A stretch of DNA of 37,573 bases, taken from contig JAADES010000003.1 in the NCBI GenBank assembly GCA_013153315.1, positions 1 through 37,573 of the forward strand, in the 5' to 3' direction. This DNA comes from Aquificota bacterium (GTDB lineage Bacteria > Aquificota > Aquificia > Aquificales > QOAS01). Shown piece by piece: positions 1 to 37,573 of this stretch; within the stretch, counting starts at the first letter, position 1; each line of letters starts with the position of its first letter. The position numbers were made by a program, and so were the translations under genes. Below the pieces are notes generated by a model. It ran no database searches and was not told the origin of the DNA. It saw nothing but the letters and a program-made list of their open reading frames with translations.

Positions 1-30
1 GGGTTTGATAATGGCCTCTATTTTTTTCAT
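1..30 (-). CDS. glnB: Nitrogen regulatory protein PII, N-terminal end only
   Basis: Only the first ten codons lie in the window; the gene runs off the left edge. They read MKKIEAIIKP, the characteristic start of PII signalling proteins (GlnB/GlnK). These trimeric cytoplasmic proteins sense 2-oxoglutarate, ATP and ADP and bind targets such as AmtB and glutamine synthetase regulators. A G-rich stretch with AGGTG directly precedes the ATG and can act as ribosome binding site. The gene lies 49 nt downstream of the porin gene on the same strand, so the two may be cotranscribed. amtB, the usual PII partner, is about 10 kb away. The call rests on ten residues but the match to the family start is exact in style. 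Confidence 0.75.
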   Translation of the reverse strand, partial: MKKIEAIIKP

Positions 31-79
31 CACCTATCCCCCTGCAGTTTTCATTAGCAAATTTTAAAGGAAAAAGGAA

Positions 80-1159
80 TTAGAAAACAAAGCCTATTTC
101 GGCCGCCAAGCGGAATTCGTTGTCGGTTTTGCTATTAGGGTCGTTGGCTTTTTTCTGATAATATTTGTTGTCCAATTTAACATAGGAAGCTTCGCCGCGG
201 ATATAAAGATATTTGTTGAACTGGTATTTGGGGGTTATAGTGAAGGTTACAGCGTTGTTTCCTTTGCCTATATCGTAGTTATCTCCATCGCCGTCGTTGT
301 TTACATATTCAACCCTACCACCGATGGAAATTTTTTCGTTAACTTTGTATTCACCTAGCAGTGCCGCTCCCCAAGATTGGGCATTGTCTCCGGGTTGGGG
401 TCTGTCCAAGTAATCCACATAGAAGGTTATGGGTAATTTTTCAATATAGCCAATGTTTAGAGTTAAGTTGTAAACTCGGGTATTAGTTTCATCCTTGCTA
501 TCGGGCAACAGAACGTTAAAGCTGGCATCCACTTTGTAGGGCAAGGAAGTGCTAACTCCGGCTTCAAGGGCCATCTTTCCGTCGGAGGTGTCCCTATCGT
601 TAACACCTATATAGCCCGAGAACTGGCCATATTCGGCGGAAATTCTTACCCCGTTGTAGAAAACAGGCTCACCGTTCCAGAGTAGACCCCTCTGAATGTT
701 AACGTTTTGCCAAGAGAAGGGAGCCTCTCCGCCGATATTGGTAAGAATCCTACCGGCTTTTATATCAAAGTAAGCTAATTTTGCCTCCACGTAAGCTTCG
801 TGCACTTTTACTTGGTTATCGTTGGAAGGTAAAGGTTCTTTTCCTACTACAGGTGCCCAATCGTTTCCTATTCCCAAACCGAAACCGAAGGGAGATTGTT
901 GGGTGGCTTCTTTAAACAGGCCTATGTAAGCGTTATAACCGAATACATCTTCATAATTGCTTTCTTTTACCCCATTCACCACAATGGTGTCATCCCTGTT
1001 TGCGGTGTAAATGTAATCCCCTGTTAGGGCTATGTTAATATCTACCTGCTGTTGGTTTAAAAGTTGTTTTAGTTCCTCCAAAGTTCCAGCGTTGGATATT
1101 CCACCAACAAATAGGGCGCCCGCCAAAGAAAGGGTTAAAGTTTTGTTTAGTTTCCTCAT
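80..1159 (-). CDS. Outer-membrane porin-like beta-barrel protein
   Basis: This 359-residue protein is probably an outer-membrane porin. It begins with a signal peptide (MRKLNKT, a hydrophobic stretch ALFVGG, likely cleavage after SNAG). A short helical segment around TLEELKQLL follows, then a long series of alternating amphipathic strands typical of a beta barrel. The last residues are GFVF, so the chain ends in the terminal phenylalanine that the BAM machinery recognises. Residues such as YVDYLDRPQ and SYVKLDNKYY look like antiparallel barrel strands. The substrate cannot be told from sequence. No clear Shine-Dalgarno sequence precedes the ATG, but the signal peptide supports this start. The neighbour downstream is glnB, which hints at, but does not prove, a link to nitrogen uptake. 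Confidence 0.8.
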   Translation of the reverse strand: MRKLNKTLTLSLAGALFVGGISNAGTLEELKQLLNQQQVDINIALTGDYIYTANRDDTIVVNGVKESNYEDVFGYNAYIGLFKEATQQSPFGFGLGIGNDWAPVVGKEPLPSNDNQVKVHEAYVEAKLAYFDIKAGRILTNIGGEAPFSWQNVNIQRGLLWNGEPVFYNGVRISAEYGQFSGYIGVNDRDTSDGKMALEAGVSTSLPYKVDASFNVLLPDSKDETNTRVYNLTLNIGYIEKLPITFYVDYLDRPQPGDNAQSWGAALLGEYKVNEKISIGGRVEYVNNDGDGDNYDIGKGNNAVTFTITPKYQFNKYLYIRGEASYVKLDNKYYQKKANDPNSKTDNEFRLAAEIGFVF

Positions 1160-1274
1160 GGGGAACTAATTATGTTGAAAAGCCCAAAAAAGGGGTTAAT
1201 CAAAAGAGTTAACAATTTTGCTAAAAGCTTTATACAGGATTGTTCTAAAACCCTTTTTAAGGTTTTAAAACCAA

Positions 1275-1952
1275 TCAAAACCCTATTTGGGTCAAAATTT
1301 CTTCTACAACCTTTCGAGGGGCTTGGCTTTGAACGATGGGCCGACCGACAACCAAAATATCGGCCCCCTTGTCAACAGCCTCCTTAGGTGTGGCCACCCT
1401 CTTTTGGTCGTCGGAGCTTTTTCCTTGGGGGCGTATACCGGGAACAACCGCCAGAAAGTTTCCCAATTCTTTTTTTAAAAATTCCACTTCGTGGGCGGAG
1501 CATACCAAACCGTCGGCACCCGAAGATAATGCTATTTGGGCTAACTTTAGAACAAAATCCTCCTTAGAAAGGGTTATAGATAGTTCTTTTAAATATTCCT
1601 CATCGTGGGAGGTTAATAAAGTTACCCCCAAAAGTTTGGTATTACCCTTTACCTGTGCGGCTGCAGAAATCATTTCCTTTCCACCCATGGCGTGAACTGT
1701 TAAATAGGAAACCCCCAATTGGGAAGCTTCGAAAACCCCATTCCTTACGGTGTTAGGTATATCGTGAAGTTTCAGGTCAAGGAATATTTCCGAATTTGGA
1801 ACCCTTTTTTGGATTTCTTTTATTAATTCCACCCCGTAGGGTATGAAAAGCTTATAACCGATTTTGTAAATAAGGGGATACTCCTTAAGTTGGTCGACCA
1901 ATTGAAGAGCCTTCTCTTTCGAGGTATCCAAAGCTACACACAAGCGAGCCAT
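1275..1952 (-). CDS. pyrF: Orotidine 5'-phosphate decarboxylase
   Basis: PyrF decarboxylates OMP to UMP, the last step of de novo pyrimidine synthesis in the cytoplasm. The 225-residue length is normal for the short bacterial class. The substrate Asp is in VALD (residue 9), the Lys in YKIGYK (about 30-34), and the catalytic D-K-x-x-D array reads DLKLHD at 59-64 followed by IPNT. The phosphate-binding loop PGIRPQ is at 171-176 and GRPI at 203-206. There is no obvious Shine-Dalgarno close to the ATG. It is divergent from the ExbB-like gene and lies upstream of the porin gene on the same strand. pyrG, also of pyrimidine metabolism, is in this window but not linked. Confidence 0.97.
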   Translation of the reverse strand: MARLCVALDTSKEKALQLVDQLKEYPLIYKIGYKLFIPYGVELIKEIQKRVPNSEIFLDLKLHDIPNTVRNGVFEASQLGVSYLTVHAMGGKEMISAAAQVKGNTKLLGVTLLTSHDEEYLKELSITLSKEDFVLKLAQIALSSGADGLVCSAHEVEFLKKELGNFLAVVPGIRPQGKSSDDQKRVATPKEAVDKGADILVVGRPIVQSQAPRKVVEEILTQIGF

Positions 1953-2040
1953 GGGGTTTTTATTTTTAGTCCTTTTTAAGGGTGGTAAAGTATTGATAAC
2001 AATTAACTACTCTTTAAAACCCCTTTAGGAGGAAAAATAA

Positions 2041-2661
2041 ATGGGCCCTCTTTCGGTTTTTTTTACTGTGTGGAAAAATGCACCGGTGGTAGCTTTTTTG
2101 CTGTTTTTGCTTTCAACAATTTCCTTAGCTATCTTCCTTGAAAGGTTTTTCAATGTTAAAAAGTCTAAGGTTCTTCCCAACAATTGGAGCAACATAAAGC
2201 TCTATCTGCTAAACGGAAACTACAACGCCGCCCTTATAGCCCTAAAAAAGGATAAGAAACCCTTGGCTAAAATTCTGGCCAACCTATTGGAAATGTATAT
2301 TAAAGGTGAAATTTCTAAAGTTGAATTGAGGCAGATTTTGGAAGCCGAAAGCTCCATAATTTACTATCAGCTTTCCCGCGGAGTTAGCTTTATTTCAATG
2401 TCGGTAACCCTATCGACCTTACTCGGTTTGGTGGGAACTGTTTTCGGATTAATAGAAGTTTTCGGAGCCTTTAGCCTAACAACACCCGAAGGTATGAAAA
2501 TGCTTGCCCGCGGTATTGCAACCTCTTTAAACTCAACCGCAGCCGGTCTTTTTGTAGCGGTGTTTTCCTATATCCTCTATTGGATTATTAAAGAGCGTAT
2601 AAATAGCGTATATTCCAAAGTGCTCAAAGAGTTGGAGGATTTGGTGGAACTCTTAAAGTAG
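2041..2661 (+). CDS. MotA/TolQ/ExbB-family proton channel protein
   Basis: This 206-residue membrane protein belongs to the MotA/TolQ/ExbB family, whose members form a pentameric proton channel that powers ExbD/TolR-type partners across the periplasm. One membrane helix lies near residues 14-35. A cytoplasmic segment follows, and a helix pair at about 117-140 and 160-183 carries the family signature GLVGTVFGLIEVF and the polar ATSLNSTAAG motif. A strong AGGAGG sits 7 nt before the ATG. Usually exbD or tolR follows immediately; here the next gene is a tRNA, so the partner must be elsewhere or is absent. Whether it serves TonB-type transport or Tol-Pal cannot be decided from the sequence. Confidence 0.9.
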   Translation: MGPLSVFFTVWKNAPVVAFLLFLLSTISLAIFLERFFNVKKSKVLPNNWSNIKLYLLNGNYNAALIALKKDKKPLAKILANLLEMYIKGEISKVELRQILEAESSIIYYQLSRGVSFISMSVTLSTLLGLVGTVFGLIEVFGAFSLTTPEGMKMLARGIATSLNSTAAGLFVAVFSYILYWIIKERINSVYSKVLKELEDLVELLK

Positions 2662-2715
2662 TTGATAAAAATCAAAGACCTTTCAATTTGTTTTTGTTAG
2701 ATTTTTAAAACCGAA

Positions 2716-2750
2716 GGTTGCGGGAGAGCACCAAGGCTGCTCCCCAATGC
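2716..2750 (+). other. Leader segment complementary to both ends of the initiator tRNA
   Basis: Just upstream of the tRNA gene, GGTTGCGGG (2716-2724) is the exact reverse complement of the tRNA 3' end (2829-2837). GGCTGCTCC (2735-2743) is the exact reverse complement of the D-arm region (2770-2778). The two pairings are nested. Read on the minus strand, the segment looks like a shrunken copy of the tRNA: 5' acceptor, D arm, then the 3' acceptor, with the anticodon and T arms missing. It may be a decayed inverted duplication or a processing control element. Confidence 0.6.
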
Positions 2751-2761
2751 AGGCGGTGAAA

Positions 2762-2838
2762 TGCGGGGTGGAGCAGCCTGGTAGCTCGCCGGGCTCATAA
2801 CCCGGAGGTCGCGGGTTCAAATCCCGCCCCCGCAACCA
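2762..2838 (+). tRNA. Initiator tRNA-fMet (CAT)
   Basis: This 77-nt gene matches the bacterial initiator tRNA along its length. The anticodon loop is CTCATAA on a stem with three consecutive G-C pairs (GGG/CCC), the mark of initiator tRNAs that lets them enter the P site. A11 in the D stem and an encoded CCA end (2836-2838) are present. Position 1 is T and position 72 is A, so a weak U1-A72 pair is possible where the usual bacterial initiator has an unpaired C1/A72. It follows the ExbB-like gene by about 100 nt and may have its own promoter in the T-rich stretch near 2690-2710. Confidence 0.97.
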
Positions 2839-2846
2839 TTTGAAAA

Positions 2847-3620
2847 TTAATCCTTAGTTTTCTCATCTATCAGGAAAATCCCTTCAAGTTTTGTAAGTAA
2901 GCTAAAGAAAATAACCGGCGTAAAAAACATCGAAAATAGCATCGAGCTTAAAACCAAAAATTGCATAGCGGCCGCCTTTAGAGGATTTACTCCGGCCATT
3001 AGCAAACCTACCATTACCCCGGGAATATGAACAATACCGGCCGCCTTGAACATATCCCTGATAACCACCGTCGTTGTAGGTATAGATTTCCTCAAAAGGT
3101 AGTTTCTTACAAAATCATTTCCCGCACCTAGGGCAAAAAAACCCTCTAAAATATCCCTTTCTCGGACAATCAATTCCCTCAAATGGTAGGAAAATAAAGA
3201 AACCGACCTCATTCCGGCGGCTATTAACAAACCTGCAAAGGGGATAAGCATATGGGCATCCCAACCTACAATTTTCAAAAGCTTATAACCAGCCAAAAGG
3301 AAGTAGTTAACCGACGCAATCGATAGGAACACCGAAAGAAAAACCTTCCAGCGACTGTATCCTTTTAGGGAAAACCTCTTTGAGGCTATAAAGGAGGCGT
3401 TTAAGGTCATTATAAGGATTACCAAAAGGTTTAAAACCACCGAGTGGAGTTGTATTAAATAGAGCAAAACAAAGCCTATAAGGAAAAGTTGAAAAAAAGC
3501 CAACAAGGAAACGGGAACCAACTCTTTCCAAACGCCGTAATTTTCTTTAATGTCCCACAGGATTACTCCGAGTATTAGAAAGTATGCCAAACCTATTTCC
3601 CAAATAAGTTTCTTTTCCAT
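2847..3620 (-). CDS. FetB/YbbM-family (UPF0014) ABC transporter permease
   Basis: This 257-residue integral membrane protein has about seven hydrophobic helices and matches the UPF0014 family, whose Escherichia coli member FetB works with the ATPase FetA in iron export. Family hallmarks visible are the R-to-E rich loop after helix 4 (GMRSVSLFSYHLRELIVRERD), the segment RDMFKAAGIVHIPGVMVGLLMAGVNP, and Q in AAAMQFLVLSS. No ATPase gene lies next to it, which is unusual because fetA and fetB are normally adjacent. It is convergent with the tRNA, which ends 8 nt away, and divergent from the TusA-like/DUF3343 gene. The transported substrate (iron or another metal) is not shown by the sequence. Confidence 0.85.
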   Translation of the reverse strand: MEKKLIWEIGLAYFLILGVILWDIKENYGVWKELVPVSLLAFFQLFLIGFVLLYLIQLHSVVLNLLVILIMTLNASFIASKRFSLKGYSRWKVFLSVFLSIASVNYFLLAGYKLLKIVGWDAHMLIPFAGLLIAAGMRSVSLFSYHLRELIVRERDILEGFFALGAGNDFVRNYLLRKSIPTTTVVIRDMFKAAGIVHIPGVMVGLLMAGVNPLKAAAMQFLVLSSMLFSMFFTPVIFFSLLTKLEGIFLIDEKTKD

Positions 3621-3716
3621 AAGAGGGAAGATTTTTATTCCAAACCCTACAAAGGAAAGCTATCTTCGAAAACCCACCTTATAAGAAGAAAAACTAAACT
3701 GTAACCTAACAAAATA

Positions 3717-4286
3717 ATGGGAGAAAAAATTATCGACCTTATCCCTTTAGAGTATCCTAAGGATTTAGCCCTTTTATCGTTTAATGTGAAAAGGTTAAAA
3801 CCTAAACAGGAACTGGTTGTAAAAATAACCCCCCAAAGGTTGGAAACTTATCTTAAATGGGCCGCCGAAAGTGGAAATAAAGTCGAACCGATGGAGGAAA
3901 ACCTCATAAAAGTAGTTCGCGGGAAAGGTTTTCACGGTATATGTTTGGGAGAGAAAATAAGCTTTTACGCTTTGGGTGTGAAGTTGCATTTTAAGGAATT
4001 CCTATTTAAGTTAACAGGAAAATATCCCCCCTATTTGGTCAATTTTGTTTCTATAAACGAAGGTTTCCGCACGGTGGAAAAGTTTAAGGATTTTCTTTCC
4101 AACAGAAGGCATGAAATACTTCCCGCCCCCAAAGAGGTAGAAGGTTATTGTGGCCTCGTGGTGGGTTTTAATGAATTGAAAGATGCGGAGGATTTTTTTA
4201 ACAAAGCTTTAGCTAACCGTTGCGGGGTGGAAATTTTATTCCGCTCCAAAGATTTCCAAATTCTAAAAAAGGCCTGGGAAAGATAA
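3717..4286 (+). CDS. TusA-like domain fused to DUF3343 (putative S/Se carrier) protein
   Basis: The 189-residue protein seems to join two sulfur-carrier folds. Residues 1-70 follow the TusA pattern: a start like IDLIPLEYP, then KRLKPKQELVVKI, then WAAESGNKVEPMEENLIKVVRG. Position 13, where TusA carries its reactive Cys in the CPxP motif, is Tyr (LEYPKD). Residues from about 105 resemble DUF3343, with INEGFRTVEKFKDFL, then ILPAPKEVEGYCGLVVGF, which keeps the family's conserved Cys-Gly (YCG). So a carrier role, if any, would rest on that Cys. It starts a plus-strand run with the methyltransferase gene 14 nt downstream. No strong Shine-Dalgarno is seen. The domain calls come from pattern matching by eye. 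Confidence 0.6.
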   Translation: MGEKIIDLIPLEYPKDLALLSFNVKRLKPKQELVVKITPQRLETYLKWAAESGNKVEPMEENLIKVVRGKGFHGICLGEKISFYALGVKLHFKEFLFKLTGKYPPYLVNFVSINEGFRTVEKFKDFLSNRRHEILPAPKEVEGYCGLVVGFNELKDAEDFFNKALANRCGVEILFRSKDFQILKKAWER

Positions 4287-4300
4287 TGTAAAACACTTTA

Positions 4301-4993
4301 ATGGAAATACCTTCTATGTTTGACCAGATTTCCCGCAAATACGATATTGCCAATCGGGTTTTAAGCTTAGGCCTGGATACCCTTTGGCGGAAAAAGGCCC
4401 TGAAAGAAGCCTTTAAACATTTGCCCGCGAAAAAAATAGATATGCTCGATATTGCCTGCGGAACGGGCGATATGCTAACCACCGCCAAGGAAATTTTTAA
4501 AGATAGATTAAACCTCGGCGTCGGTTTAGACCCTTCCCTAAAAATGGTCGAAAGGGCTAAATCCAAATGTAGGAACTTAAATTTTCACCTCGTTTTGGGA
4601 ACAGCCGAAAATCTTCCTTTTAAAGAAAACAGTTTCGATTTAATAACCGTAGCCTTTGGGGTTAGAAATTTTAAAAACCGTCAAAAGGGGTTGAAAGAAA
4701 TTTATCGAACTTTAAAAGAAGGGGGTATATTAACCATATTGGAATTTTCGCCTCCTTCGAACGGAAATTTCTTAGAAAAGCTATCTTGGTTTTACACAAA
4801 AAGAATTGTTCCCTTATTGGGTGGGGTTATAACAGGGAACAAAGAAGCATATAGTTATTTATCAAATTCCATAGAGAGGTTTCCCACCTCCGAAAACCTT
4901 TCAAAGGAACTGAAACATATAGGTTTCCAGGTGTTGGTTGTTAAAAAACTGTTTCCCCCAATAACGGTTCTTTATGTAGGCAGGAAAAATTAA
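4301..4993 (+). CDS. menG: Demethylmenaquinone/2-methoxy-benzoquinol methyltransferase (UbiE/MenG family)
   Basis: This SAM-dependent methyltransferase (230 residues) adds the C-methyl group in menaquinone or related quinone synthesis. The N terminus MFDQISRKYDIANRVLSLGLD is the UbiE/MenG signature. SAM motif I is LDIACGTGDM (about 49-58), motif II is around VGLDPSLKM, and the family motif AFGVRNFKNRQKGLKEIYRTLKEGG follows near 125-150. The final region LLGGVITGNKEAYSYLSNSIERFP is also characteristic. Translation may start at the next ATG (4316, giving MFDQ) since neither start has a clear Shine-Dalgarno. The next gene begins 6 nt after the stop, so the two are likely cotranscribed. An anaerobic or microaerobic thermophile would use menaquinone, hence the menG choice over ubiE. 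Confidence 0.9.
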   Translation: MEIPSMFDQISRKYDIANRVLSLGLDTLWRKKALKEAFKHLPAKKIDMLDIACGTGDMLTTAKEIFKDRLNLGVGLDPSLKMVERAKSKCRNLNFHLVLGTAENLPFKENSFDLITVAFGVRNFKNRQKGLKEIYRTLKEGGILTILEFSPPSNGNFLEKLSWFYTKRIVPLLGGVITGNKEAYSYLSNSIERFPTSENLSKELKHIGFQVLVVKKLFPPITVLYVGRKN

Positions 4994-4999
4994 AAGTTA

Positions 5000-6073
5000 A
5001 TGGTTTTTGTCTACGCCTACCATAGGGTTTTTCCAAAAAAATCTTCCGATATAGGTCTTTCCCTGTTTGAGTTCCATATAAAGGTTTTTAAAAAATTTTT
5101 TTACATCCTAAGTTGGGAAGAATTTAAAGCCTACCTTAGGGGGGAATTTTTTCCTCCCAAAAAGGGGGTTTTAATAACTTTCGACGACGGTTATGCCGAC
5201 AATTATGTTTATGCCTACCCCATTTTAAAAAAATACAATGCCCGCGCGGTGTTGTTTATTACCGCTTCCCGAATTTTGGACAAGGATATAAAGAGAAAAA
5301 CCCTTTTTGATTATTGGGAAGGAAAGGTTTCCCTTAGGGAGCTTTTTAAACCTACCCACGGATGGTTGGCCCATAAAGAATATTTCCAAAAAGGATATTC
5401 GGAGCAATTTCTAAGCTGGGCCGAATTGAACGAAATGGCCGATGTTTTCGATTTCGGTTCCCACGGTATAAGCCACAGCGAGGGGTTTATATCTCAAGAT
5501 TTAACCGAATTTGTTAACCAAAAGAATATAGACCGCATCTACAGTTTGTGGAACATTTATAAACCTCCCAAAATAGGCTATCCAATTTTTAAAAGAAAAA
5601 GCGACCTGGTGGCTCCTATAGGCAAAGTAAAACCCCAAGTGTTGGAATTTATAGAAAAGAAAATTCCTAACTTGAAAGGGAAAAATTTTCAAAAACAATT
5701 AAAGGAAGAGCTATTAAAAAACTTTTCAACCTTTTTGGAGTTTGAAAATTTTGAGGAATACCTTCAAAGGGTTAGAAAAGATTTGACCCTTTCCAAGGAG
5801 CTAATAGAAAAAAATCTCCCGATAAAGGTGGAGGCCTTTGCCTACCCTTGGGGGCACTATTCGGAAAATCTCCTTAGGGAGGTTAAAAAGATTTACAACT
5901 ATGCCTTTACGGTGGAAAAAGATATAGTTCAACCTCAAAAGGTGAACAGTTTATTAATACCGAGGGTTTACGCAGTTAAGGATATTTTTACCTTCCTAAA
6001 GCATCTGTTGGTTTACGGAACCGAAAAAGGATATAGATGGTTTAGAAAACCGAAAAGGGAAAAGGTTATTTAG
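5000..6073 (+). CDS. Polysaccharide deacetylase (NodB homology) family protein
   Basis: This 357-residue protein carries the NodB fold that removes N- or O-acetyl groups from polysaccharides using a metal. The catalytic Asp pair is in TFDDGYADN (about 60-68) and the metal-binding histidines are in GSHGISH (H155, H159). A later motif AYPWGHYSENLL (near 283-294) replaces the usual RxPYG segment. Between the two motifs lies an insertion of about 120 residues rich in Lys and aromatic residues, which is larger than in simple NodB domains. There is no signal peptide, so it may act in the cytoplasm on a lipid-linked sugar. It follows the methyltransferase by 6 nt and overlaps the convergent RNase Y gene by 8 nt. 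Confidence 0.85.
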   Translation: MVFVYAYHRVFPKKSSDIGLSLFEFHIKVFKKFFYILSWEEFKAYLRGEFFPPKKGVLITFDDGYADNYVYAYPILKKYNARAVLFITASRILDKDIKRKTLFDYWEGKVSLRELFKPTHGWLAHKEYFQKGYSEQFLSWAELNEMADVFDFGSHGISHSEGFISQDLTEFVNQKNIDRIYSLWNIYKPPKIGYPIFKRKSDLVAPIGKVKPQVLEFIEKKIPNLKGKNFQKQLKEELLKNFSTFLEFENFEEYLQRVRKDLTLSKELIEKNLPIKVEAFAYPWGHYSENLLREVKKIYNYAFTVEKDIVQPQKVNSLLIPRVYAVKDIFTFLKHLLVYGTEKGYRWFRKPKREKVI

Positions 6074-7793
6074 CATAATTTACGTGGCGGGTTTCCCTTA
6101 TAACTGTTACCTTTATTTGGGCAGGGAAATCTATTTCCTGCTCTAGGCGTTTGGCTATTTCCTTAGAGAGCATAAAGGCTTCTTCGTCGGAAACCTCTTC
6201 GGGGTTTACTATAACCCTTACTTCCCTTCCCGCCTGGATAGCGTAGGCGTTTTGAACTCCTTTGAAGGATTTGACTATTTCTTCTATTTTTTCCAATCTT
6301 TTGATGTATTTTTCTAAGGTTTCCCTCCGGGCCCCGGGGCGGGCGGCGGAAAGTTTATCGGCTATGCAGACCAATACCACTTCGGGATAGCGGGGTTCCT
6401 CTTCTTCGTGGTGGGCAAAAATAGCGTTTATTACATAGTCGGGTTCGCCGAACTTTTTGACCAACTCGGCCCCCGCTTTGGTGTGGCTTTCGCCCAGCTC
6501 GTGGCTTACCGCTTTACCTATATCGTGGAGCAGACCCGCCCTTTTGGCTTTTTTAACATCTAAACCGAGTTCGGCCGCCAGCATTCCCGCTATGTTGGCC
6601 ACCTCTTTGGTGTGGTTCAAAACATTTTGGGTGTAGGAAGTTCGGTAGAAGAGTTTACCTATGTAGTAATAAAGATTGGGGTTAATGTCGTAAAGCTCAA
6701 GCTCTTGGCAAACCTCTTCCCCCAAGCGGCGGATTTTTTCGTCAAACTCTTTTTTAACCTCCTCCACCGTTTTTTCTATGCTGGCAGGGTGGATTCTTCC
6801 GTCGGCTATCAACCTTTCTAGGGCTTCTTTGGCTATTTCCCTCCTAAGGGGGTCAAAAGAAGATAAGGTTACCACATCGGGGGTGTCGTCTATTATTACG
6901 TCTACCCCTGTAAGTTGTTCGAAGGTTCTTATGTTCCTTCCTTCCCTTCCGATTATGCGGCCTTTAAATTCGTTGGAGGGCAGCTGCACCGTGGTGGTCA
7001 TAAAGTGAACCGAGGCTTCGGGGGCCAACCTTTCTATGGCGGTCAGAAGAATATCGCGGGCTCGGGTTTTGGCTTCGGCTTGGGCCTCTTCTTCCATTTG
7101 CTTTAGCATTTTGGCTATTTCTCGGCGTTCTTTTTCCTCTATTAGTTTGAATAGCTCCTGTTTTGCCTCTTCGTAGGACATTTTGGCTATTTCCATCAAT
7201 TTTTCTTCCTGCTGTTGTTTGATTTTTTCCGCCTCTTGGAGTTTTTCTTTTATCTGTTCCTCCAGCTGTCCGAGCTCTTTTTCTTTCTCAAAGAGGGATT
7301 TTTCCAATTCCTGCAGTTCCTTGTAGCGTTTGAATAGTTCTTCCTCCCTCTCTTCGAGGGTTGCCCATTTTCTCTCAAGAACTTCCGAGCGTTGTTTTAG
7401 GTTTTCTTCTTCCTCTTTTAGGTCTTTTTCCCTTTCCTTAAGTAGTTCTTCCTTTCTTTGGAGTTCTTCCTTTTTAAGTTCTATTTGGAGTTTTAACCTT
7501 TCGAGAGCCGCCTTTTCTTCCTCTAATTTCCTGTATAGTTCTCTTAATTCTTCTTCCTTTTTGCGGGTAATCTCTTCTTCCAAACGCTTTTTAATTTCTT
7601 CTATTCTGTTTTCGAAATCTTCCAGAAGGTTTTTTCTAAGTTTTTCCTTTTCCTGCTCGAGGAATACCTGAAATTCCTCTTCCGCTTCAAGGCGGGTTCT
7701 TTCTATTTCCCTTTGGGCTTTTTTCTCCGAGTATAGATAGCCCGCCGCCCCGCCCAACGCGGCGGTAACCAAGGCAATCATTACCTCCAGCAT
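6066..7793 (-). CDS. rny: Ribonuclease Y
   Basis: RNase Y is a membrane-anchored endoribonuclease that starts mRNA decay in bacteria lacking RNase E. The 575-residue protein has one N-terminal membrane helix (about 3-22), a very long charged coiled coil (about 25-240) and a KH domain with the GxxG-type loop IIGREGRNIR. An HD domain follows with LLHDIGKA and a downstream HH in IFAHHEEEE, which hold the catalytic metals. It is about 50 residues longer than the Bacillus protein, with the extra length in the coiled coil. A strong GGAGGAG lies 4 nt before the ATG. Its 3' end overlaps the convergent deacetylase gene by 8 nt. Confidence 0.97.
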   Translation of the reverse strand: MLEVMIALVTAALGGAAGYLYSEKKAQREIERTRLEAEEEFQVFLEQEKEKLRKNLLEDFENRIEEIKKRLEEEITRKKEEELRELYRKLEEEKAALERLKLQIELKKEELQRKEELLKEREKDLKEEEENLKQRSEVLERKWATLEEREEELFKRYKELQELEKSLFEKEKELGQLEEQIKEKLQEAEKIKQQQEEKLMEIAKMSYEEAKQELFKLIEEKERREIAKMLKQMEEEAQAEAKTRARDILLTAIERLAPEASVHFMTTTVQLPSNEFKGRIIGREGRNIRTFEQLTGVDVIIDDTPDVVTLSSFDPLRREIAKEALERLIADGRIHPASIEKTVEEVKKEFDEKIRRLGEEVCQELELYDINPNLYYYIGKLFYRTSYTQNVLNHTKEVANIAGMLAAELGLDVKKAKRAGLLHDIGKAVSHELGESHTKAGAELVKKFGEPDYVINAIFAHHEEEEPRYPEVVLVCIADKLSAARPGARRETLEKYIKRLEKIEEIVKSFKGVQNAYAIQAGREVRVIVNPEEVSDEEAFMLSKEIAKRLEQEIDFPAQIKVTVIRETRHVNYAK

Positions 7794-7866
7794 TTTGCTC
7801 CTCCTTTAGGGTTTCAAATTTCCATTAGACCTTAGGGGGGGTCTCCAACGGTGGCCACCCCTCCCT

Positions 7867-8433
7867 TTAGGGGTTGTTGGGGGTTATAACTCGGGTAGGG
7901 GTGACAATTTGATTTAGCTTAACATCGTGCTTTTCGCAGGGTAAACGGTCAAAAATTTGAAAGTCGTAGGCTATACCCACCTTAGTCCCTTTGACCCTCG
8001 GTAGGAAGCGGTCATAATACCCACCGCCAAAGCCGAGCCTACAACCCGTTAGGTCGAAGGCCAACCCGGGAACGGCCACAAAATCCACCTTTTGGGGTTG
8101 GTAAATTTTTCCCCCTATCGGTTCTACTATGTTGAATTTTCCCTTGGATAGGAGGGATAAATCTTCCACCTCTATGGGAAAAATCTCTTCACCGACCACC
8201 TTGGGAAGGAGCAATTTTTTTCCCTCTTTTAAAACTTCCTCAAAGAGGGAGGTTAAATCTACCTCCCCGCGGTGGGGGTAATAGAGCATAACCGTTTTGG
8301 CTTTTTGGAAACTTTTTAAACCTTTGAGGTTTTCTATAACCTTTAAAGATAGTTCCCTTATCTGGTCGGGTGTTAAAGCTTCCCTTTTTTGGATTATCTG
8401 CTTTCTTAATTGTTCCTTTTGTTGGGCCAACAT
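7867..8433 (-). CDS. 5-formyltetrahydrofolate cyclo-ligase
   Basis: The enzyme converts 5-formyl-THF to 5,10-methenyl-THF with ATP. The conserved pieces are visible: REALTPDQIRELS near the N terminus, VMLYYPHRGEVDLTSL in the middle, and the nucleotide-binding end FDLTGCRLGFGGGYYDRFLPR near residue 145-165. The open frame extends 30 codons further upstream to 8523, but I chose the ATG at 8433. A GGGAG lies about 8 nt before it, the resulting 188 residues match the family length, and the extra N-terminal residues do not resemble the family. It is downstream of the TIGR04219-like barrel gene and upstream of rny on the same strand. Confidence 0.93.
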   Translation of the reverse strand: MLAQQKEQLRKQIIQKREALTPDQIRELSLKVIENLKGLKSFQKAKTVMLYYPHRGEVDLTSLFEEVLKEGKKLLLPKVVGEEIFPIEVEDLSLLSKGKFNIVEPIGGKIYQPQKVDFVAVPGLAFDLTGCRLGFGGGYYDRFLPRVKGTKVGIAYDFQIFDRLPCEKHDVKLNQIVTPTRVITPNNP

Positions 8434-8583
8434 TTTTTTTCTCCCGAAGGAAATCATTTTGTAGTTCCAAGGTGTTAAAAAGTTAAAAAGTTCCTTGTCA
8501 AGGACTGCAAGACCAAAAAACAACTTTTGAAGGATAAAGGGAAGTTCCTAAAAGCCCAAAAAGGGAAAAGGTAGAACAAATTC

Positions 8584-9345
8584 TTAGAAGGAAAGGCTTA
8601 AACCCACTTGGCCGAAAAGGCCTTTGATTTTTATATCCGAAGAAATATCGGAAATATCTTTAACACGGTAGCGTTGATAACGGTATCCGGCGTGGGCAAA
8701 CAACTCTAGGCGAGGTGCTATAGAAAACGATACTCCGCCCCCCGCCTTGGCATCGTAAAAGTAGCTGCTTCCCGGCAAAACCCTAATTTCTCCGAAGGCC
8801 CTTAGGAAAAGGAAATAGAAATCTGTTCTTCCGTAGAGATAGGGCAAAGGAAGGGTTGCACTTTTAGAGCTTTCTTTTCCCGTTGTTAAGCTTCTTACCT
8901 TGTAATAGAAATCTATGGTCTTAACGCCTAAACCCCAACGGAATTTGGCCAGGGACACCTTCAAGGGCGTATAGAAAAAGGTTACATCATATTGGTCAAA
9001 ACGAACCTTAGTAGAAATACGGTCGCTGACTGTAAAGGTTATTCCGCCTACGGTAATATCTTTACTAAGTGTTCCCGTTCCCGAGGTGTCTATTTTAAGA
9101 AATTCAAAACGCAGGTCGGGCAGTGGAATAAACCCAAGTTTAGCTTTATGTCTAAGAATTAAATAGCCAAAACCTCGCGTTTTATCCTGCAGGTGGAGGT
9201 CATTCTTGAGGTCTACGCTGGTTCCTTTATACTGAATCCATCCGCGGAATTGTTCCTGTTGGGGGCCAACTCCGACCTCTATGTTCAGGCCGAAGGAAAG
9301 AAATGATAAAAATGTTGATGTTAAAAGTAAAGTTTTAAATTTCAT
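8584..9345 (-). CDS. Outer-membrane beta-barrel protein (TIGR04219-like)
   Basis: A 253-residue exported protein: the signal peptide covers about 1-19 (FKTLLLTSTFLSFLSFG). The rest is a run of amphipathic strands with repeated aromatic residues (LPYLYGRTDFYFLFLRAFGEI), ending in LSLSF with the terminal Phe typical of outer-membrane barrels. The middle section, with a kinked pattern around VGVGPQQEQFRGWIQYKGT near the start and a Tyr-rich barrel end, resembles the TIGR04219 family of small outer-membrane barrels, whose role is unknown. It is followed by gpsA upstream (22 nt gap) and the cyclo-ligase downstream on the same strand. No function can be given. Confidence 0.75.
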   Translation of the reverse strand: MKFKTLLLTSTFLSFLSFGLNIEVGVGPQQEQFRGWIQYKGTSVDLKNDLHLQDKTRGFGYLILRHKAKLGFIPLPDLRFEFLKIDTSGTGTLSKDITVGGITFTVSDRISTKVRFDQYDVTFFYTPLKVSLAKFRWGLGVKTIDFYYKVRSLTTGKESSKSATLPLPYLYGRTDFYFLFLRAFGEIRVLPGSSYFYDAKAGGGVSFSIAPRLELFAHAGYRYQRYRVKDISDISSDIKIKGLFGQVGLSLSF

Positions 9346-9367
9346 AAAGAAAGAAATTGTAAATTGT

Positions 9368-10336
9368 TTACTCTTCCTTCGGTTGTCGGTTGGTTAGAAT
9401 TTTTACCGCCTCTTTGGGGTTTAGGTTTTGGTAAAGAACCCTATAAACGGTTTCCATTATTGGCAATTCCAAATTGAGTTTTTTGGAAATTTGATAAACC
9501 GCCCGCACGGTGTGGTAACCTTCTACCGTTTTTAGTTTTTTTAAAGCCTTTTCCACCGAATGGCCTTTACCTATTAAAAGTCCCAATGTTCGGTTTCTTG
9601 ATAAATCACCCGTAGCCGTTAGAACTAAATCACCCAACCCGCTAAGGCCGTAAAAGGTGTCCCTTTTGGCCCCCAATTTTTCGCCTAAAAAGGCCATTTC
9701 CTTCAGTCCGCGGGTTATTAACGCCGAGCGGGCATTTAAACCGAGCTCCAAGCCGTCGCATATCCCTACCGCTATGGCCACCACATTTTTTAATGCCCCG
9801 CCCAATTCCACGCCCACAACATCGGGGTTGAAATAAATACGGAAATTCTCCAAGTTAAGTTCCTTTTGAAGTTCTTTTCCTTTTTCGGTATTAAATCCAG
9901 CTAAAACTACCGCTGTAGGTTTTTCTTGAACAACCTCTTTCGCAAAAGAGGGGCCACTTAAAACAAAGTATTCCGCCTTAGGGAGGAGCTCTTTAACAAT
10001 TTCCGAAATCCTTTTGAAGGTTTTTATTTCTATCCCTTTGGAGGTGTTTATTATCGGCTTTTGGAACTCCTTAGGGAATTTTATTAAGACCTCCCTTACC
10101 GCCTGGGCGGGGACAGATATAACCACAATATCCCCGAATTGGATAACCTCTTCAAAGTTGTTTGTTCCCCTTACGGTGGGATTTATCTTTAAAGTTGACT
10201 CGGCGGGGTATATACCTTTATTAATGAGTTCCACCTTTTGGGAGTCTCTATCGTAAACCAATACCGAATGTTTTTTCGCAAAGGTGTGGGCTAAAGCACT
10301 CCCCCACGCACCGCCTCCTATTATCCCTATTCGCAT
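9368..10336 (-). CDS. gpsA: Glycerol-3-phosphate dehydrogenase [NAD(P)+]
   Basis: GpsA reduces dihydroxyacetone phosphate to sn-glycerol 3-phosphate, the entry point of phospholipid synthesis. The 322-residue protein starts with the Rossmann dinucleotide loop IGGGAWGSALA (about 5-15). The NTSKGIE and LSGPSFAKEV motifs follow (near 96 and 127), then the catalytic Lys region GGALKNVVAIAVGICDGLELGLN and the C-terminal RNRTLG and TVEGYHTVRAVY segments. Length and motif order are normal for the family. It is transcribed divergently from amtB; the 165-bp space between them holds palindromes listed separately. Confidence 0.97.
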   Translation of the reverse strand: MRIGIIGGGAWGSALAHTFAKKHSVLVYDRDSQKVELINKGIYPAESTLKINPTVRGTNNFEEVIQFGDIVVISVPAQAVREVLIKFPKEFQKPIINTSKGIEIKTFKRISEIVKELLPKAEYFVLSGPSFAKEVVQEKPTAVVLAGFNTEKGKELQKELNLENFRIYFNPDVVGVELGGALKNVVAIAVGICDGLELGLNARSALITRGLKEMAFLGEKLGAKRDTFYGLSGLGDLVLTATGDLSRNRTLGLLIGKGHSVEKALKKLKTVEGYHTVRAVYQISKKLNLELPIMETVYRVLYQNLNPKEAVKILTNRQPKEE

Positions 10337-10374
10337 CGAGTGTTATTTTCAACCAATTCCTAACTTTGTTAGAT

Positions 10375-10390
10375 TTTACAAATTTGTAAA
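10375..10390. promoter_or_regulatory. Perfect 16-bp palindrome in the gpsA-amtB space
   Basis: TTTACAAATTTGTAAA is a perfect inverted repeat, 112 bp before amtB and 39 bp before gpsA. It looks like the operator of a dimeric helix-turn-helix regulator. The factor is unknown; a nitrogen regulator is a guess from the amtB context. Confidence 0.5.
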
Positions 10391-10417
10391 CATTTAAAGG
10401 TTTTCTAACATTACTGC

Positions 10418-10433
10418 TAGAAAGAGCTTTCTA
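10418..10433. promoter_or_regulatory. Second palindrome in the amtB leader
   Basis: TAGAAAG and CTTTCTA form a 7-bp inverted repeat around a 2-bp spacer, 68 bp before the amtB start codon and 28 bp after the first palindrome. It could be another operator, or a hairpin in the amtB mRNA leader. No sigma-54 -24/-12 pair was found around it. Confidence 0.4.
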
Positions 10434-10501
10434 AAATCTGTCCTTAGCTCCCTACAGGGGATATTCCCTTTTTCATCAAAACCTAAAAAGGAGGTAGAAA
10501 A

Positions 10502-11728
10502 ATGGCGGCACCCCAGTTGGATACAGGTAATACAGCCTGGATGCTTACAGCCTCGGCCCTGGTTGTGTTTATGACTATACCGGGGCTGGCTCTCTTTTAC
10601 GGCGGTTTGGACAGGGCTAAAAACATTCTCAACACCATCGCTATGGTGTTGGTGGCCTTTGGTATTACCGCCCTAACTTGGTTTGTAATAGGCTATTCGC
10701 TGGCCTACGGAACCGACATAGGCGGTTTTATCGGTAATCCTATGGATTATTTCCTCGGAAAGGGTATCCACGGCCTAACCGACAACGGTTATCCCATGAC
10801 CGTCGACGTGATGTTCCAGCTAACTTTTGCCGCAATTACCACCGCGATTATCGCCGGTGCTTTGGTCGGTAGAATGAAGTTTTCCGCCTGGATACTCTTT
10901 GTTCTGCTGTGGAGCATTTTGGTATATCCCCCTATAGCCCACTGGGTTTGGGGTGGAGGTTTCCTAAGCTCCCACGGAGAACTGGACTTTGCCGGTGGAA
11001 CTGTTGTGCATATTAACTCCGGTGTGGCCGGCTTGGTTGCGGCCATGATGTTGGGAGCAAGAAAGGAAAAGCTCTTGCTACCTAACAATGTGCCTTTGGT
11101 TGTGTTGGGTGCGGGAATACTCTTTTTCGGTTGGTTCGGTTTTAATGCGGGTTCGGCGTTGGCGGCCGACAATATCGCCGGTTGGGCAATGCTAAACACC
11201 ACCTTGGCAACCGCCGCCGCTATGCTAACTTGGATGGTTCTCGAATATATCCACTTTAAAAAGCCCACTATCGTAGGTTTGGCCACCGGTATAGTTGCAG
11301 GATTGGTAGCTATTACCCCCGCCGCAGGTTTTGTTAATCCCGTGGGTGCCATATTGGTGGGAATTCTCGGTGCTATCCCCGCATTCTACGCCGTTGTAAA
11401 ACTCAAACAAATGTTGGGCTACGATGACGCATTGGACGCCTTCGGTGTTCACGGTGTGGCCGGTATTGCCGGAGCTATTCTAACCGGTATCTTTGCCGAC
11501 CCCAACATTAACGGCGGTGCAGGATTGCTCTACGGAAACCCCAAACAGGTGCTAATCCAAATCGAAGGTGTGCTGGCTACCGTTGTTTACACCACCGTAA
11601 TGACCGCCCTAATAATGTTCATTGTTAAAGCACTAACGGGCGGGGCTAAAGTTAGCGAAGAAGAGCAAATCGAAGGTCTCAACAAATCTCAGCACGGTGA
11701 AAGGGCCTACAATGAAATTTCTTCCTAA
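10502..11728 (+). CDS. amtB: Ammonium transporter
   Basis: AmtB is a trimeric inner-membrane channel for ammonium. The 408-residue protein has eleven hydrophobic helices. Family motifs are FYGGLDR near the N terminus, WGGGFLSSHGELDFAGGTVVHINSG (with the conserved Asp and pore His), GWFGFNAGSALA and DDALDAFGVHGVAG (second pore His). The C-terminal tail after LTGG is hydrophilic, as expected for the PII-binding end. A perfect AAGGAGG lies 8 nt before the ATG, and the leader carries two palindromes. No glnK follows; a PII gene is at the left edge of the window instead. It is convergent with trpF at 13 nt. Confidence 0.97.
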   Translation: MAAPQLDTGNTAWMLTASALVVFMTIPGLALFYGGLDRAKNILNTIAMVLVAFGITALTWFVIGYSLAYGTDIGGFIGNPMDYFLGKGIHGLTDNGYPMTVDVMFQLTFAAITTAIIAGALVGRMKFSAWILFVLLWSILVYPPIAHWVWGGGFLSSHGELDFAGGTVVHINSGVAGLVAAMMLGARKEKLLLPNNVPLVVLGAGILFFGWFGFNAGSALAADNIAGWAMLNTTLATAAAMLTWMVLEYIHFKKPTIVGLATGIVAGLVAITPAAGFVNPVGAILVGILGAIPAFYAVVKLKQMLGYDDALDAFGVHGVAGIAGAILTGIFADPNINGGAGLLYGNPKQVLIQIEGVLATVVYTTVMTALIMFIVKALTGGAKVSEEEQIEGLNKSQHGERAYNEISS

Positions 11729-11741
11729 AGCTTATTGTTAA

Positions 11742-12362
11742 TCAGCCTAATTTCTTTGCCTTTTTTATAAATTCTTCAAGCTTTTTTAAATCCTTCTTGC
11801 CGGGATAAGCCTCCACACCGCTGGAAACATCTACCGCATAGGGTTTAACTATTTCCACCGCTCGGGCTACATTTTCCGGTTTTAGACCGCCCGAAAGGAA
11901 TATTTTTAAACCCTTTTCTACCAACCCACGGGCTATATCCCAATTGAAGGTTTCCCCTGTCCCTCCGTAGGTTCCTTTTTTATAGGTATCCAACAAGTAG
12001 GCATAAATTCCTTCCCACCCTTTTAGGTTTTCTTCGTTAAAGCTATCCCTAACACGGAAAACTTTTATAACCCTTTCCTTAGGAAGGTCTTTCAAAATAG
12101 AAGGGTTTTCGTCCCCGTGCAGTTGGAGTAAATCAAAACCTTCCTCAAGGAGTTTTTTTAAAAAATCAACTTCGGCGTTTACGGTAACCGCAACATTTTT
12201 AACTCCCTTGGGAAGGTTTTTCAAAATTTCCCTAACGGTGTTTAAATCAACATTCCTCGGAGAGGGAGGAAAAAAAATAAAACCGATATAATCCGCACCC
12301 GCCTCTACTGCTGCCAAGGCATCTTCTACGTTAGTTATCCCGCAGATTTTAACTTTGACCAT
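11742..12362 (-). CDS. trpF: Phosphoribosylanthranilate isomerase
   Basis: TrpF performs the Amadori rearrangement of phosphoribosylanthranilate in tryptophan synthesis. The 206-residue TIM barrel starts with VKICGITN (general-base Cys7) and has [25 protein letters not shown], the catalytic Asp in [15 protein letters not shown] and the phosphate-binding [10 protein letters not shown] and VDVSSGVE motifs. It stands away from other trp genes. Its ATG overlaps the end of mazG by 14 nt, so translation is probably coupled, and it closes the ilvE-M28-mazG-trpF run. Confidence 0.97.
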
Positions 12363-13134
12363 ATTTTTCCATTTTTTCTTGGTTTTTAGCCTCCTCCCAA
12401 AACTTATCCAACTCTTGGAGGGTAAATTCTTCCCAACTTTTGCCGCTCTCTTTAACCTTCCTTTCGACGTAGGAAAATCGTTTAATAAACCTTTCGTTGG
12501 CTTTTTGGAGAGCCTCCTCGGGGTCGATATTTAAGAACCTTGCGAGGTTGACCAGGGCAAATAACAAATCCCCAAATTCGTGCTCTATTTTTTCCTTGTC
12601 TCCCTCTTGGAGGGCTTTGTTGAATTCTTCCCACTCTTCGAGAACTTTGTTTTTTACCTCCTGAAGGTTATTCCAATCGAAACCCACTTTGGCGGCTTTT
12701 TTTTGGAGTTTATAGGCCCTCATTAGGGCGGGCATATGTTTGGGAACCCCTTCTAAGACCGACTTTCTTTTCTCTATTTTTCTTTTTTCCCAATTTTTTA
12801 AAACTTCCTCGGCCGTTTTAGCCTCCTCTTCACCGAACACGTGGGGGTGGCGTTCGATTAGTTTTTTACAGAGGTGGTCAACCACATCGTCGATATTAAA
12901 CAAACCTTTTTCCTCGGCCAGTTTGGCGTGGAAGACAGGCTGAAGCAAAAGGTCGCCCAACTCCTCTTTTAAGGCATCCCAATCTTTTTTGTCTATTGCG
13001 TCTATAACTTCGTAGGCCTCCTCTATCAGATATTTTTTTAAACTTTCATGGGTCTGTTTTCTATCCCAAGGGCATTTTTGGCGTAGTTCGGCCATTATCT
13101 TTTTTAGGTCTTCGAAGGTATATCTTTCCTTCAT
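12349..13134 (-). CDS. mazG: Nucleoside triphosphate pyrophosphohydrolase
   Basis: MazG hydrolyses (d)NTPs to monophosphate and pyrophosphate and is thought to clear aberrant nucleotides. The 261-residue protein has the two tandem MazG domains of the full-length form. The first has [27 protein letters not shown] and [14 protein letters not shown], with the metal-binding Glu pairs. The second has [23 protein letters not shown] and [17 protein letters not shown]. Length is typical. It is the third gene of the ilvE run, 23 nt after the peptidase gene, and overlaps trpF. Confidence 0.96.
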
Positions 13135-13157
13135 AGGAAAGAAAATTTTGGAAGGAA

Positions 13158-14315
13158 TTAAAAATACCTATGGAGTTGGGTTGCAAAGATTGTTAAAACC
13201 CCCATCCAATCGTCCAATATTATGGGGTTGATTTCCTCGTAGCTGTCGGCTTCGGTGTGCCGAATGGGGAAAGGGTTGGAACCTAAAAAGAGGGTTTTGG
13301 CCCCTTTGTTTCTAAAGGGAATATGGTCGCTTCGACCGCTTCGCCCGGGGATAAAGTTGAATTTTTCCCTTAGACCTAAATCTTTTAAAATTTTGTGGAT
13401 AACTTCCAATAGGTGGGGGTCGTTTTGACCTTCTCCATCGGAGCTTAGCACGGCGGGATTGTGCCAACCGATGGTATCGACGCTTACGGCTATAGAGCTT
13501 TTTATTTCATTTTCTTCTAAGGAGTTAACAAATACCCTAGCCCCCAAAAGACCGTATTCTTCCAAGTCGGTAAACAAAAGCCTTAATCGGTAGGGGGCAT
13601 TAAAGGGGATTTGGGATAATCTCAGGGCCAAAGCCAGCAAGCTGGATACACCGGTGGCGTTATCTATGGCCCCCTCGGTGAATGGTTTGCTGTCGTAGTG
13701 GGCTATCAAATTCACGTAGGGGCCTCGGTTTCCAAACTCTACCCAAATGTTTTCTCCTTCAACCTCAATGGGACGGGTTATAACTGTAAGGTTTATTTCC
13801 TCGTTGAGGACTTTAACGTAATCACTCCGCCTAATAGAAAATACGGGCAACAGTCCCGCCGAAATACCATTAAATATTAGGTCAACGTCTTCTTTGTAGA
13901 CGATTACGCCGACAGCACCTTTGGCTTTTAATAGTTCCTCCTTTTTACGGAAGGGTTTTTTGCCTTCCCTTACGATGGCAATCTTGCCTTCCAAATCCAC
14001 CGAACGGACATCGTTATAAAGACCGAAGCGACAATCGACGGTAAAAGTTTTTTTTATTTCCGCCGAAGGGCTATTGGTGTAGGGAACCCCTTCTATGGTT
14101 TCGAAAGCTCTCTCTATTTTTCCCTCCAAAGGTTTACGTAGTTGGGTTTTGAACTTTTGGGTTTTAACTTCCAAACCCAAACCATCGAGGAAGTTTTTTA
14201 TAAATTCCCTAACCTTCAAATGGTGGGAAGAAGAAGGAAAACGACAGTTGGAGCTAATAAAGGCGGCCAAAGATAGGGCTTTTTCGGTGTAAAAGTTAAT
14301 CCTTCGGTTGGGCAT
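13158..14315 (-). CDS. M28-family aminopeptidase with PA-like insertion
   Basis: This 385-residue protein is an M28 zinc peptidase. The two-zinc ligand set can be read: His in IAHYDSKPF, bridging Asp in [11 protein letters not shown], catalytic Glu-Glu in [11 protein letters not shown], Asp in [12 protein letters not shown] and His in GRSDHIPF. Between the N-terminal part and the catalytic core (about 95-180) is a segment containing [35 protein letters not shown], which resembles a protease-associated (PA) domain. There is no signal peptide, unlike many M28 enzymes, so it is probably cytoplasmic. It begins 4 nt after the ilvE stop and precedes mazG by 23 nt. Substrate unknown, most likely N-terminal residues of short peptides. 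Confidence 0.88.
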
Positions 14316-14319
14316 TGGG

Positions 14320-15240
14320 TTATTTGTATACCGGGGTTAGGAGTTCTCTGTATTTTTCAACTTTCCCGCGGACGGCATCAAAGAATATAGACTGCAGCTG
14401 TTTGGTAATAGGGCCCACCTGACCGTCTCCTATGGGTCGGTTGTCTATTTCCACTATGGGGGTTACTTCGGCGGCGGTTCCGGTCATAAAGACTTCGTCG
14501 GCTATATAAAGTTCGCTGCGGGCTATGGGACGCTCTTGAACTTCTACGCCCATATCTTCGGTAAGAATGCGGATAACCAAAGCGCGGGTTATTCCTTCCA
14601 AAATATGTTCGTTCAAAGAGGGGGTTATTACTTTACCGTTGCGGACTATAAAGATATTTTCCCCGCTACCTTCGGCCACGTAACCGTTGGCATTGAGCAT
14701 TATTGCCTCGTCGTAGCCGGCCATTAGGGCTTCGGTTTTCGCCAAGGCGCTGTTTACATAAGCCCCCGCTATTTTATAACGGGAGGGTATAGCGTTGTCG
14801 TCGTTCCTTTTCCAAGAGGAAACTTTAGCCCTTATTCCCTTTTGAGGGTCTAAATAAGCACCAAAAGGATAGAGATATATAGCTATTTCGGGCTGATAGC
14901 CTATAAGTTTGGGGGTCAGCTTTAGGTCTTTAAAGTAAACAATTGGACGTATATAAATGTCCTCTTTTACTTCGCTTTCTCTAAGTAGGCGGGCGGTAAT
15001 TTCCACCAAATCCTCGGCACTGTAGGGCAAATCCATAAACATAGCGCGGGCGTTTTTTAGTAGCCTTTCGTAGTGCTCTTTACCGGCGAGTATATAAAGC
15101 TGTTGTTCCTCATCGTTCCAGTAGGCACGAATTCCTTCGAAAACGGCCGTCCCGTAATGGAAGGAGTTAGTTTTTATACTTATTTTTGCTTCTTCTATAG
15201 GAACTATTTTCCCTTCAAAAAAAGCCAGTTCCCTTTTCAC
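14320..15240 (-). CDS. ilvE: Branched-chain amino acid aminotransferase
   Basis: IlvE transfers the amino group between glutamate and the keto acids of Leu, Ile and Val. The 306-residue protein is a fold-type IV PLP enzyme. Visible motifs are SFHYGTAVFEGIRAYW near 26-41, the PLP-lysine region SRYKIAGAYVNSALAKTEA, then GYDEAIMLNANGYVAEGSGENIF and the end EVFMTGTAAEVTPIVEIDNRPIGDG. The start codon is GTG; a clear GGAGG lies about 12 nt upstream. It heads the run ilvE-M28-mazG-trpF with its promoter presumably in 15,241-15,414, where no gene is found. Confidence 0.96.
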   Translation of the reverse strand: MKRELAFFEGKIVPIEEAKISIKTNSFHYGTAVFEGIRAYWNDEEQQLYILAGKEHYERLLKNARAMFMDLPYSAEDLVEITARLLRESEVKEDIYIRPIVYFKDLKLTPKLIGYQPEIAIYLYPFGAYLDPQKGIRAKVSSWKRNDDNAIPSRYKIAGAYVNSALAKTEALMAGYDEAIMLNANGYVAEGSGENIFIVRNGKVITPSLNEHILEGITRALVIRILTEDMGVEVQERPIARSELYIADEVFMTGTAAEVTPIVEIDNRPIGDGQVGPITKQLQSIFFDAVRGKVEKYRELLTPVYK

Positions 15241-15414
15241 CTTTTGAACCTCCCTAGAGCTGTTTTAAAGTAGGTTTGCTGATTTTATGATAGTTTATAA
15301 GCCGACCTTTTAAAGGTTTCGTAAGTGATTTTTTCCTTTAAACGGATTTGAAGGCTTTATAACCTTTTAGATTTTGAGAAATTAAAAAGTCCTTTGAAGG
15401 GAAGGAAAGTAAAG

Positions 15415-16944
15415 CTAGAAAGAAGACAAACTCATACCGCCCAAAAGGTATTTTAAATCGTTGTCGGTAAAGGACATTCCGCCGCCAATATAAATTGTGC
15501 GGTATTGGGGATTTAAAAGGTCGTATCCGCCCGCTTTAACAAAGAAGGAGCTGAAAAGCATATATTTGAAGCCTACTTCGGTGTTGGGTTTTAAACTTTC
15601 CCCGGGGTGGTCTTCCCTTCCAAAATCCCAAATGTCGGAGGTAAACATTAACCTATCGTTGTAAACATAATCCAAACCTACCCCGCCGGTGCTCTCTTTT
15701 ATACCCACCCTTAGGACAATAGAGGAGCCGGGATGCAGCCAGCGGTCGGCAAAAATACGGGCATATTGGAGGTTTATTTCGGGTTTATATTCTTTTTCGG
15801 TTATTTCCACGGGCTGACCGTTTTCGTAAATAACTTTTTTGGTCACCTTACCGGCGCTGTCGCCCACTATTCCCAATAAATAGTATTTGTGGCTGTCGGG
15901 TTGAAGCATTATATTTACGCCCGCCTTGCTGTCGCCGGTTCCTTCGTATTGGGCCCACGCCTCTATGTGGAGGTCGGTTTTGGCCAATACCGATGCAGCT
16001 TTACCCAAAGTTTTAACCGATTTTGTAAGCTCCCTATAGAGCCGTTGGTCGTTGATAAGTTTTCCTAGCGTTCCCTCCCCCCTTTCTATTTTTTCGGTTA
16101 TTTTGGCAAGGTTTTTGAGCGTGGTCTTTAACTCGGTTTTTGAATCGGCTATGGTATCGGATGCCTCCTGAATACTTCTTACCAACTTGGGTAATTCCTC
16201 ATTTAAAGTCCTACTTAGGGCGGCTATATTTTCAAGGGTCTCCTTAATTTGGGGTCGGGTATCTTTTATCAACCCGTTGAGGTTTTTAGCCAACATTTCA
16301 TATTCCTTTGAAAGTTGGGGTAAAGTTTTTTCCAACTGTGCGGTTATCTCTCTTATAGAGGCCAAGGTTTGGTTTATGTTGGTTTTGTTTTCCTCCAACA
16401 GTTGGTTTAAATTGGCCGATAACTGCGATAGGTTGGCTATTAACAACCTTAGTTGGGCACGGTTTTCCTCCAAAGTTAAATAAACAAGTTTTGTTAGTTT
16501 GTTAATGTTCTCCGTTGTTTTGTTGAGTTTTGCTATCAGGGTGGAGATGTCGGCCGGCGGGACAGTCTTTGCTATAACCGAGTTGGGGGGTAGTAGCCCC
16601 TTGTCGGGGTGGCCCGGCTCAATTTCCACATATTTGTCGCCCAACAATCCCAAGCTTTCTATTTTTGCATCCGCATCTTTGTAAATTGGAACGTTGGAGG
16701 CTACCGAAAGAACCACCTTAATTTTATTTCTTTCAAAGAGGATATCTTCCACCTTTCCCGCCTTTACCCCCGCCACCCGAACGTCGGCCCCCTTGGATAG
16801 GCCCGCTACATTGGTAAAGTAGGCGTAATAAATTTTTGTTTTACCCTTCAAAAAGGGAAGTTCTCCGAAAAATAAAACCACCGTGGCAAAGGCTAAAAAG
16901 GAAAAGGTAACAAAAATACCCACCTTAACTTTGGTGTTTTCCAT
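15415..16944 (-). CDS. MCE/MlaD-family protein with long C-terminal strand-rich region
   Basis: This 509-residue protein is anchored by one N-terminal helix (about 7-27). An MCE domain follows (about 38-115, with YYAYFTNVAGLSKGADVRVAGVKAGKVEDI and LGLLGDKYVEIEPG), the module that forms hydrophobic tunnels for lipid transfer between membranes. Residues about 130-310 form a long alpha-helical coiled coil. The last 190 residues are strand-rich with the terminal Phe (SLSSF) and look like an outer-membrane barrel end. So it could bridge the periplasm. mlaE/mlaF-type ABC genes are not next to it. It is 23 nt downstream of the DsbC-like lipoprotein gene, with AAGGGGG as ribosome binding site. Confidence 0.85.
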   Translation of the reverse strand: MENTKVKVGIFVTFSFLAFATVVLFFGELPFLKGKTKIYYAYFTNVAGLSKGADVRVAGVKAGKVEDILFERNKIKVVLSVASNVPIYKDADAKIESLGLLGDKYVEIEPGHPDKGLLPPNSVIAKTVPPADISTLIAKLNKTTENINKLTKLVYLTLEENRAQLRLLIANLSQLSANLNQLLEENKTNINQTLASIREITAQLEKTLPQLSKEYEMLAKNLNGLIKDTRPQIKETLENIAALSRTLNEELPKLVRSIQEASDTIADSKTELKTTLKNLAKITEKIERGEGTLGKLINDQRLYRELTKSVKTLGKAASVLAKTDLHIEAWAQYEGTGDSKAGVNIMLQPDSHKYYLLGIVGDSAGKVTKKVIYENGQPVEITEKEYKPEINLQYARIFADRWLHPGSSIVLRVGIKESTGGVGLDYVYNDRLMFTSDIWDFGREDHPGESLKPNTEVGFKYMLFSSFFVKAGGYDLLNPQYRTIYIGGGMSFTDNDLKYLLGGMSLSSF

Positions 16945-16967
16945 TTATATACCCCCTTTAAGGTTTT

Positions 16968-17921
16968 TCATTTGAGCTTAATAAGCCCCACATAGACGTA
17001 TCCTTCGGCCAAACCTACGGTGGGATTGGTATGAACAACCTTAACCGTTGTGGGGACTACGAATATTTTTGCCTGCGAAAGGATTTTATTTATTTGTTGA
17101 ATGGAATACCCCAAAGCGTTGTAGGTATCTTTGGGAATTTGGGAGAAAGAAGCAAAGGTATCCTCCTTAAGCTTTTTTATAAACTCTTCGAAACTTTTGG
17201 CGGAAGAATAATATTTGTCCAGAACCGCATAAAGTCCTTCGTTTTGGGCTTTCCAAAGGAGGTAGATAATCATGTAAAGGTTGTCCAGAGGGTAATAAAT
17301 ATTGTGGTAGGGAATAAGTTTTATGGAAATATTATTTTCCCGCGCGGTTTGGATAATTTCTTTCCACCTTTGGAAACAAACCTTACAGTAAGGGTTCCAT
17401 ACAAGGTAAACTATATTTTTTCCCTCGGTAAGGGTTATAGGTAAATTGCCCATTATTGCTATTCGCTCTATATCCAAGACCCAACGGAGGTTTTCTAAGG
17501 GATATTCCTTTTCCTTTGCGGGGAGTATTAGGGAAACCTTATTACCCTCCACACCGTAGGCGGTGGGAAAGAGCAGTTTACCGTCGTCGGTTAACCATAG
17601 AAACCTATACAAAATAGCGTGTTCGTATTGGGAATAAACCTTTAACAGGTATTTTTTTAAAAATTTTTCCTCCGAAGGGACTTTGTATATGTCCAATATT
17701 TCCCAACTTTGGGGCAATATGGCTTTTACCAAAGAGAGGAGTTTTTCCTTTTCTTTTTCTCCTAAGGGTTGGGTTTGGTTTATTTTTTCCAACTTTTGGG
17801 AAGTTTGATATTTAGGTTCTTGAGAATTTTGGCAGGAAAATAGAACCAACCCTAAGGGGGCTATTAATAAAAGAGAACCACCTTTGAATAACTTTTTAAA
17901 AAAAACTCTTTTGCGGTTCAT
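16968..17921 (-). CDS. Thioredoxin-fold (DsbC/DsbG-like) lipoprotein
   Basis: The 317-residue protein has a lipoprotein signal (hydrophobic LLLIAPLGLVL and the lipobox LFSC with Cys30). A thioredoxin-fold domain has the active-site motif NPYCKVC (C179, C182) and a later cis-proline loop VVPTTV. The section between (about 60-155) resembles the dimerisation domain position of DsbC/DsbG, so a periplasmic disulfide isomerase or thiol reductase tethered to a membrane is likely. The E1-like gene lies 54 nt upstream, the MCE gene 23 nt downstream, all on one strand. No clear Shine-Dalgarno precedes the ATG. The exact partner is not shown. Confidence 0.78.
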   Translation of the reverse strand: MNRKRVFFKKLFKGGSLLLIAPLGLVLFSCQNSQEPKYQTSQKLEKINQTQPLGEKEKEKLLSLVKAILPQSWEILDIYKVPSEEKFLKKYLLKVYSQYEHAILYRFLWLTDDGKLLFPTAYGVEGNKVSLILPAKEKEYPLENLRWVLDIERIAIMGNLPITLTEGKNIVYLVWNPYCKVCFQRWKEIIQTARENNISIKLIPYHNIYYPLDNLYMIIYLLWKAQNEGLYAVLDKYYSSAKSFEEFIKKLKEDTFASFSQIPKDTYNALGYSIQQINKILSQAKIFVVPTTVKVVHTNPTVGLAEGYVYVGLIKLK

Positions 17922-17975
17922 TCACAAGATACTATAAGCGGAGGAAAAAAGAACAAACCTAACGGTGGTAAGCTT

Positions 17976-18737
17976 TTATTTTTGAGTTTTTCCTTGGTTG
18001 GTTGAAATATTACAAACCTTACATTGGGGGTTCTTTTTAATTTTTATAGGGGTGCATTGGTAGGTTTTCATATCGATTAAAAGGGTTTTACCCTCCAAAT
18101 TGTCGGGGTCTTCGGTCAACAGTTTTATTGTTTCGTTAACTTGAACGGAGGCAACGGTGGCAACGGTGGAAACCAAAGCGGTGCCGGATATTTTTTCCAA
18201 ATCTAAATGGGAACTTTTGTCGTCCAAGGGAAAAAGACATTCCAAGCAGGGAATTTGCGATAGTTCCTCCAAATAGAAGGGGAAGGTGGCCACCCAACCT
18301 TCCCAAGTTCCCACGCCGGCGGTAATGAGAGGTTTGCCGTGATATATGGCCAAACGGTTTAACAATTTTTTGGTGGCGAAATTATCGGAGCAATCTACAA
18401 TAATATCCGCCCTTCGGACTATATAAGTCCCGTTGGTGTGGGTTAGTCGGCTGTCGATAGCCTCCACTTTGATTTCGGGGTTTATCTCCCTTAGCCTTTT
18501 GGCGGCTACCAAAACTTTACTTTTTCCAATGTCGGCGGGTGTATACAAAATTTGCCTATTGAGGTTAGAGGGCGAAACTGTATCTTTATCGACCAATATA
18601 AGGTGTCCAAACCCTAAATAGGCCATTTCGGTGGCTACAAAGCTTCCCAAACCGCCGACCCCTACAATTAAAACCCTAGCTTCCCTAAGAGCCTGCCGCA
18701 GTTCGTTGGAAAAGAGTTCGGGATTTTTAGCTTCCAT
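17976..18737 (-). CDS. ThiF/MoeB/HesA-family E1-like adenylyltransferase
   Basis: This enzyme adenylates the C-terminal glycine of a ubiquitin-like sulfur carrier (ThiS, MoaD or similar). The 253-residue protein shows the nucleotide loop VGVGGLGS (25-32), the metal Asp in LVDKDTVSPSNLNRQ and the core VDCSDNF. Two CxxC pairs (CLEC and CKVC) can bind zinc. The segment SGTALVSTVATVASVQVNETIKLL carries the family end. It is not possible to tell ThiF from MoeB; no thiS or moaD is adjacent. The only weak ribosome binding site is AGGTG 2 nt before the ATG. The gene begins 33 nt after the stop of truncated uvrB and in the same frame, with that stop as the sole barrier. Confidence 0.88.
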   Translation of the reverse strand: MEAKNPELFSNELRQALREARVLIVGVGGLGSFVATEMAYLGFGHLILVDKDTVSPSNLNRQILYTPADIGKSKVLVAAKRLREINPEIKVEAIDSRLTHTNGTYIVRRADIIVDCSDNFATKKLLNRLAIYHGKPLITAGVGTWEGWVATFPFYLEELSQIPCLECLFPLDDKSSHLDLEKISGTALVSTVATVASVQVNETIKLLTEDPDNLEGKTLLIDMKTYQCTPIKIKKNPQCKVCNISTNQGKTQK

Positions 18738-18770
18738 TGCACCTATAATAGTGACATAGTAACAGTTTCC

Positions 18771-20009
18771 TTATAAACCCTGCTTGCAAACTCTTTCCAA
18801 TTCCCAATCGCCGGGGGTGGCGGAAACGTAGATAACCTGATTAAGTTTCTGTAGAAATTCCTCGAATTTTAGAGGACGGTTATCTAAAGCCGAAGGCAAA
18901 CGCCAACCGTACTCGACCAACTTTAATTTCCTGCTTAAGTCTCCCTCATACATAGCCCTTATTTGGGGAAGGGTTTGGTGGCTTTCGTCGATTATTAAAA
19001 GAAAATCGTCGGGGAAGTAATCCAACAGGGTAAAAGGTGGCTCTCCCGGCTCTCTACCTTCAAAGTATCGGGAATAGTTTTCTATACCTTTACAGGTGCC
19101 TGTTTCCTTAATCATTTCTATATCGTGGGAAGTTCTTTGAAAGAGACGTTGGGCTTCTATTTCTTTTCCCTGTTTTTTGAACCATGCCACCCGTTCGATT
19201 AGGTCTTTTTCTATTTCTTTAAGGGCAACTTCCATTGTGGGACGGGGAGCCAAATAGTGGGTGGCCGGCCATATTACCAAATGCTCTATGTCATCCTCTA
19301 TTATGTCCCTGTTTAACAGGTGGAGGCGTTGAATACGGTCTATTTCGTCATCCCAAAACTCTATTCGGATGATTTCCTCGTCGGTGTGGGAAGGAATTAT
19401 CTCTATGGTGTCCCCTTTAACGCTAAAGGTTGCCCGCCGCAGGGCATAGTCGTTTCGTTGATAGCCCATTTCTACCAACCGTTTTAAAAGCTGGTTGTAG
19501 GAAATTTGCATTCCTTTATATAACTGCAGGCGAAGTTTTATATAGTTTTCGGGCGCTCCCAAACCGTAAATAGCCGAAACAGAGGCTATAACTATAGTGT
19601 CCCTGCGTTCTAGGACGCTGCGGGTGGCACTGTGGCGGTATTTTTCCAATATATCGTTAATGCTGGCGTCCTTTTCTATATACAAATCTTTTTCCGGTAT
19701 ATAGGCCTCGGGGCGGTAATAGTCGTAGTAGGAAACAAAAAATTCCACAGCGTTATCGGGAAAAAACTCTTTAAATTCCCTGTAAAGCTGGGCGGCCAAA
19801 ATTTTATTGTGAACCATAATTAGGGTCGGTTTTCCATATTTGGCTATTACATTTGCGAGGGTAAAACTTTTTCCCGTTCCCGTTGCCCCTAAAAGGATTT
19901 GCTCTTTTACTCCCTTCCTTAAGTTGGTTAAAAGTTTTTTTATTGCCTTGGGTTGGTCTCCTGCCGGTTTTATAGAAGCCTTTAGTTGGAAGGGGCTATT
20001 TTTGCCCAT
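18771..20009 (-). pseudogene. uvrB: UvrB, C-terminally truncated (412 of about 660 residues)
   Basis: UvrB is the damage-verifying helicase of nucleotide excision repair. The preserved part is excellent: Walker A GATGTGKS (41-48), the beta-hairpin [12 protein letters not shown], domain 2 and domain 1b, DESHQTLPQ (Walker B) and [13 protein letters not shown]. Immediately after ELER the protein ends (VCKQGL then TAA), just where the family continues into helicase motifs IV-VI and the UvrC-binding C-terminal domain. About 250 residues are missing and are not in another frame before thiF. No IS or repeat is seen at the break. The truncated product lacks half the ATPase site and is probably inactive, unless the rest lies elsewhere. 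It follows pyrG by 31 nt. Confidence 0.85.
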
Positions 20010-20040
20010 GGAAAGGAAAATGTAGAAAACCGAAAAACCT

Positions 20041-21648
<1,608 letters not shown>

Positions 21649-21738
21649 TTAATTATTTTAGCAACTCTCTAGGTTTTGTATAAACTTCAATGGCTTTGCT
21701 CGTTGCTATTAAAAATTCCGCTTAGAGGAAAGGGGTAA

Positions 21739-21897
21739 ATGGAAACTTTTAAAGGTTTTCTTTCTATAAACGTACCCCCATTGTTGCGGCTAAAAACTAA
21801 AGCAATAGTCCAAAATAATCCTCTTTTGGGTTTACAGCAGGAATTATTTTTGGTTCCCCCTTTACCCGTCCCTGCAAAAGGAAACTTCTACAATTAA
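21739..21897 (+). CDS. Small protein of unknown function upstream of hslU
   Basis: An uninterrupted frame of 52 codons starts with ATG 4 nt after a strong purine-rich site (GAGGAAAGGGG), and ends TAA 14 nt before hslU. The protein begins METFKGFLSINVPP and ends PLPVPAKGNFYN; it is rich in Leu and Pro and has no clear signal peptide or motif. I do not recognise a family. The position suggests cotranscription with hslU, where hslV would normally be, but it is not HslV. The good ribosome binding site is the main argument that it is real. Confidence 0.45.
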   Translation: METFKGFLSINVPPLLRLKTKAIVQNNPLLGLQQELFLVPPLPVPAKGNFYN

Positions 21898-21911
21898 TAA
21901 AGTTGGTTTAA

Positions 21912-23339
21912 ATGAGAGAACAACGCCTTAGTCAGTTGGAAAAATATTTGGAAACTTTAACCCCCAAAAGGGTCGTCCAAGAGCTGGATAAGTTCATCAT
22001 CGGTCAGGAGGAGGCTAAAAGGGCGGTTGCCATAGCCCTAAGAAACCGTTGGAGAAGACAAAAGCTTCCCGAAGATTTAAAAAACGAGGTGGCTCCAAAA
22101 AACATAATGATGATAGGGCCCACCGGCAGCGGAAAAACCGAGATAGCGCGAAGGTTGGCCCAACTTATAAAAGCCCCCTTTGTAAAGGTTGAGGCTACCA
22201 AATACACCGAGGTGGGTTATGTGGGCCGCGATGTTGAAAGTATGGTTAGGGATTTGGTTGAAGAGGCCTACCGAATGGTTCAGCAGGAGATGACCCAACT
22301 GGTAAAGGACAAAGCACGCAAATATGCCGAAGAGCGTTTGGTCGATTACATACTCCGCCAACAATACGGGGAGGCGTCCGGTTCTCCTTTTGCAGGTTTT
22401 CCCTTTCCTTTTCCCTTCGGAGGGGGACAAAATCAGCAACCGCAAGAGCAAAAAATTCCCGAATACAAACGCAGGGAGCTTCTTGAAAAACTGAGAAAAG
22501 GGGAGTTGGACGATGAAATTGTAGAGATAGAAATAACGGCAAAAGCACCCGCCGGCCCAATGGTTATGGCCCCTCCGGGCATGGAAGATTTCCAAAACCA
22601 ACTGAGTGAAATCCTAAAAGGCCTAATTCCCGGCTCCAGAAAAAGAAGAAAGGTAAAGGTAAAAGAGGCTTTGGAAATACTAACCCAAGAGGAGGCCCAA
22701 AAACTTTTAGACCCCGACGAGGTGGCCGCCGAGGCAATTTATAGGGCGGAAAATTTTGGGATTATCTTTATAGATGAAATAGACAAAATAGCGATAAAAA
22801 CCCCCGGCCACGGCCCCGGCGTTTCCCGCGAAGGTGTTCAAAGGGATTTATTACCCTTGGTAGAAGGAACAACCGTATCCACCAAATACGGCCCGGTTAA
22901 AACTGACCATATTCTTTTCATAGCCGCCGGAGCCTTTCACTTAGCCAAACCTTCCGACCTTATTCCCGAACTACAAGGAAGGTTCCCCATTAGGGTGGAA
23001 CTAAAACCCTTAACCAAAAAAGAGTTTGTCCGAATATTAACCGAACCCAAAAATGCTTTAACCAAACAATATAAAGAGCTCCTCAAAACAGAAGGGGTAT
23101 ATTTGGACTTCACCGAGGACGGTATAGAAGAGATAGCCCAAATAGCGGAAATTCTCAATGAAAAAACCGAAAATATCGGGGCTCGGCGTTTGCACACAGT
23201 GATGGAAAAACTTCTTGAGGATATTCTTTTTGAAGCACCCGACCTAAAGGGTCAGACAATTATTATCGATTCCAAATTTGTTAGGGCTAAATTGGAAAAG
23301 TTTGTGGAAGATGTGGAGCTTTCCAAATATATCCTTTAA
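21912..23339 (+). CDS. hslU: ATP-dependent protease ATPase subunit HslU
   Basis: HslU is the hexameric AAA+ unfoldase that feeds the HslV peptidase. The 475-residue protein begins with [35 protein letters not shown]. It has Walker [10 protein letters not shown] (about 70-78), the pore motif [10 protein letters not shown], Walker [12 protein letters not shown], the sensor region [13 protein letters not shown] and the conserved C-terminal tail ELSKYIL that docks into HslV. The I domain carries an unusual Phe/Pro/Gly-rich insertion ([14 protein letters not shown]) followed by a Gln-rich stretch. hslV is not in the window. It is convergent with flgH. Confidence 0.97.
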
Positions 23340-23402
23340 AAGTTTCTTTTTTCTTTTTATTCCGCCAAAAGGTCTTTTTTAAAAAAAATAAGGTAAAGCT
23401 TT

Positions 23403-24098
23403 TTAAAAAGGCCAAATGGCGGCCAAAAATCTGGTAAACCAACCGGGCGAGGAGGCGTCAACCGCATAACCTTTTCCGTTATAGATAATTTCAAGGTTGG
23501 CTATTTTATAGGACTCTATAGTGTTGTCGGGGCCTATATCTTGGGGTCGAATAATACCCCTCAAAATTATTTTGTGGCCCATTTCGTTCATGTAAATATA
23601 ACGGGTAGCCTCTATAAGCATATCCCCGTTGGGGTAAACCTTTTTAACATAGGCGGCCAACTTGGTGGTTAACATTCCCGACTGCTGGGTAGAGCCGGCA
23701 TATTTGGATTGGTCTTGATATTTCCAACCTACGGAAAGTTTATTTAAAGTGCTTTGAGGTATTCCAAAGAAAGAGCTAACAGCGTTGTTTATTTGGGTCT
23801 GTTTTCCCGTTTGGGTAGCCAACTTTTGAATTGCATCTATACTTTCATAAACAATTACATAAACAATATCCCCCCGCTTGTGGGCCTTTACGTCGCTAAA
23901 GAGGTTGAAATCGCCGGTATAAAGGGCGTTAGCCCCCGCATATTGGGGTTGTTGAGGTTTGTAAGGGTTGGGGGTGGTAACGGTTTTTTCGTAATCTTTT
24001 ATGGCGTCCTTATCCTTGGGCGGGTAATTTTGGGAATAATAGGTGCAGGAAGACAAAAAAACAACACTAAGGAAGCTCAACCACAACGGTATTCTCAT
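23403..24098 (-). CDS. flgH: Flagellar L-ring protein
   Basis: FlgH forms the outer-membrane bushing around the flagellar rod. The 231-residue lipoprotein has a signal with lipobox FLSSC (Cys18) and family motifs SLFSDVKAHKRGDIVYVIVYESI-like segment (here NLFSDVKAHKRGDIVYVIVYE), LTTKLAAYVKKVYPNGDMLIEA and GIIRPQDIGPDNTIESYKIANLEIIYNGKG. GGAGAG lies 8 nt before the ATG, and the gene overlaps flgA by 32 nt, so it is coupled to it. It is the last gene of the flgG-flgA-flgH set and ends close to hslU on the other strand. flgI is not here. Confidence 0.96.
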   Translation of the reverse strand: MRIPLWLSFLSVVFLSSCTYYSQNYPPKDKDAIKDYEKTVTTPNPYKPQQPQYAGANALYTGDFNLFSDVKAHKRGDIVYVIVYESIDAIQKLATQTGKQTQINNAVSSFFGIPQSTLNKLSVGWKYQDQSKYAGSTQQSGMLTTKLAAYVKKVYPNGDMLIEATRYIYMNEMGHKIILRGIIRPQDIGPDNTIESYKIANLEIIYNGKGYAVDASSPGWFTRFLAAIWPF

Positions 24099-24732
24099 TT
24101 TTTACTCTCCCCAAAAAGATTTTATTTCTGTAGCGAACCCTTATTTGGGAACCTACCTTTCCCCTATCGAGGGCTACACCTTGGGTTTGAATTTCCAAAA
24201 ATGGTTTTCGGAAAATTATTTTTACCTCTTGGCCGGGAAATATTGAATATCTATCTTCCAACTGGTATTTCCTTATAGGTTGACCCTCTTTTAGGGTAAC
24301 TTTAGCTATCTTTCCCACGGCGAAATCTATGTCGGTTATGAAACCTTTGGGTGGATAGGGAAAAACCTTTTTAACCTTTTTAAGGTCTTCTTTGGTTAAA
24401 ACCTGCCCCGCCTCTATGGTTCTTACGGGAACCACGACCGTTTTAACATAACCAACCTTTAGGGGGATTTGGGATATTTTCCTTCCGTCGGTTAAATCTA
24501 TTACTTCTAAATAAAGGGTTGTTCCTACTTTTTCAACTTCAAAGGTAATCGGTTTATCGGGAAGTTCCACTTTAGGAGAGAAGTAGATTAAATCTTCCAC
24601 CTTGTAGGTATTTCCGTATCTTTCCTTTACAAGGTTTTGGGCGATTTTTAAAAGCCTTTCTTTGTCGATGGTGTAGCAAAAACCTAAAAGAGGTAGGGCT
24701 AAAACAAAAAACCAAACGGGGATTTTGTTCAA
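24067..24732 (-). CDS. flgA: Flagella basal body P-ring formation protein FlgA
   Basis: FlgA is a periplasmic chaperone for P-ring assembly. The C-terminal two thirds show the SAF-like domain: VPVRTIEAGQVLTKEDLKKV, GKIAKVTLKEGQPIRKYQLE, PGQEVKIIFRKPFLEIQTQGVALDRGKVGSQIRVRY. I chose the TTG at 24732: it lies 4 nt after the flgG stop and gives the signal peptide NKIPVWFFVLALPLLGFCY. The frame stays open upstream with ATG codons at 24774 and 24813, but those would overlap flgG by up to 77 nt and give a poor signal peptide. No start has a good Shine-Dalgarno, fitting translational coupling to flgG. It overlaps flgH by 32 nt. Confidence 0.88.
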   Translation of the reverse strand: MNKIPVWFFVLALPLLGFCYTIDKERLLKIAQNLVKERYGNTYKVEDLIYFSPKVELPDKPITFEVEKVGTTLYLEVIDLTDGRKISQIPLKVGYVKTVVVPVRTIEAGQVLTKEDLKKVKKVFPYPPKGFITDIDFAVGKIAKVTLKEGQPIRKYQLEDRYSIFPGQEVKIIFRKPFLEIQTQGVALDRGKVGSQIRVRYRNKIFLGRVKNENTVVVELP

Positions 24733-24736
24733 TGTA

Positions 24737-25522
24737 TTAAGGACGTAGGTTAGCGGCCGTTTGAAGCATTGCATCGCCGGCTTTAATAGCTTTGGAATTG
24801 AATTCATAGGCACGCTGGGCGGTTATTAAGTTTACCATCTCTTCCACTATATCGACGTTGGAGGCTTCCAAATAGCCCTGTCTTAAAATACCCAAACCTT
24901 CGGTTCCGGGGTTGCCCTCTATGGGGTTGCCCGCGGCGTCCGACCACAAATAAAGGTTGTCCCCTATTCTTTTCAGTCCCGCAGGGTTTATAAATTTGGT
25001 TAGGGTTATTTGGCCCAAATCAACGGTGGTGTTATCCTGCAAAATAGCGACCACCCTACCGGTTTTCCCTATGGAAATTTGCACCGCGTTGGGCGGAACA
25101 ACTATTTGGGGCGATAGGGGATATCCGTCGGCTGTAACGATACGGCCGTCTTTGTCCAACCTAAAGTTTCCGTCGCGGGTGTAGGCCTCGGTTCCGTCGG
25201 GAAGGATTACCTTAAAAAACCCGTCCCCCTCTATGGCCACATCAAGCTGGCGGTCGGTTTTTATAAGGTTCCCTTGGGTAAAAATTCCGTAAGTTCCCGT
25301 TATGGCAGTTCCCAAACCAATTTGTAAACCTGTAGGGTTCTGGGTGGTGTCCGAAGTCGGTGCTCCCGGCTGGACTATCGTTTGATAAATCAAATCGTGA
25401 AAGGTTGGCCTCATTTTTTTGTAGGCGGTGGTGTTAACGTTGGCCATATTGTGGGCAATAATGTCGATGTTTTCCTGCTCGGCGGTCATACCTGTAGCCG
25501 CCGTCCAAAGGGCCCTTAACAT
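24737..25522 (-). CDS. flgG: Flagellar basal-body distal rod protein
   Basis: FlgG builds the distal rod of the flagellum. The 261-residue length is standard. The N terminus ALWTAATGMTAEQENIDIIAHNMANVNTTAYKK is the conserved rod-protein motif and the C terminus LEASNVDIVEEMVNLITAQRAYEFNSKAIKAGDAMLQTAANL is the flagellar basal-body C-terminal domain. The middle has TYGIFTQGNLIKTDRQLDVAIEGDGFF and YTRDGNFRLDKDGRIVTADGYPL. GGAGGAG precedes the ATG by 7 nt. It starts the flgG-flgA-flgH run, 49 nt downstream of the APC permease gene. Confidence 0.98.
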   Translation of the reverse strand: MLRALWTAATGMTAEQENIDIIAHNMANVNTTAYKKMRPTFHDLIYQTIVQPGAPTSDTTQNPTGLQIGLGTAITGTYGIFTQGNLIKTDRQLDVAIEGDGFFKVILPDGTEAYTRDGNFRLDKDGRIVTADGYPLSPQIVVPPNAVQISIGKTGRVVAILQDNTTVDLGQITLTKFINPAGLKRIGDNLYLWSDAAGNPIEGNPGTEGLGILRQGYLEASNVDIVEEMVNLITAQRAYEFNSKAIKAGDAMLQTAANLRP

Positions 25523-25571
25523 TTTTAACTCCTCCCAAAAGTTTCTAATTTAAAGGCAAAAGAAGGAATTA

Positions 25572-26864
25572 TTAACTACGGGTTTTAAAAGTTCTCTTTG
25601 TGATTTTGTGATAGATGTATTCCCATAATGTTACCGCAATCAATATTCCGAACATTGTATAGAAAGCTTCGCGGTTGGTTTTCCACTGGTAGATTAGGAG
25701 GGTTATCATAACGAAGGTAACCAGCAACAAGCCCACAACGGTAACCCAACGGTAGCCACCCACGACTTCGGCCAAACGGTAGTGGGCCAAAAGCACAAAC
25801 TGGTAAATAACCAAGAAAGCAAAACTTATTAAAGAGGCGACACCTTCGAGGTTAAAAAATAACGCAAATAGTAACGCTAAAATTGCTGTTATATATAGCC
25901 CCTCGGGTTCTCCGAACCAAACTTTGCGTTCAAAGATTTCGGGCAATTCTCCCTTTTTTGCGAAAACATAGGCAACATTTGCACCGCCGTAGAGGGTTGC
26001 ATTAATGGCGGAAGCGGTGGAGATTAACGCCCCTATAGAAACCAAAACGAAACCCAACTGTCCTAAGAAGGGCTTTGCCGCCTCGGCTAAGGCGTATTCT
26101 TTGGCCTTGAGCAATTCGTTCAAAGGAAGGTTTCCTATGGCTACTACGGCGACGCCAACATAAATAAACATAACTATCAAAAGGCTTAGAAATATCGCCC
26201 TCGGAACGTCCCTTTTGGGGTTTTCCATATCTTCGGAGGCGTTGGTCACTATACCGAAACCCATATAGGTTAGGAACAAGATTGAAGCCGCATAAAAGGT
26301 ATCCCTTAATCCTTGGGGGGTTAAATTTGGTTTAAGCCACTCGGGGTGGATAGTCCATATACCTAAGACTACAAAGGTTAGAAGAATAGAAACCTTTATA
26401 AGGACTATATAAAACTCCACCCTTCCCACCGCTTTGGCACCGAAGAAGTTTAGAACTGTGAAAAAAGCTATAACTAAAGCCTCTATTATTCCAACCAACA
26501 GCGGCGTTGCTTTTACGTGAAAGAGAGCCAAACCGTAGTAGGCGAAAGCTTTGGCAAACAGCGAGATAGATATAACAAAGGATAGCCAATATAAAAAGGC
26601 CAAAACCCCTATCCAAAAACGGTTTCCGAAGGCCTGAAGGATAAACTCTATCGGGCCGGCGTTGGAGATAAATACCCTTCCCAAATAGGCGTAGGAGTAG
26701 GCCACAAAGAAAGCTATAAACCCCGCAATAAGGAAAGCCAAAGGCAGGTTCCTACCGCAAATTTGGGCTCCAACACCGAGGACGGAGAAAATCCCCGCCC
26801 CTATCATCGTTCCCACGGCAAAGGCTACGACCTCCCACAAGGTTAGCTTTTTCTTACCTTCCAT
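25572..26864 (-). CDS. APC-family amino acid permease
   Basis: A 430-residue membrane protein with about twelve helices of the amino acid-polyamine-organocation superfamily. The first helix carries the family motif VGTMIGAGIFSVLG (about 17-30), where unwound helix 1 binds the substrate, and helix 6 is near TYMGFGIVTNASEDMENPKRDVPRAI, the conserved Glu/Asn region before the loop. The C terminus (ITKRTFKTRS) is basic and cytoplasmic. Substrate unknown. It lies upstream of flgG on the same strand and is divergent from bioF across a 393-bp gap. Confidence 0.9.
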   Translation of the reverse strand: MEGKKKLTLWEVVAFAVGTMIGAGIFSVLGVGAQICGRNLPLAFLIAGFIAFFVAYSYAYLGRVFISNAGPIEFILQAFGNRFWIGVLAFLYWLSFVISISLFAKAFAYYGLALFHVKATPLLVGIIEALVIAFFTVLNFFGAKAVGRVEFYIVLIKVSILLTFVVLGIWTIHPEWLKPNLTPQGLRDTFYAASILFLTYMGFGIVTNASEDMENPKRDVPRAIFLSLLIVMFIYVGVAVVAIGNLPLNELLKAKEYALAEAAKPFLGQLGFVLVSIGALISTASAINATLYGGANVAYVFAKKGELPEIFERKVWFGEPEGLYITAILALLFALFFNLEGVASLISFAFLVIYQFVLLAHYRLAEVVGGYRWVTVVGLLLVTFVMITLLIYQWKTNREAFYTMFGILIAVTLWEYIYHKITKRTFKTRS

Positions 26865-27257
26865 GGATAGGAAATTTAAAATAGGACTACGATATAAAAC
26901 GACTAAATTAAAAATTGCCCTACTTTAATCATCAACCTTAAAAGAGCAAATATCATTTACTACCTCTTTGGGAATTTTCGAATGGAATGTCAAGAAATTT
27001 TCAAGTGTAGTTTTGTATTAAATAGCAATAAAAATTCTAATTTAGAGTAAAAGTCATATTTAAATGTCAACGGATGCAAGCGAGATTATACTTCAACTCG
27101 GGGGATTTTCATAAACTGGACATTAAAGGTAGAAAAATAATTGTGTCAATGTCCGGTTTAAGGAATGTAAACTTTAATTAATGTCAAAAAAAAAGACGTC
27201 AAAGAGAAAAATTTCAAGATAGCAAAAAAGGAACCTTAGGGGGAAAGTTTTTTCTCT
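26865..27257. other. 393-bp A/T-rich non-coding space between APC permease and bioF
   Basis: No open frame of interest was found here. The space holds the two divergent promoters. AATGTCAA occurs three times (26986, 27063, 27180), which on the minus strand gives TTGACATT, a good -35 sequence towards the permease. One of these at 27063-27070 is followed 18 nt later by TCTAAA as a possible -10. AAACTGGACATT (27113-27124) and AATGTCCGGTTT (27148-27159) form a near-perfect 12-bp inverted repeat (11 of 12) that may be an operator for either gene. Confidence 0.5.
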
Positions 27258-28385
27258 ATGCACCCTTTGGAGGAAGAGCTAAAAAAAGAACTCCAACAGT
27301 TGAAGGAATTAAATCTTTACCGAGAAAGGAAAATTGTTAAAGGCCTTACCGTTTTATGTTCCAACAATTATTTAAACCTTTCTAACCATCCGAAGGTTAA
27401 AGAGAGTGCCAAAAGGGCTATAGACCTCTTTTCAACCTCCGGCGGGGCTTCCCAGCTTGTTAGCGGCTACACGCCCTTGCACCAACAAACCGAGCAAACC
27501 CTTCAAGAGGTAAAGGGCATACCCGCCTGCATCACGGTGGGAAGCGGTTTTTTGGCGAATTTAGCTATTCTTACCGCCCTTTTAAATAAAGAGGACATAG
27601 TTTTTTCCGACCAACTAAATCACGCATCAATCATAGACGGTGTTAGGCTTTCCAAGGCTAAAAAAGTTGTTTACCCCCACAGGGACACTAAAACCTTGAA
27701 ACAACTTTTGGAAACCTATAGAAATACCTACCGTAGATGTGTTATTGTCAGCGACTCCGTTTTTAGTATGGATGGAGATATAGCCCCACTGAAGGAATTG
27801 GTTAAATTGGCCAAAACCTTTAACTGTTTTTTAGTTATCGACGATGCCCACGCTACGGGAACTATTGGTTTATCTTCCCTCCACTATGCGGGTATAGATT
27901 GGGAAAGCCCTATAGTGGAGGTGGGAACATTTTCCAAAGCCTTGGGAAGTTATGGAGCCTATATATGTGCCTCCAAGGTGGTTATTGAATATTTGGTGAA
28001 CAAAGCCCGTCCGATTATCTTTTCCACCTCCCTGCCACCGCCCGCTTTGGCCGCCGCCCAAACCTCCCTTAGGTTAATTAAGGAAAATCCCACCCTAATG
28101 GAACGATTACAAAAACTTTCCCGTTGGATTAAAACTGAACTAAGAAACCTAGGGGTGGATTTAGGTTTAACCGAAGATATAACCCCCATAGTTCCCTTAA
28201 TGGTTTACTCCGAAGAAAGGGCCATTAAATTGAGAGACCGACTTTTGGAGGAAGGCTTTTTTGTTCAGGCTATTAGATATCCGACGGTGGAAAAGGAAAA
28301 GGCCCGACTGAGGTTGACCATAACTTTGGAACACCCCGGGGAGGTTTACGAGAAATTCTTAAAACTCCTCAAGAGGTTTCTTTAA
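27258..28385 (+). CDS. bioF: 8-amino-7-oxononanoate synthase (BioF-type alpha-oxoamine synthase)
   Basis: BioF condenses pimeloyl-ACP or -CoA with L-alanine in biotin synthesis. The 375-residue PLP fold-type I protein shows CSNNYLNLSNHPKV, the GGASQLVSGYTPLHQQTEQTL segment, DQLNHASIIDGVRLSKAK, SDSVFSMDGDIAPL, DDAHATGTIG and the PLP lysine in GTFSKALGSYGAY. The end motifs ARPIIFSTSLPP and FFVQAIRYPTVEKEKARLRLTITLEH favour BioF over glycine C-acetyltransferase. A GGGGGAAAG lies about 12 nt before the ATG. The ABC exporter gene follows at 14 nt. No other bio genes are in the window. Confidence 0.88.
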   Translation: MHPLEEELKKELQQLKELNLYRERKIVKGLTVLCSNNYLNLSNHPKVKESAKRAIDLFSTSGGASQLVSGYTPLHQQTEQTLQEVKGIPACITVGSGFLANLAILTALLNKEDIVFSDQLNHASIIDGVRLSKAKKVVYPHRDTKTLKQLLETYRNTYRRCVIVSDSVFSMDGDIAPLKELVKLAKTFNCFLVIDDAHATGTIGLSSLHYAGIDWESPIVEVGTFSKALGSYGAYICASKVVIEYLVNKARPIIFSTSLPPPALAAAQTSLRLIKENPTLMERLQKLSRWIKTELRNLGVDLGLTEDITPIVPLMVYSEERAIKLRDRLLEEGFFVQAIRYPTVEKEKARLRLTITLEHPGEVYEKFLKLLKRFL

Positions 28386-28399
28386 TCTTTTTTCTTTCA

Positions 28400-30037
28400 A
28401 TGTTTCAAACCCTTCAAAGGTTAAAAGATTATTTTTATCCTTACCGTTGGATATTGCTCTTGGCCCTTTTGGGTAGCTTACTGGAAGGAATTTCCTATTC
28501 GGGTCTTAGCTTTGTGGTTAAGAACCTGATAGATAAGGTTCTGGTTGAAAAAAATTCCTCCCTCCTTTGGGTTGTTGTTTTCTCGGTAATCCTTTTAGGG
28601 GTTTTAAAACAAGTGGGTTTCCTATTGGGGGAACTTCTTTATAAATACACCGTTGTTCGGGTGGTTAACGACCTCCGTAGGAAGGTTTTTGAAAAATTCC
28701 TAAACCTACCGACGGAGGTTTTCCTTTCTCGGCCTTCGGGGGAGTGGGTTAGCCGCCTTACCAACGACCTTAAAGCTCTAAAGGATTACTTGGAAGGTTT
28801 CGGCGTTAAACTGGCGAGGGAATTTTTTACAGTTCTCCTCCTAACGGGGGTTTTACTCTATTTTGATTGGAAACTATTTCTGTTGTTTTTATTAATATCC
28901 CCCCTGCTGGCAAAAAGTTTTTCCTACTTCGGTAGGAAGAGAAAAAAATATTCCAAGCTTTACCAGGAAACTTTGGCCGACTTTTTAAACTTTGTCGACA
29001 ATGTTTCCCAAGCCTTTGAAAATCTGAAATTTCTCTCCCGCTTTTACCTTTTGCGGCTCTTTTTGAACCGTTTGAGAAAGTTGTTTAAGGTGGAATTCAA
29101 AACGGTTGTATATTCGGCGGGCTACCTTTCGGTAATAGAAATATTGGGTTATCTTTTCGTTTCCGCCGTTTTACTCTACGGCGGTTGGAGGGTTATAGAG
29201 GGAGACCTTACGGCGGGAACCTTTATTTCCTTTTTGGGAACTCTTTTTTTGCTCTATAACTCCCTCCAACAGCTCCAAAGGGCGGCCGTCTCTTTAAAAG
29301 CCCTCGAACCTATATTGGAGCGAATTGAGGAATTTTTAGCCCTTCCTTCGGAAAAAGAAAGGGGCAAACCCTTTAAAGGTTTAAAAAATTCCATAAAGGT
29401 GGAAAAACTATCTTTGGAAGTAAATGGAAAAACCCTTTTGGAAGATATAAATATTTCCTTTCCCAAAGGGGAGAAGGTTTTTATTTACGGTCCTTCGGGA
29501 GGAGGAAAGTCTACGCTCCTTAAGGTGCTTTCTTCAATTTATACAAACTACCGCGGGAAAGTCCTCTATGATGAAACCGAATTAAGGGAATTAAATCTTT
29601 CCACCTTTAGGGGGAAAACCTATTACCAATCCCAAAAGGTGGTTTTGTTTAACGACACGGTAAGGAACAACCTCTTAATAGCCAACCCTCGGGCGGGAGA
29701 AAAGGAGCTTTTAAAAGCCCTATTGTTGGCAAAGGCCGATTTTGTCCTTAACTGGGAAAAAGGTTTGAATACCATTGTAGGGGGCGGGGGTGTTAACCTC
29801 TCGGGGGGACAACAGCAAAGAATTGCCCTTGCACGGTTATTTTTAAAGCATCCCCAAATAATCTTTCTTGACGAGGCAACATCGGCCCTCGACCCCGAAA
29901 CCGAACGGGAGGTTATCAAAAATATCCTTTCCACCTACCCCGAGGCCAATATTTTCTTTGTTTCCCACCGACCGCAGACAGCTACATTTTTCGACCGTCG
30001 CCTTAAGGTGGAAAAAGGAAAAATTTACCTTCCTTAG
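28400..30037 (+). CDS. MsbA-like ABC exporter (fused permease and ATPase)
   Basis: A 545-residue half-transporter with six membrane helices (about 15-300) followed by the ATPase domain. The ATPase has Walker A GPSGGGKSTLL, a Q-loop in YYQSQKVVLFNDTVRNNL, the signature LSGGQQQRIALARLFL, Walker B QIIFLDEATSALD and a switch His in FFVSHRP. It works as a homodimer or heterodimer and probably exports lipid or another hydrophobic compound. Family members include MsbA (lipid A flippase), but the specific substrate is not shown. Two open overlaps with bioF context suggest cotranscription; no Shine-Dalgarno is clear at its ATG, 14 nt after bioF. Confidence 0.9.
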   Translation: MFQTLQRLKDYFYPYRWILLLALLGSLLEGISYSGLSFVVKNLIDKVLVEKNSSLLWVVVFSVILLGVLKQVGFLLGELLYKYTVVRVVNDLRRKVFEKFLNLPTEVFLSRPSGEWVSRLTNDLKALKDYLEGFGVKLAREFFTVLLLTGVLLYFDWKLFLLFLLISPLLAKSFSYFGRKRKKYSKLYQETLADFLNFVDNVSQAFENLKFLSRFYLLRLFLNRLRKLFKVEFKTVVYSAGYLSVIEILGYLFVSAVLLYGGWRVIEGDLTAGTFISFLGTLFLLYNSLQQLQRAAVSLKALEPILERIEEFLALPSEKERGKPFKGLKNSIKVEKLSLEVNGKTLLEDINISFPKGEKVFIYGPSGGGKSTLLKVLSSIYTNYRGKVLYDETELRELNLSTFRGKTYYQSQKVVLFNDTVRNNLLIANPRAGEKELLKALLLAKADFVLNWEKGLNTIVGGGGVNLSGGQQQRIALARLFLKHPQIIFLDEATSALDPETEREVIKNILSTYPEANIFFVSHRPQTATFFDRRLKVEKGKIYLP

Positions 30038-30108
30038 GTGTCAAAACTTGTCAAAAGATAATCCTTTAATCGTTTTCTTTTATAAAAACCTTTTGGAGGT
30101 TAAGAAAA

Positions 30109-30594
30109 ATGTTGAAATACTACTTTGCCTTTGGTTCCAACATGAACCCCCAAAGGATGAAAAAGAGGGGGGTTAAATTCAAAAGCTGTCAAAGGGCGGT
30201 GTTAAAAGACTACAAGCTGGTGTTTAATAAACAGGCCTACCGTGGAAACCCCAACGAGGGTTATGCAAATATAGAACCCTGCGAAGGTTGCATTGTTGAA
30301 GGAGTTTTATACGAACTAAGGTATCCCGAAGAGGGCATAGCCAAATTGGACTATTACGAAGGTTTCTATGGAGAAAACGACCCCGAAAACCACTATAACC
30401 GTGTAATAGTGGAAGTTGAAACCGACGACGGTAGGAAAGTCAAAGCCTACACCTACATAGCCAATCCCCGCAGGGTTAACAACAATCTAAAACCTACAGA
30501 GGACTATAAAAAAAACCTTTTAGAGGCTTGTGAATTGGGTATTCTTTCGGAGGAATACTGCAAATTTCTCCGTTCGGTGGAAACTTTGGATTAA
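30109..30594 (+). CDS. Gamma-glutamylcyclotransferase-like (AIG2/GGCT fold) protein
   Basis: This 161-residue protein has the GGCT fold: start YYFAFGSNMNPQRMKKRG with the phosphate-binding YGSN-type loop (here FGSN), then KDYKLVFNKQ, PCEGCIVEGVLYEL and the catalytic Glu candidate in YYEGFYG, then YNRVIVEVETDDGRKVKAYTYIA. The family cyclises gamma-glutamyl amines or peptides, releasing 5-oxoproline. A GGAGG lies 10 nt before the ATG. It is convergent with pilB. Which gamma-glutamyl substrate it uses cannot be read from sequence. Confidence 0.85.
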   Translation: MLKYYFAFGSNMNPQRMKKRGVKFKSCQRAVLKDYKLVFNKQAYRGNPNEGYANIEPCEGCIVEGVLYELRYPEEGIAKLDYYEGFYGENDPENHYNRVIVEVETDDGRKVKAYTYIANPRRVNNNLKPTEDYKKNLLEACELGILSEEYCKFLRSVETLD

Positions 30595-30596
30595 TT

Positions 30597-30628
30597 TTTC
30601 CCTCTAAAGGTTTTAAGAAAGAGGGAAA
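30597..30628. terminator. Inverted repeat between convergent genes
   Basis: TTTCCCTCT and AGAGGGAAA form a 9-bp stem with a 14-nt loop between the ends of the GGCT-like gene and pilB. No strong T run follows in either direction, so a terminator role is only probable. Confidence 0.4.
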
Positions 30629-30650
30629 CCTTGTGAAGGGTATAAAAAAG

Positions 30651-32486
30651 TTAATCCGCAATAAGAACCCTCTTAACCTCTTCTATGGAGGTTAAACCTT
30701 TTCCTATTTTTACCAAACCGTCTTCGTAGAGGGTTCGCATACCGTGGTTTATAGCTTCCAATTTTATTTCTTGGGCATTGGCTCCCTTTAGAACGAGGTT
30801 TTTTATATCCTCGTTCATTTCCAGAAGCTCGTGGACGGCCAAACGGCCTTTATAGCCGGTGTTGTTGCAGTGGTCGCATCCTTTGGGGTTTTCGGTATAA
30901 ATTTCCAATCCGCCGTTTAGGAGCTTCTGGTATTCCCCCAAGGCTTCGACAATTTTTTTCTTCTTCTCGGGGTCTTTTTCTTTGGCCAAACGGGTTTGAA
31001 GATTTTCAATAACCCTTTTTATGGAATTTTTTACCTTTTTTTCCAAGTCTCGGTAGAACTCGGGAGGATACTTTTCCTTTGCGGGTATTTTGCATTTTGG
31101 GCAAAGTTTCCTTATCAAACGCTGGGCCACAACAAGGTTTAAAGAGGTTCCCACCAAGAAGGGTTCTATACCCATATCGACCAACCTTGTTATGGTGGAA
31201 GGTGCGTCGTTGGTGTGGAGGGTGGAAAATACCAAGTGACCGGTTAGGGCCGCCTTAATGGCGATTTCGCCCGTTTCGATATCCCTAATCTCACCCACCA
31301 GGATAATATCGGGGTCTTGCCTTAGGAAGGCCTTCAGGGCCGCGGCAAAGGTTAGACCAACCTTCTCGTTTATTTGAACTTGGTTTATACCGGGTATGGC
31401 CACCTCGACCGGGTCTTCAGCGGTCATGATGTTTACTTCGGGGGTGTTTCTCTCTTGAAGGGCGGTGTAAAGGGTAGTTGTTTTACCCGAACCTGTGGGA
31501 CCGGTTACCAATACCATACCCCAGGGTTGCCATATGTGGTGGCGGAATAAAAATAGATTGTCCGCTTCGAAACCCAAATCTTCCAAGCGAAAGCGTAAAT
31601 ATTTCTCCGCCTCTTGGATACGTAAAACTATTTTTTCGCCGTAAATGGTGGGCAAGGTGGATACCCTGAAGTCTATTTTTCTTCCTTGAAGAATAATCCT
31701 TATCCTACCGTCTTGGGGTTTACGCCTTTCCGAAATATCGAGGTTGGCCATTATCTTGATACGGGCCGCAATAGGGTCTTTCAACCTTTTGGGTAGCCTT
31801 TGGAAAATCCTTAAAATACCGTCAATTCTGTAGCGAACTAAAACCTCCTTTTCCTGGGGTTCTATATGGATATCCGAAGCTCCCCTTTTAACACCCTCGG
31901 CAAGAATAGCGTTAACCAATTTGATTATGGGAGCCTCTTCCTCGGCCGCCCTTACAACGGAGTTCCAGTCAACTTCTTCTTCGAGAGCTTCGGCTTCAAT
32001 TTCCTCCTCGCCGAATTCGGATAGAATTTCGTCAACAACGCTTTCGGATTCCTCTTCCAAAGAACCCAAAATTTGGTTTATTACCGAAACTGGGACAGCA
32101 ACCGGAATAGCCCTTTGGGCTTTCAAAATAAATTTTAAGGTGGTAATAGCTTCGGTATTAAAAGGGTTAAACGTCAAAACATGGAGAACTCCATTTTCCA
32201 CCTTCAGAGGTAGAACTTTGTATTTTTTTAAAACCTCCAAAGGAACTTTCTTTAGAAGCTCCTCATCGAGGTCTTTTTTCTCTACACTTTCTAGGGTTTT
32301 TATTCCAAAATGGGTTTCCAAAAGGTGGAGAAATTTTTTTTCGTCCAAAAGACCTTTGGAAGTTAAATATTCAATAACGTCCGTTTGGGGTTTTAACTCT
32401 GCTTTAACCTGGTTTGCCACCTCTGCGGTCAAAATTCCCAAACGAACCAAAAATTGAAGAATTTTTTCATTCATTGCTTCATTCAT
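30651..32486 (-). CDS. pilB: Type IV pilus/type II secretion assembly ATPase (PilB/GspE family)
   Basis: This hexameric ATPase drives pilus or pseudopilus extension. The 611-residue protein has an N-terminal T2SSE-N-type domain (about 1-150), then the linker and the ATPase domain: Walker [13 protein letters not shown], the Asp box TAEDPVEVAIPGINQVQI, Walker B LVGEIRDIETGEIAIKAALTGHLV and the His box STLHTND. A metal-binding segment with CPKCKIP and CDHCNNTGYKGR near 470 and 555 holds zinc. The ATG at 32486 overlaps the end of panB, which supplies a GGAGG 9 nt before it. GspE versus PilB is not separable here; other pilus genes are not adjacent. Confidence 0.92.
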   Translation of the reverse strand: MNEAMNEKILQFLVRLGILTAEVANQVKAELKPQTDVIEYLTSKGLLDEKKFLHLLETHFGIKTLESVEKKDLDEELLKKVPLEVLKKYKVLPLKVENGVLHVLTFNPFNTEAITTLKFILKAQRAIPVAVPVSVINQILGSLEEESESVVDEILSEFGEEEIEAEALEEEVDWNSVVRAAEEEAPIIKLVNAILAEGVKRGASDIHIEPQEKEVLVRYRIDGILRIFQRLPKRLKDPIAARIKIMANLDISERRKPQDGRIRIILQGRKIDFRVSTLPTIYGEKIVLRIQEAEKYLRFRLEDLGFEADNLFLFRHHIWQPWGMVLVTGPTGSGKTTTLYTALQERNTPEVNIMTAEDPVEVAIPGINQVQINEKVGLTFAAALKAFLRQDPDIILVGEIRDIETGEIAIKAALTGHLVFSTLHTNDAPSTITRLVDMGIEPFLVGTSLNLVVAQRLIRKLCPKCKIPAKEKYPPEFYRDLEKKVKNSIKRVIENLQTRLAKEKDPEKKKKIVEALGEYQKLLNGGLEIYTENPKGCDHCNNTGYKGRLAVHELLEMNEDIKNLVLKGANAQEIKLEAINHGMRTLYEDGLVKIGKGLTSIEEVKRVLIAD

Positions 32487-33282
32487 ATATGTTTTCCTCC
32501 GATGGGAATATACCTTTTTCGACCTCTTTTTTATATTGGGATAAGGCCTCTTTAAAAAGTTTGCTTGCGTTCAAATATCTCTTAACAAATTTGGGTTTTA
32601 TATCTTCTACCAAACCTACCAGATCGTGGAAAACCAAAACCTGCCCGTCGGTATGGGGGCCCGCTCCTATTCCTATTACAGGAATGGATAATGTTTCGGT
32701 TATCTCTTTGGCTATATCGGCGGGGGTTGCCTCCAGCACGAGCATAACAGCCCCCGCCCGCTCAAGTCCTTGGGCTTCTTCCAAAAGGCGTTTTTTCTCC
32801 TCTTCGCGGCGGCCAACTACTTTAGCCCCGCCGAAGATTTGGATTTTTTGGGGCGTAAAGCCCAAGTGGCCCACAACCGCAACCCCAATTTCGGCCAACT
32901 TTTCCACCAAAGGTAAGATTTCTTTACCACCCTCCAACTTTACGGCGTCGGCGTTGGTTTCCTTTATTACGCGGATTACATTTTCCACCGCCTGCGAAAG
33001 GGATACCTGATAGCTCCCGAAGGGCATATCGGCTATTACAAAGGCCCTTTTTGCTCCCTTTTTGACCGCTTTGGTGTGATAAATAATTTCGTCCAGGCTT
33101 ACTCCTAAGGTATTTTCTTCGCCTTTAAAAACCATTCCGAGGGAATCGCCTACCAGAATGGAGTCTATGCCCACCTCATCGCAAAGCTTGGCCGAAAGGT
33201 AGTCGTAGGTGGAAACCATTGTGATTTTTTGCTTCTGCTGTTTCTTTTTAAGGAGGCTTCTAAGGGTAACCTTTTTTTGCAT
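32479..33282 (-). CDS. panB: 3-methyl-2-oxobutanoate hydroxymethyltransferase
   Basis: PanB makes ketopantoate from alpha-ketoisovalerate and methylene-THF in pantothenate synthesis. Motifs include MVSTYDYLSAKLCDEVGIDSILVGDSLGMV (metal-binding Asp), VKLEGG, GHLGFTPQKI and the end IGIGAGPHTDGQVLVFHDL. The frame opens with a GTG at 33396 inside argS, but I chose the ATG at 33282. It gives 267 residues, the family length, while the extra 38 residues are unlike PanB. The chosen start lacks a clear Shine-Dalgarno. The stop overlaps pilB by 8 nt, and argS ends 94 nt upstream. Confidence 0.93.
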   Translation of the reverse strand: MQKKVTLRSLLKKKQQKQKITMVSTYDYLSAKLCDEVGIDSILVGDSLGMVFKGEENTLGVSLDEIIYHTKAVKKGAKRAFVIADMPFGSYQVSLSQAVENVIRVIKETNADAVKLEGGKEILPLVEKLAEIGVAVVGHLGFTPQKIQIFGGAKVVGRREEEKKRLLEEAQGLERAGAVMLVLEATPADIAKEITETLSIPVIGIGAGPHTDGQVLVFHDLVGLVEDIKPKFVKRYLNASKLFKEALSQYKKEVEKGIFPSEENIYE

Positions 33283-33376
33283 ACACAAAAGAATTTTAAA
33301 AATCCCAACAAGGGGAAAAGCAAAGTTAATAAGCCAAAAATGGGAATTTTTTGCAATAGAAACTGTAAAGGTTATT

Positions 33377-35134
33377 TCACATTCTTTCAGGGGCACTTAT
33401 GCCGATAAATTTAAACAGCAACCTTAGGGCGGTTCTTATAGCTTTAAGAAGTGCCAAGCGGGCTTTCATGAGTTCTTCATCGTCGACCATTACACGGTAG
33501 TGGTTGTAATAGTAGTGAAATTCCTTTACCAACTGCACCGCCAGCTGGGGCAACAGGTGAATTTCCCTACTCTTTGCTATGGAAATTAGTTCATCTTTGA
33601 GGGCGGCCAAATGTTTTATAAGCTCTATTTCCGTTTCGGTGTTTAAGAGTTCTGGATTAAATTCAAAATCCCCTTCGGGGTCAAAACCTTTACGGTTTTT
33701 AACCTCGCGGAATATACCGCTAATTCTGGCGTGGGCGTATTGGACATAATAAACGGGGTTTTCCGAGCTTTGGGCCTTTGCTTTGTCTATATCGAACTCC
33801 AAGGGGGTGTCGCTTCGCTTGGTAATAAACCAAAAGCGTATGGCGTCGGTGCCCACCTCCGACATCAATTCCCTCAAAGTTACGAAGTTTCCGGCCCTCT
33901 TGGACATTTTTACCTCTTTGCCCTCTTTGAAGAGCTTTACCAACTGGATTAGCTCAAAGTCCAGCCAGCTTTCGGAAACGCCGAAGGCCTTGACCGCCGC
34001 CTTAACGCGGGGAATATAACCGTGGTGGTCGGCACCCCAAACGTTAATAACTTTGTTAAAACCTCTCAAATATTTGTTGTAGTGGTAGGCTATATCGGAA
34101 GCAAAATAGGTATAACTTCCGTCTCTTTTTATAACCACACGGTCTTTATCATCGCCAAATTGGGTGGTTTTAAACCAAACCGCCCCATCTTTTTCATAAA
34201 GCAGACCCTTTTCCCGAAGGTAGGAGAGGGTTTTTTCTACATACTTAGTTTGGTAGAGGCTTTTTTCCGAAAACCAAACGTTGAATTTAACCCCAAAATC
34301 TTCCAAATCCTTTTTAATTTCCTCCAACATCTCTTTTAGTCCGAATTCCGATAGGAAGGCTATAGCCTCTTGGGGAGATAGTTCCAAAATTTGTTCGCGG
34401 TAGAGCTCATAAACCTTTTGGGCTAGCTCTTTTATGTATTCACCGCGGTAGCCGTTTTGCTCAAACTCGTCCCCAATTTGTCTAAATAGTTCGGATATTT
34501 TTGCGTAAAGCCGGTCTTTCTTGGTAGCTTCGCCGGGAGGGGCCATTAGGTAGGAAGCAGCATTATAGGCTCCTTCGTAAACTTTTGAAAGCATTAGCTC
34601 CAAATAGCGGTATAGAATAGAGAGTCCCAACATCCGAATTTGGTTTCCGGCGTCGTTAATGTAGTATTCCCTTACAACATTCCAACCGTAAAAATCCAAC
34701 AGATTAGAGATAACATCCCCCACCACACCACCGCGGCCGTGTCCCAAGTGAAGAGGGCCTGTGGGGTTGGCACTAACATATTCAACCTGAATTTTTCTTC
34801 CCAAACCGAGGTTTTCCTTGTAGAAATCGAACCCCTTGGAAAGGATTTCTTTTAAAACCTTGTAATAGAAATTTTTGGAAAACCTTATGTTGATAAATCC
34901 GGGTTTTGCTACCTCCACGGTTTCAAAGTCGGGATTTTCCCTCAATTTGGAGGCTATACTTTCTGCTATTTCCAAAGGAGGTTTCTTTAAAGATTTGGAC
35001 AAAAGAAAAGCCACGTTTGTAGCTAAATCCCCAAATTCCTTTTTGCGGGGCTTTTCAACTTTAAAGTTAATCCCTTCAAGGTTGAAATTTTCCTTTAATA
35101 CCTTTTTCAGTTCCTTTTCTAAATATCCCTGCAT
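33377..35134 (-). CDS. argS: Arginyl-tRNA synthetase
   Basis: ArgS charges tRNA-Arg. The 585-residue class I synthetase has an N-terminal Add-1 domain (about 1-90). The HIGH-type motif reads ANPTGPLHLGHGRG (about 120-133), the KMSKS-type loop KMSKRAGNFVTL, and the C-terminal anticodon domain includes ENPVYYVQYAHARISGIFRE and the final region with LLKAIRTALRLLFKFIGISAPERM. The ATG is only about 27 bp from the end hairpin of the tnpB element, and no Shine-Dalgarno is visible before it. The insertion may therefore have replaced its native upstream sequence. Confidence 0.97.
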   Translation of the reverse strand: MQGYLEKELKKVLKENFNLEGINFKVEKPRKKEFGDLATNVAFLLSKSLKKPPLEIAESIASKLRENPDFETVEVAKPGFINIRFSKNFYYKVLKEILSKGFDFYKENLGLGRKIQVEYVSANPTGPLHLGHGRGGVVGDVISNLLDFYGWNVVREYYINDAGNQIRMLGLSILYRYLELMLSKVYEGAYNAASYLMAPPGEATKKDRLYAKISELFRQIGDEFEQNGYRGEYIKELAQKVYELYREQILELSPQEAIAFLSEFGLKEMLEEIKKDLEDFGVKFNVWFSEKSLYQTKYVEKTLSYLREKGLLYEKDGAVWFKTTQFGDDKDRVVIKRDGSYTYFASDIAYHYNKYLRGFNKVINVWGADHHGYIPRVKAAVKAFGVSESWLDFELIQLVKLFKEGKEVKMSKRAGNFVTLRELMSEVGTDAIRFWFITKRSDTPLEFDIDKAKAQSSENPVYYVQYAHARISGIFREVKNRKGFDPEGDFEFNPELLNTETEIELIKHLAALKDELISIAKSREIHLLPQLAVQLVKEFHYYYNHYRVMVDDEELMKARLALLKAIRTALRLLFKFIGISAPERM

Positions 35135-35160
35135 TGGAATAAGTAATGTTAGATGACACT

Positions 35161-35286
35161 CTCCCCGCTAAAGCGGGGAGTTTCTCAGCCTCTAAAAGCG
35201 TTGTTAAAGGAGGCTGAGCTATTACTACCCTTAGCAGGTAGTAGGGCGTGCCTGTCCCTCCTACGGGGTGGCTCTAAGCCACCACC
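35161..35286 (-). ncRNA. Candidate omega-RNA (reRNA) at the tnpB 3' end
   Basis: The minus strand folds into four consecutive hairpins. GGTGGCT/AGCCACC spans 35267-35283, TACTACC/GGTAGTA 35223-35243, CTCAGCCTC/GAGGCTGAG 35184-35218 with a 17-nt loop, and CTCCCCGCT/AGCGGGGAG 35161-35180 at the end. This series overlapping the last codons of tnpB is what is known for TnpB guide RNAs, whose 3' guide comes from the flanking DNA. The guide would begin after the last hairpin, in the space before argS. The tnpB tail (GGLEPPRRRDRHALLPAKG) is the translation of this RNA. Confidence 0.75.
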
Positions 35287-35835
35287 GATGTAGGTTTCTC
35301 TCTTTATAACCTCGTGTTTTTTAACATCTACCCTAAAAACTATCAATTTGAATTTCTCTTTTAGTTTGTTTTCAAAAATAAAACCTCTCTTTAGTTTTAA
35401 ATTGAAAAAGTTCCTTGCAATTCCTAAAGAGCCCACAAAATCTCTATGAAACTTAAATCCACATTTAGAACACTTATAGTTTCTGTTATTTGTTTTATTT
35501 TTCTGTCCACACACGGGACAAAGTTGGGTGGAAAACCTTTCGCTTACTTCCACCACTTTAACCCCGTATGCGGAAAGTTTATTTTTAATTTTTTCAATTA
35601 ACTTCCTAAATCTCCAAATTAAATGGATTTTCCTATTAGCGTTTTTGTTATATTTTGCTTTTTCTCTTATACCTTTTACATCACCTATTACAACTGTTCC
35701 TATTTTGTTTTCTAAGCAATAATCTAACAACTTTTTGATATATTTGTTTTCCAAATCCTCTATTTGCCGTTCCACTTTCCATATTTGGTTGTTTAAAGAA
35801 TCTTCTACTCTTTGGTATCTCCTACTTCCTTCCTG
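35185..35835 (-). pseudogene. tnpB: TnpB, C-terminal part (RuvC-II, zinc finger, RuvC-III)
   Basis: This is the second half of a broken TnpB. The frame opens at QEGSRRYQRV just after the 41-nt palindromic insertion and runs 216 residues; the first in-frame possible start is a GTG at 35775. It has the RuvC-II region GTVVIGDVKGIRE, in which the usual catalytic Glu is Gly. The zinc finger is CPVCGQ ... CSKCGFKF, and RuvC-III Asp is in FHRDFVGSLGIARN. Glu residues 45 and 48 positions after that Gly (VEVSERFSTQLC) could serve instead, as described for TnpB and Fanzor proteins with a rearranged site. The end overlaps the omega-RNA. Confidence 0.88.
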
Positions 35836-36626
35836 TTAACAATAGCACCCTCCCCTAAAGGGGAGGGATTAACGCTTTTATGTGCTAAAAGTTTTTGTTT
35901 AATGGATATAAGTTTAAATCTTTTGTGCTTTAAACATCTTATGTATCTACCATTAAATAGAGCGAATTGATTGTTGGTCTCATCGTAGCAAGCAAAAGGA
36001 TGTATTTCTCCTAAATCCACAAATAACCTTTTCTTTCTCTCTACATCTTGTTTTTGGTCGGGATATTTGATAATTAGATTTACAATCAACCTTCCGAATT
36101 TTTTGGTTAAAACCGCCTGTCTAATTTCTCCACCGAATTGATTTAGCCATTTATCAAGGAGTTTAAGATGTTTCTTTTTAAGTTTAACTATAAGCGGTTC
36201 TTTTCTCCTTGCATTGGGAAGGATTAATTTTCTTCCATCAAATCTGATAGCTTGATTTTTCCAAATGATAATGTGTTGGTTTCTTCTGGAAGGATAATTA
36301 TGGTTTTTATCTATAAACCTGTTTTTAACGGCGGTTTTAATAGACCCTATTAGGTAGTCAATAATTGCTTGTGTAGTTTGAGAATGAAGCAAGGAAGATT
36401 TAACCGTTTTTTGAATTTTATTTTTTAGGGAATTGAAAAATTTTAGAAATTCTTTTTTACTTTCAGAGGAGTTTTGTTTAAGCAAATCAAAAAGGTAGTT
36501 TTCGTTAAGTTGGTCTAATGCCAAATCTAAGGCTCTGTTCCAAACGTTGGCACTTTCAAAGGTTAGAGGAAGTATAGATGGCCCTAAGTGTTTTGGAAGT
36601 TTGATTTTTATAACCGCAAAGGCCAT
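35805..36626 (-). pseudogene. tnpB: TnpB, N-terminal part (WED/REC and RuvC-I)
   Basis: The first half of TnpB, the RNA-guided nuclease of IS200/IS605 elements. The frame is 273 residues, of which 1-250 are TnpB: an N-terminal wedge region, a helical recognition part rich in Lys, and the RuvC-I Asp in LFVDLGEIHPFACYD (D204) followed by GRYIRCLKHKRFKLI. Residues 251-264 are translated from a palindromic insertion, after which the frame ends. Joined without the insertion, K250 would run directly into QEGSRRY, giving about 466 residues, a normal length. The ATG has AAGGAAG 6 nt upstream. Confidence 0.88.
35836..35876 (+). repeat. Palindromic element, copy 1, inside tnpB
   Basis: A 41-nt insertion that breaks tnpB. 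It consists of TTAACAATAGCA, the stem CCCTCCCC/GGGGAGGG (35848-35855 and 35860-35867) with loop TAAA, and ATTAACGCT. Removing it restores the reading frame and a normal TnpB sequence (HK joined to QEGS), which fixes the boundaries to within two bases. Its length is not a multiple of three, so it shifts the frame by minus one. Confidence 0.85.
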
Positions 36627-36710
36627 TTATACTTCCTTAAATTTTTAAGAAAAAAAAATTACTAAGTAAAAAATGACATTAATCATACTCTGCCATTCAT
36701 GAAGCCCGTT

Positions 36711-36775
36711 CGTTAACCCTCTCTACAATAGCACCCCTTAAAAAGGGGATTAACGCTTTTAGAGAGGGGTTAACG
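36711..36775 (+). repeat. Outer palindrome enclosing palindromic element copy 2
   Basis: CGTTAACCCTCTCT (36711-36724) and AGAGAGGGGTTAACG (36761-36775) are complementary over 14 bp with one extra G. Between them sits a complete ACAATAGCA...TTAACGCTTTT element. On the right side the stem runs into GTTAACGCTT, the usual right flank of the family, so the outer structure is itself a likely family member. Confidence 0.7.
36725..36760 (+). repeat. Palindromic element, copy 2 (nested)
   Basis: ACAATAGCA, stem CCCCTT-aaa-AAGGGG (36734-36748), ATTAACGCTTTT. Flanks match copy 1; the stem differs. It occupies the loop of the larger CCCTCTCT/AGAGAGGG stem. Confidence 0.8.
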
Positions 36776-36777
36776 CT

Positions 36778-36817
36778 TAACAATAGCACACATGCTTTTA
36801 AGCATGTGTTAACGCTT
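36778..36817 (+). repeat. Palindromic element, copy 3
   Basis: TAACAATAGCA, stem CACATGCTT/AAGCATGTG (36789-36808) with a TT loop, then TTAACGCTT (36809-36817). It directly abuts the right flank of the preceding outer palindrome. The stem is unrelated in sequence to copies 1 and 2 but fully self-complementary. Confidence 0.8.
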
Positions 36818-36851
36818 AAAGGGCGAAATAAAATTTACGAAGTAAATAGCT

Positions 36852-36894
36852 ATGAAGCCGCGTAGCGGCGGAATAAGATTTAGTTCCTAAATCT
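36852..36894 (+). repeat. Double-hairpin element, copy 2 (intact)
   Basis: ATGAAGCC with stem GCCGC-gta-GCGGC (36857-36869), then GGAATAA and the second stem AGATTTAG-ttc-CTAAATCT (36876-36894). Compared with copy 1 the spacer sequences are conserved while both stems vary with compensating changes (ATTTAC/GTAAAT against ATTTAG/CTAAAT). Confidence 0.7.
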
Positions 36895-36947
36895 GTATCC
36901 CTTAGCTGTTTCTTTTTACTGAAAAACTCTATGGAAGAAAAATAAAG

Positions 36948-36981
36948 GCCAAAAAGCAAAGGGCTTTCTGGCGGGTTTTTT
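36948..36981 (+). terminator. Rho-independent terminator with no plus-strand gene before it
   Basis: GCCA and TGGC enclose the inner stem AAAGC/GCTTT (36948-36972), followed by GGG and a run of six T (36976-36981). The nearest upstream plus-strand gene ends at 30594, so it probably ends an RNA made from the palindrome cluster. Confidence 0.6.
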
Positions 36982-37061
36982 GTAAGCGGAGGTTTTAAAT
37001 TTTTTGTATTTAATTATTCTCCAAACTATGTTCCTAAATTTACTAAACTCTTAATTGCTTC

Positions 37062-37091
37062 TTAAATTGACAAAAACCTTTAAATTGACAA
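37062..37091. repeat. 12-bp direct repeat
   Basis: TTAAATTGACAA occurs at 37062-37073 and again at 37080-37091, 18 bp apart from start to start. Each holds a -35-like TTGACA on the plus strand. It may be a pair of regulator sites or a tandem promoter; no gene follows on the plus strand in the window. Confidence 0.5.
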
Positions 37092-37130
37092 TTACAACTA
37101 ACTATTGAGCTTAAGGTAAATTAGTCGACA

Positions 37131-37156
37131 TTAAAAAGTTTCCCTAAAAAGGGAAA
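37131..37156 (-). terminator. Minus-strand terminator
   Basis: On the minus strand, TTTCCCT-tttt-AGGGAAA (37139-37156) is followed by C and a T run (37131-37138). It would end a transcript coming from the right. Confidence 0.6.
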
Positions 37157-37352
37157 AAAGAACTTAAACCCTATTTGGTGTGGTTTAACAATTTAAAAAC
37201 CAAGATTAGTATCTAAAATTAGCAGTAGTTGCGGATAAATACATACCTTTTAGCGTTAATTCATTTTTTTTCTTGCTCACGAAATGAGCCGTTTTTAGTC
37301 TATAACCCACAAGAAGGAAAATTTTTATTCAGCTATCCTTTAATTTAGGAAA
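37131..37352 (-). ncRNA. Candidate small RNA of about 220 nt
   Basis: The stretch lies between a good promoter (37359-37388) and a terminator (37131-37156), and has no protein frame longer than 12 codons. It contains hairpins GCTCA-tttcg-TGAGC (37273-37289) and TTAAACC/GGTTTAA (37168-37190). I do not recognise an RNA family. A short leader peptide frame (MYLSATTANFRY) exists but its start is weak. Confidence 0.35.
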
Positions 37353-37358
37353 AACTTT

Positions 37359-37388
37359 ATTCTAGTTCTCCTAAAAGTTCTTTGTCAA
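37359..37388 (-). promoter_or_regulatory. Sigma-70-type promoter
   Basis: On the minus strand TTGACA (37383-37388) and TAGAAT (37359-37364) are separated by 18 bp. Transcription would start near 37352 and run left to the terminator at 37131. Confidence 0.55.
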
Positions 37389-37488
37389 GTTTAATGCTTT
37401 TCTTAGGTATAAAGATGGTCTTTAAAAAGATTTTCTATTGACTCAAAATAAAACTTTTGCTTTAATGAAAAATTAAAGGTTAAGAAAC

Positions 37489-37556
37489 GGCTCCTTGGCA
37501 ACTGAAAAGCGAAGGAAACGCAAAACCGCTTCGCTCTAAACTAAAGTTTCAGAGCC
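37489..37556. other. Nested inverted repeats at the right edge
   Basis: GGCTC (37489-37493) pairs with GAGCC (37552-37556), CTGAAA (37502-37507) with TTTCAG (37547-37552), and AGCGAAG (37508-37514) with CTTCGCT (37529-37535). The nested layout suggests a structured RNA or another palindromic repeat. The window ends 17 bp later. Confidence 0.4.
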
Positions 37557-37573
37557 ATAAGTGAAGCTGGTTT

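What the first reader, a model, noticed from the sequence alone, without database searches (positions are those of the whole stretch)
35805..35876. Exact 41-nt palindromic insertion splits tnpB and its removal restores the protein
Cutting out 35836-35876 joins HK to QEGSRRY in frame and gives a normal TnpB of about 466 residues. This shows the palindrome is a true insertion with definable ends, and so probably mobile. The insertion lies in a protein that is itself part of a mobile element. It leaves a minus-one shift, so TnpB is dead unless ribosomes or RNA processing skip the hairpin, as in T4 gene 60 bypassing.
Basis: seen in the sequence. Interest (0 to 1): 0.75.

Follow-up and report, generated by a model that had tools for sequence, protein, structure and literature searches.

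The report
Short mobile hairpin family splits tnpB
The 41-base insert in this transposon gene is one copy of a swarm of tiny mobile DNA hairpins in an uncultured Aquificota bacterium; two other copies sit in frame inside intact genes, so the reading-frame break here is probably a later one-base accident rather than a ribosome trick.

Summary
Removing window 35836-35876 makes LLAHK|QEGSRRY contiguous, as in an intact TnpB paralogue. The insert is one copy of a short repeat: fixed tags GCGTTAA...TGCTATTG around a stem that is free in sequence but paired (98.3% of cells in nine equal-length copies). The exact pattern gives 38 hits in the window's own genome against 0 for the reversed pattern. A covariance model finds 36 there, 1-4 copies in 5 of 6 same-genus genomes, and none in 129 other genomes of the phylum. 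TA lies on both sides of 23 of 35 copies (2.9% at random positions). Some copies sit in hairpin loops, in each other, and in IS200/IS605 end hairpins; empty sites exist. Two other copies are proven in-frame coding insertions: 14 residues in HolB, 12 in a second TnpB. The HolB event, of the same subtype, is 42 nt and keeps frame; the tnpB copy is one base short, so the frameshift is secondary or an assembly error. Bypassing is not supported. It works like Rickettsia palindromic elements and REPs, with different tags. The mobilising enzyme is unknown.

The parts
35837..35878 (-). Mobile hairpin element inserted in tnpB: AAAGCGTTAAT-CCCTCCCC-TTTA-GGGGAGGG-TGCTATTGT plus one TA copy; core AGCG...ATTG = 35840-35876; the other TA at 35879-35880
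   Evidence: (63.1 bits, E 7.6e-12)
35808..36626 (-). 5' part of the interrupted tnpB (250 codons up to HK, then the element, then out of frame to a stop)
   Evidence: no Pfam or NCBIfam hit on its own
35188..35835 (-). 3' part of tnpB from QEGSRRY (guided_TnpB NF040570 2.4e-28; Cas12f1-like_TNB PF07282)
36726..36757 (-). Second copy, nested in the loop of the next feature; flanked TCTC-TA ... TA-GAGA
   Evidence: 8-bp outer stem CCCTCTCT/AGAGAGGG
36709..36777 (-). Outer hairpin element (AGCGTTAACCCCTCTC ... GAGAGGGTTAACG) that received the copy at 36726-36757; its right tag differs (TTAACG)
36781..36816 (-). Third copy, in tandem with the previous one (stem CACATGC)
36684..36985 (-). Left end of the IS200/IS605-type element (TTAC, then CCCGCCAGAAAGCCC...CTAAGGGAT ... 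ATGAATGGC), disrupted by nested hairpin insertions
   Evidence: (uninterrupted left ends in L034, L120, L127, L129)
35184..35218 (.). Right-end hairpin CTCAGCCTC/GAGGCTGAG whose loop holds TAAAAGCGTT-GTTAA, read as a hairpin-deleted remnant of a copy
   Evidence: interpretation by comparison with intact copies (inference)

Best explanation
The insert is one member of a family of about 32-40 nt, non-autonomous mobile DNA hairpins. A copy is a fixed foot (AGCG, an unpaired TTAA bulge on the 5' side, then TGCT, with tail ATTG(T)) carrying a stem whose sequence changes freely while it stays paired. Copies go in at TA, with TA on both sides afterwards, and a subset lies in the loops of other hairpins, notably the end hairpins of IS200/IS605-type elements and sister copies. 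Inside genes, copies that are read through in frame persist, adding a 12-14 residue loop. The tnpB copy was most likely a clean 42-nt in-frame event of the same subtype as the holB copy, which later lost one base, leaving this tnpB a pseudogene. Shown: family, covariation, TA flanks, empty sites, two in-frame cases. Inferred: single-base loss, movement in trans by an unidentified enzyme, and upkeep of the stems by hairpin-templated correction.
For: 38 exact pattern hits in the own genome, 0 for the reversed pattern. Tags near-invariant across 30 typed copies while the stems differ. Covariation: 98.3% of 117 cells paired against 85.1% after shuffling, 18 cells changed on both sides against 5.4; the shorter class 90.9% against 81.1%. 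Filled/empty pairs: left-end hairpin L032/L113/L118 filled, L127/L034/L120/L129 empty; right-end region L090 filled, L099/L105/L111 empty; L106 filled where L099 and L111 have the bare hairpin. TA on both sides in 23 of 35 own and 6 of 7 relatives' copies, 2.9% at random. Hairpin-loop sites: 8 of 35 at stem score 16 or more against 3.0% of control TA sites. HolB 14-residue insert absent from 6 of 6 orthologues; it falls in a pLDDT <50 turn between two strands. Second TnpB: 12-residue insert absent from 2 of 2 relatives.
Against: 12 of 35 own copies lack TA on one or both sides, and the extra T after ATTG is present in only part, so the ends are not sharply defined. Most copies (27 of 35) are below the hairpin-loop threshold, and several of the high scorers are related IS ends or nested copies, so they are not independent. 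The second TnpB insertion fits 36 nt with no visible duplication. Only two in-frame cases are proven by relatives; PanE and Nth copies sit at termini, relatives do not cover the L011 site, and relatives of the L028 ORF were not searched. No mobilising enzyme was identified.
Confidence: 0.82

Rival explanations
1. Programmed ribosomal bypassing or frameshifting (T4 gene 60 or mitochondrial byp type) skips the hairpin and yields full-length TnpB.
For: The insert is a stable hairpin and its exact removal leaves an intact frame.
Against: In holB and the second tnpB the element is in frame and open, so there is no need to skip it and no sign that it is skipped. The codon before the landing frame is TAA, not a match for AAA; the -1 frame meets TAA. 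Family copies also lie outside genes and in both orientations.
Confidence: 0.03
2. Assembly or consensus error of one base: the real tnpB carries a 42-nt in-frame insertion and makes a TnpB with a 14-residue loop.
For: A same-subtype copy in holB is 42 nt and in frame; the rest of tnpB is open on both sides; the genome is a draft in 58 contigs.
Against: No reads were available; a real loss is equally simple, and the left end of this IS is wrecked by nested insertions, as expected of a dead element.
Confidence: 0.25
3. Non-autonomous relative of IS200/IS605 moved as single-stranded DNA by a Y1 HUH transposase, with TA as target and as its own right end (no true duplication). This is a choice of enzyme within the best explanation, not an alternative to the family.
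For: Asymmetric tags, a bulged hairpin foot, loops of hairpins as sites, copies inside IS200/IS605 ends; Y1 genes in 2 of 7 genus genomes.
Against: The IS of this genus appears to begin at TTAC, not TA (my reading); the own genome's single Y1 gene has a stop inside; four genus genomes (G001, G003, G004, G006) have one copy each and no Y1 hit. There is one hairpin, not two ends.
Confidence: 0.3
4. MITE of a TA-targeting DDE transposase (IS630/Tc1-mariner type).
For: TA on both sides.
Against: No terminal inverted repeats; DDE_3 (PF13358) found in 0 of 7 genus genomes, while 3 of 14 control genomes ring.
Confidence: 0.08
5. Regulatory RNA or intrinsic terminator repeat, not mobile DNA.
For: Covarying stem; some copies sit at gene ends.
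Against: Copies inside coding genes, in both orientations, nested and tandem, with empty sites; no Rfam match in the window apart from a tRNA.
Confidence: 0.04

Closest known systems
Rickettsia palindromic elements (RPE)
   Same: Palindromic repeats inserted in frame in unrelated protein genes (PMC2229807 passages; PMC10969869 passages).
   Different: The RPE described is 105-146 bp with 12-bp inverted ends; here about 37 nt, unlike tags, stem sequence free. No direct sequence comparison was made.
REP repeats tagged GTAG or CGTC (GTAG ones with RAYT transposases)
   Same: 20-40 nt, one hairpin of 5-13 bp, unpaired tag, subfamilies with alternative complementary stems, intragenic copies often in DNA synthesis and repair genes (PMC3733652, section 15 read and passages seen).
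   Different: No GTAG or CGTC tag; tags GCGTTAA and TGCTATTG flank the stem on both sides; TA on both sides; no RAYT partner identified.
GC clusters of yeast mitochondrial DNA
   Same: About 42-nt mobile hairpins with a dinucleotide (AG) target and merged copies (PMC4478555 passages).
   Different: Organellar; target AG; GC42 stems are conserved rather than free.
IS200/IS605 end hairpins
   Same: Hairpins at the ends of a mobile element; the element sits in their loops in this genus.
   Different: Single hairpin, own tags, TA instead of TTAC.

Membership tests
Rickettsia palindromic elements | In-frame insertion into protein-coding genes | tested here: met
   HolB insert absent in 6 of 6 orthologues; second TnpB insert absent in 2 of 2 relatives
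Rickettsia palindromic elements | Length of 105-146 bp with terminal inverted repeats, as described | tested here: not met
   Cores of about 31-37 nt, tags not inverted copies. The shorter RPE-4 and RPE-6 (named) were not compared
REP (GTAG/CGTC) | GTAG or CGTC unpaired tag at one end | tested here: not met
   Invariant columns are GC.TTAA and GTGCTATTGT
REP (GTAG/CGTC) | Short hairpin with alternative complementary stems, dispersed copies | tested here: met
REP (GTAG/CGTC) | Dedicated RAYT (Y1) gene flanked by the repeats | tested here: inconclusive
   One G005 Y1 gene lies just downstream of a copy (L032); the own Y1 gene is interrupted and has a related palindrome beside it
MITE | Terminal inverted repeats | tested here: not met
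   left tag GCGTTAA and right tag TGCTATTG are not inverted copies
MITE | Target-site duplication | tested here: inconclusive
   TA on both sides in 23 of 35, but a Y1-type fixed end would look alike
IS200/IS605 derivative | Left and right end hairpins with the IS target (TTAC) | tested here: not met
   one hairpin; TA flanks
Translational bypass element | Matched take-off and landing codons | tested here: not met
   AAA against TAA at this site, read; the rule itself is recalled
Translational bypass element | Insert absent from the protein | not testable with these tools
   needs proteomics

The most novel reading that the evidence does not exclude
A class of mobile DNA recognised by structure: the mobile unit is only a bulged hairpin foot with two short tags, the stem is free, and integration is into the single-stranded loops of extruded hairpins (IS ends, TnpB guide-RNA hairpins, sister copies), by an enzyme not yet known.
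Probability: 0.2. Interest if true: 0.7.

Novelty: new variant of a known kind. Interest (0 to 1): 0.45.

Why it matters
In-frame mobile palindromes are best known from Rickettsia and, as tagged REPs, mainly from proteobacteria. Here an unrelated Aquificota lineage has a family with its own tags, near-empty sister species and one species with some 36 copies, so gain, loss, target choice and protein tolerance become countable. The free-but-paired stems and loop reversals offer a natural test of hairpin-templated (template-switch) correction, and the habit of sitting in IS200/IS605 end hairpins raises whether it alters TnpB guide RNAs.

Tried and rejected
Stem copied from the target: interior-to-flank matches averaged 5.59 against 5.24 for shuffled pairings, 25 of 500 shuffles as high. 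Borderline, and several of the top cases are tandem or nested copies; not claimed. A pattern for bare right ends found nothing. The first structure string for pair counting was out of register by two columns (51.9% paired) and is superseded. The TnpB model was too poor to use (mean pLDDT 39, two-row alignment). Rfam gave nothing for the element. Literature: eight searches answered, one rejected for a character. None listed an Aquificota hairpin family by title or abstract start; the Aquificales ncRNA paper was seen by passages only (PMC4227106). Two wanted papers (cyanobacterial small dispersed repeats; coding palindromes in Rickettsia) are not held and are known to me by recall only.

Full report
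WHAT IS THERE. Window 35805-36626 (minus) begins a TnpB-like protein, and 35188-35835 (minus) continues it in another frame. The 3' part is called guided_TnpB by NCBIfam (2.4e-28) and carries the Cas12f1-like TNB domain; the 5' part alone has no family hit. Against an intact TnpB of the same genome (L002/L037), the two parts align without a gap between LLAHK and QEGSRRY.

IT IS A REPEAT FAMILY. On the minus strand the insert reads AGCGTTAA-T-CCCTCCCC-TTTA-GGGGAGGG-TGCTATTG. The pattern AGCGTTAA N(8-40) GTGCTATTG has 38 hits in the window's own genome (1.35 Mb, 58 contigs) and none for the reversed control; the closely similar pattern has three hits in the window, against 0 in 100 shuffles. Some hits overlap because copies are nested; merging identical ones leaves 35 distinct innermost copies among the stretches I fetched. 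Same-genus records that carry it are named Aquificota MAGs.

STRUCTURE. The tags are nearly invariant but the stems differ: 34 distinct interiors among 41 copies of the own genome and relatives. RNA folding joins AGCG to TGCT below the stem with an unpaired TTAAT. Counting pairs for that structure on nine 37-nt copies gives 98.3% of 117 cells paired (shuffled 85.1%), six pairs with double changes and 18 such cells (shuffled 5.4). Sliding the partners by 1-3 columns drops pairing to 39-59%. Eight 34-nt copies give 90.9% against 81.1%. The foot pairs hardly vary, so they are suggested, not proven, by covariation. Two loops are seen in both orientations (CTTTAG/CTAAAG in L032 and L113; CTTTTAAG/CTTAAAAG). 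That is what hairpin-templated switching could do (mechanism: PMC8794818, outline with abstract read).

DISTRIBUTION. A covariance model built on the nine copies finds 36 matches in the own genome, 1 to 4 in five of six same-genus genomes, and none in the other 129 of 136 phylum genomes (strict filters, best 50 candidates scored per genome).

INSERTION SITES. One search gives filled and empty versions. The left-end hairpin of the IS200/IS605-type element has the copy in its loop in L032, L113 and L118 and lacks it in L127, L034, L120 and L129. The right-end region has it in L090 and not in L099, L105 and L111. A short hairpin GCACCGCTTAGACGGTGC is bare in L111 (with a one-base variant in L099) and filled in L106. 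TA occurs on both sides in 23 of 35 own copies and 6 of 7 relatives' copies, against 2.9% at random positions. 8 of 35 own sites have an outer stem at score 16 or more, against 3.0% of control TA sites. These eight include two nested copies and related IS ends, so independence is limited, and 27 of 35 sites are not in such loops. In the window, one copy sits inside the loop of another (36726-36757), a third is in tandem, and the right-end hairpin loop (35193-35207) holds what looks like a copy that lost its hairpin (inference).

INSIDE GENES. HolB (DNA polymerase III delta'; best NCBIfam match TIGR00678, 169 bits, just under its cut-off of 180.6) has exactly 14 extra residues, SVNPSPLGEGAIVK, absent in 6 of 6 genus orthologues (five, the sixth). 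The predicted structure puts them in a pLDDT <50 turn between two strands (mean pLDDT 76). The second TnpB has 12 extra residues absent in 2 of 2 relatives at 80-82% identity. Further copies read in frame at the end of PanE, near the start of Nth, in the L011 ORF and in a porin-like ORF, L028. For these, relatives show termini only (PanE, Nth), do not cover the site (L011), or were not searched (L028).

THE FRAMESHIFT. In holB the inserted block, drawn with a TA duplication, is 42 nt. The tnpB copy is of the same subtype and has TA on both sides, yet it adds 41 nt. The simplest reading is an in-frame insertion followed by loss of one base, or a consensus error; I cannot tell these apart without reads. 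Skipping by ribosomes is unsupported: proven intragenic copies are open and in frame, AAA is not matched by the TAA at the landing frame, and the -1 frame stops in GCGTTAA (read).

WHAT MOVES IT. Unknown. A Y1 (HUH) gene occurs in 2 of 7 genus genomes and the own one is interrupted; DDE_3 is in 0 of 7. The IS of the genus appears to start at TTAC while the element uses TA, so simple borrowing of that IS's cleavage sites is unlikely. A Y1-type mechanism remains my leading but unproven guess.

COMPARISON. It works like Rickettsia palindromic elements and tagged REPs, but the REP tags were looked for and are absent and the RPE length does not fit, so I file it as a family of that broad kind that I did not find described. 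That last statement rests on the eight answered searches listed under Tried and rejected and on an open-access library only.

Noticed in passing
window 36817-36930: Other hairpin repeats with different constant flanks (GAAGCC ... GGCGGAATAA; CGAAATAAA ... AGCTATGAAG; GGAATAAG ATTTAG ... TGTATCC) are stacked in the left end of the same IS; similar pieces recur near L002 and L042. Possibly further families of the same kind.
   Followed up: partly
L032 and L113: Two nearly identical IS left ends differ by reversal of the element's loop (TTTA/TAAA), as do CACATGC-stem copies in the window and L022.
   Followed up: partly
L001, L002, L007, L012, L016: A more symmetric variant exists: GCRTTAAC-stem-GTTAAYG instead of the TGCTATTG right tag.
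   Followed up: no
window 35188-35835; L002: The stretch where TnpB normally shows its second RuvC acidic residue reads VVIGDVKG / VVIGKVKG; the catalytic glutamate may be displaced or missing (motif recalled, not tested).
   Followed up: no
L042: The only Y1 transposase gene found in the own genome carries an internal TGA and lies beside a palindromic variant of the element.
   Followed up: partly

What the first reader, a model, noticed from the sequence alone, without database searches (positions are those of the whole stretch)
35836..36817. Family of small palindromic elements with fixed flanks and freely varying stems
Three copies share the flanks ACAATAGCA and (A)TTAACGCTT, yet their stems are unrelated: CCCTCCCC/GGGGAGGG, CCCCTT/AAGGGG, CACATGCTT/AAGCATGTG. 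All point the same way on the plus strand. Constant flanks with compensating stems mean the hairpin shape, not its sequence, is kept. This is unlike an ordinary transposon end or REP sequence and recalls Rickettsia palindromic elements and mitochondrial double-hairpin elements (comparison from knowledge). I know of no such family in thermophiles.
Basis: partly seen in the sequence, partly recalled or inferred. Interest (0 to 1): 0.85.

Follow-up and report, generated by a model that had tools for sequence, protein, structure and literature searches.

The report
Nesting mobile hairpins in an Aquificota genome
A heat-loving bacterium of the phylum Aquificota carries about 50 tiny (roughly 30-42 letter) mobile DNA hairpins that keep fixed ends while their stems mutate freely, and that insert into genes, into transposons and into one another's tips, which gives a rare natural record of how very small mobile hairpins spread and change.

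Summary
The genome (1.35 Mb, phylum Aquificota) has 42 exact CAATAGCA...TTAACGC elements against 0 for the reversed pattern, and about 50 covariance-model hits. Congeners have 0-5; 129 other Aquificota genomes have none. In 51 single copies there are 34 different stems; arms pair 95% within a copy and 50% between copies. The elements are mobile: a 42-bp copy sits in frame in HolB, and all six congeners have the empty site; paralogous occupied/empty pairs were also found inside the genome. Target: TA on both sides in 27 of 48 contexts (2.9% expected), often at the tip of a pre-existing hairpin, so elements nest. The window holds such a nest (36711-36778). Copies with identical stems carry reverse-complemented loops, the footprint of replication template switching, which can explain compensating stems without selection. 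I read them as non-autonomous single-hairpin elements, best explained as moved by an IS200/IS605 Y1 transposase on single-stranded DNA. Y1 genes occur only in the two copy-richest congeners and lie next to a copy. The mobiliser is inferred. They resemble REP elements, Rickettsia palindromic elements and yeast mitochondrial GC clusters, but match no defining set: new variant of a known kind.

The parts
35839..35877 (+). Element A: ACAATAGCA - CCCTCCCC taaa GGGGAGGG - A - TTAACGCTT, followed by TTTA. It lies inside tnpB, antisense to it, and would encode KSVNPSPLGEGAIV in the tnpB direction.
   Evidence: (67.6 bits)
36711..36778 (+). Element B (outer): left flank variant CGTTAAC, outer stem CCCTCTC/GAGAGGG, right flank TTAACGCTT; its tip is occupied by element C.
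   Evidence: (7-bp dyad exactly around the TA)
36725..36758 (+). Element C (nested in B): ACAATAGCA - CCCCTT aaa AAGGGG - A - TTAACGCTT, flanked by TA on both sides at the exact dyad of B's stem.
36780..36817 (+). Element D: ACAATAGCA - CACATGCTT tt AAGCATGTG - TTAACGCTT. Paralogs at C4 and C25 have the reverse-complemented loop (aa).
35184..35218 (-). Probable relic: hairpin CTCAGCCTC/GAGGCTGAG downstream of tnpB whose loop (minus strand) reads CTTTAACAACGCTTTTA, i.e. the two element ends with the hairpin gone (TTTAACA...ACGCTTTTA).
   Evidence: reading by eye, inferred
35185..36626 (-). Host gene: IS200/IS605-type tnpB (RNA-guided nuclease family), split into two frames (36626-35805 and 35775-35185) at element A.
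   Evidence: Cas12f1-like_TNB 3.8e-19; guided_TnpB 3.4e-27
36685..36985 (+). Left end of the same insertion sequence: a branched multi-hairpin region (DNA fold z = -5.9) into which B, C and D have been inserted.

Best explanation
These are non-autonomous mobile mini-elements made of one hairpin. A unit is TA-[(A)CAATAGCA - variable stem - short loop - variable stem - (G/A)TTAACGCT...]-TA, about 30-42 nt. SHOWN: they are a family restricted to one Aquificota genus. They insert precisely; empty sites exist. They prefer TA and, beyond that, TA at the tip of an existing hairpin, so they stack inside insertion-sequence end hairpins and inside each other. They also land in frame in protein genes. 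Stems differ freely but stay paired, and loops flip to their reverse complement. INFERRED: (1) movement is by a single-strand (HUH/Y1, IS200/IS605-type) transposase, which reads a folded hairpin plus short flank sequences; the flank foot AGC...GCT with an unpaired (G)TTAAC bulge, or the fully paired CGTTAAC...GTTAACG variant, would be the recognised shape, and the TA-ending site on each side the cleavage site. (2) Stem sequence is therefore irrelevant to mobility. (3) Replication template switching between the arms rewrites both arms together and inverts loops, so stems drift while pairing persists.
For: Family: 42 vs 0 control matches; about 50 model hits in own genome, 0-5 in congeners, none in 129 other Aquificota genomes. 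Stems: 51 copies, 34 stems, 95% vs 50% pairing; covariation. Insertion: HolB carries an exact 14-aa/42-nt insert absent in 6 of 6 congeners. Paralog pairs: C7 occupied vs C4 empty, and C4 hairpin loop occupied vs C7 empty; C3 nested vs C21 outer only; C34 vs C20 composite. Target: TA on both sides in 27/48 vs 2.9%; stem of 5 bp or more around the TA in 13/37 vs 3.5%, exact dyad of 5 or more in 3/37 vs 0.13%. Loop reverse complements with identical arms: tttc/gaaa, tac/gta, aa/tt twice, once at the same site in two species; loop inversion is a described template-switch footprint (PMC8794818). Mobiliser: PF01797 occurs only in G000 and G004, the copy-richest, each directly beside a copy; TA-targeting DDE_3/IS630 is absent in all 7; foot helix plus bulge is predicted in some copies and GCT is kept in 38/43.
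Against: The only Y1 gene seen in the copy-richest genome has an in-frame TGA, so movement there is either over or driven by an enzyme not seen (the assembly is about 95% complete). Two genomes with Y1 out of seven is a thin correlation, and each genome with a single copy lacks Y1. The right end varies (T, TT, TTT, TC, TA before the final TA), looser than a classical transposase end. 21 of 48 contexts do not have TA on both sides. No excised or circular intermediate can be seen from sequence.
Confidence: 0.62

Rival explanations
1. They are REP-type elements moved by a domesticated REP-associated Y1 transposase (RAYT/TnpA-REP).
For: Size, single hairpin, fixed tag with stems differing between subfamilies (PMC3733652), bulged hairpins read by TnpA-REP (PMC8266576), Y1 gene next to a copy.
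Against: No GTAG/CGTC tag; both Y1 proteins score as IS200/IS605 TnpA (150.5 and 106.9 bits) while the REP-associated model gives 33.7 (cut-off 80) and nothing; no inverted-pair organisation was seen.
Confidence: 0.12
2. They are very small MITEs of a TA-targeting DDE transposase (IS630/Tc1-mariner type) with TA target duplication.
For: TA on both sides; some copies have nearly perfect inverted ends (CGTTAAC...GTTAACG).
Against: No DDE_3 gene in 7 genomes; the common form has unlike ends (ACAATAGCA vs AAGCGTTAA); 30-42 bp of duplex is too short to bring two ends together easily (general knowledge); freely varying subterminal sequence is not tolerated by TIR-binding enzymes (general knowledge).
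Confidence: 0.12
3. Not mobile as such: structural arms of insertion-sequence ends and guide RNAs, copied around with those insertion sequences and by recombination.
For: Many copies lie in hairpins of tnpB/tnpA element ends.
Against: Clean insertions in HolB, PurH and others away from any insertion sequence; nested occupied/empty pairs.
Confidence: 0.05
4. RNA-level or IS110 (bridge-RNA) mediated insertion; the densest cluster (C39:20220-22273) brackets an IS110-family gene.
For: Four copies around the IS110-like ORF; IS110 recombination leaves a shared core dinucleotide (general knowledge).
Against: IS110 occurs in G000 and G002 only, and G002 has a single copy; insertion sites share little beyond TA, whereas bridge RNAs specify longer targets (general knowledge).
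Confidence: 0.07

Closest known systems
Rickettsia palindromic elements (RPE)
   Same: Palindromic, dispersed, present in frame inside protein genes including housekeeping genes (PMC10969869).
   Different: RPEs are about 150 bp and encode conserved peptides; these are about 30-42 nt with free stems, nest in hairpin tips and have TA borders.
REP elements, GTAG/CGTC superfamilies (PMC3733652)
   Same: 20-50 nt, one hairpin, fixed tag at the foot, stems differ between families and subfamilies with complementary changes.
   Different: Both flanks (7-9 nt each) are fixed here; stems vary within one genome to 34 kinds in 51 copies; no GTAG/CGTC; no RAYT; nesting and in-frame gene copies are prominent.
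Yeast mitochondrial GC clusters such as GC42 (PMC4478555)
   Same: 42-bp hairpins, short dinucleotide target, presence/absence between strains, merger of palindromic clusters.
   Different: GC42 has conserved stems with changes mainly in loops; here flanks are kept and stems change. Different domain of life.
IS200/IS605 subterminal hairpins
   Same: Such hairpins are read as folded single strands; copies sit in the ends of such elements here.
   Different: A full element has two end hairpins and a gene or cargo; these are single hairpins.

Membership tests
REP element | GTAG or CGTC tetranucleotide at the hairpin foot | tested here: not met
   Flanks are CAATAGCA or CRTTAA and TTAACGC
REP element | Associated REP tyrosine transposase (RAYT) | tested here: not met
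   Y1 proteins match IS200/IS605 TnpA; REP-associated model 33.7 bits vs cut-off 80, or no match
Rickettsia palindromic element | Palindromic insert in frame in protein genes | tested here: met
   HolB with 6 empty orthologs, PurH, Nth, PanE, signal-peptide proteins
Rickettsia palindromic element | About 150 bp with conserved sequence of a named RPE family | tested here: not met
   About 30-42 nt, stems unconserved
MITE of a TA-targeting DDE transposase | TA target duplication | tested here: inconclusive
   TA both sides in 27/48 contexts vs 2.9%; duplication versus element-borne TA cannot be told apart
MITE of a TA-targeting DDE transposase | Terminal inverted repeats shared with an autonomous element | tested here: not met
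   Common form has unlike ends; no DDE_3 gene in 7 genomes
IS200/IS605-type single-strand mobile element | Hairpin recognised as single strand, cleavage by HUH/Y1 enzyme | not testable with these tools
   Only circumstantial: Y1 gene distribution and position, predicted bulged foot

The most novel reading that the evidence does not exclude
A hairpin-tip-homing mini-transposon: a folded single-stranded hairpin of about 30-42 nt inserts at the TA in the tip of other hairpins, including copies of itself, and its stems are continually rewritten by template switching, so that only flanks and shape are inherited.
Probability: 0.35. Interest if true: 0.85.

Novelty: new variant of a known kind. Interest (0 to 1): 0.68.

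Why it matters
It is a very small mobile DNA family for which empty and occupied sites can be shown, and it separates what a mobiliser must read (flanks and shape) from what is free (stem). It warns that perfectly covarying stems in a repeat are not proof of selected function, because template switching can make them. It shows how hairpins can accrete step by step into large branched structures, including the ends and probable guide-RNA regions of TnpB elements, and it extends in-frame palindromic insertions from Rickettsia to Aquificota.

Tried and rejected
Genome-contig scan with the flank pattern returned 106 stretches; only L153 (Aquificota isolate L_MaxBin.033) has a real hairpin, the rest are chance. 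Viral contigs: 111 chance matches, none with a stem of 5 bp or more. Rfam: no family matches on the window or 20 loci except tRNAs. A second 'family' TATGAAG...CGGAATA looked similar but is only the left-end hairpin of the insertion sequence: 3 own matches, congener matches at control level. IS630/DDE_3 as mobiliser: absent. IS110: its distribution does not fit well. tnpB DNA paralogs to date the window insertion: none close enough. Simple transcription-terminator reading: not pursued as main explanation, because copies lie inside genes in both orientations. Literature searches found no report of such elements in Aquificales/Aquificota.

Full report
1. The observation. The two-flank pattern occurs 25 times genome-wide, or 42 times with slightly shortened flanks, and never in the reversed control. 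A covariance model built from nine copies finds 50 hits at E<=0.05 in the own genome, 5 in one congener (G004), 1 in each of four others, 0 in G001, and none in the other 129 of the 136 Aquificota genomes searched. A contig of congener G006 has the same length and the same element as the public record 'Aquificota bacterium isolate L_MaxBin.033' (L153, JAADCT01); this places the genus in phylum Aquificota.

2. Anatomy. Typical copy: TA-(A)CAATAGCA-stem(6-9)-loop(2-4)-stem-(G/A)-TTAACGCT(T/C/A..)-TA. Left-flank variants with the same right flank are CATTAAC, CGTTAAC, CACTAGCA and CACTGGCA. The same stem can carry different left flanks (CACCAGC with CATTAA at C3 and C56, with CAATAGCA at C18). 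In 51 single copies there are 34 different 5' arms. The first six stem positions pair 95% within a copy but 50% when arms are exchanged between copies, and unlike stems are only 50% identical. On an alignment of nine equal-length copies, 100% of cells pair, 6 of 8 pairs change on both sides, and no shuffle of 500 reaches the covariation score. The flanks themselves can form a foot helix AGC/GCT with an unpaired (A)TTAAC bulge in some copies; GCT is present in 38 of 43 CAATAGCA-type copies.

3. Loops. Where identical arms carry more than one loop, four of six cases are exact reverse complements: CACCAGC tttc/gaaa, CCCACGC tac/gta, CACATGCTT aa/tt, CTCCGCCT aa/tt. The last is at the same flanking site in two species, G004 and G003 (L040, L041). 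Inverted loops and multi-base compensatory changes are described footprints of template switching within a hairpin during replication (PMC8794818). Copies with one mismatching pair (L007, L171, L174) look like uncorrected intermediates. So compensating stems here need not mean selection on the stem.

4. Mobility. HolB (clamp-loader delta-prime, named by reading its sequence; C21:3054) has 14 extra residues, SVNPSPLGEGAIVK, exactly missing in all six congeners: a 42-nt insertion into a run of T ending in TA. The same subfamily is in frame in PurH near the start and in a signal-peptide protein; others are in frame in Nth, PanE, an outer-membrane-like protein (a nested pair) and a TnpB. Paralog comparisons inside the genome: C7:17919 occupied vs C4 empty (CCTTGC-A-GGGGTGG), and the C4 hairpin tip carrying two copies vs the C7 hairpin without any; C3:24820 inner copy in the tip of an outer copy whose paralog in C21 has only the outer one. 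Composite nests occur at two sites (C20, C34), and the C34 version has additional inner copies.

5. Target. TA (or TAA) directly left and TA within three bases of the right flank occur in 27 of 48 distinct contexts against 2.9% of random positions. A stem of at least 5 bp with the TA in its loop occurs at 13 of 37 TA-bounded sites against 3.5% of other TAs in the same loci; an exact dyad of at least 5 bp around the TA occurs at 3 of 37 against 0.13%. In the window, element C splits the stem of element B exactly at its dyad (36711-36778). Whether tips are chosen by the mobiliser or are simply where insertions are tolerated is not settled, but nests such as L031 and the window show that insertion at the dyad happens.

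6. What moves them. IS200/IS605 Y1 transposase genes (PF01797) are found only in G000 (one, with an in-frame TGA) and G004 (one intact, one cut by a contig end), the two genomes with most copies, and the first two lie next to an element in the transposon's left end. They are IS200/IS605 TnpA by NCBIfam, not REP-associated. The classical TA-targeting DDE_3 family is absent. IS110 is present in G000 (bracketed by copies) and G002. By exclusion and by fit with structure-reading single-strand transposition (PMC8266576 for REP and IS608 logic), a Y1 enzyme is the best candidate, but this step is inferred.

7. The window. The tnpB gene (minus strand, 36626-35185) is split at element A; with the element and one TA taken away the two halves still differ by one frame, so either one base was lost at insertion or the gene was already broken. 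Its downstream hairpin has a loop reading like the two element ends joined without a hairpin (35184-35218), probably a deletion relic.

8. Place among known things. In behaviour it is nearest to REP elements (fixed tag, variable stem), Rickettsia palindromic elements (in-frame gene insertions) and yeast GC clusters (mobile, merging hairpins). It fails the defining sequence features of REP and RPE, so it is filed as a new variant of the broad kind 'small mobile palindromic element'. No description of such elements in Aquificota was found in the held literature, which does not prove that none exists.

Noticed in passing
window 36685-36985; L242 around 19237 (minus); L249 around 1280 (minus): Left ends of the tnpB/tnpA insertion sequences form a branched, cloverleaf-like set of hairpins closed by CGCCA...TGGCG, with arms ATGAAGCC..GGCGGAATA whose stems also differ between copies.
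   Followed up: partly
L240 2220-4290 (G000:C39:20220-22290): An IS110-family transposase gene (also a weak match to TIGR-Tas endonuclease, below cut-off) is bracketed by four hairpin elements and followed by two small ORFs (reading frames only; function not tested).
   Followed up: partly
L208 1480-1905 (minus): The only Y1 transposase gene seen in the own genome has an in-frame TGA.
   Followed up: no
L180, L181, L184 (G002, G005, G004): Congener copies share a context of the type TTTGCAC..TA[element]TA..GGTGCC, an unidentified hairpin that Rfam does not recognise.
   Followed up: partly
L217 around 1627; L237 around 1601: PurH carries a 14-residue insert near its start and an outer-membrane-like protein carries a nested pair of elements inside its signal peptide; whether these inserts are tolerated or processed is unknown.
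   Followed up: partly
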